A stretch of 35,805 nucleotides of DNA from Lachnospiraceae bacterium (GTDB lineage Bacteria; Bacillota; Clostridia; Lachnospirales; Lachnospiraceae), in assembly GCA_017449765.1 (NCBI GenBank), contig JAFTFE010000050.1, positions 1-35,805 of the forward strand, written 5' to 3'. Under the pieces are notes generated by a model, which saw only the letters and a list, made by a program, of their open reading frames with translations, was not told the DNA's origin and did not search any database. How positions within the stretch are numbered: position 1 is the first letter of the stretch; each line of letters begins with the position of its first letter. Made by a program: the position numbers and the translations under genes. Positions 1 to 35,805 of this stretch are shown piece after piece.

Positions 1-579
1 AAAGAAAAAAAGGAAAAAAAGGAAAAGCAGGCTAAAAAACCGGAAGAAATTAATATCGTCAAGGATTTATTGTGGCTTATAGTTTATATCGGTGTAGTTA
101 TTCTTTTATGCTTTGCTGTAATTAAATTCGTGGGACTTCGTTCACGTGTGGATGGACATTCTATGGAACCTACGTTATATGATGATGATAATTTGTGGGT
201 TGATAAGCTGTCGTATACATTTGGAGATCCTAAGAGGTTTGATGTAATAATTTTTTATTATGATGATGATACAACTTATGTTAAGAGAATTATCGGACTT
301 CCGGGAGAGACTGTTCGTATAGATACAGAAGGAAATATTTATATTAACGAGCAGATGTTGTCAGAAAATTACGGAAAGGAAACGATACTGCCATCTAATA
401 TCGGAAGAGCTATACAGCCTGTAGTATTAGGCGAGGATGAGTATTTTGTACTTGGTGACAACAGAAACAACAGCCGTGACAGCCGGTATGCTGATGTTGG
501 AAATGTGTCACGTGACAGTATAATCGGTAAGGCAGTATTAAGAATTTATCCGTTTTCATCATTTGGTTTTATAGACTAA
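1..579 (+). CDS. lepB: Signal peptidase I, 5' partial
   Basis: Membrane serine protease that removes signal peptides from exported preproteins. The frame is open to the first base of the window, so the true start lies upstream. The visible part begins with a Lys/Glu-rich cytoplasmic stretch, then one hydrophobic segment (about bases 70-130), then the catalytic domain. The nucleophile Ser lies in GHSMEPT (codon 160-162) and the general-base Lys in YVKRIIGLPGE (codon 283-285). The family motif GDNRNNSRDSR follows near the C-terminus. One transmembrane segment is typical of Gram-positive type I peptidases. The gene is followed 15 bases later by rnhB, as in many Firmicutes. Identity is secure; only the N-terminus is missing. 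Confidence 0.95.
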   Translation, partial: KEKKEKKEKQAKKPEEINIVKDLLWLIVYIGVVILLCFAVIKFVGLRSRVDGHSMEPTLYDDDNLWVDKLSYTFGDPKRFDVIIFYYDDDTTYVKRIIGLPGETVRIDTEGNIYINEQMLSENYGKETILPSNIGRAIQPVVLGEDEYFVLGDNRNNSRDSRYADVGNVSRDSIIGKAVLRIYPFSSFGFID

Positions 580-594
580 TCGGAGGAGAAAGCA

Positions 595-1362
595 TTGGGA
601 ATTGGTGAGATAAAGGCTGAATTTAATGAGATTAATTATGACAGCAGGGCTGAGCTTTATACCTTTATGGAAAAATATGAGAATGATGAAAGAAGCGGAG
701 TGAAAAAGATTGTTGACAGTGCAAGAAAGAAACTTGAAGCGCTGGAAAATGAGGTAAAACGTTCATATGATATGCTTTCTTTCGAAAGGAAATATTATGC
801 TGAAGGTTATAAATACATTTGCGGTATTGATGAGGTTGGCAGAGGACCGCTTGCCGGACCTGTTGTAACTTGTGCCGTCATACTTCCGCAGGATGAACAG
901 ATTTTATATCTGAATGATTCTAAGCAGGTGCCTAAGAAAAGAAGGGAATATTTATATGATATTATAATTGAAAAAGCTGTTTCTTATGGTATAGGAGTTG
1001 TATCAGAAGAAAGAATAGATGAGATTAATATTCTTCAGGCAACATATGAGGCTATGAGGATGGCTATTTCCAATCTTAAGCAAAAACCGGATATTTTACT
1101 AAATGATGCTGTCAGAATACCTAATGTAAATATTAAACAAGTGCCGATAATAAAAGGGGATACCTTATCTGCCTCTATAGCAGCAGCCAGTATAGTTGCT
1201 AAGGTTACAAGAGACAGAATGATGGAAGAATATGACAGAATTTATCCCGGATATGATTTTGCGAATAATATGGGCTATGGCTCTCAGAAGCATATTGAGG
1301 CAATTAAGACGCTTGGACCTACACCTATTCACAGGAAAACTTTTATTAAGAATTTTGTTTGA
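595..1362 (+). CDS. rnhB: Ribonuclease HII
   Basis: Removes RNA from RNA:DNA hybrids and misincorporated ribonucleotides. The start is TTG, chosen because a GGAGGAG site at 582-588 sits six bases upstream and no better ATG fits. At 255 residues it has the N-terminal extension (about 75 residues) seen in the Bacillus-type enzyme. The signature GIDEVGRGPLAGPV contains the first two acidic catalytic residues, Asp79 and Glu80; the later acidic residues lie in LLNDAVRIP and in the region after the SIAAASIVAKVTRD motif. It lies between lepB and the ylqG-like gene, an order also known in Bacillus. Confidence 0.96.
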   Translation: MGIGEIKAEFNEINYDSRAELYTFMEKYENDERSGVKKIVDSARKKLEALENEVKRSYDMLSFERKYYAEGYKYICGIDEVGRGPLAGPVVTCAVILPQDEQILYLNDSKQVPKKRREYLYDIIIEKAVSYGIGVVSEERIDEINILQATYEAMRMAISNLKQKPDILLNDAVRIPNVNIKQVPIIKGDTLSASIAAASIVAKVTRDRMMEEYDRIYPGYDFANNMGYGSQKHIEAIKTLGPTPIHRKTFIKNFV

Positions 1363-1388
1363 TTGGATACCTATATCGGAGGGGTTAT

Positions 1389-3434
1389 ATGAATATAGCT
1401 GATTCAGGCATTAATATAAATAATATACGTATCAATCAGGGGCAGACAGCCGCTCAGACCGGGCAGGTATCAGAGGGACAGCAGACTGCTCCTTCCGGTG
1501 AAGTGTCAGGTAATGCTATTATTTCACAGGCAACAGAGGGACAGGCATTTAACGGTACTATACTTAATATCACCAATGATAAAGTAAGTATTATGCTTGA
1601 TAATAATACGACTGTAAATGCACGTATGGCTGAAGCGGTTAATATGAATATAGGAGACACATTATCATTTCTTGTGAAAGAAAATAATGGTGAAAGTGTT
1701 TTTATTAAGCCGTTTAATAATGATGCCAATCTTATGAAAGATAATGCAATCTTTAATGTATTGGAACACAATAATTTTTCGCCTTCTGAGAAGAATTATC
1801 AGATTGCAGAGAGTCTGATGAATAACAATATGCCTGTTGATAAGGGCAGTATGCAAAAGATAATGCAACAGTCCTATAAATATCCGGATGCTCCGATAGA
1901 TACGCTGGTTTCGCTTAACAAGATGGGACTTCCGGTTAATGAAACAAGCATAAGTCAATACAATGATTATATGTCAAACAATCATCAATTATATAATGAT
2001 ATTCGGAACATTAACAGTTCGATAATGGAATTTTCAACCGATACAATAATGAATATGGGATCAGACAATAACATATCTGCTTCAAATGATACAATTATGC
2101 AGGTGCTTGATTTTAATAACACCTTGCTTAGTGCATTATCTGATGCCGAAGATATGGCTAATATTGAGACTGATAATTTACTTGTGAATAATGCCGGTAT
2201 AGAATCAGGGGAAACGGCTGGAGAATTAAATGCGCAGAACTTATCTGATACACCTGTAAATATAGGAGATACTAACAAAGAAGTACAATTAAATGAATCT
2301 TCAGAAAATACAAATAGTTTTCAGATACTTGACAATAATGGAAAAATAGATACAGTTTTACAGAATAATACTGATTCTGTAAATGGTATGCCGGATAAGA
2401 CCACATCAGTAGCACAGACTTTTGTTACAGATAATTCATCAAATATCAATGAACTATCCTCAGAAAAAAATGAGACAGAAAAAACCGCATTTACACAACA
2501 AAATATATCTGATACGGCAACAACAACATCAACAGTAGAGAGCAATAATAATTCATCTGCTTATGTGCCGAATAATGTAAGTGTTGCGGCAGAAAAGATG
2601 GATATAAATCCGAATGATCTTAATAATCTTGTTAATGATATGAAAAAACTTGGATTAAACGATAATATTGTTAAGGATGTTGTTGACAAATCCGACACAC
2701 AGCTTCAACTTTTAAATAATATTAATAAAGCTGTGACTGAGCAATTCAAGGAAAATCCAGATGCATTTAATATGAATGAGATAAAACAATTTTTTGCATC
2801 TGAGAATTATAACAAGGTTCTCTCGGGTGGAATCAGTAAGAAACTTACATTAGATACCGGTGAGATGAAAGAGCCAAAAGAAATAGATGACTTGTATAAG
2901 AGTATGTATGAAAAAACAGAGAAATTGATGAATGCATTCTCAAACAGCTCAAGCAGTACCGGTAAAAATATGTCGAATACGGCTAAGAGTATGCAGGAGA
3001 GAATTGATTTTATGCAGGATATCAATAATATGTATGCTTATGCACAAATTCCTTTTAGAACAGAGGGAAATGAAGCCAATTCAGAGCTTTTTGTATATAT
3101 GAACAAGAAAAAAATGCAGGAAGCAAAAGAAAATGTCAGTGCACTTCTTCATTTGGATATGAAATTTTTAGGTCCTACAGATGTACATGTAAGTCTGCAT
3201 GGTAATAATGTACATACGAAGTTCTACGTAGAGGATGAAGAAAGTGCAAGGATAATCGACGAGCATATGACTATGCTTGAGAAAGCGATAAAGGAGACGG
3301 GACATACTCTGTCAAATGAAGTAATAACAAGAGAACCTGCTCTTGCTCTGCCTGAAAATATGGTAACGCATGAGATGTTTGGTGACGATATGGAGAAGAG
3401 TGTCAAGAGATACTCATTTGATGTAAGAATGTAG
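1389..3434 (+). CDS. FliK-like C-terminal domain protein (YlqG-like), Asn-rich
   Basis: Predicted 681-residue protein. The ATG at 1389 is chosen over an in-frame TTG at 1359 because CGGAGGGG precedes it at 1378-1384; the TTG lies inside rnhB. The N-terminal and central parts are very rich in Asn, Ser, Thr and Asp, look disordered and give no recognisable domain. Residues about 566-648 resemble the C-terminal domain of flagellar hook-length control protein FliK: LLHLDMKFLGPTDVHVSLHG, then a beta segment and an amphipathic helix that ends in a TGHTLSNEV turn. The next gene encodes an FlhB-C-like protein, the natural partner of a FliK domain. Bacillus has the same rnhB-ylqG-ylqH order. No signal peptide is seen. 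Function is unknown; the domain call is by eye. Confidence 0.7.
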   Translation: MNIADSGININNIRINQGQTAAQTGQVSEGQQTAPSGEVSGNAIISQATEGQAFNGTILNITNDKVSIMLDNNTTVNARMAEAVNMNIGDTLSFLVKENNGESVFIKPFNNDANLMKDNAIFNVLEHNNFSPSEKNYQIAESLMNNNMPVDKGSMQKIMQQSYKYPDAPIDTLVSLNKMGLPVNETSISQYNDYMSNNHQLYNDIRNINSSIMEFSTDTIMNMGSDNNISASNDTIMQVLDFNNTLLSALSDAEDMANIETDNLLVNNAGIESGETAGELNAQNLSDTPVNIGDTNKEVQLNESSENTNSFQILDNNGKIDTVLQNNTDSVNGMPDKTTSVAQTFVTDNSSNINELSSEKNETEKTAFTQQNISDTATTTSTVESNNNSSAYVPNNVSVAAEKMDINPNDLNNLVNDMKKLGLNDNIVKDVVDKSDTQLQLLNNINKAVTEQFKENPDAFNMNEIKQFFASENYNKVLSGGISKKLTLDTGEMKEPKEIDDLYKSMYEKTEKLMNAFSNSSSSTGKNMSNTAKSMQERIDFMQDINNMYAYAQIPFRTEGNEANSELFVYMNKKKMQEAKENVSALLHLDMKFLGPTDVHVSLHGNNVHTKFYVEDEESARIIDEHMTMLEKAIKETGHTLSNEVITREPALALPENMVTHEMFGDDMEKSVKRYSFDVRM

Positions 3435-3442
3435 GTGATTGT

Positions 3443-3763
3443 ATGGAATACGGATACAATAAAAATAGTGGAAGACCCGGCAGCGAGGGCGGAGAAAAGA
3501 AGAGAAAAGCAGTTGCACTTGTATATGAACCGGGAAGTCAGGCACCTCAGGTAATAGCTTCCGGTAAGGGCGTTGTTGCTGATAAGATAATTGAGAAGGC
3601 TAAGGAAAGTGATGTTCCTTTGTATAAAGATACTAACCTTGCTGATACACTGCTTAATCTTGATATAGGAGACTGCATACCGCCTGAGTTATATGGGGTT
3701 GTTGCAGAAATACTGGTATATGTGGATAAGATGGACAAGATAAAAGCTAAGTTACAGATGTAA
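3443..3763 (+). CDS. FlhB C-terminal-like protein (EscU/YscU/HrcU family, YlqH-like)
   Basis: A 106-residue soluble protein that matches the cytoplasmic C-terminal domain of the type III export switch protein FlhB: KAVALVYEPGSQAPQVIASG, then VPLYKDTNLADTLLNLDIG, then IPPELYGVVAEILVYV. It has none of FlhB's membrane helices. It also lacks the NPTH autocleavage motif: the homology begins right after the place where NPTH would be, following a Lys/Gly/Glu-rich leader. It starts eight bases after the FliK-like gene with a GGTGA ribosome site and is probably cotranslated with it. The family exists in non-flagellar Firmicutes as YlqH, with no established role. No other flagellar gene is in the window. 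Confidence 0.85.
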   Translation: MEYGYNKNSGRPGSEGGEKKRKAVALVYEPGSQAPQVIASGKGVVADKIIEKAKESDVPLYKDTNLADTLLNLDIGDCIPPELYGVVAEILVYVDKMDKIKAKLQM

Positions 3764-3781
3764 AAAAAGCGAGGAATATAT

Positions 3782-4150
3782 ATGAATAAACGCAAAATAG
3801 GAGCAGATAAAGAAAAACTTGCAGCTGAATATCTTGGAGCAATGGGGTTAAAAATTATTGACAGGAATTACCGTACTCGGTATGAGGAGATAGATATAAT
3901 AGCAAAAGATGATGAAACCTATGTGTTTGTTGAGGTAAAATACAGGAAGAATGACAAATACGGAACTCCGTTGGAAGCTGTAAATACAGACAAGATTAGA
4001 AGAATCAGCATGGGAGCCGTATCGTATCTAAATAATCATAAACTTCCGTTAGATAATACACCGATAAGATTTGATGTTATCGGTATATGTAAGGATGATA
4101 TAACATACGTAAAAAATGCATTTGACTATGCAGGAATGAGTATCATGTGA
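3782..4150 (+). CDS. YraN/UPF0102 family nuclease-fold protein
   Basis: A 122-residue protein of the UPF0102 (YraN) family, predicted to have a restriction-endonuclease-like fold. It shows the typical order: the N-terminal helix with GADKEKLAAEYL, then IIDRNYRTRYEEIDIIAKD, then VFVEVKYRKNDKYG, which supply the acidic and Lys residues expected of a PD-(D/E)XK-type site. The ATG is preceded by GCGAGGAA. It sits between the FlhB-like gene and pgeF. Proximity to rnhB is common for this family and has prompted guesses about DNA processing, but no function can be read from the sequence. Confidence 0.88.
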   Translation: MNKRKIGADKEKLAAEYLGAMGLKIIDRNYRTRYEEIDIIAKDDETYVFVEVKYRKNDKYGTPLEAVNTDKIRRISMGAVSYLNNHKLPLDNTPIRFDVIGICKDDITYVKNAFDYAGMSIM

Positions 4151-4157
4151 GGTATGT

Positions 4158-5078
4158 ATGCAGAGAAAGAAATTTGATTTTGAAGTAGATGAGAAGATTC
4201 TTCTTAAAAAAAATGAAGATAAATTAAAGTTTATAGAGCAATATAGTTATGAGAACAGGACTACTTATATAAGCTATGATAATGTTCCTGTAATAAAATA
4301 TAAGATATTCGATGATTATCCTGAGCTTATAACCGGTTTTTCAACCAGATTGGGCGGGGTAAGCAGAAAACACTTGTCAACTCTTAACTTAAGCTTCTCA
4401 AGAGGTGATGACAGGGAAAATGTCATGGAAAATCACAGACGCTTAGCTGAGGCAGTTGGTTATGATTATGAAAAACTAGTTTTCTCAGATCAGGTACATA
4501 AGACACATATACATATAATTGACAGTGAAGAGGATGCAGGTAAGGGAATAGTAAAAGAAAGTGATATACTAAATACAGACGGACTTATAACTGATTTAAA
4601 AAATATTCCTATTATGACTTTTTATGCTGATTGTGTGCCTCTTTATATGTACGACAAAGCTAATCACGTGATAGGACTTGCTCATTCGGGTTGGAAGGGA
4701 ACTGTGGCAGATATTGGCGGCAAGATGGTTGAGAAGATGAAGGATATATATGGTTCTAATCCCGAAGATATTATCTGCGCTATAGGACCGTCTATCTGCA
4801 GAAATTGCTATGAAGTAGATGATGTAGTTGTAGACAGATTAAAAGAGCATTACACGGCAGAAGAATCAGAATCTCTGATAGATGATAAGGAGAATGGAAA
4901 GTATCAGCTTGACCTACATCTTGCCTGTAAGCTTAATTTCATGAAAGCCGGAATACCCGATGAGAATATTGCACTTCCTGATTTGTGTACATGCTGTAAC
5001 AGCAATGTTTTATTCTCACATAGAGCAAGTAAGGGAATGAGAGGAAATCTTGCGGCGGTAATGATGCTTAGAGCCTGA
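4158..5078 (+). CDS. pgeF: PgeF/YfiH family protein (multicopper polyphenol oxidase-like, LACC1 family)
   Basis: A 306-residue member of the YfiH/PgeF/LACC1 family, variously reported as a peptidoglycan editing factor and a purine nucleoside-acting enzyme. Conserved metal and active-site elements are present: DQVH near residue 111, TFYADCVPLY (Cys159), GLAHSGWKGT (His176), and a C-terminal LFSHRASKG (His288) just after a Cys-rich LCTCC motif. The first ~50 residues extend beyond the minimal domain. The ATG at 4158 is used; another ATG at 4154 is out of frame. Only seven bases separate it from the YraN gene, so the two are probably cotranscribed. The family call is firm; the exact substrate is not settled by sequence. 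Confidence 0.88.
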   Translation: MQRKKFDFEVDEKILLKKNEDKLKFIEQYSYENRTTYISYDNVPVIKYKIFDDYPELITGFSTRLGGVSRKHLSTLNLSFSRGDDRENVMENHRRLAEAVGYDYEKLVFSDQVHKTHIHIIDSEEDAGKGIVKESDILNTDGLITDLKNIPIMTFYADCVPLYMYDKANHVIGLAHSGWKGTVADIGGKMVEKMKDIYGSNPEDIICAIGPSICRNCYEVDDVVVDRLKEHYTAEESESLIDDKENGKYQLDLHLACKLNFMKAGIPDENIALPDLCTCCNSNVLFSHRASKGMRGNLAAVMMLRA

Positions 5079-5128
5079 GAATCGTATGATTTTATTATAT
5101 AATATGACATAAATTTTGGTGGTTTTAG

Positions 5129-6466
5129 ATGAAAAAACATTTGATATGCGGAGTAGATGAAGGAAGCATAGCGGAAGAATTAGAGATAGAAGCAGGAGAT
5201 TTTATCTTAGCCATAAATGATAAAGAAATAAATGATATTTTTGACTCTCATTATCTTGTTGAGGATGATTATCTTGAGGTATTGATCGAAAAAAAAGATG
5301 GTGAAGAGTGGTTACTTGAGGTAGAGAAGGATTATGACGAGGATTTGGGACTTTCCTTCGGAGAGTCTCTTATGGATGCGTATAAAAGCTGTCATAACAA
5401 ATGTATTTTTTGTTTTATCGACCAGAATCCTCCGAATATGCGCGAAACTATATATTTTAAGGATGACGATACGAGATTATCATTCCTGCAGGGAAATTAT
5501 GTAACACTAACGAATCTTAATGAAAAGGACATAGAAAGAATAATTGAATATAAGCTTGCACCGATTAATATATCTGTTCATTCAACTTCTCCGGAATTAA
5601 GATGCCGTATGCTTCATAACAGATTTGCAGACAGACTGCTTAAGTATATGGATATGCTTTATGAGGCGGAGATTCCCATGAATGCACAGATAGTTTTGTG
5701 TAAAAATATAAATGACGGTAAAGAGCTTGAGCGCACCATATCGGATTTACTAAAATATGCACCGGTTATACAGAGCTTATCCGTCGTTCCCGTGGGACTT
5801 ACAAAATACAGAGACGGACTATATCCGCTTGAACCTTTTAATTCCGAGGATGCAAAAGAAGTTATTGCAATTATTGAAAAGTATCAGGATATTGCTATGG
5901 AAAAGCATGGTTATCATTTCGTACATGCAAGTGATGAGTGGTATATAAATGCAGGTTATGATATGCCGGATGAGGATAGTTATGATGGATATATACAGCT
6001 TGAGAACGGTGTGGGGATGACGAGGCTTTTGTTAAATGAACTAAGAGCTTCAGTTGATGAATTCATGGAAGAAAACAAAGGTCCGAGTGATAAGGAATTA
6101 ACTGTATCAACCATATCAGGAGTGCTGGTTCATCAGACATTTATTAATGCAATGAATATTGTAAGTGAGGCATTTCCAAAGGTTAAGATTAACACATATA
6201 AGATAGTAAATAATTTCTTCGGAGAAAAGATTACCGTAACCGGTCTTTTGACAGGTGGAGATATAATCAGCCAGCTTAAAGATAAGGATTTAGGTGACGT
6301 TCTTTTCATACCGGAGAATACTCTTAAGGCGGATGAAGATATCTTCCTTGATGATGTAACCTTAGAGGAACTTCAAAAGGCTTTACAAGTTCCTGTGATT
6401 ATTGTAAAATCAGATGGTGCGGATTTTTTAGAGAAAATATCAGAAACGGAGAAAAAAGATGAGTAG
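5129..6466 (+). CDS. DUF512 family protein with PDZ-like and radical-SAM-like regions
   Basis: A 445-residue protein of the DUF512 family, a conserved neighbour of der in Clostridia. Residues about 1-65 resemble a PDZ-like domain ([20 protein letters not shown]). A CxxxCxxC cluster follows (Cys88, Cys92, Cys95 in [13 protein letters not shown]), as in radical SAM iron-sulfur enzymes. Next come a TIM-barrel-like part ([28 protein letters not shown]) and the C-terminal DUF512 domain with [11 protein letters not shown] and [10 protein letters not shown]. The ribosome site is GGTGG (5118-5122). Its 3' end overlaps der by eight bases, implying translational coupling. No substrate is known. Confidence 0.9.
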
Positions 6467-7781
6467 ACCTGTAGTTGCCATTGTTGGCAGACCAAATGTC
6501 GGTAAGTCAACATTATTTAATGCATTGGCAGGCGATAAGATTTCAATAGTTCAGGATACACCCGGCGTAACAAGAGACAGAATATACGCTGATGTAACCT
6601 GGTTGAATTATAATTTCACGATAATTGATACAGGCGGAATCGAGCCTGAGAGTGATGATATAATACTAAAGAGTATGAGGGAGCAGGCGGAGATTGCTAT
6701 TGATACGGCAGATGTCATAATCTTTCTTACGGATGTAAGACAGGGGTTGGTAGATGCTGACGGCAAGGTTGCAGATATGTTAAGACGTTCTCATAAGCCC
6801 GTGCTGCTGGTAGTAAATAAAGTGGACAGTTTTGAGAAGTTTATGCCTGATGTATATGAATTTTATAATCTTGGTATAGGTGACCCGATACCGATATCCT
6901 CAGCATCACAGCTTGGAATAGGAGATATGCTTGATGAGGTGGTAAAGCATTTTGATGAGTCGGCACTCAATGAAGAGGAAGATGAAAGACCACGTATAGC
7001 GATAATCGGTAAACCTAATGTCGGAAAGTCATCCATAATCAATAAACTTCTTAGTGAAGACAGAGTTATTGTGTCTGATATTGCAGGAACTACAAGAGAT
7101 GCGATAGATACATCCATAACCAGAAATGACACGGAATATGTATTCATAGATACTGCCGGCTTAAGACGTAAGAATAAAATAAAAGAAGAAATTGAACGCT
7201 ACAGTATAATAAGGACTGTATCGGCGGTTGAAAGATGTAATGTGGCTGTCCTTGTAATTGATGCGACTGAGGGTGTAACCGAGCAGGATGCAAAAATAGC
7301 CGGTATAGCTCATGAACGCGGCAAGGGTATGATTATTGCCGTAAATAAATGGGATGCTGTAGAAAAGGACGATAAGACCATATATAAATTCACTAATGAA
7401 GTAAGAGAGAAGCTGGCTTATATGCCTTATGCAGAGCTTATTTTTATTTCTGCTAAGTCAGGACAGAGGCTTCCGAAGCTTTTCGATGTAATAGATACTG
7501 TCATAGAGAATCATTCTCTTAGGATTGCAACAGGTGTTGTAAATGAGATATTATCAGAGGCAGTTGCACTTAATCCGCCTCCGACGGACAAGGGCAAGAG
7601 ATTAAGGCTTTATTATATAACACAGGTTGCAGTTAAACCGCCTACCTTTGTAATATTCGTAAATGACAAGGAGCTTATGCATTTTTCATATACAAGATAT
7701 ATTGAAAATAAGATAAGAGAGGCTTTTGGATTTAGGGGAACGCCACTTAAATTTATCATTCGGGAGAGGAAAGAAAAATAA
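6459..7781 (+). CDS. der: GTPase Der (EngA), 50S ribosome assembly
   Basis: Tandem-domain GTPase needed for late assembly of the large ribosomal subunit. The first G domain has P-loop GRPNVGKS (residues 10-17), DTGG and NKVD (120-123). The second has GKPNVGKS (184-191), DTAGL (231-235) and NKWD (296-299). The C-terminal ~90 residues form the KH-like domain with [19 protein letters not shown]. At 440 residues it is the usual length. The start lies inside the end of the DUF512 gene, with GGAGAAAAAAG upstream, and its stop shares one base with the plsY start (TAATG), so three genes are tightly coupled. Confidence 0.98.
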
Positions 7782-8449
7782 TGAACGGTATATTGGCAAG
7801 GATTATCAGTATTGTAATAGGATATATATTTGGTATGATTCAGACCTCATATATATTGGGAAAGATTAAAGGTATAGACATAAGAGAGCACGGAAGCGGT
7901 AATGCCGGAACTACAAATGCTATGAGAATACTTGGTAAAAAGGCAGGAGTGATAACCTTCTTTGTGGATTTGGGCAAAGGAGCTGCGGCTACACTTTTGG
8001 TTAGAGCAATAATGATGAATTTTTATCCTGATGCGGTTAATCTATTTGTAGCTTATGCTATGCTTGGTGCGGCTTTGGGACATAATTTTCCGTTTTATCT
8101 TAAGTTTAAGGGCGGTAAAGGAATAGCAGTAACCGGAGGCTGTGTAATAGGATTTTTGAATCCTTGGTTTTTCGGTATAGGTTTACTGGTGTTCTTTGGG
8201 CTTGTATTACTTACCAAATATGTATCGCTTAGCTCGATATGTCTTATGTTGTATGTAATTGCTTATTATACAATATTTACATTAAAGGGAGATTTCGGAT
8301 TTGCGCTTGATACCTCGCATAATATGATGATAGAAAGTATATGTGTTATAATATTTATATCGGCTATGGGAATTATTAGACACAGAGAGAATATCAAGAG
8401 GCTTATCAATCACGAGGAAAGAAAAATAGGTGCTAAGAAGGAGGCATAA
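7781..8449 (+). CDS. plsY: Acyl-phosphate:glycerol-3-phosphate acyltransferase PlsY
   Basis: Integral membrane enzyme that makes lysophosphatidate from acyl-phosphate and glycerol-3-phosphate, the first committed step of phospholipid synthesis. The 222-residue protein has several hydrophobic helices and the family's cytoplasmic loop motifs: GSGNAGTTNAMR near residue 38, GHNFPFYLKFKGGKGIA near residue 100, and a later HRENIKRL. The ATG overlaps the der stop by one base, with GGGAGAGG upstream. gpsA, which makes its substrate, follows at once, so the two genes form a metabolic pair. Confidence 0.97.
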   Translation: MNGILARIISIVIGYIFGMIQTSYILGKIKGIDIREHGSGNAGTTNAMRILGKKAGVITFFVDLGKGAAATLLVRAIMMNFYPDAVNLFVAYAMLGAALGHNFPFYLKFKGGKGIAVTGGCVIGFLNPWFFGIGLLVFFGLVLLTKYVSLSSICLMLYVIAYYTIFTLKGDFGFALDTSHNMMIESICVIIFISAMGIIRHRENIKRLINHEERKIGAKKEA

Positions 8450-8453
8450 ATAT

Positions 8454-9461
8454 ATGAATGTATCTATATTGGGTGCAGGAAGCTGGGGAACTGCAATATC
8501 GGTATTACTGTCAGGCAACGGACATGATGTAATGATATGGTCTGTTGATAAGGATGAAATTAAGATGCTTGATGAGGAAAGGGAGCATAAGACTAAGCTT
8601 CCGGGAGTTAAAATATCAGAGGATATAAAGCTTACAAATGATGCGAAAGAGGCTGTGGATTTTGCTGAACTTATTGTTATGGTTGTACCGTCGCCGTTTG
8701 TAAGAAGTACGGCAAAGACTATCGCACCATATGTAAGAGAGGGACAGCTTATTGTAAATGCTTCAAAAGGTATAGAAGAAAGCACATTGATGGTGCTTAC
8801 TGATGTAATACTTGACGAGATACCTAAGGCAAAGGTGGCTGTTATATCAGGCCCGAGTCACGCGGAAGAAGTGGGTAAAAAGATGCCGACAACCGTAGTT
8901 GCAGGTGCTGAGAATAAAGAAGACGCATTACTTATTCAGGATGTATTTATGTCAGATTATTTCAGGGTATATACAAGCCCTGATGTGCTTGGTATAGAAC
9001 TTGGCGGATCATTAAAGAATGTCATAGCTTTAGCCGCAGGTATTGCAGACGGACTTGGCTATGGAGATAATGCTAAGGCAGCTATAATTACCAGAGGTAT
9101 TGCCGAGATAAAAAAACTTGGTGTTGCTATGGGTGGTGAAGCGGAAACCTTTGGCGGATTATCGGGTATAGGTGATTTGATAGTTACTTGCTCATCTATC
9201 CACAGCAGAAACCGTATGGCAGGTTATTATATGGGACAGGGAATGTCTTATAAAGAAGCTATGGACAAGGTTAAGATGGTAGTTGAAGGTGTATATTCGG
9301 CTAAGGCGGCACTTGCGTTAAGTGAGAAATATAATATAGATATGCCGATAGTTAAGATGATTAATAATATGCTTTTCGGAGAGCTTAAGGCAGAGGATGC
9401 GGGAAAACTGCTGCTTACACGTAACAGAACGTCTGAGTATGTATTTCAGGATTGGGAATAA
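8454..9461 (+). CDS. gpsA: Glycerol-3-phosphate dehydrogenase [NAD(P)+]
   Basis: Reduces dihydroxyacetone phosphate to sn-glycerol-3-phosphate for membrane lipids. The ATG at 8454 is preferred over in-frame upstream codons because AAGGAGG lies at 8437-8443, and the protein then begins directly with the Rossmann motif SILGAGSWGTA. Further family signatures are SGPSHAEEV and the catalytic-Lys region LGGSLKNVIALAAGI, followed by GLSGIGDLIVTC and the C-terminal EGVYSAKAAL. The 335-residue length is normal. It follows plsY by four bases. The frame ends before a gap of 79 bases that carries the spoIVA regulatory hairpin. Confidence 0.98.
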   Translation: MNVSILGAGSWGTAISVLLSGNGHDVMIWSVDKDEIKMLDEEREHKTKLPGVKISEDIKLTNDAKEAVDFAELIVMVVPSPFVRSTAKTIAPYVREGQLIVNASKGIEESTLMVLTDVILDEIPKAKVAVISGPSHAEEVGKKMPTTVVAGAENKEDALLIQDVFMSDYFRVYTSPDVLGIELGGSLKNVIALAAGIADGLGYGDNAKAAIITRGIAEIKKLGVAMGGEAETFGGLSGIGDLIVTCSSIHSRNRMAGYYMGQGMSYKEAMDKVKMVVEGVYSAKAALALSEKYNIDMPIVKMINNMLFGELKAEDAGKLLLTRNRTSEYVFQDWE

Positions 9462-9480
9462 AATAATATTATAAAAAATG

Positions 9481-9537
9481 AATACCCTCAATTTCTAAAA
9501 CATATATATTAAATAGTGGATTAGAATTGGGGGTATT
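9481..9537 (+). promoter_or_regulatory. Inverted repeat that pairs with the spoIVA ribosome binding site
   Basis: Bases 9481-9494 can pair with 9524-9537 over about 14 positions, including two G-U pairs, around a 29-base loop. The right arm contains the GGGGG run (9529-9533) that serves as ribosome binding site for spoIVA at 9541. No U-tract follows, so it is a poor terminator. A sigmaE-like -10 candidate, CATATATT (9501-9508), lies in the loop. If it is used, the sporulation transcript would start near 9515 and lack the left arm. The pairing is visible; the regulatory role is inferred. Confidence 0.5.
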
Positions 9538-9540
9538 ATT

Positions 9541-11001
9541 ATGGATATCTATAAAGACATAGAACAAAGGACCAATAAAGAAATATACATAGGTGTTGTA
9601 GGTCCTGTCAGAACAGGTAAATCAACCTTTATTAAAAGATTTATGGAGATGCTTGTTATTCCTGCTATAGATGAGGAGAACAGCAGAATTAGAGCTAAGG
9701 ATGAGCTTCCTCAATCTGCCGCAGGTAAGACTGTAATGACTACAGAGCCGAAATTCATTCCCAAAGAAGCTGTCGATATAACCGTCGGTGATGGAGTTAA
9801 TCTTAAGGTAAGGATGATTGATTGCGTCGGATATATGGTTGATGGTGCGGAAGGGCACGAAGAGGACGGTAAGGAAAGACTTGTAACTACTCCTTGGTTT
9901 GATTATGACATACCTTTTACGGAAGCGGCATCAATCGGAACAAGAAAGGTTATTAAGGATCATTCGACAGTAGGTATGGTTATAACCAGTGACGGAAGTA
10001 TAACCGATATAGACAGGACTTCGTACATAGAACCTGAACAAAAGACGATAGGTGAATTAAATGAATTAGGTAAACCGTTTGTTATTTTGCTTAATTCCAG
10101 ACATCCAAATTCTGAGGAAACTGTAGAAATGGCAGGAGAGCTGTCAGAAAAATATAATAAGACAGTAATTCCTATAAATTGTGACAAATTAAATGAAGAC
10201 GATATAAATATGATATTTGAGAGTCTTCTTATGGAATTTCCTGTAACCGCAGTTAATTTTAATATTCCTAAATGGGTTGAGGCACTTGATAATGATAATG
10301 AGATTAAGGAATATCTTATTGATTTGGCTAAGGATGCATTTTCGAATATCTACTTTATGAGGGATGTAAAGAATCTTAAGGTAAATTCTGATGATTATAT
10401 AGAGAAGATTGATCTTAGCAATATGAATCTTGCGGACGGAAATGTTAATATAACCATCAAACTTTTTGATAAATACTACTATGATATGATTTCAAAGCTG
10501 CTTGGCAATGACATTAAGAATGAATATGAATTTATGAAGGAGATTAAGGAACTTGCCGAGACCAAAAATTCATGCAAGAAAGTGAGTGAGGCGTTGTCAA
10601 GGTCACTTGAGACGGGATATGGCTCAGTTTCTCCTGAGAAGGAAGACATAAAACTTGATACTCCTGAACTAATAAAATCAGGTAATAAATATGGTGTTAA
10701 GATAAAGGCTGAGGCACCGTCCATACATCTTATTAAGGCTAATATAACTACTGAGATTGCACCGATAGTCGGCTCAGAGGAGCAGGCAAAGGATCTTATA
10801 GATTATATCAATAGTGACGGCACGGAAAATAACGATATATGGAGTGTCAATATATTTGGAAAAACCATAAGACAGCTTGTTGAGGACGGCTTACAGTCCA
10901 AGATTGACAAGATAAATCAGGAGAGTCAGCTTAAACTTCAGGATACTATGGAGAAGATTGTAAATGATTCAAACGGCGGAATGGTCTGCATTATTATTTA
11001 G
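9541..11001 (+). CDS. spoIVA: Stage IV sporulation protein A, spore coat ATPase
   Basis: ATPase that polymerises on the outer forespore membrane and forms the base layer of the spore coat. The 486-residue protein matches the family along its length. It has Walker A GPVRTGKST (residues 21-29), then DELPQSAAGKTVMTTEPKF, IDCVGYMV, EAASIGTRKVIKDHST, the central helical region, and the conserved C-terminus that ends in GGMVCIII, which in the family is needed for localisation. The start is ATG with GGGGG upstream, inside a hairpin. In Bacillus, transcription depends on sigmaE. Its position after gpsA is the usual one. This gene is strong evidence for a spore-former. Confidence 0.98.
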   Translation: MDIYKDIEQRTNKEIYIGVVGPVRTGKSTFIKRFMEMLVIPAIDEENSRIRAKDELPQSAAGKTVMTTEPKFIPKEAVDITVGDGVNLKVRMIDCVGYMVDGAEGHEEDGKERLVTTPWFDYDIPFTEAASIGTRKVIKDHSTVGMVITSDGSITDIDRTSYIEPEQKTIGELNELGKPFVILLNSRHPNSEETVEMAGELSEKYNKTVIPINCDKLNEDDINMIFESLLMEFPVTAVNFNIPKWVEALDNDNEIKEYLIDLAKDAFSNIYFMRDVKNLKVNSDDYIEKIDLSNMNLADGNVNITIKLFDKYYYDMISKLLGNDIKNEYEFMKEIKELAETKNSCKKVSEALSRSLETGYGSVSPEKEDIKLDTPELIKSGNKYGVKIKAEAPSIHLIKANITTEIAPIVGSEEQAKDLIDYINSDGTENNDIWSVNIFGKTIRQLVEDGLQSKIDKINQESQLKLQDTMEKIVNDSNGGMVCIII

Positions 11002-11002
11002 C

Positions 11003-11031
11003 TTGCCTGGCTAACTTAATTATGGTAAAAT
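11003..11031 (+). promoter_or_regulatory. Putative sigmaA promoter for scpAB
   Basis: TTGCCT (11003-11008) and TAAAAT (11026-11031) are separated by 17 bases, directly after the spoIVA stop and about 80 bases before scpA. This would let the vegetative scpAB genes escape the sporulation control of spoIVA. It is called from consensus match and position only. Confidence 0.5.
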
Positions 11032-11108
11032 ATCACGAGTGAGAATTAGTCCGAAGGGATAAAGATTCGTAATATATGAATAATTGATTGAAAAATTATG
11101 GGAAGATT

Positions 11109-11861
11109 ATGATAGAGAAACCGGAATATAAAATCAATGAATTTGAAGGTCCTCTGGACCTTCTTCTTCATTTGATAGAGAAGAATAAATTTAATATCTT
11201 TGATATACCGATTGCGGATATTACAGAGCAGTATCTGGATTATGTAGCGAAGATGCAGGAGGAGAATCTGGACATAATGAGTGAATTTCTGGTTATGGCA
11301 GGGACACTTCTTAGCATAAAAGCCAAGATGCTCCTTCCGAAGCACGAAGAGGAGGAAGAAGAGGAAGATCCACGTTCTGAGCTTGTAAGAAGACTGTTGG
11401 AATACAAGATGTACAAGTATGCTGCATATGAACTAAAAGATATGGAGCTTGATGCCGTAAAGAATTATTATAAGGCTCCATCAATACCTGCAGAGGTTAA
11501 AAACTTTAAAGAAGAAATTGATCCTGCCGAGATAATCGGAGATGTTACCCTTCTTCAATTAAATGAAATATTTAATGAGGTTATGAAGCGTACTGTGGAC
11601 AGGGTTGACCCGATAAGAAGTAAATTCGGTACTATAGAAAAAGAAGAGGTCAATATTGAGGACAAAATGCTTGAGATTAGAGAGTCTATAAGAGGACTTA
11701 AGGGGATTAATTTTAGGGCTTTACTTGAAGCAAGCCATTCAAAACAGAGTGTAATAGTAACTTTCCTGGCAATATTGGAACTTATGAAGGTTGGACATAT
11801 AGTTATAAAACAGGATAAGCTCTTTGGTGATATCATAATTGATTCACTGGAGTTGGATTAA
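11109..11861 (+). CDS. scpA: Segregation and condensation protein A
   Basis: Kleisin subunit of the SMC-ScpAB complex that compacts and separates chromosomes. It has the family N-terminus INEFEGPLDLLLHLIEKNK, then DIPIADITEQYLDY, an acidic linker, and a C-terminal winged helix with VTFLAILELMKVGHI. The ATG at 11109 is chosen because family members start a few residues before the EGPLDLLL motif; GGGAAG upstream is close (three bases), so an in-frame TTG at 11088 remains possible. Length is 250 residues. scpB follows after ten bases. Confidence 0.95.
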   Translation: MIEKPEYKINEFEGPLDLLLHLIEKNKFNIFDIPIADITEQYLDYVAKMQEENLDIMSEFLVMAGTLLSIKAKMLLPKHEEEEEEEDPRSELVRRLLEYKMYKYAAYELKDMELDAVKNYYKAPSIPAEVKNFKEEIDPAEIIGDVTLLQLNEIFNEVMKRTVDRVDPIRSKFGTIEKEEVNIEDKMLEIRESIRGLKGINFRALLEASHSKQSVIVTFLAILELMKVGHIVIKQDKLFGDIIIDSLELD

Positions 11862-11871
11862 CGGAGGAATT

Positions 11872-12447
11872 ATGGAAGACAGCGTTATAAAGACGGAGGC
11901 AGCTATTGAAGCGATTCTTTTTTCAATGGGTGAAGCAGTATCGCTCAAGGAGTTGTCAAATACGTTAGAAATTGATGATAAAACACTTGAGAAGATTTTA
12001 AACGATATGATGGACAGATATGATTCAAACGACAGAGGAATAAAGCTTGTCAAGCTTGAAGATTCATATCAATTATGTACCAAGAATGAATATTATGATG
12101 TGCTTACAAAACTGGTAAATATTCCTAAGAAGCACATACTTACCGATACTCTTATGGAGACACTTTCAATAGTTGCCTACAAGCAGCCGATTACCAGACA
12201 GGAGATAGAAGCCATAAGAGGTGTATCCTGTGTCCATGCCATCAATAAGCTTGTGGAATATAACCTTATAGCAGAAGTCGGAAGACTTGATGCTGTAGGA
12301 AGACCGATACTTTTCGGAACGACAGAAGACTTCCTTAGAAGCTTCGGAGTACAGTCTATGGATGATTTGCCTGTTATATCGCAGGAGAAAATCGAAGACT
12401 TCAGACAGGAAGCTATGGAAGAGGTAAATATTAAAGTTGAAACGTAA
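11872..12447 (+). CDS. scpB: Segregation and condensation protein B
   Basis: Winged-helix dimer that binds ScpA in the SMC condensin complex. The ATG at 11872 has an excellent CGGAGGA site; an in-frame TTG at 11839 lies within scpA and is rejected. The 191-residue protein shows the paired winged helices and the family motifs TLSIVAYKQPITRQEIEAIR, VGRLDAVGRPILFGTT and FLRSFG. It ends just before a strong terminator that closes the scpAB unit. Confidence 0.97.
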   Translation: MEDSVIKTEAAIEAILFSMGEAVSLKELSNTLEIDDKTLEKILNDMMDRYDSNDRGIKLVKLEDSYQLCTKNEYYDVLTKLVNIPKKHILTDTLMETLSIVAYKQPITRQEIEAIRGVSCVHAINKLVEYNLIAEVGRLDAVGRPILFGTTEDFLRSFGVQSMDDLPVISQEKIEDFRQEAMEEVNIKVET

Positions 12448-12453
12448 AATAAA

Positions 12454-12485
12454 GGACTGCCGTTTTAATGCGGCAGTCCGTTTTT
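12454..12485 (+). terminator. Intrinsic terminator between scpB and the HD-GYP gene
   Basis: A perfect nine-base-pair stem (12454-12462 with 12471-12479, GGACTGCCG/CGGCAGTCC) encloses an eight-base loop and is followed by G then TTTTT. The opposite strand also has a T-rich stretch after the stem, so it probably works in both directions. The T-run overlaps the stop codon of the convergent HD-GYP gene. Confidence 0.9.
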
Positions 12486-13578
12486 ACAATATCTGTTCAA
12501 TCTTTATATTTGAATTTTTGGATAAGTCTATGAAGCTGTTATTAGTCTTTATGAGCGGCTTGGACAGGCTTACCTTGTTAATGTATATTATATCGCCTTC
12601 TTCGCCGTTGCTTAATTTGACGTGGCAGTTTACATAGCTGTTTACGACGTGTTCAAGGAATGTTAGTATGTAATGTGGTTCGTATTTTTTGAGTCCGTCT
12701 TCCTCGAATATACTTATAACCGTAAATGGACTAAGTGGGCCTCTATAAACACGCTTTGCGGTCATTGCCTCGTATATATCGGCGATTGTAACAATCTTTG
12801 CACACCAGTCAATTTTATCACCTTTAAAACCGAGAGGATAGCCGGAACCGTCACATTTTTCGTGATGCATAAGTGCTGCCATCTGAATATGCGGGTCTAC
12901 ATTCTTACTCTTTAAAAGGTCATAACCTTTCTTTGGATGAGTCTTGATTATCTGAAATTCTTCATCAGTAAGCTTTCCGGGTTTTTGAATTATCTCCTGT
13001 GGTATCAATAATTTTCCTATATCGTGGAAAAGTCCGCAGGCAGTTACAAGCTCGGTTTGCTTTTCATCAAGTCCGAGCCAGCCGGCAAATATGTTACATA
13101 TAAGTGATACATTTAATGAATGATGGAAGGTTGAATCATCATAATTCTTAAGTGTAGATATCATTGCAAGTATTCCGAGCGGAGAGTTAGTTGCCTTAAC
13201 AATATCTAAGGTATTATCTATCATGGCATCTACATCAATAGGTGCGTTCTTATGTACTATATCATTTATTTTGTCGCTGAAATCCTCTACATTATTATCA
13301 TAAGCTTTCTTGAATTCTTTGTATTCGACTGTATTAGTATCTACTGACTGTGTTGCAGAAAGTTCGGATAAGTCGAGCAGACCATCTTCTGATGCTGCAC
13401 CTGATGTTATGTCTTCCTCCGAAATCGATACATTAAATACATTATTAGTAACTATCTTATTGATTATGGTCTTTGTTAATACTGTATTTGCAGGCACTAT
13501 CATATAACCCTGATCGTTATATACTTCTGAGCCTGTTACCATTCCTTCTTTTAAATCTGATACAAAATAAGTCTTCAT
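12484..13578 (-). CDS. HD-GYP domain protein, probable cyclic-di-GMP phosphodiesterase
   Basis: A 364-residue cytoplasmic protein. Residues about 1-52 form an N-terminal domain seen ahead of HD-GYP domains (FVSDLKEGMV, DQGYMIVPANTVLT). A Ser/Asp-rich linker follows, then the HD-GYP domain (about 145-330): FHHSLNVSLI (His152/153), HDIGKLLIP (His185-Asp186), THPKKGY, and MHHEKCDGSGYP, which carries the HHE and GYP signatures. All metal-ligand motifs look intact, so activity on c-di-GMP or a related dinucleotide is likely. It lies antisense between scpB and dacF with its own promoter. No sensor or membrane domain is present, so its input is unknown. Confidence 0.93.
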   Translation of the reverse strand: MKTYFVSDLKEGMVTGSEVYNDQGYMIVPANTVLTKTIINKIVTNNVFNVSISEEDITSGAASEDGLLDLSELSATQSVDTNTVEYKEFKKAYDNNVEDFSDKINDIVHKNAPIDVDAMIDNTLDIVKATNSPLGILAMISTLKNYDDSTFHHSLNVSLICNIFAGWLGLDEKQTELVTACGLFHDIGKLLIPQEIIQKPGKLTDEEFQIIKTHPKKGYDLLKSKNVDPHIQMAALMHHEKCDGSGYPLGFKGDKIDWCAKIVTIADIYEAMTAKRVYRGPLSPFTVISIFEEDGLKKYEPHYILTFLEHVVNSYVNCHVKLSNGEEGDIIYINKVSLSKPLIKTNNSFIDLSKNSNIKIEQIL

Positions 13579-13657
13579 ATGTGTGCACCTGCTATGTAAA
13601 ATATGTTAGTGTATATCTTGTTATCTGTGATTATCTGCACAGCTTTATGTTATATGT

Positions 13658-13686
13658 ATTATACTAAATCAACAAGATAAATTCAA
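13658..13686 (-). promoter_or_regulatory. Putative sigmaA promoter of the HD-GYP gene
   Basis: On the minus strand, TTGAAT (13681-13686) is followed after exactly 17 bases by a perfect TATAAT (13658-13663). Transcription would begin near 13650, giving a leader of about 70 bases before the start codon. A GGTG ribosome site lies upstream of that ATG. Confidence 0.65.
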
Positions 13687-13751
13687 TTATTATGTCTAAA
13701 GTTTTTATATGAAAAATATATTAGTAATAGATAATTTATATGGAGTGGTAT

Positions 13752-14921
13752 ATGAAAAGGAGGATATTTGCGTTATTAATCAGCATAACGGTAATCTTAA
13801 ATCTAAGTATAGGACATATTGATACAAAAGCTGAGAATTTGAAGCTTTATTCACTTTCAGCTGTATTAATTGACGGAGATACAGGCAGAGTGTTATATGG
13901 CAAAGATGAGAATACCGCACGTCCGATGGCAAGTACGACCAAAATTATGACACTAATACTGGCGCTTGAATATGGAGAAACTGAGGATGTAGTGACTGTA
14001 TCAAGCTATGCATCCAAGATGCCTGATGTGCAGCTTGGTATAACCGAGGGAGAACAGTATAAATTAAAAGACCTGCTTTTTTCTATGATGCTTGAGAGCC
14101 ATAATGATTCGGCTGTTGCTATTGCGGAGCATATTGGAGGAAGTGTGGAGAAATTCTCGGATATGATGAATAAGAAAGCTATGGAATTAGGATTATCAGA
14201 TACATATTTTATAACACCCAATGGTCTTGATGCGACAGATGAGAATGGAAATCATCATACTACGGCAAAGGACCTTGCACTTATTATGAAATACTGCATT
14301 ATGGATTCTCCACAGAGAGAGGCTTTTATAGATATTTGTCAGACCAGAAGCTATACATTCTCAGATTATGAGGGCAAACGAAGCTTTACGGTTAATAATA
14401 AAAATGCTTTTCTTGATATGTTTGATGGTGTAATTGCAGGAAAAACCGGATTTACGGGGGATGCAGGATATTGCTACGTAGGAGCAGTAAGGCGAAATGA
14501 TAAAACATATATTATAGCTTTACTCGGATGCGGCTGGCCGAATAATAAATCTTATAAGTGGTCTGACTCGAGGACATTATTTTCATATGGTATAGAGAAT
14601 TTTATCAGTAAAACAGTATTAGACAGGAATTATCAATTAAAAGATATCAGCGTAAATAATGGCATAGAGGCTGATAAAGTAAGAGTATATGTGGATGATG
14701 AGTTAAGCCTTATTATGGCTGATTGGGAGACTGTAAGGTATGAAGCAGACATGCCTGATGAGCTTGAAGCACCTGTATATTTGAATGATATGGTTGGATG
14801 TTTGAATGTATATATAAATGACGAATTATATAATGTATATAATATCTATTCGGCTGATGAAGTTAATCGTGTAAATTATAAATATTATTTTCAAACTGTA
14901 ATATACAAATTTCTTATGTGA
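13752..14921 (+). CDS. dacF: D-alanyl-D-alanine carboxypeptidase, DacF type (copy 1)
   Basis: Low-molecular-weight penicillin-binding protein that trims the terminal D-Ala from peptidoglycan peptides. The ATG at 13752 follows GGAGTGG; an upstream in-frame ATG at 13740 has no ribosome site. A signal peptide spans about residues 1-27. Active-site motifs are STTK (61-64), SHN (116-118, where the family usually has SGN or SAN) and KTG (231-233). A beta-rich C-terminal domain with an amphipathic end follows, as in membrane-associated DacF/PBP5 enzymes. Its placement next to dpaAB suggests a role in spore cortex formation, but that is inference. A paralogue lies at 27533. Confidence 0.92.
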   Translation: MKRRIFALLISITVILNLSIGHIDTKAENLKLYSLSAVLIDGDTGRVLYGKDENTARPMASTTKIMTLILALEYGETEDVVTVSSYASKMPDVQLGITEGEQYKLKDLLFSMMLESHNDSAVAIAEHIGGSVEKFSDMMNKKAMELGLSDTYFITPNGLDATDENGNHHTTAKDLALIMKYCIMDSPQREAFIDICQTRSYTFSDYEGKRSFTVNNKNAFLDMFDGVIAGKTGFTGDAGYCYVGAVRRNDKTYIIALLGCGWPNNKSYKWSDSRTLFSYGIENFISKTVLDRNYQLKDISVNNGIEADKVRVYVDDELSLIMADWETVRYEADMPDELEAPVYLNDMVGCLNVYINDELYNVYNIYSADEVNRVNYKYYFQTVIYKFLM

Positions 14922-14937
14922 CAAATGTAATAAAAAG

Positions 14938-14964
14938 GCAGGCTTTATCGTATTTTGTGCCTGC
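14938..14964 (+). terminator. Weak hairpin after dacF copy 1
   Basis: GCAGGC (14938-14943) pairs with GCCTGC (14959-14964) across a 15-base loop. It lies 16 bases after the dacF stop. The downstream T-tract is poor (ATTTTATT after several mixed bases), so termination, if any, is partial. Confidence 0.3.
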
Positions 14965-15039
14965 ATGGACTCATTTTATTGTGGAATAACAATTTATCTT
15001 TAATTGAATATAATAGAGTATCGTAGGGAGGTATATGAT

Positions 15040-15819
15040 TTGAATATCAGTAATATATGTGTCATAGGTGAAGACGACAGAATGGACTATGTTGCTTTGA
15101 AGTTATATACACTGGGATTTGATGTATATCGTGAAGAAAGATATATCAATAACAAGTCGATGATAGTTCTGTCGCCGCCGGCGAATGAAGCTATGACCAG
15201 AAGAATTATCCCATATCTGGAATACGGTCAGATACTTTATTCGGGAGCTATGTCTAACAGACTCAAGCATCAATGTGAACTAATGAAGATAGAGTATGTG
15301 GACTATCTTATGATTGATGAACTTACAACGATTAATGCAAAACTTACTGCAAAGGGTATTATTAAAAATGCAATAAAAAATAATGCTGTACTTGAAAAAA
15401 GTAATTGTCTTGTAACAGGGTTTGGTTTTTGTGGCAAGGCAATCGCAGAATTACTTACAAATGACAAGATAGATGCTAACGTGGATGTTATGGTAAGACG
15501 AAGAGAATTAAAACCTGTGATTGAAAACGCAGGTTTTGGATTTGTGGATATGAATGATACGTCAGTTAATTTTGAAAAATACAGCTATGTTTTTAATACG
15601 GTTCCGGCACTTATTATAAATGATACCATGATTGATAAGCTGTCAAAAAATGTAATGATATTTGATATTGCATCAGGAGAGGGCGGAGTGGATTTTAAAT
15701 ATTGCGAAGAAAAGGACATATTTGCCATACAGTGCCTTGGTATTCCGGGGAAGGAATATCCACAGGAGGCAGGAAATGCAATAGCTGATACAATAATTAA
15801 TGATATCAATCTCAAATAA
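15040..15819 (+). CDS. dpaA: Dipicolinate synthase subunit A
   Basis: With DpaB it makes dipicolinic acid from the lysine-pathway intermediate in the mother cell; dipicolinate gives spores their heat resistance. The TTG at 15040 is chosen because AGGGAGG (15025-15031) lies eight bases upstream and the protein then begins at NISNICVIGEDDRMDYVA, the expected family N-terminus; a TTG at 15004 has no such site. At 259 residues it has two Rossmann-like halves, the second starting at CLVTGFGFCGKAIAELL. LGIPGKEYPQEAGNAIADT lies near the end. A TATAAT box is at 15009-15014 but has no clear -35, compatible with sporulation sigma control. Confidence 0.95.
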   Translation: MNISNICVIGEDDRMDYVALKLYTLGFDVYREERYINNKSMIVLSPPANEAMTRRIIPYLEYGQILYSGAMSNRLKHQCELMKIEYVDYLMIDELTTINAKLTAKGIIKNAIKNNAVLEKSNCLVTGFGFCGKAIAELLTNDKIDANVDVMVRRRELKPVIENAGFGFVDMNDTSVNFEKYSYVFNTVPALIINDTMIDKLSKNVMIFDIASGEGGVDFKYCEEKDIFAIQCLGIPGKEYPQEAGNAIADTIINDINLK

Positions 15820-15854
15820 AACCTCCTACACATAAAATTAGAGAGGTCATTAAA

Positions 15855-16436
15855 ATGAAATTATCAGAGTGCAATATTGGATTTGCAATAACCGGATCAT
15901 TTTGTACTTTTGATAAAATTAAATCACAAATAAAAGTTCTAAAGGATGAAGGTGCTGACATAACACCTATTTTTTCATTTAACACATATAACATGGATAC
16001 AAGATTTACAAAAGCTAAAGATTTTATTGATGAAATCAAACAAATAACAGGTAAAGAAGGTATGTCAACCATACAACAGGCAGAAGCGGTAGGACCGAAT
16101 AAGCTTTTTGATGTGCTTGTAATAGCTCCATGTACGGGAAATACAGCAGCAAAGCTTGCAAACGGCATAACAGATACACCTGTACTTATGGCAGCAAAAG
16201 CACATTTAAGAAATAACCTTCCGCTTATAATTTCAATATCAACAAATGATGCACTTGGAATCAATTTACAGAACATTGGTAAGCTTATGGTTATGAAAAA
16301 TATATTCTTCGTACCATTCGGACAGGATGATTATATAAAGAAGCCTAATTCAATGATTGCTGATGTAAGTAAGATAGGAGATACCATTGAGGCTGCTATG
16401 AATAACAGACAGATTCAACCGGTAATTACAAATTAA
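15855..16436 (+). CDS. dpaB: Dipicolinate synthase subunit B
   Basis: Flavoprotein-like (HFCD-type fold) partner of DpaA. The 193-residue protein shows the family features: NIGFAITGSFCTFDKI at the N-terminus, VGPNKLFDVLVIAPCTGNT in the middle, then TPVLMAAKAHLRNNLPLII and the STNDALGINLQNIG segment. The start ATG follows GAGAGG. The 35-base gap from dpaA and shared direction indicate one operon. Together with spoIVA it shows that the organism is equipped to make dipicolinate-containing endospores. The unit ends at a GC-rich hairpin. Confidence 0.96.
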   Translation: MKLSECNIGFAITGSFCTFDKIKSQIKVLKDEGADITPIFSFNTYNMDTRFTKAKDFIDEIKQITGKEGMSTIQQAEAVGPNKLFDVLVIAPCTGNTAAKLANGITDTPVLMAAKAHLRNNLPLIISISTNDALGINLQNIGKLMVMKNIFFVPFGQDDYIKKPNSMIADVSKIGDTIEAAMNNRQIQPVITN

Positions 16437-16441
16437 AGATA

Positions 16442-16470
16442 ATGCCCCAAGGGAAATGCCCCTGGGGCAT
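16442..16470 (+). terminator. GC-rich hairpin between dpaB and the HTH gene
   Basis: ATGCCCCA (16442-16449) pairs perfectly with TGGGGCAT (16463-16470), and an inner GGG/CCC extends the stem after one mismatch, leaving a five-base loop. It lies between convergent genes, six bases after the dpaB stop and four bases before the stop of the HTH gene. The plus-strand T-tract is weak (GATTTACTT), while the minus strand reads TTATCTTTAATTT after the stem, so it may terminate the HTH transcript better. Confidence 0.65.
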
Positions 16471-16473
16471 GAT

Positions 16474-16695
16474 TTACTTATTGTTTGTTTTATCCGGTAT
16501 ATATTCCATTACATCAGATACATTGCAATCAAGTAGTCGGCACAGCATATCTATGGTTGTACTGTTTATAGGATTCCCTTTTTTTATTGAATAGTAGTTA
16601 GTCCTGGAAAATCCCATTTTTTCTAATCTGTATGAAGTTATTCCTTTTTCGTTTAGTGTTTTAAATAGTGGCGCATAGCTTATCATATTTATCAT
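16474..16695 (-). CDS. Small Cro/C1-type helix-turn-helix regulator
   Basis: A 73-residue single-domain DNA-binding protein. The start is the ATG at 16695, with GGGAG five bases upstream; an in-frame GTG at 16701 is less likely. It has the five-helix XRE pattern: FKTLNEKGITSYRLEKMGFS as helices one and two, RTNYYSIKKG as recognition region, and INSTTIDMLCRLLDCNVSDVMEYI as helices four and five. Such proteins typically bind short palindromes near their own promoter. It is divergent from the LytTR regulator at 16927, and the 231-base gap between them holds a palindrome that could be an operator for either. Confidence 0.85.
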   Translation of the reverse strand: MINMISYAPLFKTLNEKGITSYRLEKMGFSRTNYYSIKKGNPINSTTIDMLCRLLDCNVSDVMEYIPDKTNNK

Positions 16696-16808
16696 CCCCA
16701 CTCCCTTTTTTTTTATTTTAAAATTATGTACGTATTATGGGAATGTAAGAGATAACGTATGTACGAGAATACTTGCATATTTTTGTGATTAATGATAAGA
16801 TAAATTGA

Positions 16809-16832
16809 TTTGACTTTATATGTATAGTCAAA
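16809..16832. promoter_or_regulatory. Palindrome in the divergent regulator gap (candidate operator)
   Basis: TTTGACT (16809-16815) and AGTCAAA (16826-16832) form perfect seven-base inverted arms around a ten-base centre. The site lies midway between the HTH gene and the LytTR gene, in a very AT-rich 231-base gap that otherwise holds no gene. A TTGAAT/TATAAA pair (16860 and 16881) with a short 15-base spacer lies downstream and could be a weak promoter for the LytTR gene. Function is inferred from position. Confidence 0.35.
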
Positions 16833-16926
16833 AAGTATAGTTGTAATTTTATAAAAAAATTGAATTTTTTAACCTGATAGTATAAAATTTATATTATGCT
16901 TTATATTACAATATGAGGATAAAGGT

Positions 16927-17637
16927 ATGAGACTTATTATTTGTGACAATATACGTGAAGATGCATTATTTACAAAAAAACTTATTGAAGAATATCTTAC
17001 GGAAGATAAAAATAATATTAGTATAATTTCTCCTGATGAATTGCTTGGAAAAATTGACGATAATGAATTTGACTATGATATAGCTGTAATTGAAATTGAA
17101 TACCATAGAAATGATTTAAATGGTATAGAGCTTGGAAAAAGAATAAATGATAATGCTCCATTGTGTAATATTATATATCTTACAGACTTATCTGATTTTG
17201 TTTCGGATGTGTATGAGACCAGGCATTGTTATTTTGTGATGAAGAAAAATCAACAAAAAACACTTAATCGTGCATTGGATAAGGCTTTAGAATTATATTA
17301 TGAAAATAGTAATAAGAATACACTTCATATAAAATGTAATTATAACGATGTATATATATCTTCACAGAATATACAGTATATAACACGTGAAAATAGAAGA
17401 CTTAAAATCGTAGCGGATAAAACATATGAGTGTTATATGGGACTTAATGACTGTAAGAAGGCTTTGCCTGAAAAATTCCTGCGTTGTCATACAGGTTATA
17501 TAATTAATCCTGATTATATAAAATCCATAGAAGGCAATAAAATATGTATGATGGACAACAAAGAAATCCCTGTCGGAAGAGTTTATAAAGATAATTTTAT
17601 GTTGCTCTATAAGAAATATCTTGAAAAAAAGATATAG
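16927..17637 (+). CDS. LytTR-family response regulator with atypical receiver
   Basis: A 236-residue regulator with an N-terminal receiver-like domain (about 1-125) and a C-terminal LytTR DNA-binding domain (about 131-234, with FLRCHTGYIINPDYIKSI and IPVGRVYKD). In the receiver the acidic pocket is reduced (ICDN at residues 5-8). The position of the phosphorylated Asp is Glu56 in YDIAVIEIEY, where relatives have LDI or LDM. The Thr (YLTD) and Lys (VMKKN) positions are kept. Glu often mimics phospho-Asp, so it may be active without a kinase; no histidine kinase gene is nearby. It lies 46 bases before the first DUF5648 protein gene, in the same direction, which makes that island its likely target. 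Confidence 0.88.
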   Translation: MRLIICDNIREDALFTKKLIEEYLTEDKNNISIISPDELLGKIDDNEFDYDIAVIEIEYHRNDLNGIELGKRINDNAPLCNIIYLTDLSDFVSDVYETRHCYFVMKKNQQKTLNRALDKALELYYENSNKNTLHIKCNYNDVYISSQNIQYITRENRRLKIVADKTYECYMGLNDCKKALPEKFLRCHTGYIINPDYIKSIEGNKICMMDNKEIPVGRVYKDNFMLLYKKYLEKKI

Positions 17638-17683
17638 CGTCTGTACTTAAATTAAATCAAAAAAGAAATGGAGGAATATATCT

Positions 17684-18988
17684 ATGAAATTAAAGAAATT
17701 ATTAGCAGCAGCCGTATGTGGTGTAATGCTTGTATCAGGTAGTGGACTATCGGATATAAGTGTAAAAGCAGAGGAATCTGAAGTAAAGGATGATGTAACG
17801 TCAACACCAACATTTGAAGATTATGAAGAGATTGAATTAGTCCTTGCGGAGTCGAAGAAGTTATTAAAAAGGCAAAATTCACATTATGGAGAGTCTTATT
17901 TTTATAAAGACTTTAAATATGATTCCGATGGCAATGTTACAAAGACCTCAGAATACTATGCTGATGGCTCAGTTAGAGATGAATTTTTTAAATATGATAG
18001 TAATGGCAATTTAAAAGAATGGTCTGAATATAATAATGGCTTATATTATTTTTATAATGTCTATGAATATGATAACAATGGTAATATGACTAAAATGTCA
18101 GTTTATAATCCATTAGAAATAGCTTATTATACTACTTATGAATATGATGGAAAAGGAAATTTGACTAAAGAAACAGAAACAAAATTTGATTTTGAAAATC
18201 CGGATGGAACTATAGCTTATTATAAAACATATGAATATGATAATAATGGTAATAGAACAAAATATGAATGGCATGAAAAGGATGGTACGGTAAGTAATTA
18301 TGAATCTTATGAATATGATGATAATAATGATATGATTAAAAAGATATCTGGGGATACTACAGGCGAAGGTTATTATACTTATTCTTATGAATATGATGAG
18401 AATGGTAATTTGACTAAAAAGACAGAAGAATATGGTGATTATGGATTTGTTGACTATTGGACTTATGAATATGATTCTGATGGTGATATTATTAAAGAAA
18501 CAAAATATGAATTGTATGGTGATTATAAAATAACTGAATATTTTACATATGAATACTATACTCCGGGAGAAGAAAATTTAGTTCCAATGCATCGCTTATA
18601 TAATTCAAATAGTGGTGAACATTTCTATACTGCAGATGAAACAGAATGTGACAACCTTATTGGTTTTGGCTGGAGATATGAGGGTATAGCATGGAATGCA
18701 CCTGAGACTTCTGATACACCTGTATACCGTCTCTATAACCCGAATGCAGGAGATCATCACTATACGACAAGCTTATCTGAGAGGGATAACCTCGTAAACT
18801 TAGGTTGGAAGTATGAAGGCATCGGCTGGTATTCTACAGGAAGTGATGGACAGGCACTTTACAGACTATATAATCCAAATGCAACAGGTGCAGGTTCACA
18901 TCATTATACAACCAGTGCCGATGAGCGAGACAACCTCGTAGGATTAGGTTGGAGAGATGAAGGAATCGCCTGGTATGGTGGGAAGTAA
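17684..18988 (+). CDS. Secreted YD-repeat protein with three C-terminal DUF5648 repeats (paralogue 1)
   Basis: A 434-residue exported protein. It has a signal peptide (about residues 1-29, LLAAAVCGVMLVSGSG, cleavage near VKAEE), a short acidic linker, then about eight tandem YD repeats of the form YEYDNNGNMTK every 21-28 residues (about 65-295). YD repeats are known from Rhs and teneurin-type proteins and bind or encase ligands. Residues 302-434 carry three DUF5648-type repeats with core motifs YRLYNPN, GxHxYT, ERDNL and GWxxEGIxW. There is no LPXTG, S-layer or transmembrane anchor, so the tail may be the wall-binding part. GGAGG precedes the ATG. It is probably cotranscribed with the LytTR gene. 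Confidence 0.85.
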   Translation: MKLKKLLAAAVCGVMLVSGSGLSDISVKAEESEVKDDVTSTPTFEDYEEIELVLAESKKLLKRQNSHYGESYFYKDFKYDSDGNVTKTSEYYADGSVRDEFFKYDSNGNLKEWSEYNNGLYYFYNVYEYDNNGNMTKMSVYNPLEIAYYTTYEYDGKGNLTKETETKFDFENPDGTIAYYKTYEYDNNGNRTKYEWHEKDGTVSNYESYEYDDNNDMIKKISGDTTGEGYYTYSYEYDENGNLTKKTEEYGDYGFVDYWTYEYDSDGDIIKETKYELYGDYKITEYFTYEYYTPGEENLVPMHRLYNSNSGEHFYTADETECDNLIGFGWRYEGIAWNAPETSDTPVYRLYNPNAGDHHYTTSLSERDNLVNLGWKYEGIGWYSTGSDGQALYRLYNPNATGAGSHHYTTSADERDNLVGLGWRDEGIAWYGGK

Positions 18989-19073
18989 ACTTTATACTAC
19001 ATTTTAATTAGGAGCATACGAGTAATGTATTGATTAAAGTATGATTTTTATTAGAAGGGGGAGATAAGCGATT

Positions 19074-20483
19074 ATGAGAAAAATATTAAAATTTACTTTG
19101 AAGAAAACCTTGTCTGTAGGTATTATATCATTTATGACGATTGGAATTGTAACGACGATTAATTCACCGGTTATAGCAAAAGCAGAAATTGATACAGATG
19201 TTTATGAAGTCGAAGAATACGATGAAAGTCAAGACACGGATTATTATACAATTGATGTAGAGAAAAAAGGGGATATTATATCGCTTAATGGACAACCGGA
19301 GGATACTACAGTAAAGACGTTGAAGAAGGAGACAGTATATCATTCAGATGGTTCATTACAAGAAATAACTGAATATGATAAAAATGGAAATGAAATAAAA
19401 AACAGTTACTATAATGATTCAGTATGGTTTGAATATAATCATATATATGAATTTGACCAAAATGGTAATAAAATTAAAGAAATAAAGTATAATCCGGATG
19501 GTTCAATTCAAGAAATAACAGAATATGATTTTAATGGAAATAAGACCAAATATATACCTTATAATGATGGAAGCATTTCATATTCGGAAGAATATGAATA
19601 TGATCCTCACGGAAATCTTACAAAATCAGTAACTTATAATTCAGATGGTTCATTATCTTATTACTATACATATGAATATGATAACGAGAAAATGGTTAAG
19701 TCGACACAACATAATACAGATGGTTCAATATTGTATTATTATACATATGAATATGACGAAAATGATAATGAGATAAAAAATACATGTTTTAAAGCTGATA
19801 ATTCAACATCATATATGTATACATATACATATGAATATGATAAAAATGGAAATATCATTAAAAAAATCACTTCTGGTCCCAATGGAACAATAGAAGAAAT
19901 AATGGAATATGATGCAGATGGTAATATAACTTATCATAAAATTGATATTAGCAATCATTATATTAAATATAAATATGATGATGATGGAGACATTATAGAA
20001 TATACAATTTATAATATCGAAGATGACTTAATACTTTCTTATACAAAATATGAATACTATGACCCGATAACTTATACACCTATGTACCGTCTCTACAACC
20101 CTAACTCAGGTGAGCATTTCTACACTGCAAATGAAACAGAGAAGGACAACCTTAGTAATTTTGGTTGGATATATGAAGGTATAGCATGGAATGCACCTGA
20201 GACTTCCGACACACCTGTATACCGTCTCTATAACCCGAATGCAGGCGACCATCACTATACTACAAGTAAGACAGAAAAGGACAACCTCGTAAGCGTAGGC
20301 TGGAAGTTTGAAGGTATCGGTTGGTATTCTGCAGAAAGCGATGGACAGGCACTTTATAGACTTTATAATCCGAATGCAACCGGTGCAGGTTCACATCATT
20401 ATACAACCAATGCTGATGAGCGCGATAACCTTATAAGCTTAGGTTGGAGGAATGAAGGCATCGCCTGGTATGGTGGAAAGTAA
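19074..20483 (+). CDS. Secreted YD-repeat protein with three C-terminal DUF5648 repeats (paralogue 2)
   Basis: A 469-residue exported protein built like its upstream neighbour. A Lys-rich signal peptide covers about residues 1-38 (cleavage near AKAEI). An acidic, Tyr/Asp-rich linker follows, then about nine YD repeats (for example YEYDPHGNLTK), and the DUF5648 tail at residues 337-469. YD units share the same core as paralogue 1 but differ in spacer sequence, so the heads have diverged much more than the tails. GGGGGAG lies upstream of the ATG. The 85-base gap after paralogue 1 shows no clear promoter or terminator, so the pair is likely one transcript. Confidence 0.85.
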   Translation: MRKILKFTLKKTLSVGIISFMTIGIVTTINSPVIAKAEIDTDVYEVEEYDESQDTDYYTIDVEKKGDIISLNGQPEDTTVKTLKKETVYHSDGSLQEITEYDKNGNEIKNSYYNDSVWFEYNHIYEFDQNGNKIKEIKYNPDGSIQEITEYDFNGNKTKYIPYNDGSISYSEEYEYDPHGNLTKSVTYNSDGSLSYYYTYEYDNEKMVKSTQHNTDGSILYYYTYEYDENDNEIKNTCFKADNSTSYMYTYTYEYDKNGNIIKKITSGPNGTIEEIMEYDADGNITYHKIDISNHYIKYKYDDDGDIIEYTIYNIEDDLILSYTKYEYYDPITYTPMYRLYNPNSGEHFYTANETEKDNLSNFGWIYEGIAWNAPETSDTPVYRLYNPNAGDHHYTTSKTEKDNLVSVGWKFEGIGWYSAESDGQALYRLYNPNATGAGSHHYTTNADERDNLISLGWRNEGIAWYGGK

Positions 20484-20526
20484 GAAGTTTATTAAAGGTT
20501 TAATGATTGAGATCTTAGAAAGTGAT

Positions 20527-20602
20527 AATGTCCCAGGGGACGGGGGAAGGGGGCGAAAGTGCTATGAGCAATATCGCCCCTTTCCCCGTCCCCTGGGACA
20601 TT
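20527..20602. repeat. GC-rich imperfect palindrome, REP-like
   Basis: Left arm 20527-20556 and right arm 20574-20602 are complementary over about 28 pairs with one bulged G and one mismatch; the loop contains a tiny GCT/AGC stem. The arms are built of G/C blocks (TGTCCCAGGGGACGGGG), unlike the very AT-rich surroundings. No transposase is present. It resembles palindromes tied to REP-associated (IS200-like) transposases in Firmicutes, but as RNA it would also end transcription from paralogues 1-2. Confidence 0.8.
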
Positions 20603-20636
20603 TGACATTAATTTATGGATAATAAATGTCTTAAAG

Positions 20637-20665
20637 TTGATTAAAATAATGCTGTATGTTAAAAT
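20637..20665 (+). promoter_or_regulatory. Putative extended -10 promoter for paralogue 3
   Basis: TTGATT (20637-20642) and TAAAAT (20660-20665) are 17 bases apart, and TGT directly before the -10 gives an extended -10 element. It lies just after the GC-rich palindrome and about 60 bases before the start codon. With the palindrome it would make paralogues 3-4 a separate transcript from 1-2. Confidence 0.5.
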
Positions 20666-20725
20666 TTATGTAATATGGGGTTAATATTTAAAAATATAAT
20701 AAAAAAATCAGGAGGAAAAAAATAA

Positions 20726-22633
20726 ATGAAAGATTGTATGAAAATTAAAAAAATTATATTATTAACAATATTCTGTATCTTAATTGTTAATTGTGGGGTT
20801 TCATTTGTTGTAAAAGCTGAAAACAAAAACAGTCAATTGAAATTTGTTTATAATTATATAGGTTCAGCAATTGAATTACATGAAGGAAATAATAAAGTTG
20901 ATAATTCTAAAGCTTTTACTGCTATTAGAACTGATTATATTTATGGTTTAAATGAAAATTATTGGACATATAATGAAACTATTGAGACAGGAACTTTATA
21001 TAAAGTATTAATACCGGATCACAAAGTTGTAAATATAATATTTGATTCGCCGGTTAGTGGTGCTTCATATTATGATTTAACTAAAGATAGTTTTTATTAC
21101 TATGATGAAAATGATTTGCATCAAGATTGGTGGTTTGTTAATTTTGATGGTAAAGAAAAAGTAGGATATTTATGGATTTGTAATAATGAAAATTACAGTA
21201 ATATATCAATTGAAATTTCGGATGCAATTACTGATAAAGAATATAGAAACTTAGGTGAAACGTTAAATTTAGGAATTACAGATATTGAAAAAACTGATGG
21301 TTATACTTATTATTATGAATACAATTATACTATTGAAACTAAGGAAAGAGTTATAGGAAAAAATACCAAATATTTTATGTATTTTAATGATTATATTAAA
21401 CCATATAAAATTAAAATTCCTGCAGGTAAAAAATATGAAATTTTACCATATAAATATGAATTTTCTGATGAATATTTATTAGATGATGGCAAAAGTCAAT
21501 GCTTTGGATATGTAATAGATGATTCAAGTTTTTCTGTTGGGGAATTAATTGCCAGTAAAGATGATAAAAATATATATTTTGGATATGACGGAAGATTTTG
21601 CTTAGATAATACAAATAATAAAGATGATATAACATACTATTTTGATGCAGATATGAATTTAAAAAGTATAATTCTTGTTGATGTTACAGATGGAATAAAT
21701 AAGGTTTTGGAAAACACGACAGATAATACAGAGAATTTTGCTTTTGCTGATATAGTTAATTCCTCTGATGAATTGAAGAAAAATATATTAACAGATGAAG
21801 AACAGGCTCTACTTAGTGTTGGTGTTGATATACAAATCAGACTTGATGTTGAAGATAAAAAAGATAAAATAAGTAGCAAAGAAGAATCTGCTATAAATAA
21901 AGCTATTACCGGAAAATACCAGGTTGGAACAATTCTTGATATTAATCTAATAAAAAAAATCGGAGAAAATAATGTATCTAAGGTTACGGATGTTCCAAAT
22001 GGTAATATTGAAATACAGTTGACAGTGCCTGATAATATTCAAAAAAAAGATAGAAAATATAAAGTTATCAGATTACATAATGGTGTTGTGTCTGAGCTTG
22101 ATGTAAATCAGAATAAAAATATATTATCATTTGAAACAAATCAATTTTCTACATATGCCATATTATTTGAGGAATCTATTACTGATTCAACATCAAATAA
22201 TAGTAAAAATAATTCAACAAAATATGTTTCTATGTACCGCCTCTACAATCCTAACTCAGGTGAGCACTTCTACACTGCAAATGCTACTGAGAGAGATAAC
22301 CTCAGTAACTTAGGTTGGAGATATGAAGGAGTAGCATGGAATGCACCTGAGATTTCCGACACACCTGTATACCGTCTCTATAACCCGAATGCAGGCGACC
22401 ATCACTATACGACGAGCTCATCTGAGAGGGATAACCTCGTAAACTTAGGTTGGAAATATGAAGGCATCGGCTGGTATTCGACCGGAAGTGATGGACAGGC
22501 ACTTTACAGATTATATAATCCGAATGCGAAAGCAGCGGGAGCACACCATTACACGACCAGTGCAGATGAGCGTGACAACCTCATAAGCTTAGGCTGGAGA
22601 AATGAAGGAATCGCCTGGTATGGTGGGAAATAA
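20726..22633 (+). CDS. Secreted protein of unknown head with three C-terminal DUF5648 repeats (paralogue 3)
   Basis: A 635-residue exported protein. A signal peptide spans about residues 1-31 (IILLTIFCILIVNCGVSFVV, cleavage near VKAEN). Residues ~35-330 are a Tyr/Asn/Asp-rich, beta-looking region that I do not recognise. Residues ~370-475 resemble a domain common in clostridial surface proteins just before the C-terminal tail (LTVPDNIQKKDRKYKVIRLH, then FETNQFSTYAILF). A Ser/Asn linker leads to the DUF5648 tail at 503-635. AGGAGG precedes the ATG. The head has very AT-rich codon use and the tail clearly less. No catalytic motif is apparent. Confidence 0.8.
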   Translation: MKDCMKIKKIILLTIFCILIVNCGVSFVVKAENKNSQLKFVYNYIGSAIELHEGNNKVDNSKAFTAIRTDYIYGLNENYWTYNETIETGTLYKVLIPDHKVVNIIFDSPVSGASYYDLTKDSFYYYDENDLHQDWWFVNFDGKEKVGYLWICNNENYSNISIEISDAITDKEYRNLGETLNLGITDIEKTDGYTYYYEYNYTIETKERVIGKNTKYFMYFNDYIKPYKIKIPAGKKYEILPYKYEFSDEYLLDDGKSQCFGYVIDDSSFSVGELIASKDDKNIYFGYDGRFCLDNTNNKDDITYYFDADMNLKSIILVDVTDGINKVLENTTDNTENFAFADIVNSSDELKKNILTDEEQALLSVGVDIQIRLDVEDKKDKISSKEESAINKAITGKYQVGTILDINLIKKIGENNVSKVTDVPNGNIEIQLTVPDNIQKKDRKYKVIRLHNGVVSELDVNQNKNILSFETNQFSTYAILFEESITDSTSNNSKNNSTKYVSMYRLYNPNSGEHFYTANATERDNLSNLGWRYEGVAWNAPEISDTPVYRLYNPNAGDHHYTTSSSERDNLVNLGWKYEGIGWYSTGSDGQALYRLYNPNAKAAGAHHYTTSADERDNLISLGWRNEGIAWYGGK

Positions 22634-22652
22634 GAGGTGAATAAGAGGTGAA
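22631..22652 (+). repeat. 11-bp tandem duplication carrying two ribosome sites
   Basis: TAAGAGGTGAA occurs twice in tandem (22631-22641 and 22642-22652). The first copy contains the stop codon of paralogue 3 and each copy carries a GAGGTG ribosome site. The second copy is correctly spaced for the ATG at 22657, the first for a GTG at 22648 in the same frame. Confidence 0.9.
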
Positions 22653-22656
22653 TAAA

Positions 22657-24369
22657 ATGAAACAAAGAACAAGAAATTTACTATTAGGACTTATTCTGTC
22701 TGTAGTATTAATTTTTACACTTATTAATCCAAATAATATTAATCAAAGCAGTGCTGCAAGTGTGCCTTATGTTACTTACACAGGAGATAATATAGAAGAT
22801 CAGGATTATAGAACATGGTCAAAACCGATATATTCTTATATATCGAAATATTCTGATAATCAGATTATGACCGTGCAGTATATTAGCGGTGATAAATTCG
22901 TTGTTGAGTATTTTGACAGCGATTATAAATTCCTGAGTTATAAAGAGATTACACTTGAGCTTCCAAAGTTTGGAGGGTTTTACGAGACTGACAGTAATTA
23001 TTACATACTCACGGGACAGAATAATCCTAACGAGGATGATAATGTAGAAGTATATAGAATAACAAAATATGATAAGAATTGGAACAGAATTGCAAGCTGT
23101 GGTTTATATGGTGCTAATACATATGCACCTTTTGAGGCAGGTTCTGCACACATGACATCAAGTGGAAAATATCTTTTTATAAGGACATGTCATAAAATGT
23201 ATGTATCTTCTGATGGATTAAATCATCAGGCAAATGTTACTATACAGATCGATATGGATACAATGACAGTTACAGATTCATATACAGGTGTGATGAATGT
23301 TTCTTGGGGTTATGTGAGCCATTCCTTTAATGAGTTCATACAGATTGAGAATAATAAAGTTGTAGCAGTAGACCACGGAGATGCGTTTCCAAGGTCGATA
23401 GTTCTTATTAATTATTCAGAAGATGTTACGACGGGACAGTTCCTTGGATCAAATTTTGCTCCGTGTACATCAACTAACATGGTAAGTTTTTCCGGTGAAG
23501 CAGGTGCAAATTATACCGGTGCATCTTTAGGTGGATTCGAGATATCAAGTTCAGCATATCTGGTTGCAGGCAATCAGGATATCGGAACATCTAAATACGA
23601 TACAAGAAATATATTTGTAGCAGCTAAGAATAAATCTTCAGGTGCTGTAACTGTAAATAAGATAACTGATTATGCTGCCGGTTCAGGAGAGACCACAACT
23701 CCTCATTTTGTAAAGATAGCTGAAGATAGCTTTATGCTTCTATGGAATTATAATGGAAAGGTTTATTACACCCGAATAGATGCAGAAGGAAGACAGGTTG
23801 GCAATATATATAATGTGGATGGCGATTTGTCGGATTGTGTACCGACTATGATTGGAAATAATCTTGTGTGGTATGTATGGGAAAATGAATATATGTACTT
23901 CTATAACATAAATATTTCTTCATTAGACAATCCGTCAGTAAAAAAGGTAAAAATAGGATATACAAAGATGCATCGCCTTTATAATCCAAATAGTGGTGAA
24001 CATTTCTATACCGCAGATGAAACAGAATGTGATAACCTTATTGGTTTTGGTTGGAGATATGAGGGTATAGCATGGAATGCACCTGAGACTTCAGACACAC
24101 CTGTATACCGTCTCTATAATCCGAATGCAGGAGACCATCACTATACGACAAGCTTAGCTGAAAAGGATAACCTCGTAAGCGTAGGCTGGAAGTATGAAGG
24201 TATAGGTTGGTATTCTGCAGAAAGCGATGGACAGGCACTTTACAGACTTTATAATCCAAATGCAACAGGTGCAGGTTCACATCATTATACAACCAGTGCC
24301 GATGAGCGTGATAACCTCATAAGCTTAGGCTGGAGGGATGAAGGAATCGCCTGGTATGGTGGTAAATAA
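22657..24369 (+). CDS. Secreted propeller-like protein with three C-terminal DUF5648 repeats (paralogue 4)
   Basis: A 570-residue exported protein. The ATG at 22657 follows GAGGTG with good spacing; an in-frame GTG at 22648 is an alternative. A signal peptide covers about residues 1-35 (NLLLGLILSVVLIFTLI, cleavage near SSAAS). The head (about 40-430) has recurring short beta strands with aromatic and Asp-rich turns (YYILTGQNNPNEDD, YLFIRTCHKMYVSSDGL, SFMLLWNYNGKVYYTRIDAE), which suggests a beta-propeller, although no named family is recognised. The DUF5648 tail is at 438-570. Codon use in this head is less AT-rich than in paralogues 1-3, so it may have a different origin. It starts 23 bases after paralogue 3 and is surely cotranscribed. 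Confidence 0.82.
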   Translation: MKQRTRNLLLGLILSVVLIFTLINPNNINQSSAASVPYVTYTGDNIEDQDYRTWSKPIYSYISKYSDNQIMTVQYISGDKFVVEYFDSDYKFLSYKEITLELPKFGGFYETDSNYYILTGQNNPNEDDNVEVYRITKYDKNWNRIASCGLYGANTYAPFEAGSAHMTSSGKYLFIRTCHKMYVSSDGLNHQANVTIQIDMDTMTVTDSYTGVMNVSWGYVSHSFNEFIQIENNKVVAVDHGDAFPRSIVLINYSEDVTTGQFLGSNFAPCTSTNMVSFSGEAGANYTGASLGGFEISSSAYLVAGNQDIGTSKYDTRNIFVAAKNKSSGAVTVNKITDYAAGSGETTTPHFVKIAEDSFMLLWNYNGKVYYTRIDAEGRQVGNIYNVDGDLSDCVPTMIGNNLVWYVWENEYMYFYNINISSLDNPSVKKVKIGYTKMHRLYNPNSGEHFYTADETECDNLIGFGWRYEGIAWNAPETSDTPVYRLYNPNAGDHHYTTSLAEKDNLVSVGWKYEGIGWYSAESDGQALYRLYNPNATGAGSHHYTTSADERDNLISLGWRDEGIAWYGGK

Positions 24370-24376
24370 TTTGCTC

Positions 24377-24417
24377 CGGGAGATGGGGTTGGTGGCCCAA
24401 AGGCAACCAACCCCCGT
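24377..24417. terminator. GC-rich hairpin between paralogue 4 and asnB
   Basis: A GC-rich imperfect stem forms from GGGAGATGGGGTTGGTGGCC on the left and a right arm GGCAACCAACCCCCGTCCC, with a CAAA loop (approximate limits). It lies between convergent genes and probably ends both transcripts. It shares the G-block style of the palindrome at 20527-20602 (GGGG, GTCCC), though the two are not copies. No T-tract follows, so it may be REP-like rather than a classical terminator. Confidence 0.6.
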
Positions 24418-24435
24418 CCCCCAAAGGGCAATTAG

Positions 24436-26280
24436 TTACAGTGATAAACTGTATTTTCGCATCCAATAGTCTATCTGTAAAAGATATGCAACCATCTGTG
24501 GTCCGGCCATAAGCTGACCATACCAAGGTTTGCCGTATTCCTTTGGCGAGTCAAGAAACTTATTTACAGCCGGAATATTAAGATATGAGCGAAGTGGTGA
24601 GGCTGAGTCATTTATGACTTCTTTAAGACGATTAACCAGTATCTCTTCATATTTCGGATGATATGTCTTTGGATAAGGATTCTTAGGACGATTAAGCACC
24701 TCATCAGGCAAAAAATATTTAGAGGCCTGACGTAAAAGATTTTTAGGTATGCCATCCTTAGCCTTCATCTCCCAAGGAATATTAAATACATAGTCAACTA
24801 TACGATGGTCAGCAAACGGAACTCTGGCTTCAAGTCCACTGTGCATCGAAGTTCTGTCCATACGATCAAGCAGTGTCTGCATAAACCATCTGATATTAAG
24901 ATAAGATATACGACGTCTGCTTGTTTCAATATCATTTTCTGATGGTATAATATCTATCTCGGATATTGTTTTCTCATATGCATTGGCTATATATTGTTCC
25001 ATATGAAGTACCGCGGCGAATTCAGGATTAAGAAGAGACTTTCTAAATGATATATCTCTCATCCAGGGAAAAGTATTTGCCTTAATCATTTCTTCTTTAT
25101 GGAACCATGGATATCCCCCGAATATTTCGTCCGCACATTCGCCGGTTAAGGTAACCTTGTGATTTTTAGCAACTTCGCTACAGAAATATAATAATGAAGA
25201 GTCTACATCAGCCATAGTAGGCAGACATCTTGAATCTACGGAAGGTTCTAATAAATCAGCTAATGTCTCATATTTACATGACAGATAAATATGATTTGTG
25301 TGAAGATAGTCCTTCATAATATCAACATAAGGTCTGTCCTGAGTAGGTTGGAAGCTGTTTGATTGAAAATGTATATCATTATCTTCAAAGTCAAAGGAAT
25401 ATGTTGTCAATATTTCGTCTTTATCCAGATATTTCGCACAAACAGATGTAACTAAGGATGAGTCTATACCACCTGATAAAAATGTACATATCGGTACATC
25501 TGATATCATCTGCCGTCTTATACTGTCTTCTACAAGATATGAGGTCTTCTCTATGGTTTCCTCATAGCTGTCAGTATGAGGTCTGCTCTCAATTTTATAA
25601 TACATATTACGGCTGAATGTTTCGGGAGTTATAACGATATACTCGCCCGGAAGAACTTCTTTAATATTGGTAAATACACCATTACCATAAGTTTTTGCGG
25701 GTCCAATGGTAAATATCTCGTTAAATCCGTTTATATCAAGAGCCGGTCTTATTCGTGGATATTCGAATAATGAATCAATTCGGGACGAAAAAACGGTAGT
25801 GTCACCAAGCCTTGTATAATAAAGCGGTTTTATACCGAAGTGATCTCTGAATAGATACAAGGTATTTCTTTGTTCATCATAGATTGCTATGGCAAATATA
25901 CCATTTAATTTTTTGGCAAATCCTGCACCCCAGTGTATAAATGCATTAGCGATTATCTCAGTATCTGATTTGGTATTAAACACATAACCAAGACTTAACA
26001 GCTCATCCTTAATCTCAGGATGGTTATATATCTCTCCATTGAAAACTATATGATAATTAAGTCCGTGATTTACGACTTTCATAGGTTGTTTACCATCTGC
26101 GAGATCTATAATCGATAATCTTGTATGAGCGAAGCAACAGTGATTTATAATGGAATATCCGTCATCATCAGGTCCACGCATTTTCATGGATTTTATCATA
26201 TTGTTAAGTATATTAATATTACTCTTAAGATTGTCTGAAAAATCTATCTTAGGGTTAAAAAAACCGGCAATTCCACACAT
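24436..26280 (-). CDS. asnB: Asparagine synthase (glutamine-hydrolysing)
   Basis: Converts aspartate, glutamine and ATP to asparagine. The start is the ATG at 26280, because the mature enzyme must begin MCGIAGF: Cys2 becomes the N-terminal nucleophile of the class II glutaminase. The open frame extends further upstream to 26373, but that would block the nucleophile. The N-terminal half shows RGPDDDG (35-41), RLSIIDL (54-60) and NGEIYN (81-86). The C-terminal synthetase domain has the PP-loop SGGIDSS (269-275) and later GECADEIFGGY. The length of 614 residues is normal. It follows aroF after 76 bases and probably shares its promoter. Confidence 0.95.
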   Translation of the reverse strand: MCGIAGFFNPKIDFSDNLKSNINILNNMIKSMKMRGPDDDGYSIINHCCFAHTRLSIIDLADGKQPMKVVNHGLNYHIVFNGEIYNHPEIKDELLSLGYVFNTKSDTEIIANAFIHWGAGFAKKLNGIFAIAIYDEQRNTLYLFRDHFGIKPLYYTRLGDTTVFSSRIDSLFEYPRIRPALDINGFNEIFTIGPAKTYGNGVFTNIKEVLPGEYIVITPETFSRNMYYKIESRPHTDSYEETIEKTSYLVEDSIRRQMISDVPICTFLSGGIDSSLVTSVCAKYLDKDEILTTYSFDFEDNDIHFQSNSFQPTQDRPYVDIMKDYLHTNHIYLSCKYETLADLLEPSVDSRCLPTMADVDSSLLYFCSEVAKNHKVTLTGECADEIFGGYPWFHKEEMIKANTFPWMRDISFRKSLLNPEFAAVLHMEQYIANAYEKTISEIDIIPSENDIETSRRRISYLNIRWFMQTLLDRMDRTSMHSGLEARVPFADHRIVDYVFNIPWEMKAKDGIPKNLLRQASKYFLPDEVLNRPKNPYPKTYHPKYEEILVNRLKEVINDSASPLRSYLNIPAVNKFLDSPKEYGKPWYGQLMAGPQMVAYLLQIDYWMRKYSLSL

Positions 26281-26356
26281 ATATATACCTGCAATAATAC
26301 ATATATTTTTCTTATTATATTCATAAATGGGGTATCGTGTGAGAATAAACCAAAAA

Positions 26357-27385
26357 TTACAGGAGTTCAGCAACCTCTAATAATAGTTTTTTGGTTTTAT
26401 CCCAGCCAAGACAAGGATCTGTTATTGATTTACCATAGCATCCTTCACCTATAGCCTGATTGCCGTCTTCAATATAGCTTTCAACCATAACTCCTTTAAC
26501 AATCTTCTTTATATCGTCATTGTGTCGGCAGGAGTGAAGTACCTCTTTAACTATACGTGGCTGTTCATACCATTTTTTACCTGAATTATTGTGGTTGGCA
26601 TCCACTATAACAGCAGGATTCTTCAAGTCAAATTTGCTGTATGCCTCAACAAGTCTCTCCAAATCATCATAGCTGTAGTTTGGTATGGATTTGCCGTACT
26701 TATCAAGACCACCACGTAATATACAGTGAGTATACGGATTTCCTGAAGTTTCAGCCTGATAGCCCTTGTACATATATATGTGACTTGTCTGACCGGCGAG
26801 ACAGGAGTTCATCATTACCGTGAAATCTCCGCTGGTTGGATTCTTCATTCCGACAGGAACATCAATTCCGCTTGCCGTAAGTCGGTGTATCTGGTCTTCA
26901 ACACTTCTTGCTCCGATAGCATGGTAAGCAATTAGGTCATCTACATAATGTGTATTCTCGGCATATAGCATTTCGTCGGCACCGGCCATACCTGTCTCCT
27001 TGATACAGCGCAGATGAAGCTTTCTAATAGCTATAAGTCCTTCTGACATATCTGTTTCTTTCTCAGGATTAGGTTGGTGAACCATACCTTTATATCCTGC
27101 ACCTGTTGTACGGGGCTTACCGGTGTAAATACGTGGAATAACGAGAATCTTATCGGCTACTTCTTTTTGCAGGTCAGCCAATCTGTTAAGGTAGTCCATA
27201 ACAGGCTCTTCACTGTCGGCAGAGCATGGTCCTATAACAAATATAAATTTGTCTGAACGTCCGTCAAAGACCTTCTTTATTTCTTCGTCACGATCCTTCT
27301 TTATCTTTGCCAATTCCTCACTGAGGGGTAAAATTGATTTTAATTCCTCCTCAGTTGGAAGTTTTTTAACTAATTTGATACTCAT
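26357..27385 (-). CDS. aroF: 3-deoxy-7-phosphoheptulonate (DAHP) synthase, AroF/G/H type
   Basis: First enzyme of the shikimate pathway; condenses phosphoenolpyruvate and erythrose-4-phosphate. The 342-residue protein is of the class I alpha (E. coli-like) type: FVIGPCSADS, KPRTTGAGYKG, GARSVEDQIHR, PVGMKNPTSGDF, VDANHNNSGK and VMVESYIEDGNQ are all in place, including the Cys, His, Glu and Asp metal ligands. AAAGGAGA precedes the ATG, and a well-formed promoter lies upstream. Its feedback specificity (Phe, Tyr or Trp) cannot be read by eye. No other aromatic pathway gene is nearby; the neighbour is asnB. Confidence 0.95.
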   Translation of the reverse strand: MSIKLVKKLPTEEELKSILPLSEELAKIKKDRDEEIKKVFDGRSDKFIFVIGPCSADSEEPVMDYLNRLADLQKEVADKILVIPRIYTGKPRTTGAGYKGMVHQPNPEKETDMSEGLIAIRKLHLRCIKETGMAGADEMLYAENTHYVDDLIAYHAIGARSVEDQIHRLTASGIDVPVGMKNPTSGDFTVMMNSCLAGQTSHIYMYKGYQAETSGNPYTHCILRGGLDKYGKSIPNYSYDDLERLVEAYSKFDLKNPAVIVDANHNNSGKKWYEQPRIVKEVLHSCRHNDDIKKIVKGVMVESYIEDGNQAIGEGCYGKSITDPCLGWDKTKKLLLEVAELL

Positions 27386-27431
27386 AATAATGTCTCCTTT
27401 ATCTTATCTTCGTTACTTAAGTCACTTTGAC

Positions 27432-27460
27432 AGTTTAACGGATTAAAGTGAAAAAGTCAA
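27432..27460 (-). promoter_or_regulatory. Putative sigmaA promoter of aroF-asnB
   Basis: On the minus strand, TTGACT (27455-27460) and TAAACT (27432-27437) are 17 bases apart, about 45 bases before the aroF start. A CACTTT/AAAGTG inverted repeat (27423-27428 and 27445-27450) brackets the -10 box and could be an operator. The leader is too short for an attenuator or T-box. Confidence 0.6.
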
Positions 27461-27532
27461 TAGTTTTATTCATATATTATATTTCTTATAAATATAATGT
27501 AATAATATATTAATTATTTACAGGATACAAGC

Positions 27533-28729
27533 ATGAAAATATTATTAAAAGCAGTAAAACATTTATTGATCGGATTATTAACTGTCAGTTTGATAGCAGG
27601 AATAATATCTAATCCTATTATTACATATTCAGCTGAAGGTGATCCGCTTGACCTTAAGTCACGGTCTGCAATTCTTATGGAGGCAAGTACAGGCAGAATA
27701 ATATATGAAAAGAATGCCGATGAAATGCTTCGACCGGCATCGGTTACGAAGATTATGACTTTGCTGCTTACTTTTGAAGAGTTAGATAACAATAATATGA
27801 CATATGATGATATAGTTACGGTATCAGAGCATGCGGCATCTATGGGAGGTTCACAGTGCTTTTTTGAAGCCGGAGAAGAACAAACAGTAAGAGATATGAT
27901 AAAATGTATAGAGGTTGCTTCGGGAAATGATGCAGCTGTTGCTATGGCGGAGCATATTGCGGGAAGTGAAACAGAATTTGTTAATATGATGAATACAAGA
28001 GCCAAGGAACTTGGCATGAATAATACGAATTTTGTAAATGCCTGTGGACTTGAGGCTGAGAATCATCTTACTACAGCAAGAGACATAGCTATAATGTCAA
28101 GAGAACTTATAACTAAACATCCGGAAATAAAAGATTTTTCGACTATATGGATGGATTCGATAATTCACAAGACAAAGAGAGGCGAAAGTCAGTTTGACCT
28201 TGCAAATACTAACAAATTTCTTAATCAGTATACAGGAGCTACAGGTCTTAAGACGGGATTTACTTCACAGGCAAAGTATTGTATGTCCGCTACCGCAAGT
28301 CGAAACGGTATAGAACTTATAGCTGTAATTATGGGGGCTGATACAAAGGAAATCAGAAATAGTGAGGCGTGTAAACTGCTTGATTACGGTTTTTCAAAGT
28401 GTAATATTTATAATGACACAGAAACGCTTCCTATAGACTTAAAGATTCCTGTAAAGAATGGTACGTCTAAATATGTGGATTATAATAATATAATAAATAA
28501 TCAATTTGTGCTGGTAAACGAAAGTCCGGATATGGTTATAAAAGAGATTACTTTATATAATAATTTAGAGGCTCCTATATATGAGGGGGATACATTGGGA
28601 GTTGTACAATATTCGGTCAATGGTAATCTTGTACATGAGGAATATATATATGCCGCAGAGAATGTAGAAAAATTATCATATATCCAAAGTTTAAAAGGCT
28701 TGCTTTCTAAAATATTTATGATAAAATGA
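27533..28729 (+). CDS. dacF: D-alanyl-D-alanine carboxypeptidase, DacF type (copy 2)
   Basis: Second serine-type D,D-carboxypeptidase in the window, 398 residues. A signal peptide spans about residues 1-34. The motifs are SVTK (70-73), SGN (130-132) and KTG (240-242), and a beta-rich C-terminal domain ends in an amphipathic, Lys-containing stretch that should bind the membrane. Unlike copy 1 it has the canonical SGN motif. The ATG follows a modest AGGA site. It begins a cluster of envelope genes (metallophosphoesterase, L,D-transpeptidase), so a vegetative wall role is plausible. The gap to aroF holds divergent promoters. Confidence 0.92.
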   Translation: MKILLKAVKHLLIGLLTVSLIAGIISNPIITYSAEGDPLDLKSRSAILMEASTGRIIYEKNADEMLRPASVTKIMTLLLTFEELDNNNMTYDDIVTVSEHAASMGGSQCFFEAGEEQTVRDMIKCIEVASGNDAAVAMAEHIAGSETEFVNMMNTRAKELGMNNTNFVNACGLEAENHLTTARDIAIMSRELITKHPEIKDFSTIWMDSIIHKTKRGESQFDLANTNKFLNQYTGATGLKTGFTSQAKYCMSATASRNGIELIAVIMGADTKEIRNSEACKLLDYGFSKCNIYNDTETLPIDLKIPVKNGTSKYVDYNNIINNQFVLVNESPDMVIKEITLYNNLEAPIYEGDTLGVVQYSVNGNLVHEEYIYAAENVEKLSYIQSLKGLLSKIFMIK

Positions 28730-28809
28730 GCGATAAGTGACGAGACATAAAAGATTTCGAGGTGTTTTGGCCGCTTGTTAAAAAAGTGCTGGTTGATACG
28801 GAGAAAGCC

Positions 28810-29715
28810 ATGTTAAAGACGATACTTATTCTGTTGATTATTTTTATATGTGTGGTAATCCTTACTGTGCTTGAAAGCATAAGGGAAAATAATAAATTTA
28901 ATATTACGGAATATAAGATAACAGATAATAAACTACCGAGAGAATTTGACGGCTATAAGATAGTTATGATGTCAGATTTACATTGTGCAAGTTATGGTAC
29001 GGATAATGAATTGTTGATTAGGGCGGTTAAAGATATTTCACCTGACATTATTATTTTAGCAGGAGATATGATTATCGGCTCAACAAAACGCACGGAGGAA
29101 AATCTTAAATCTGCGGAGTTTATTAAGAAAATATCGAAATCAGCAGATTGTTATTACGGTATAGGTAATCATGAGAAGAGGCTGAATGCTGATGACGAGA
29201 TGCATAAAGAGGCATGGTCTGCTTATATGAATGCAATAAAGTCTGATAATGACCGGGGAAATATATTTATATTAGATAATAAAAAGAAAGAAATTATAAA
29301 AGATGGTGCGCATATTAATATATATGGTCTTGACTTGGATGAAAACTATTATGACAGGTTTTCAGGGGAAAAACCTTCTGTTGCCGAACTTACACAGATT
29401 TTAGGAAAAAATGATAAAAGTGAATATAATATTCTTATAGCCCATAATCCTGATTTTTTTGACAGCTATGCGGATTGGGGTTTTAATCTTACATTTTCGG
29501 GACACGTCCATGGAGGCTTGGTAAGACTTCCTTTTCTTGGTGGAGTAATATCACCGAAACTAAGACTTTTTCCAAAATATGATTACGGTCTTTTCAAAAA
29601 AAATAATGCAATTATGATATTATCAAACGGATTAGGATCACATTCAATTAAGCTGAGAATTAATAATATCCCTGAACTTGTGGTTGTAAAGCTTGAGAGT
29701 GGTGATGGCATTTAA
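28810..29715 (+). CDS. Membrane-anchored metallophosphoesterase (YkuE/YaeI-like)
   Basis: Calcineurin-like phosphoesterase of 301 residues. The ATG at 28810 is chosen because CGGAGA lies five bases upstream and the protein then begins with its membrane segment (about residues 2-23, LKTILILLIIFICVVILTVL); an in-frame GTG at 28762 has no spaced ribosome site. The dimetal motifs are complete: MMSDLHC, ILAGDMI, GIGNHEKR, IAHNPDFF and FSGHVHGG. Relatives act on UDP-sugar lipids or are uncharacterised wall-linked enzymes; the substrate here is unknown. The catalytic part should face outward or follow the single N-terminal anchor. Confidence 0.9.
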   Translation: MLKTILILLIIFICVVILTVLESIRENNKFNITEYKITDNKLPREFDGYKIVMMSDLHCASYGTDNELLIRAVKDISPDIIILAGDMIIGSTKRTEENLKSAEFIKKISKSADCYYGIGNHEKRLNADDEMHKEAWSAYMNAIKSDNDRGNIFILDNKKKEIIKDGAHINIYGLDLDENYYDRFSGEKPSVAELTQILGKNDKSEYNILIAHNPDFFDSYADWGFNLTFSGHVHGGLVRLPFLGGVISPKLRLFPKYDYGLFKKNNAIMILSNGLGSHSIKLRINNIPELVVVKLESGDGI

Positions 29716-29738
29716 ACGTCGAATTATGTAAAAACTAA

Positions 29739-29767
29739 TTGAAATATGGATTGATTTCATATATTAT
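29739..29767 (+). promoter_or_regulatory. Putative sigmaA promoter of the L,D-transpeptidase gene
   Basis: TTGAAA (29739-29744) and TATTAT (29762-29767) are 17 bases apart, about 55 bases before the start codon, in the 105-base gap after the metallophosphoesterase gene. No terminator is seen in the gap. Confidence 0.55.
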
Positions 29768-29820
29768 ATCTAATGATATATAACGAACATCAAATAATAA
29801 GTTACAAATGAGAGGTTATC

Positions 29821-31281
29821 ATGGATAAGCTTCAAGAAGATATAGATATGATTCCCTTTGTGGATCCGCTTGTTAAAGAATATAAGGAAAAGAAAAAGAA
29901 AAGGAAGAAAGTATTATATGGTATTCTCGGTGGAGTGCTTGGCATATATCTGGCGGGAGTATTATATAGTTCTTTTTTCTTTTTAAATAATACTAAGATA
30001 AATGGAAAGGACGTATCTTTCAGAAGTATTAGCAATGCAGAGAAGATAATTCAGGCTGATGCGGATTCCTATACACTTGATATAGTATTCAGAAACGGAA
30101 TGGAAACCCTTACTCCTAAAGATATTAATGCAAGTGTTATGCTAAAAGAAGATATAAAGAGCATAAACAGAAAGCAGAATGCGTTTATTTGGCCTTTGTA
30201 TTTTTTTAATGATAGTGAGTATACTGTTGATTATCAGATAAAGTATGATGAAGAGGGTATTTTGTCATATATTAATACGTTGTCCTATATGTCAGCGGAA
30301 AATATGGAGAAACCTGAAAACGCTTATGTTGAATTTGCTGATGGTGAGACTAAGATTATACCTGAAACAGACGGAACTGTTCTTCAAAGTAAAAGTGTAG
30401 TGTCTGCCATAGAGAAAGCTCTTGATAATTATGATAATGAGATTGATTTGGATGCAAAGGAATGCTATGAAAAGGCCAAGATAAATTCAGAGGATGAAAA
30501 GCTCGCAGCAACATTATCAAACGCAGAAACATTTCTTGAAAGAAAGGCTCAGTATAATTTTGGCGGTTACATATATGACATACCAAAAGAAGAATTAACT
30601 AAGATGGCTTATATTAACAAGTTTGGCAGAATCAGCATAGATAAAGATGAAGTCATGGCATATGCGCAAAGGTTTGCGGATGAGTTTACGACATATCATA
30701 AGGACAGGGAATTCATAACTCATGATGGTCATAAGATACTTATAAGTGGGGGATATTATGGCTGGGAGATAGATGCAGAGGCAGAAGGTGAGGAATTATA
30801 TGAGGCGCTTTCTTCTATGGAAGACTTCACCAAAGAGCCTGTCTGCACAATTACGGGATATACTTTTTGCGATATGAACGATATAGGAAGTAATTATGTG
30901 GAGATTGATTTGACCGATCAGCATGTATATGTGTTTAAAGATGGAAAAAATGTATATGACTCTCCTTGCGTATCCGGAAACTTAAGCTGGGGTATGAGCA
31001 CTCCGGGAGGTGTATATCCTATTACGTACACACAGAGAAACGCAACTTTAAGGGGTCCGAATTATGAGACAAAGGTTGCTTACTGGATGCCTTTTAATTT
31101 TGATATAGGTATGCATGATGCGACATGGAAGACTAAGTTTGGTGAAGATTACTACAAATACGATGGATCACATGGTTGTATAAATCTTCCTCTTGATGCA
31201 GCTGCAGAGATATTTGAACTTGTAGAAAAGGGTATGCCGGTTGTCTGCTATTGGGAGGACGAGGTAACATTTTTAAGATAA
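29821..31281 (+). CDS. L,D-transpeptidase with peptidoglycan-binding-like domain
   Basis: Forms 3-3 peptidoglycan cross-links or attaches proteins to the wall. The 486-residue protein has a Lys-rich cytoplasmic N-terminus (about 18-30), one membrane helix (about 31-55), an extracellular region (about 60-350) like the PG_binding_4 region of this family, and a C-terminal YkuD domain (about 355-480). YkuD starts at YVEIDLTDQHVYVFKDGKN and carries the catalytic motif with His in GMHDATW and SHGCINLP, where Cys453 is the nucleophile. GAGAGG precedes the ATG. L,D-transpeptidases are insensitive to most penicillins, so this enzyme complements the D,D-carboxypeptidases encoded nearby. Confidence 0.95.
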   Translation: MDKLQEDIDMIPFVDPLVKEYKEKKKKRKKVLYGILGGVLGIYLAGVLYSSFFFLNNTKINGKDVSFRSISNAEKIIQADADSYTLDIVFRNGMETLTPKDINASVMLKEDIKSINRKQNAFIWPLYFFNDSEYTVDYQIKYDEEGILSYINTLSYMSAENMEKPENAYVEFADGETKIIPETDGTVLQSKSVVSAIEKALDNYDNEIDLDAKECYEKAKINSEDEKLAATLSNAETFLERKAQYNFGGYIYDIPKEELTKMAYINKFGRISIDKDEVMAYAQRFADEFTTYHKDREFITHDGHKILISGGYYGWEIDAEAEGEELYEALSSMEDFTKEPVCTITGYTFCDMNDIGSNYVEIDLTDQHVYVFKDGKNVYDSPCVSGNLSWGMSTPGGVYPITYTQRNATLRGPNYETKVAYWMPFNFDIGMHDATWKTKFGEDYYKYDGSHGCINLPLDAAAEIFELVEKGMPVVCYWEDEVTFLR

Positions 31282-31329
31282 TATACAGTAAATAAAATAT
31301 GAATAATAATTTATGATGGAGTGGTAATC

Positions 31330-32151
31330 ATGTCAGATGTTGATCTTAACTTAAGTAAAGCTTATGAAAGTGTTATAGATAAAATTAATAATAAGCCTGA
31401 AATTGCGATTATACTTGGCTCGGGACTTGGTGAGTTCGGTGAGACCATTGACAATAAAACTTATATCAATTATAACGATATAGATAATTTTCCGGTTTCT
31501 ACAGTAAGCGGACATGCCGGAAGATTTATCTTGGGCAAAATAGGGGATAAAAATGTAATATGTATGCAGGGCAGAGTTCATTATTATGAAGGCTATACTA
31601 TGGACAAGGTAGTTCTTCCGGTCAGACTCATGAAGCTTCTTGGCGCAGATACTCTTATACTTACGAATGCCGCCGGTGGAATAAATAAGGAATTTAATCC
31701 GGGAGATTTGATGGCGATAACTGATCATATTACATCATTTGTTCCATCGCCACTAATCGGAAAGAATATAGACAGTCTCGGAACAAGATTTCCTGATATG
31801 TCTGAGGTGTATAGTAATAATCTTTTATCAATTATGGATAAAACCGCAGAGAAACTGTTAATTCCATTAAAGCACGGCGTATATTTACAGACTACAGGTC
31901 CAAACTATGAAACTCCGGCGGAGATTAATATGTACAAGCTTTTGGGGGCAGACACAGTTGGAATGAGTACCGCCTGTGAGGCTATGGCTGCAAAACACAT
32001 GGGAATGAACATCGCCGGTATATCCTGTATAACGAATATGGCATCCGGTATAAGCAATACACCGCTTTCACACAGTGAAGTAAAGGAAAACGCCGACAGA
32101 ACAGCAGCAATATTCCAACATTTACTGCGAGAATTTATACTTAGTATTTAA
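31330..32151 (+). CDS. punA: Purine nucleoside phosphorylase
   Basis: Phosphorolyses inosine and guanosine to free base and ribose-1-phosphate in purine salvage. The ATG at 31330 is favoured by the upstream GGAG; an in-frame GTG at 31321 overlaps that site. The 273-residue protein is of the trimeric type: IILGSGLGEFGE (phosphate site), VSGHAGRFILG, CMQGRVHYYEGY, TNAAGGIN, and the purine-binding GPNYETPAEINMYK with GMSTACEAMAA. It is followed after 11 bases by metH. Confidence 0.95.
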   Translation: MSDVDLNLSKAYESVIDKINNKPEIAIILGSGLGEFGETIDNKTYINYNDIDNFPVSTVSGHAGRFILGKIGDKNVICMQGRVHYYEGYTMDKVVLPVRLMKLLGADTLILTNAAGGINKEFNPGDLMAITDHITSFVPSPLIGKNIDSLGTRFPDMSEVYSNNLLSIMDKTAEKLLIPLKHGVYLQTTGPNYETPAEINMYKLLGADTVGMSTACEAMAAKHMGMNIAGISCITNMASGISNTPLSHSEVKENADRTAAIFQHLLREFILSI

Positions 32152-32162
32152 TGAGGTAAAAT

Positions 32163-34586
32163 ATGAACAGAACACTTTTCAGAAAATTAATCGACAGCAG
32201 AATAGTTATATTGGATGGAGCGACAGGCACTAATCTTTTTGACAAAGGTATGCCTGTTGGTGTATGTCCGGAGCAGTGGATATTGGAAAATCCTAAATAT
32301 CTGCTTGAATTACAGAGAAGCTATATAAGGTCGGGAAGTAATATTCTGCTTGCTCCTACATTTACAGGAAATAGAATTAAGCTTGCCGAATATGGTTTGG
32401 CAGATAGGATAGTTGAGATAAACACAGAGCTTGTCAAGCTGTCCAAAAAAGCTGTAGAGCTTGAAGGACACAGAGGTTATGTGGCAGGTGATATAACTAT
32501 GACCGGTAAACAGCTAATGCCTGTCGGAGATTTGGAATTCGAAGAATTAGTTGATGTGTATAAGGAACAGGCAAAGATATTATATGAGGCAGGCGTTGAT
32601 TTATTTATTGTAGAAACAATGATGAGCCTTGCAGAGTCAAGGGCTGCGGTTATAGCCATAAAGGAAATCTGTGAACTTCCTATTATGGTAAGTCTCAGCT
32701 TTAATGAGGATGGCAAGACGTTATTTGGTGCTACACCGGAAGCTGCCATAGTTGTATTACAATCGCTTGGAGCTGATTCAGTAGGAGTTAATTGCTCTAC
32801 AGGACCTAAAGAGATGGTTTCGTTTATAAAGCGTATGGTCAGATATGCGAAGGTGCCTGTATTTGCAAAACCTAATAATGGTATGCCGGAGCTTATTGAC
32901 GGTAAGACTAAGTATACTATGACACCGGAGGAATTTTCTGATTACGGTAGAGAACTTGTACTTGCAGGAGCAAGTGCGGTAGGCGGATGCTGTGGCTCCA
33001 CACCTAAGCATATTGAAATGTTAAGCCACAAGGTCAGAAATCTTGAGGCAGAGCTTGATGACGAAGATTTTGCTTCGGCGAGAGGTGTTCTTGCAAGCGA
33101 AAGTCGTGTATGCGAGCTTGACATAAACGGAAGATTCTTAGTGATAGGCGAGAGGATTAATCCAACAGGCAAGAAGAAGCTTCAGGAGGAGTTAAGAAGC
33201 GGAAAGCTTGATATTGTCACAGAGATGGCGGAGAGTCAGACTGAGCATGGTGCGGATATCCTTGATATAAATATGGGTACGAACGGCATAGATGAGCTTG
33301 AAATGATGAAGAAGGCTATATACTCGGTGGTAAGTGTGACAGATTTGCCTTTATGTATAGATTCAAGTCATATAGATGTTATAGAAGCGGCTTTAAGAAT
33401 ATATCCGGGTCGTGCATTGATTAATTCAATTTCGTATGAGGAGAAAAAGTGCAGACCTCTTATGAAGATAGCAGCTAAGTATGGTGCAATGTGTATTTTG
33501 CTTCCTTTGTCTGACAAGGGATTGCCGGAAAGTCTTGAGGAGAAGAAGGAGATTATTCATAAACTTTTAGAAGTGGCTGATGAGGAAGGTGTCTCAAGAG
33601 ATAATATAGTTATAGACGGCCTTGTATCTACGGTTGGAGCTAATAAGAATGCTGCTGTGGAAACCCTTGAAACCATAGCTTATTGTAAGAATGAACTGCA
33701 TCTTCCTACGGTGTGCGGCTTATCTAATATTTCCTTCGGACTGCCCGAGAGGATTAATATCAATACGACATTTCTTACTATGGCGATAGCCAAAGGCTTA
33801 ACCATGGCTATATGTAATCCGGAGCAGGCTCAGCTTATGAATGCAGCACTTGCATCTGATTTGCTTATTGCCAAGTCCGAGTCAGATAACAGGTATGTGG
33901 AAAATGTGGTTGCTCTTACAAATGTAAGCGCCGAAACGGATAAAAAAAAAGCCAATAAATTAGAAGGAAGCAAGGTATATATAGATGTAGTAAAGGGCAA
34001 TAAGGATGTAATTATTGATGATGTTAAGGCTGAGCTTGCAAGCGGCAGAGAGCCTAAGGATATAATCGATAATGATTTGATTCCCGCAGTAAATAAGGTC
34101 GGAGAATTATTTGAACAAAAAAAATATTTTCTGCCACAGCTTATAGCCGGTGCTACGGCCATGGATATAGCGATTAATTATATAACACCTTTACTTAAGG
34201 GTGAGAGCACTTCGACAAAAGAAACAATAATTATGGCGACAGTTGAGGGAGATATTCATGATATAGGCAAGAATCTGGTTTGTCTTATGCTTAGAAATTA
34301 CGGCTACAATGTCATAGATTTGGGAAAAGATGTGCCAAAGGACGTGATAATTCAGGCTGCGAAGGATAATAATGCTTCGGTTATCGGGCTTTCTGCACTT
34401 ATGACTACAACTATGATGAAAATGAAGGATGTTGTAGATGAGGTTAAACAAAAAAAGCTTGATTATAAGGTTATAATCGGAGGAGCGGTTGTATCACAGA
34501 ATTTTGCGGATGAAATAGGAGCGGACGGATATTCCAAGGATGCAAATGAGGCAGTCAAGTTGGTAGAGAAACTATTGACAGACTAA
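32163..34586 (+). CDS. metH: Cobalamin-dependent methionine synthase, short form
   Basis: Transfers a methyl group from methyltetrahydrofolate through cobalamin to homocysteine. Four domains are visible in 807 residues: homocysteine methyltransferase (about 1-290, zinc ligands Cys211, Cys276 and Cys277), pterin-binding (about 315-570, RINPTGKKKL and DINMG), cobalamin cap (about 590-680), and cobalamin-binding (about 685-805) with DIHDIG (697-702), whose His699 ligates cobalt. The ~330-residue AdoMet reactivation domain of E. coli MetH is absent, as in many Clostridia. No SAM or cobalamin riboswitch fits in the 11-base gap upstream. Confidence 0.95.
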   Translation: MNRTLFRKLIDSRIVILDGATGTNLFDKGMPVGVCPEQWILENPKYLLELQRSYIRSGSNILLAPTFTGNRIKLAEYGLADRIVEINTELVKLSKKAVELEGHRGYVAGDITMTGKQLMPVGDLEFEELVDVYKEQAKILYEAGVDLFIVETMMSLAESRAAVIAIKEICELPIMVSLSFNEDGKTLFGATPEAAIVVLQSLGADSVGVNCSTGPKEMVSFIKRMVRYAKVPVFAKPNNGMPELIDGKTKYTMTPEEFSDYGRELVLAGASAVGGCCGSTPKHIEMLSHKVRNLEAELDDEDFASARGVLASESRVCELDINGRFLVIGERINPTGKKKLQEELRSGKLDIVTEMAESQTEHGADILDINMGTNGIDELEMMKKAIYSVVSVTDLPLCIDSSHIDVIEAALRIYPGRALINSISYEEKKCRPLMKIAAKYGAMCILLPLSDKGLPESLEEKKEIIHKLLEVADEEGVSRDNIVIDGLVSTVGANKNAAVETLETIAYCKNELHLPTVCGLSNISFGLPERININTTFLTMAIAKGLTMAICNPEQAQLMNAALASDLLIAKSESDNRYVENVVALTNVSAETDKKKANKLEGSKVYIDVVKGNKDVIIDDVKAELASGREPKDIIDNDLIPAVNKVGELFEQKKYFLPQLIAGATAMDIAINYITPLLKGESTSTKETIIMATVEGDIHDIGKNLVCLMLRNYGYNVIDLGKDVPKDVIIQAAKDNNASVIGLSALMTTTMMKMKDVVDEVKQKKLDYKVIIGGAVVSQNFADEIGADGYSKDANEAVKLVEKLLTD

Positions 34587-34642
34587 ACTTAAATGGTTAA
34601 AATAGTGAAGTATGAATATTTGGTTGAAAGGTGGATTTTATT

Positions 34643-35131
34643 ATGAGAAAAATGGTATTATCTTTATTGGTTGATAACACCTCGGGAGTTTTGAGCAGAG
34701 TTGCCGGATTATTCAGCAGACGCGGATATAATATAGATAGTTTGTCTGTCGGCGTGACAGAAGACCCAAAGTATTCCAGAATGACTGTTGCTGTAAGCGG
34801 TGATGACAGAATTCTAAGCCAGATAGAAAAACAATTATTAAAGCTTGAAGATGTAAAATCCATCTCCCAGTTAAAGGATGGAGAGTCTGTATGTCGTGAG
34901 CTTCTTTTGGTTAAGATTAAGGCAAATGTTGAGCAAAGACAGCAGATTATCTCACTTGCAGACTGTTTCAGAGCAAAAGTTGTAGATGTATCTATGGATT
35001 CGGTTATGGTTGAGATAACAGGTAATGTAAGTAAAATCAGTGCATTTATTGCATTGCTTGACGGCTTTGAGATTGACGAAATGGTAAGAACAGGTCTTAC
35101 AGGTCTTATAAGAGGTAATTATGTAGATTAA
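34643..35131 (+). CDS. ilvN: Acetolactate synthase small (regulatory) subunit
   Basis: Regulatory partner of acetolactate synthase, the first step of branched-chain amino acid synthesis; it confers valine feedback control. The ATG at 34643 follows AAAGGTGG; an in-frame GTG at 34631 lies within that site. The 162-residue protein has an N-terminal ACT domain (VDNTSGVLSRVAGLFSRRGY, IDSLSVGVTED) and the C-terminal domain (CRELLLVKIKA, VVDVSMDSVMVEITG, VRTGLTGLIRG). The catalytic subunit gene is not in the window. ilvC follows after 45 bases. Confidence 0.95.
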   Translation: MRKMVLSLLVDNTSGVLSRVAGLFSRRGYNIDSLSVGVTEDPKYSRMTVAVSGDDRILSQIEKQLLKLEDVKSISQLKDGESVCRELLLVKIKANVEQRQQIISLADCFRAKVVDVSMDSVMVEITGNVSKISAFIALLDGFEIDEMVRTGLTGLIRGNYVD

Positions 35132-35164
35132 TATACATATAAAATTTATTTTTTTCATTTTTAA

Positions 35165-35805
<641 letters not shown>

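Follow-up and report, generated by a model that had tools for sequence, protein, structure and literature searches.

DUF5648, a probable noncovalent surface anchor at the end of many secreted proteins in a Lachnospiraceae bacterium

Four adjacent genes of a Lachnospiraceae bacterium encode proteins that begin differently and end in nearly the same way, and a LytTR regulator gene stands in front of them. What does the common ending do, and does the regulator govern the four genes? The window, i.e., the whole stretch of DNA analysed (35,805 nucleotides), belongs to the genome coded G000 in a genus comparison set of 37 genomes (G000 upward). Open reading frames lie where the first-pass annotation had placed them, and together with Pfam they bear out its basic layout, a LytTR regulator followed by four secreted-protein genes with differing heads and near-identical tails:

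16474..16701, minus strand: small gene of XRE helix-turn-helix type, 75 aa, in divergent orientation to the LytTR gene (sequence reading)
16927..17637, plus strand: orphan LytTR response regulator with degenerate receiver (Pfam match, alignment with relatives)
17684..18988, plus strand: gene 1, signal peptide, YD/RHS repeats, DUF5648 tail (ORF, Pfam)
18584..18985, plus strand: DUF5648 tail of gene 1 (Pfam, tail alignment)
19074..20483, plus strand: gene 2, signal peptide, DUF2963/RHS repeats, DUF5648 tail (ORF, Pfam)
20079..20480, plus strand: DUF5648 tail of gene 2 (Pfam, tail alignment)
20527..20602, no strand: long palindrome, rich in G+C, in the gap that separates genes 2 and 3 (exact 14-mers, folding)
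20726..22633, plus strand: gene 3, signal peptide, unrecognised head, stalk domain, DUF5648 tail (Pfam, head comparison)
22232..22630, plus strand: DUF5648 tail of gene 3 (Pfam, tree)
22648..24369, plus strand: gene 4, signal peptide, propeller-like head, DUF5648 tail (Pfam, AlphaFold2, Foldseek)
23968..24366, plus strand: DUF5648 tail of gene 4 (Pfam, alignment, model)

Tails, heads and export signals

The constant tail of about 133 residues noticed at first pass is confirmed by profile search: all four proteins match PF18885 (DUF5648) with 186.2-190.5 bits, at a curated cut-off of 25 bits, over 131-132 residues at the C-terminus, from position 1 or 2 of the 134-position profile to position 133. 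At the protein level, the tail of gene 4 shares 93% identity with that of gene 1, 92% with that of gene 2 and 85% with that of gene 3. In all six pairs the DNA identity starts at the tail and stops at the stop codon, with 66-98% per block inside the tail and 16-45% on either side. The likeness of the tails is not due to chance, because DNA identity is confined between these two points. The model of the gene 4 tail consists of a β-β-α-β unit repeated three times; a fold search with this model (pTM 0.48) gave no match, and a PDB sequence search with the tail gave no significant one.

Each of the four proteins has a hydrophobic, signal-peptide-like segment by a crude test, in agreement with the signal peptides predicted earlier, and each ends in the DUF5648 tail followed by GK, with no LPXTG-sortase signal (PF00746). 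As had been noted before, sortase and S-layer anchors are absent, and Pfam reported neither these nor any other anchor domain in the four proteins at E ≤ 0.1. Of the heads, YD/RHS repeats in genes 1 and 2 and an unrecognised head in gene 3 stand as first described, and no Pfam match to the heads of genes 3 and 4 exceeds its cut-off. The propeller assigned to gene 4 is plausible but not proven: its head is all-β in the AlphaFold2 model (pLDDT 60, pTM 0.69), and the 50 Foldseek matches listed, with E-values from 9.5e-7 to 3.3e-5 and TM by query of 0.16-0.44, include many proteins that we take to be β-propellers.

The tail is not peculiar to this locus. Profile search locates DUF5648 at 36 places on 25 contigs of G000, probably a lower bound since a number of contigs break off within or next to tail genes, and 32 of these places are outside the window. 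DUF5648 lies within 10 aa of the C-terminus in 33 of the 36 proteins (one of the 33 is cut by a contig end) and is followed by 120-152 residues in the other three. Signal-peptide-like segments were seen in 31 of the 32 DUF5648 proteins with a start, leaving aside the four cut ones, and in 165 of 456 other proteins longer than 200 aa from the examined stretches of all genomes (the same crude test). The heads comprise, besides YD repeats, GH5 cellulase, transglutaminase, trypsin, a Cthe_2159-type carbohydrate-binding domain, leucine-rich and Ig-like repeats; outside the window the head scan took in 10 of the 32 places. Many proteins of G000 thus combine a signal peptide with one and the same tail on unlike heads, and the four window genes are a local cluster of this wider set, not a self-contained four-gene system.

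The tail as a putative wall anchor

We propose that DUF5648 anchors proteins noncovalently to the envelope by binding wall glycan and would be the standard C-terminal tail of the surface proteome in this species (36 places). The signal peptide would direct the export of each of the four proteins, and the three-repeat tail would then keep the protein at the cell surface with its head on display, be it a YD-repeat stalk, the propeller-like head or the unrecognised one. Taken as a whole, with the window genes as a local cluster of four and a probably kinase-independent regulator beside them (see below), this proposal seems to us probable. Binding itself, its ligand and the surface location of the tailed proteins are what we infer; no report of measured binding was found for these tails.

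An anchoring function is suggested by related species, in which similar proteins end in a different tail. With tails masked, GH5 heads that bear DUF5648 in G000 and G030 align with a head that bears ChW repeats in G027 (45% over 374-376 aa), a head of the gene 4 type with DUF5648 in G030 aligns with one followed by a choline-binding-like tail in G029 (46% over 520 aa; this tail is weakly related to PF19127, with 18-22 bits, below the cut-off), and a further head is shared by G000 (contig C88) and G029 (40% over 370 aa). The stalk of gene 3 is 54% identical over 156 aa (E 2e-38) to a protein of G012, where an LPXTG-like end follows, read by eye and without a PF00746 match in that genome. The 106 cross-tail head alignments come from the examined stretches only and include, in places, several per pair and many YD-repeat pairs. 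Homologous heads therefore end in DUF5648 in some species and in ChW (a predicted anchor), choline-binding-like or LPXTG-like counterparts elsewhere, which upholds the earlier suggestion that heads are display parts. Loss of sortase was considered as an explanation and rejected: PF00746 has no match in G000, but a sortase match is present in 32 of the 37 genomes, G000 included, with one match.

DUF5648 also occurs at the C-terminus of putative viral endolysins, on viral contigs encoding Amidase_2, CHAP (two cases) and an endolysin-like domain; this is the position of a wall-binding module. Two candidates were set aside, namely ORF33 of phage BK5-T, annotated as GH25 but with DUF5648 as its sole Pfam domain, and L190, a glucosaminidase with DUF5648 on an unverified 'Listeria phage' contig whose neighbours are, by our reading, of bacterial type. 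Together with the envelope-type counterparts of the tail, its place at the end of endolysins makes the first-pass view of a shared wall- or glycan-binding module very probably correct. In print, DUF5648 is found in the enterococcal prophage lysin 'Ecm' next to GH25 (PMC13379245), in GH70 enzymes (PMC11299179), and in a group of BSAP toxins with homologues of the receptor-binding ends of BSAP-2 and BSAP-3, which target O-antigen glycan (PMC12853789). There, too, it is C-terminal or auxiliary with proposed glycan binding, but it is treated one protein at a time (PMC12853789, PMC11299179, PMC13379245), whereas here it is the tail of dozens of secreted proteins in one genome. A role in self-anchoring to wall glycans would be a testable one for a widespread domain that these three papers touch from other sides.

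The same literature allows for a tail that faces outward, i.e., a carbohydrate-binding module whose ligands are external glycans, such as those of plant fibre, mucus or other microbes, and which targets substrate or prey instead of anchoring the protein to its own cell. The BSAP group with DUF5648 is proposed to bind glycans of other cells (PMC12853789), GH70 enzymes bear the domain (PMC11299179), and in G000 it is borne by the GH5 cellulase and the Cthe_2159-type carbohydrate-binding head, the former being compatible with a tail that binds substrate and not the wall. Yet YD, trypsin, transglutaminase, propeller-like and CAP-like heads (the last assigned by eye in G011 and G030) have no obvious common substrate, homologous heads of congeners end in choline-binding-like, ChW and LPXTG-like envelope anchors or predicted ones, and DUF5648 occupies its position in lysins; we therefore regard an external target as unlikely. 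The YD/RHS repeats of genes 1 and 2 recall yet another kind of protein, the Rhs/WapA-type polymorphic toxins with YD repeats and an effector end. Here, however, the layout is reversed, with a constant C-terminal DUF5648 and variable heads, RHS matches are absent from genes 3 and 4, and we recognised no immunity-type gene between or after the four genes, so that a toxin locus is hardly credible and the wall anchor remains our preferred reading.

Surface proteins with shared tails are a known kind, and the first-pass statement that no system with such a layout had been described was too strong. Close counterparts are the ChW proteins and the choline-binding or cell-wall-binding-repeat proteins. 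ChW (PF07538; the Clostridium acetobutylicum family) is a repeat module in which a G-W is conserved; it is believed to work at the surface in groups of three, is present on lysins and a mannanase (PMC5817068, PMC3044671) and has no known ligand (PMC5817068). By profile search it reaches large repeat counts in single genomes. It is a different family from DUF5648, and no genome of the 37 has both at least 5 DUF5648 and at least 10 ChW. In the choline-binding type (PF01473, PF19127), which includes Butyrivibrio proteoclasticus enzymes, the C-terminal tail is believed to keep enzymes on the wall, and similar amylases of two Butyrivibrio are reported to differ at this end, one having a wall-binding tail where the other has an LPXTG-like end, so that a difference of this sort was already in print (PMC2914790). 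That tail is a domain other than DUF5648, and PMC2914790 did not come up among the papers in which DUF5648 is named.

Descent and possible exchange of tails

Are the tails alike by descent alone? Four genes produced by a recent tandem duplication, with fast divergence of the heads, would agree with the 85-93% identity to the gene 4 tail, with the YD-type heads of both genes 1 and 2, and with the tail tree, where the tails of genes 1 and 4 pair (91/93). The same tree, which shows 36 of its 68 internal branches as open, joins the gene 3 tail to tails from contigs C6 and C89 (96/95, 97/78), apart from its window neighbours; genes 1, 3 and 4 have different head types, and identity ends at the tail edges. 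Duplication alone is thus very unlikely, and exchange or conversion of tails fits better. The comparison covers 72 tails of at least 125 aa, out of 79 class-A proteins in the examined stretches (seven shorter ones were excluded, and two places each in G026 and G030 are not among the 79). The nearest tail belongs to the same genome for 48 of the 72 (shuffle mean 21, largest 35). Among the 18 head pairs listed, some tails go along with the head from one species to another, as in G011 C52 and G026 C34 (94%). Concerted evolution of the tails, as judged from these sequences, would be only partial.

Within the genus, DUF5648 reaches 5 or more matches in 4 genomes, the G029-type tail 5 or more in 6, and ChW 10 or more repeats in 14; 13 of the 37 genomes are in no set, and matches include pieces of one protein. 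The three sets are disjoint, for which simulation gives a chance of 0.0016 with thresholds chosen post hoc and relatedness ignored. Below the thresholds, ChW repeats occur in G011 (6), G025 (4), G029 (3) and G026 (1), G001 has 1 DUF5648 and 2 G029-type matches, G033 has 49 ChW and 1 G029-type match, and G034 has 38 ChW and one sub-cut-off DUF5648. In a family survey of 397 genomes, with up to 10, 19 and 22 matches scored per genome, ChW and Choline_bind_1 overlap less than expected at thresholds of at least 5 (1 vs 6.7, P 0.004), 8 (0 vs 5.1, P 0.003) and 10 (0 vs 4.4, P 0.006), but not at 3 (10 vs 11.1, P 0.42). For DUF5648 alone at 5 or more, the overlaps with ChW (0 vs 0.41 expected) and with Choline_bind_1 (0 vs 1.48, P 0.18) are not significant, and at 3 or more one genome, G043, combines 4 DUF5648 with 11 ChW.

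Tentatively, one may imagine that each species of the genus has one dominant 'house tail' (DUF5648, ChW or choline-binding-like), and that, when the wall glycan changes, e.g., under phage pressure, dozens of tails are replaced, after which recombination at their edges makes them uniform and leaves the heads in place, DUF5648 being the address label of one wall type. If tail sets are indeed exchanged, the question becomes by what means a bacterium gives all of its surface a new address, and gut bacteria would have a new family of anchoring tails. In any case, the genus now provides a comparison set of head families with different ends, four kinds in all.

The regulator and its possible targets

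The regulator contains a LytTR domain (62.1 bits, cut-off 22.6) and a Response_reg match of 20.8 bits that falls under the 30.2-bit cut-off. Its sequence resembles that of regulators in LytTR/GHKL two-component systems (AgrA/ComE type), with the same receiver and LytTR layout. At receiver positions 8 and 56, which in this family would belong to the acidic pair and be the presumed phosphoacceptor, it has N and E, whereas all 11 aligned relatives have D; the phosphoacceptor Asp and the acidic pair of a phosphorylation-controlled regulator are thus lacking. Relatives in G029, G011 and G014 adjoin multi-pass membrane proteins and a short kinase, GHKL-like by our reading. The window locus differs from such systems in its Asp to Glu replacement and in that no cognate kinase gene lies among the four genes on either side, though one may lie farther away. 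The regulator is now probably kinase-independent and appears phosphorylation-independent, which would place a LytTR protein of this type beside a surface cassette.

Does it switch the four genes as one operon, as had been supposed? The genes are on one strand with gaps of 46 bp (regulator to gene 1), 85 bp (genes 1-2), 242 bp (genes 2-3) and 14 bp (genes 3-4), i.e., short at three of four junctions, and LytTR genes adjoin tail-bearing genes also in G011, G030, G029 and G014. The 242-bp gap before gene 3, though, holds a very stable palindrome with two exact 14-mers (0.03 expected), the whole gap folding at -85 kcal/mol (z = -9.6); the palindrome is perhaps a REP-like mobile repeat and a possible transcription barrier. 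No LytTR consensus pair was found in the intergenic regions, with a consensus that may not fit this clade, and no upstream word shared by 30 DUF5648 genes against 262 controls survived correction for thousands of words; the best of the 3,900 7-mers present (P 4.9e-5) is, by our reading, the tail coding end of upstream genes. The DUF5648 genes seen in G011 and G030 are upstream of the LytTR gene, not downstream, G029 and G014 have tail-bearing genes on both sides, and the receiver is degenerate. With 32 DUF5648 places elsewhere and only 2 of the 8 LytTR places of G000 within 3 kb of one (P=0.073, not significant), a single LytTR-switched island is doubtful. We prefer a narrower role, in which the regulator, whose closest relatives stand beside such surface cassettes, may control gene 1 and, less surely, gene 2; that it also governs genes 3 and 4 or any of the other 32 places is uncertain to unlikely.

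At this locus, a link between LytTR genes and tails does exist. Placement within G000 is scattered, as the above counts indicate, and tail-bearing neighbours are present at five of the six closest LytTR loci, window included, with an LPXTG-like secreted neighbour at the sixth. In other species, the secreted proteins at the homologous locus have a choline-binding-like tail, ChW repeats (the ChW tag at the second G008 locus is doubtful) or an LPXTG-like end.

The degenerate receiver, the palindrome between genes 2 and 3 and the small divergent gene at 16474..16701 were not in the first-pass annotation. NCBIfam gives this gene only a weak match, to a helix-turn-helix regulator (22.6 bits, cut-off 150), its XRE assignment being read from the sequence, and small divergent XRE-like genes also adjoin the LytTR genes of G012 and G030.

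The window cassette and its shared tail

All four signal-peptide proteins encoded downstream of the LytTR gene (genes 1-4) match DUF5648 (PF18885) at 186-190 bits over their last ~132 residues, and the earlier description of four consecutive secreted proteins with one C-terminal tail is thus borne out. The tail of gene 4 is 85-93% identical, at the protein level, to those of genes 1-3, and DNA identity among the four genes sets in at one edge of the tail and ends at the other. The cassette, which lies on contig C136 of G000 (3.42-Mb assembly, 191 contigs, estimated contamination 5.29%), consists of a small divergent XRE-type gene, the LytTR regulator and genes 1-4, set between flanking genes:

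Upstream of cassette: dipicolinate-synthase-like gene (weak, sub-cut-off match)
Upstream of cassette: flavoprotein gene
16474-16701: small XRE-type gene, divergent from and adjoining the LytTR gene
17684-24369, + strand: genes 1-4
20527-20602: G+C-rich, REP-like palindrome between genes 2 and 3, with GTCCCAGGGGACGG at each end
Downstream of cassette, opposite strand: asparagine synthase gene
Downstream of cassette, opposite strand: DAHP synthase gene

DUF5648 occurs at 36 places on 25 contigs of G000, several of them truncated by contig ends; the tail ends within 10 residues of the C-terminus in 33 of the 36. A signal-like segment is present in 31 of the 32 DUF5648 proteins with a start, versus 165/456 other proteins over 200 aa from the fetched stretches of all genomes. 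Among the places listed, the genes are single or paired, mostly near housekeeping-type genes. About 16 heads (the parts N-terminal to the tail) are of YD type, as judged by eye. In the 10 of 32 places outside the window that were scanned with Pfam, heads include GH5 cellulase, transglutaminase, trypsin, Cthe_2159, leucine-rich, Big_2, Flg_new with a ubiquitin-like domain, and PPC (below cut-off); one head has no match. The ubiquitin-like domain (PF00240, 52 bits, E 6e-14) lies inside a secreted Flg_new-repeat protein (C146:28990-32655; fetched stretch L061, 6991-10653). Another gene, C6:10915-12576 (L052), is probably truncated, since its beginning is similar just to the last part of the gene 4 head, and it has no signal-like segment.

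Exchange of tails and their distribution

Homologous heads carry different tails when compared with tails masked (cut-off E 1e-8). GH5 heads with DUF5648 and with ChW (in G027, of the 37-genome genus set) are 45% identical over 374-376 aa. A gene-4-type head with DUF5648 shares 46% over 520 aa with a protein bearing the choline-binding-like tail that we call G029-type; the gene 4 head itself shares 28% over 388 aa with the same protein. Another head pairs these two tails at 40% over 370 aa, and the gene 3 stalk matches an LPXTG-like protein of G012 (54% over 156 aa). In total there are 106 cross-tail head alignments, counting multiple alignments of a single pair and numerous YD-repeat pairs.

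The genomes rich in DUF5648 are G000 (36), G011 (20), G030 (15) and G026 (11, including two broken remnants), and none of these four has the G029-type tail, which has 61 matches in G029, 12 in G007 and 6-7 each in G019, G025, G003 and G020. Fourteen other genomes of the genus are ChW-rich. In the family survey DUF5648 is found in 18 of 397 genomes; because only six have five or more, its heavy use is a habit of few species. The G029-type tail (for example, G029 C13, L129, 13810-15636) is unnamed and ~180 aa long, and its only PF19127 matches are weak and sub-cut-off; one protein has it N-terminal to YD-type repeats.

For 48 of 72 tails the nearest relative comes from the same genome. The tail tree does not unite the four window tails: those of genes 1 and 4 form a pair, and that of gene 3 goes with C6 and C89. 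Tails are therefore exchanged among heads, with partial homogenisation inside genomes.

Tail exchange, genomic complementarity and the lysins described below point to DUF5648 as a predicted envelope anchor. The wall- or glycan-binding role first proposed for the tail gains from homologous heads with other anchor tails and from its C-terminal position in lysins; binding as such is a prediction from sequence. Published statements, as far as the available portions of the papers go, agree with the anchor reading: DUF5648 is present in the BSAP group to which homologues of O-antigen-targeting BSAPs belong (PMC12853789), in GH70 enzymes (PMC11299179) and in a GH25 lysin (PMC13379245). The portions available of literature naming DUF5648 or PF18885 do not describe the domain as a tail of the surface proteome, and those on wall-binding tails, ChW, LytTR and YD proteins deal with known families (PMC5817068, PMC3044671, PMC2914790). 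The first-pass annotation knew of no described system with this layout; however, similar Butyrivibrio amylases with different anchors are on record in the part seen of PMC2914790, so that tail exchange as such is already known. What is added here is DUF5648 as a house tail (the one dominant kind in a species) and the proposed exchange of large tail sets.

The LytTR regulator and its neighbourhood

Homologues of the window regulator (E<=1e-25) occupy 26 places in 19 of the 37 genomes; the 22 loci surveyed cover 23 of those 26 places. Tail-bearing neighbours occur in five of the six closest loci (44-100% identity, window included): DUF5648 in G000, G011 and G030, choline-binding-like in G029, ChW in G014. 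In the sixth, that of G012, there is a secreted protein whose end looks LPXTG-like by eye. Among the 16 more distant loci a ChW tag is nearby in three, one doubtful. DUF5648 genes lie downstream of the regulator in the window, but those seen in G011 and G030 are upstream of it. In G030 the regulator is cut off by the end of its contig. What we read as a GHKL-like kinase adjoins the regulator, together with multi-pass membrane proteins, in G029, G011 and G014; neither is found beside it at the G000 and G012 loci. In G012 and G030, too, the LytTR gene has a small neighbour similar to the window XRE-type gene; such genes could encode co-regulators.

Within G000, two of eight LytTR places have a DUF5648 gene no more than 3 kb away (chance P=0.073). 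Besides the window there is contig C163 (L064), a second, different pairing:

C163:1821-2150: 109-aa LytTR-only protein without receiver, ~160 bp upstream of the next gene
C163:265-1662: LRR-type DUF5648 gene, preceded by the LytTR-only gene

The suggested link of LytTR to tailed proteins thus holds as a recurring neighbourhood, although co-location within G000 is compatible with chance.

Regulation of gene 1, 46 bp from the LytTR gene, is plausible. Genes 1-2, 2-3 and 3-4 are separated by 85, 242 and 14 bp, and the 242-bp gap folds at -85 kcal/mol vs -46 for shuffles; the palindrome in it is a possible transcription barrier. No LytTR site was recognised in the intergenic regions, nor was a shared upstream word found. 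The proposed switching of all four genes we consider unlikely and rate below regulation of gene 1. Regulation of the whole DUF5648 set is unsupported.

The receiver alignment shows DD at positions 7-8 and D at 56 in all 11 relatives, against DN and E in the window protein; phosphorylation control has thus probably been lost, judging from these residues, and Glu at 56 may mimic the active state.

Viral DUF5648 proteins

A viral-contig scan gave 16 DUF5648 loci and a phage-record search nine records; Pfam was run on proteins of six and two of these, respectively. Of the six viral proteins, four carry DUF5648 at the C-terminus of a lytic-type enzyme: one Amidase_2, two CHAP and one endolysin-like. 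Of the remaining two, one is short, secreted and bears DUF5648, and one, of 918 aa, has DUF5648 at its N-terminus together with ricin-type lectin repeats. Loci L194 and L195 look CHAP-like by eye, and by our reading holin-type small membrane proteins adjoin the CHAP plus DUF5648 genes.

Viral proteins of 176-193 aa at L193, L196, L197, L199, L200, L202, L203 and L205 are scarcely more than signal peptide and DUF5648 (Pfam: L193 only). Phages BK5-T and Dub35A (L188, L189) encode a 258-aa secreted DUF5648 protein near repressor and integrase genes; it is annotated GH25, with no Pfam match to GH25 in the BK5-T protein. Such small secreted phage proteins possibly mask wall glycans from other phages.
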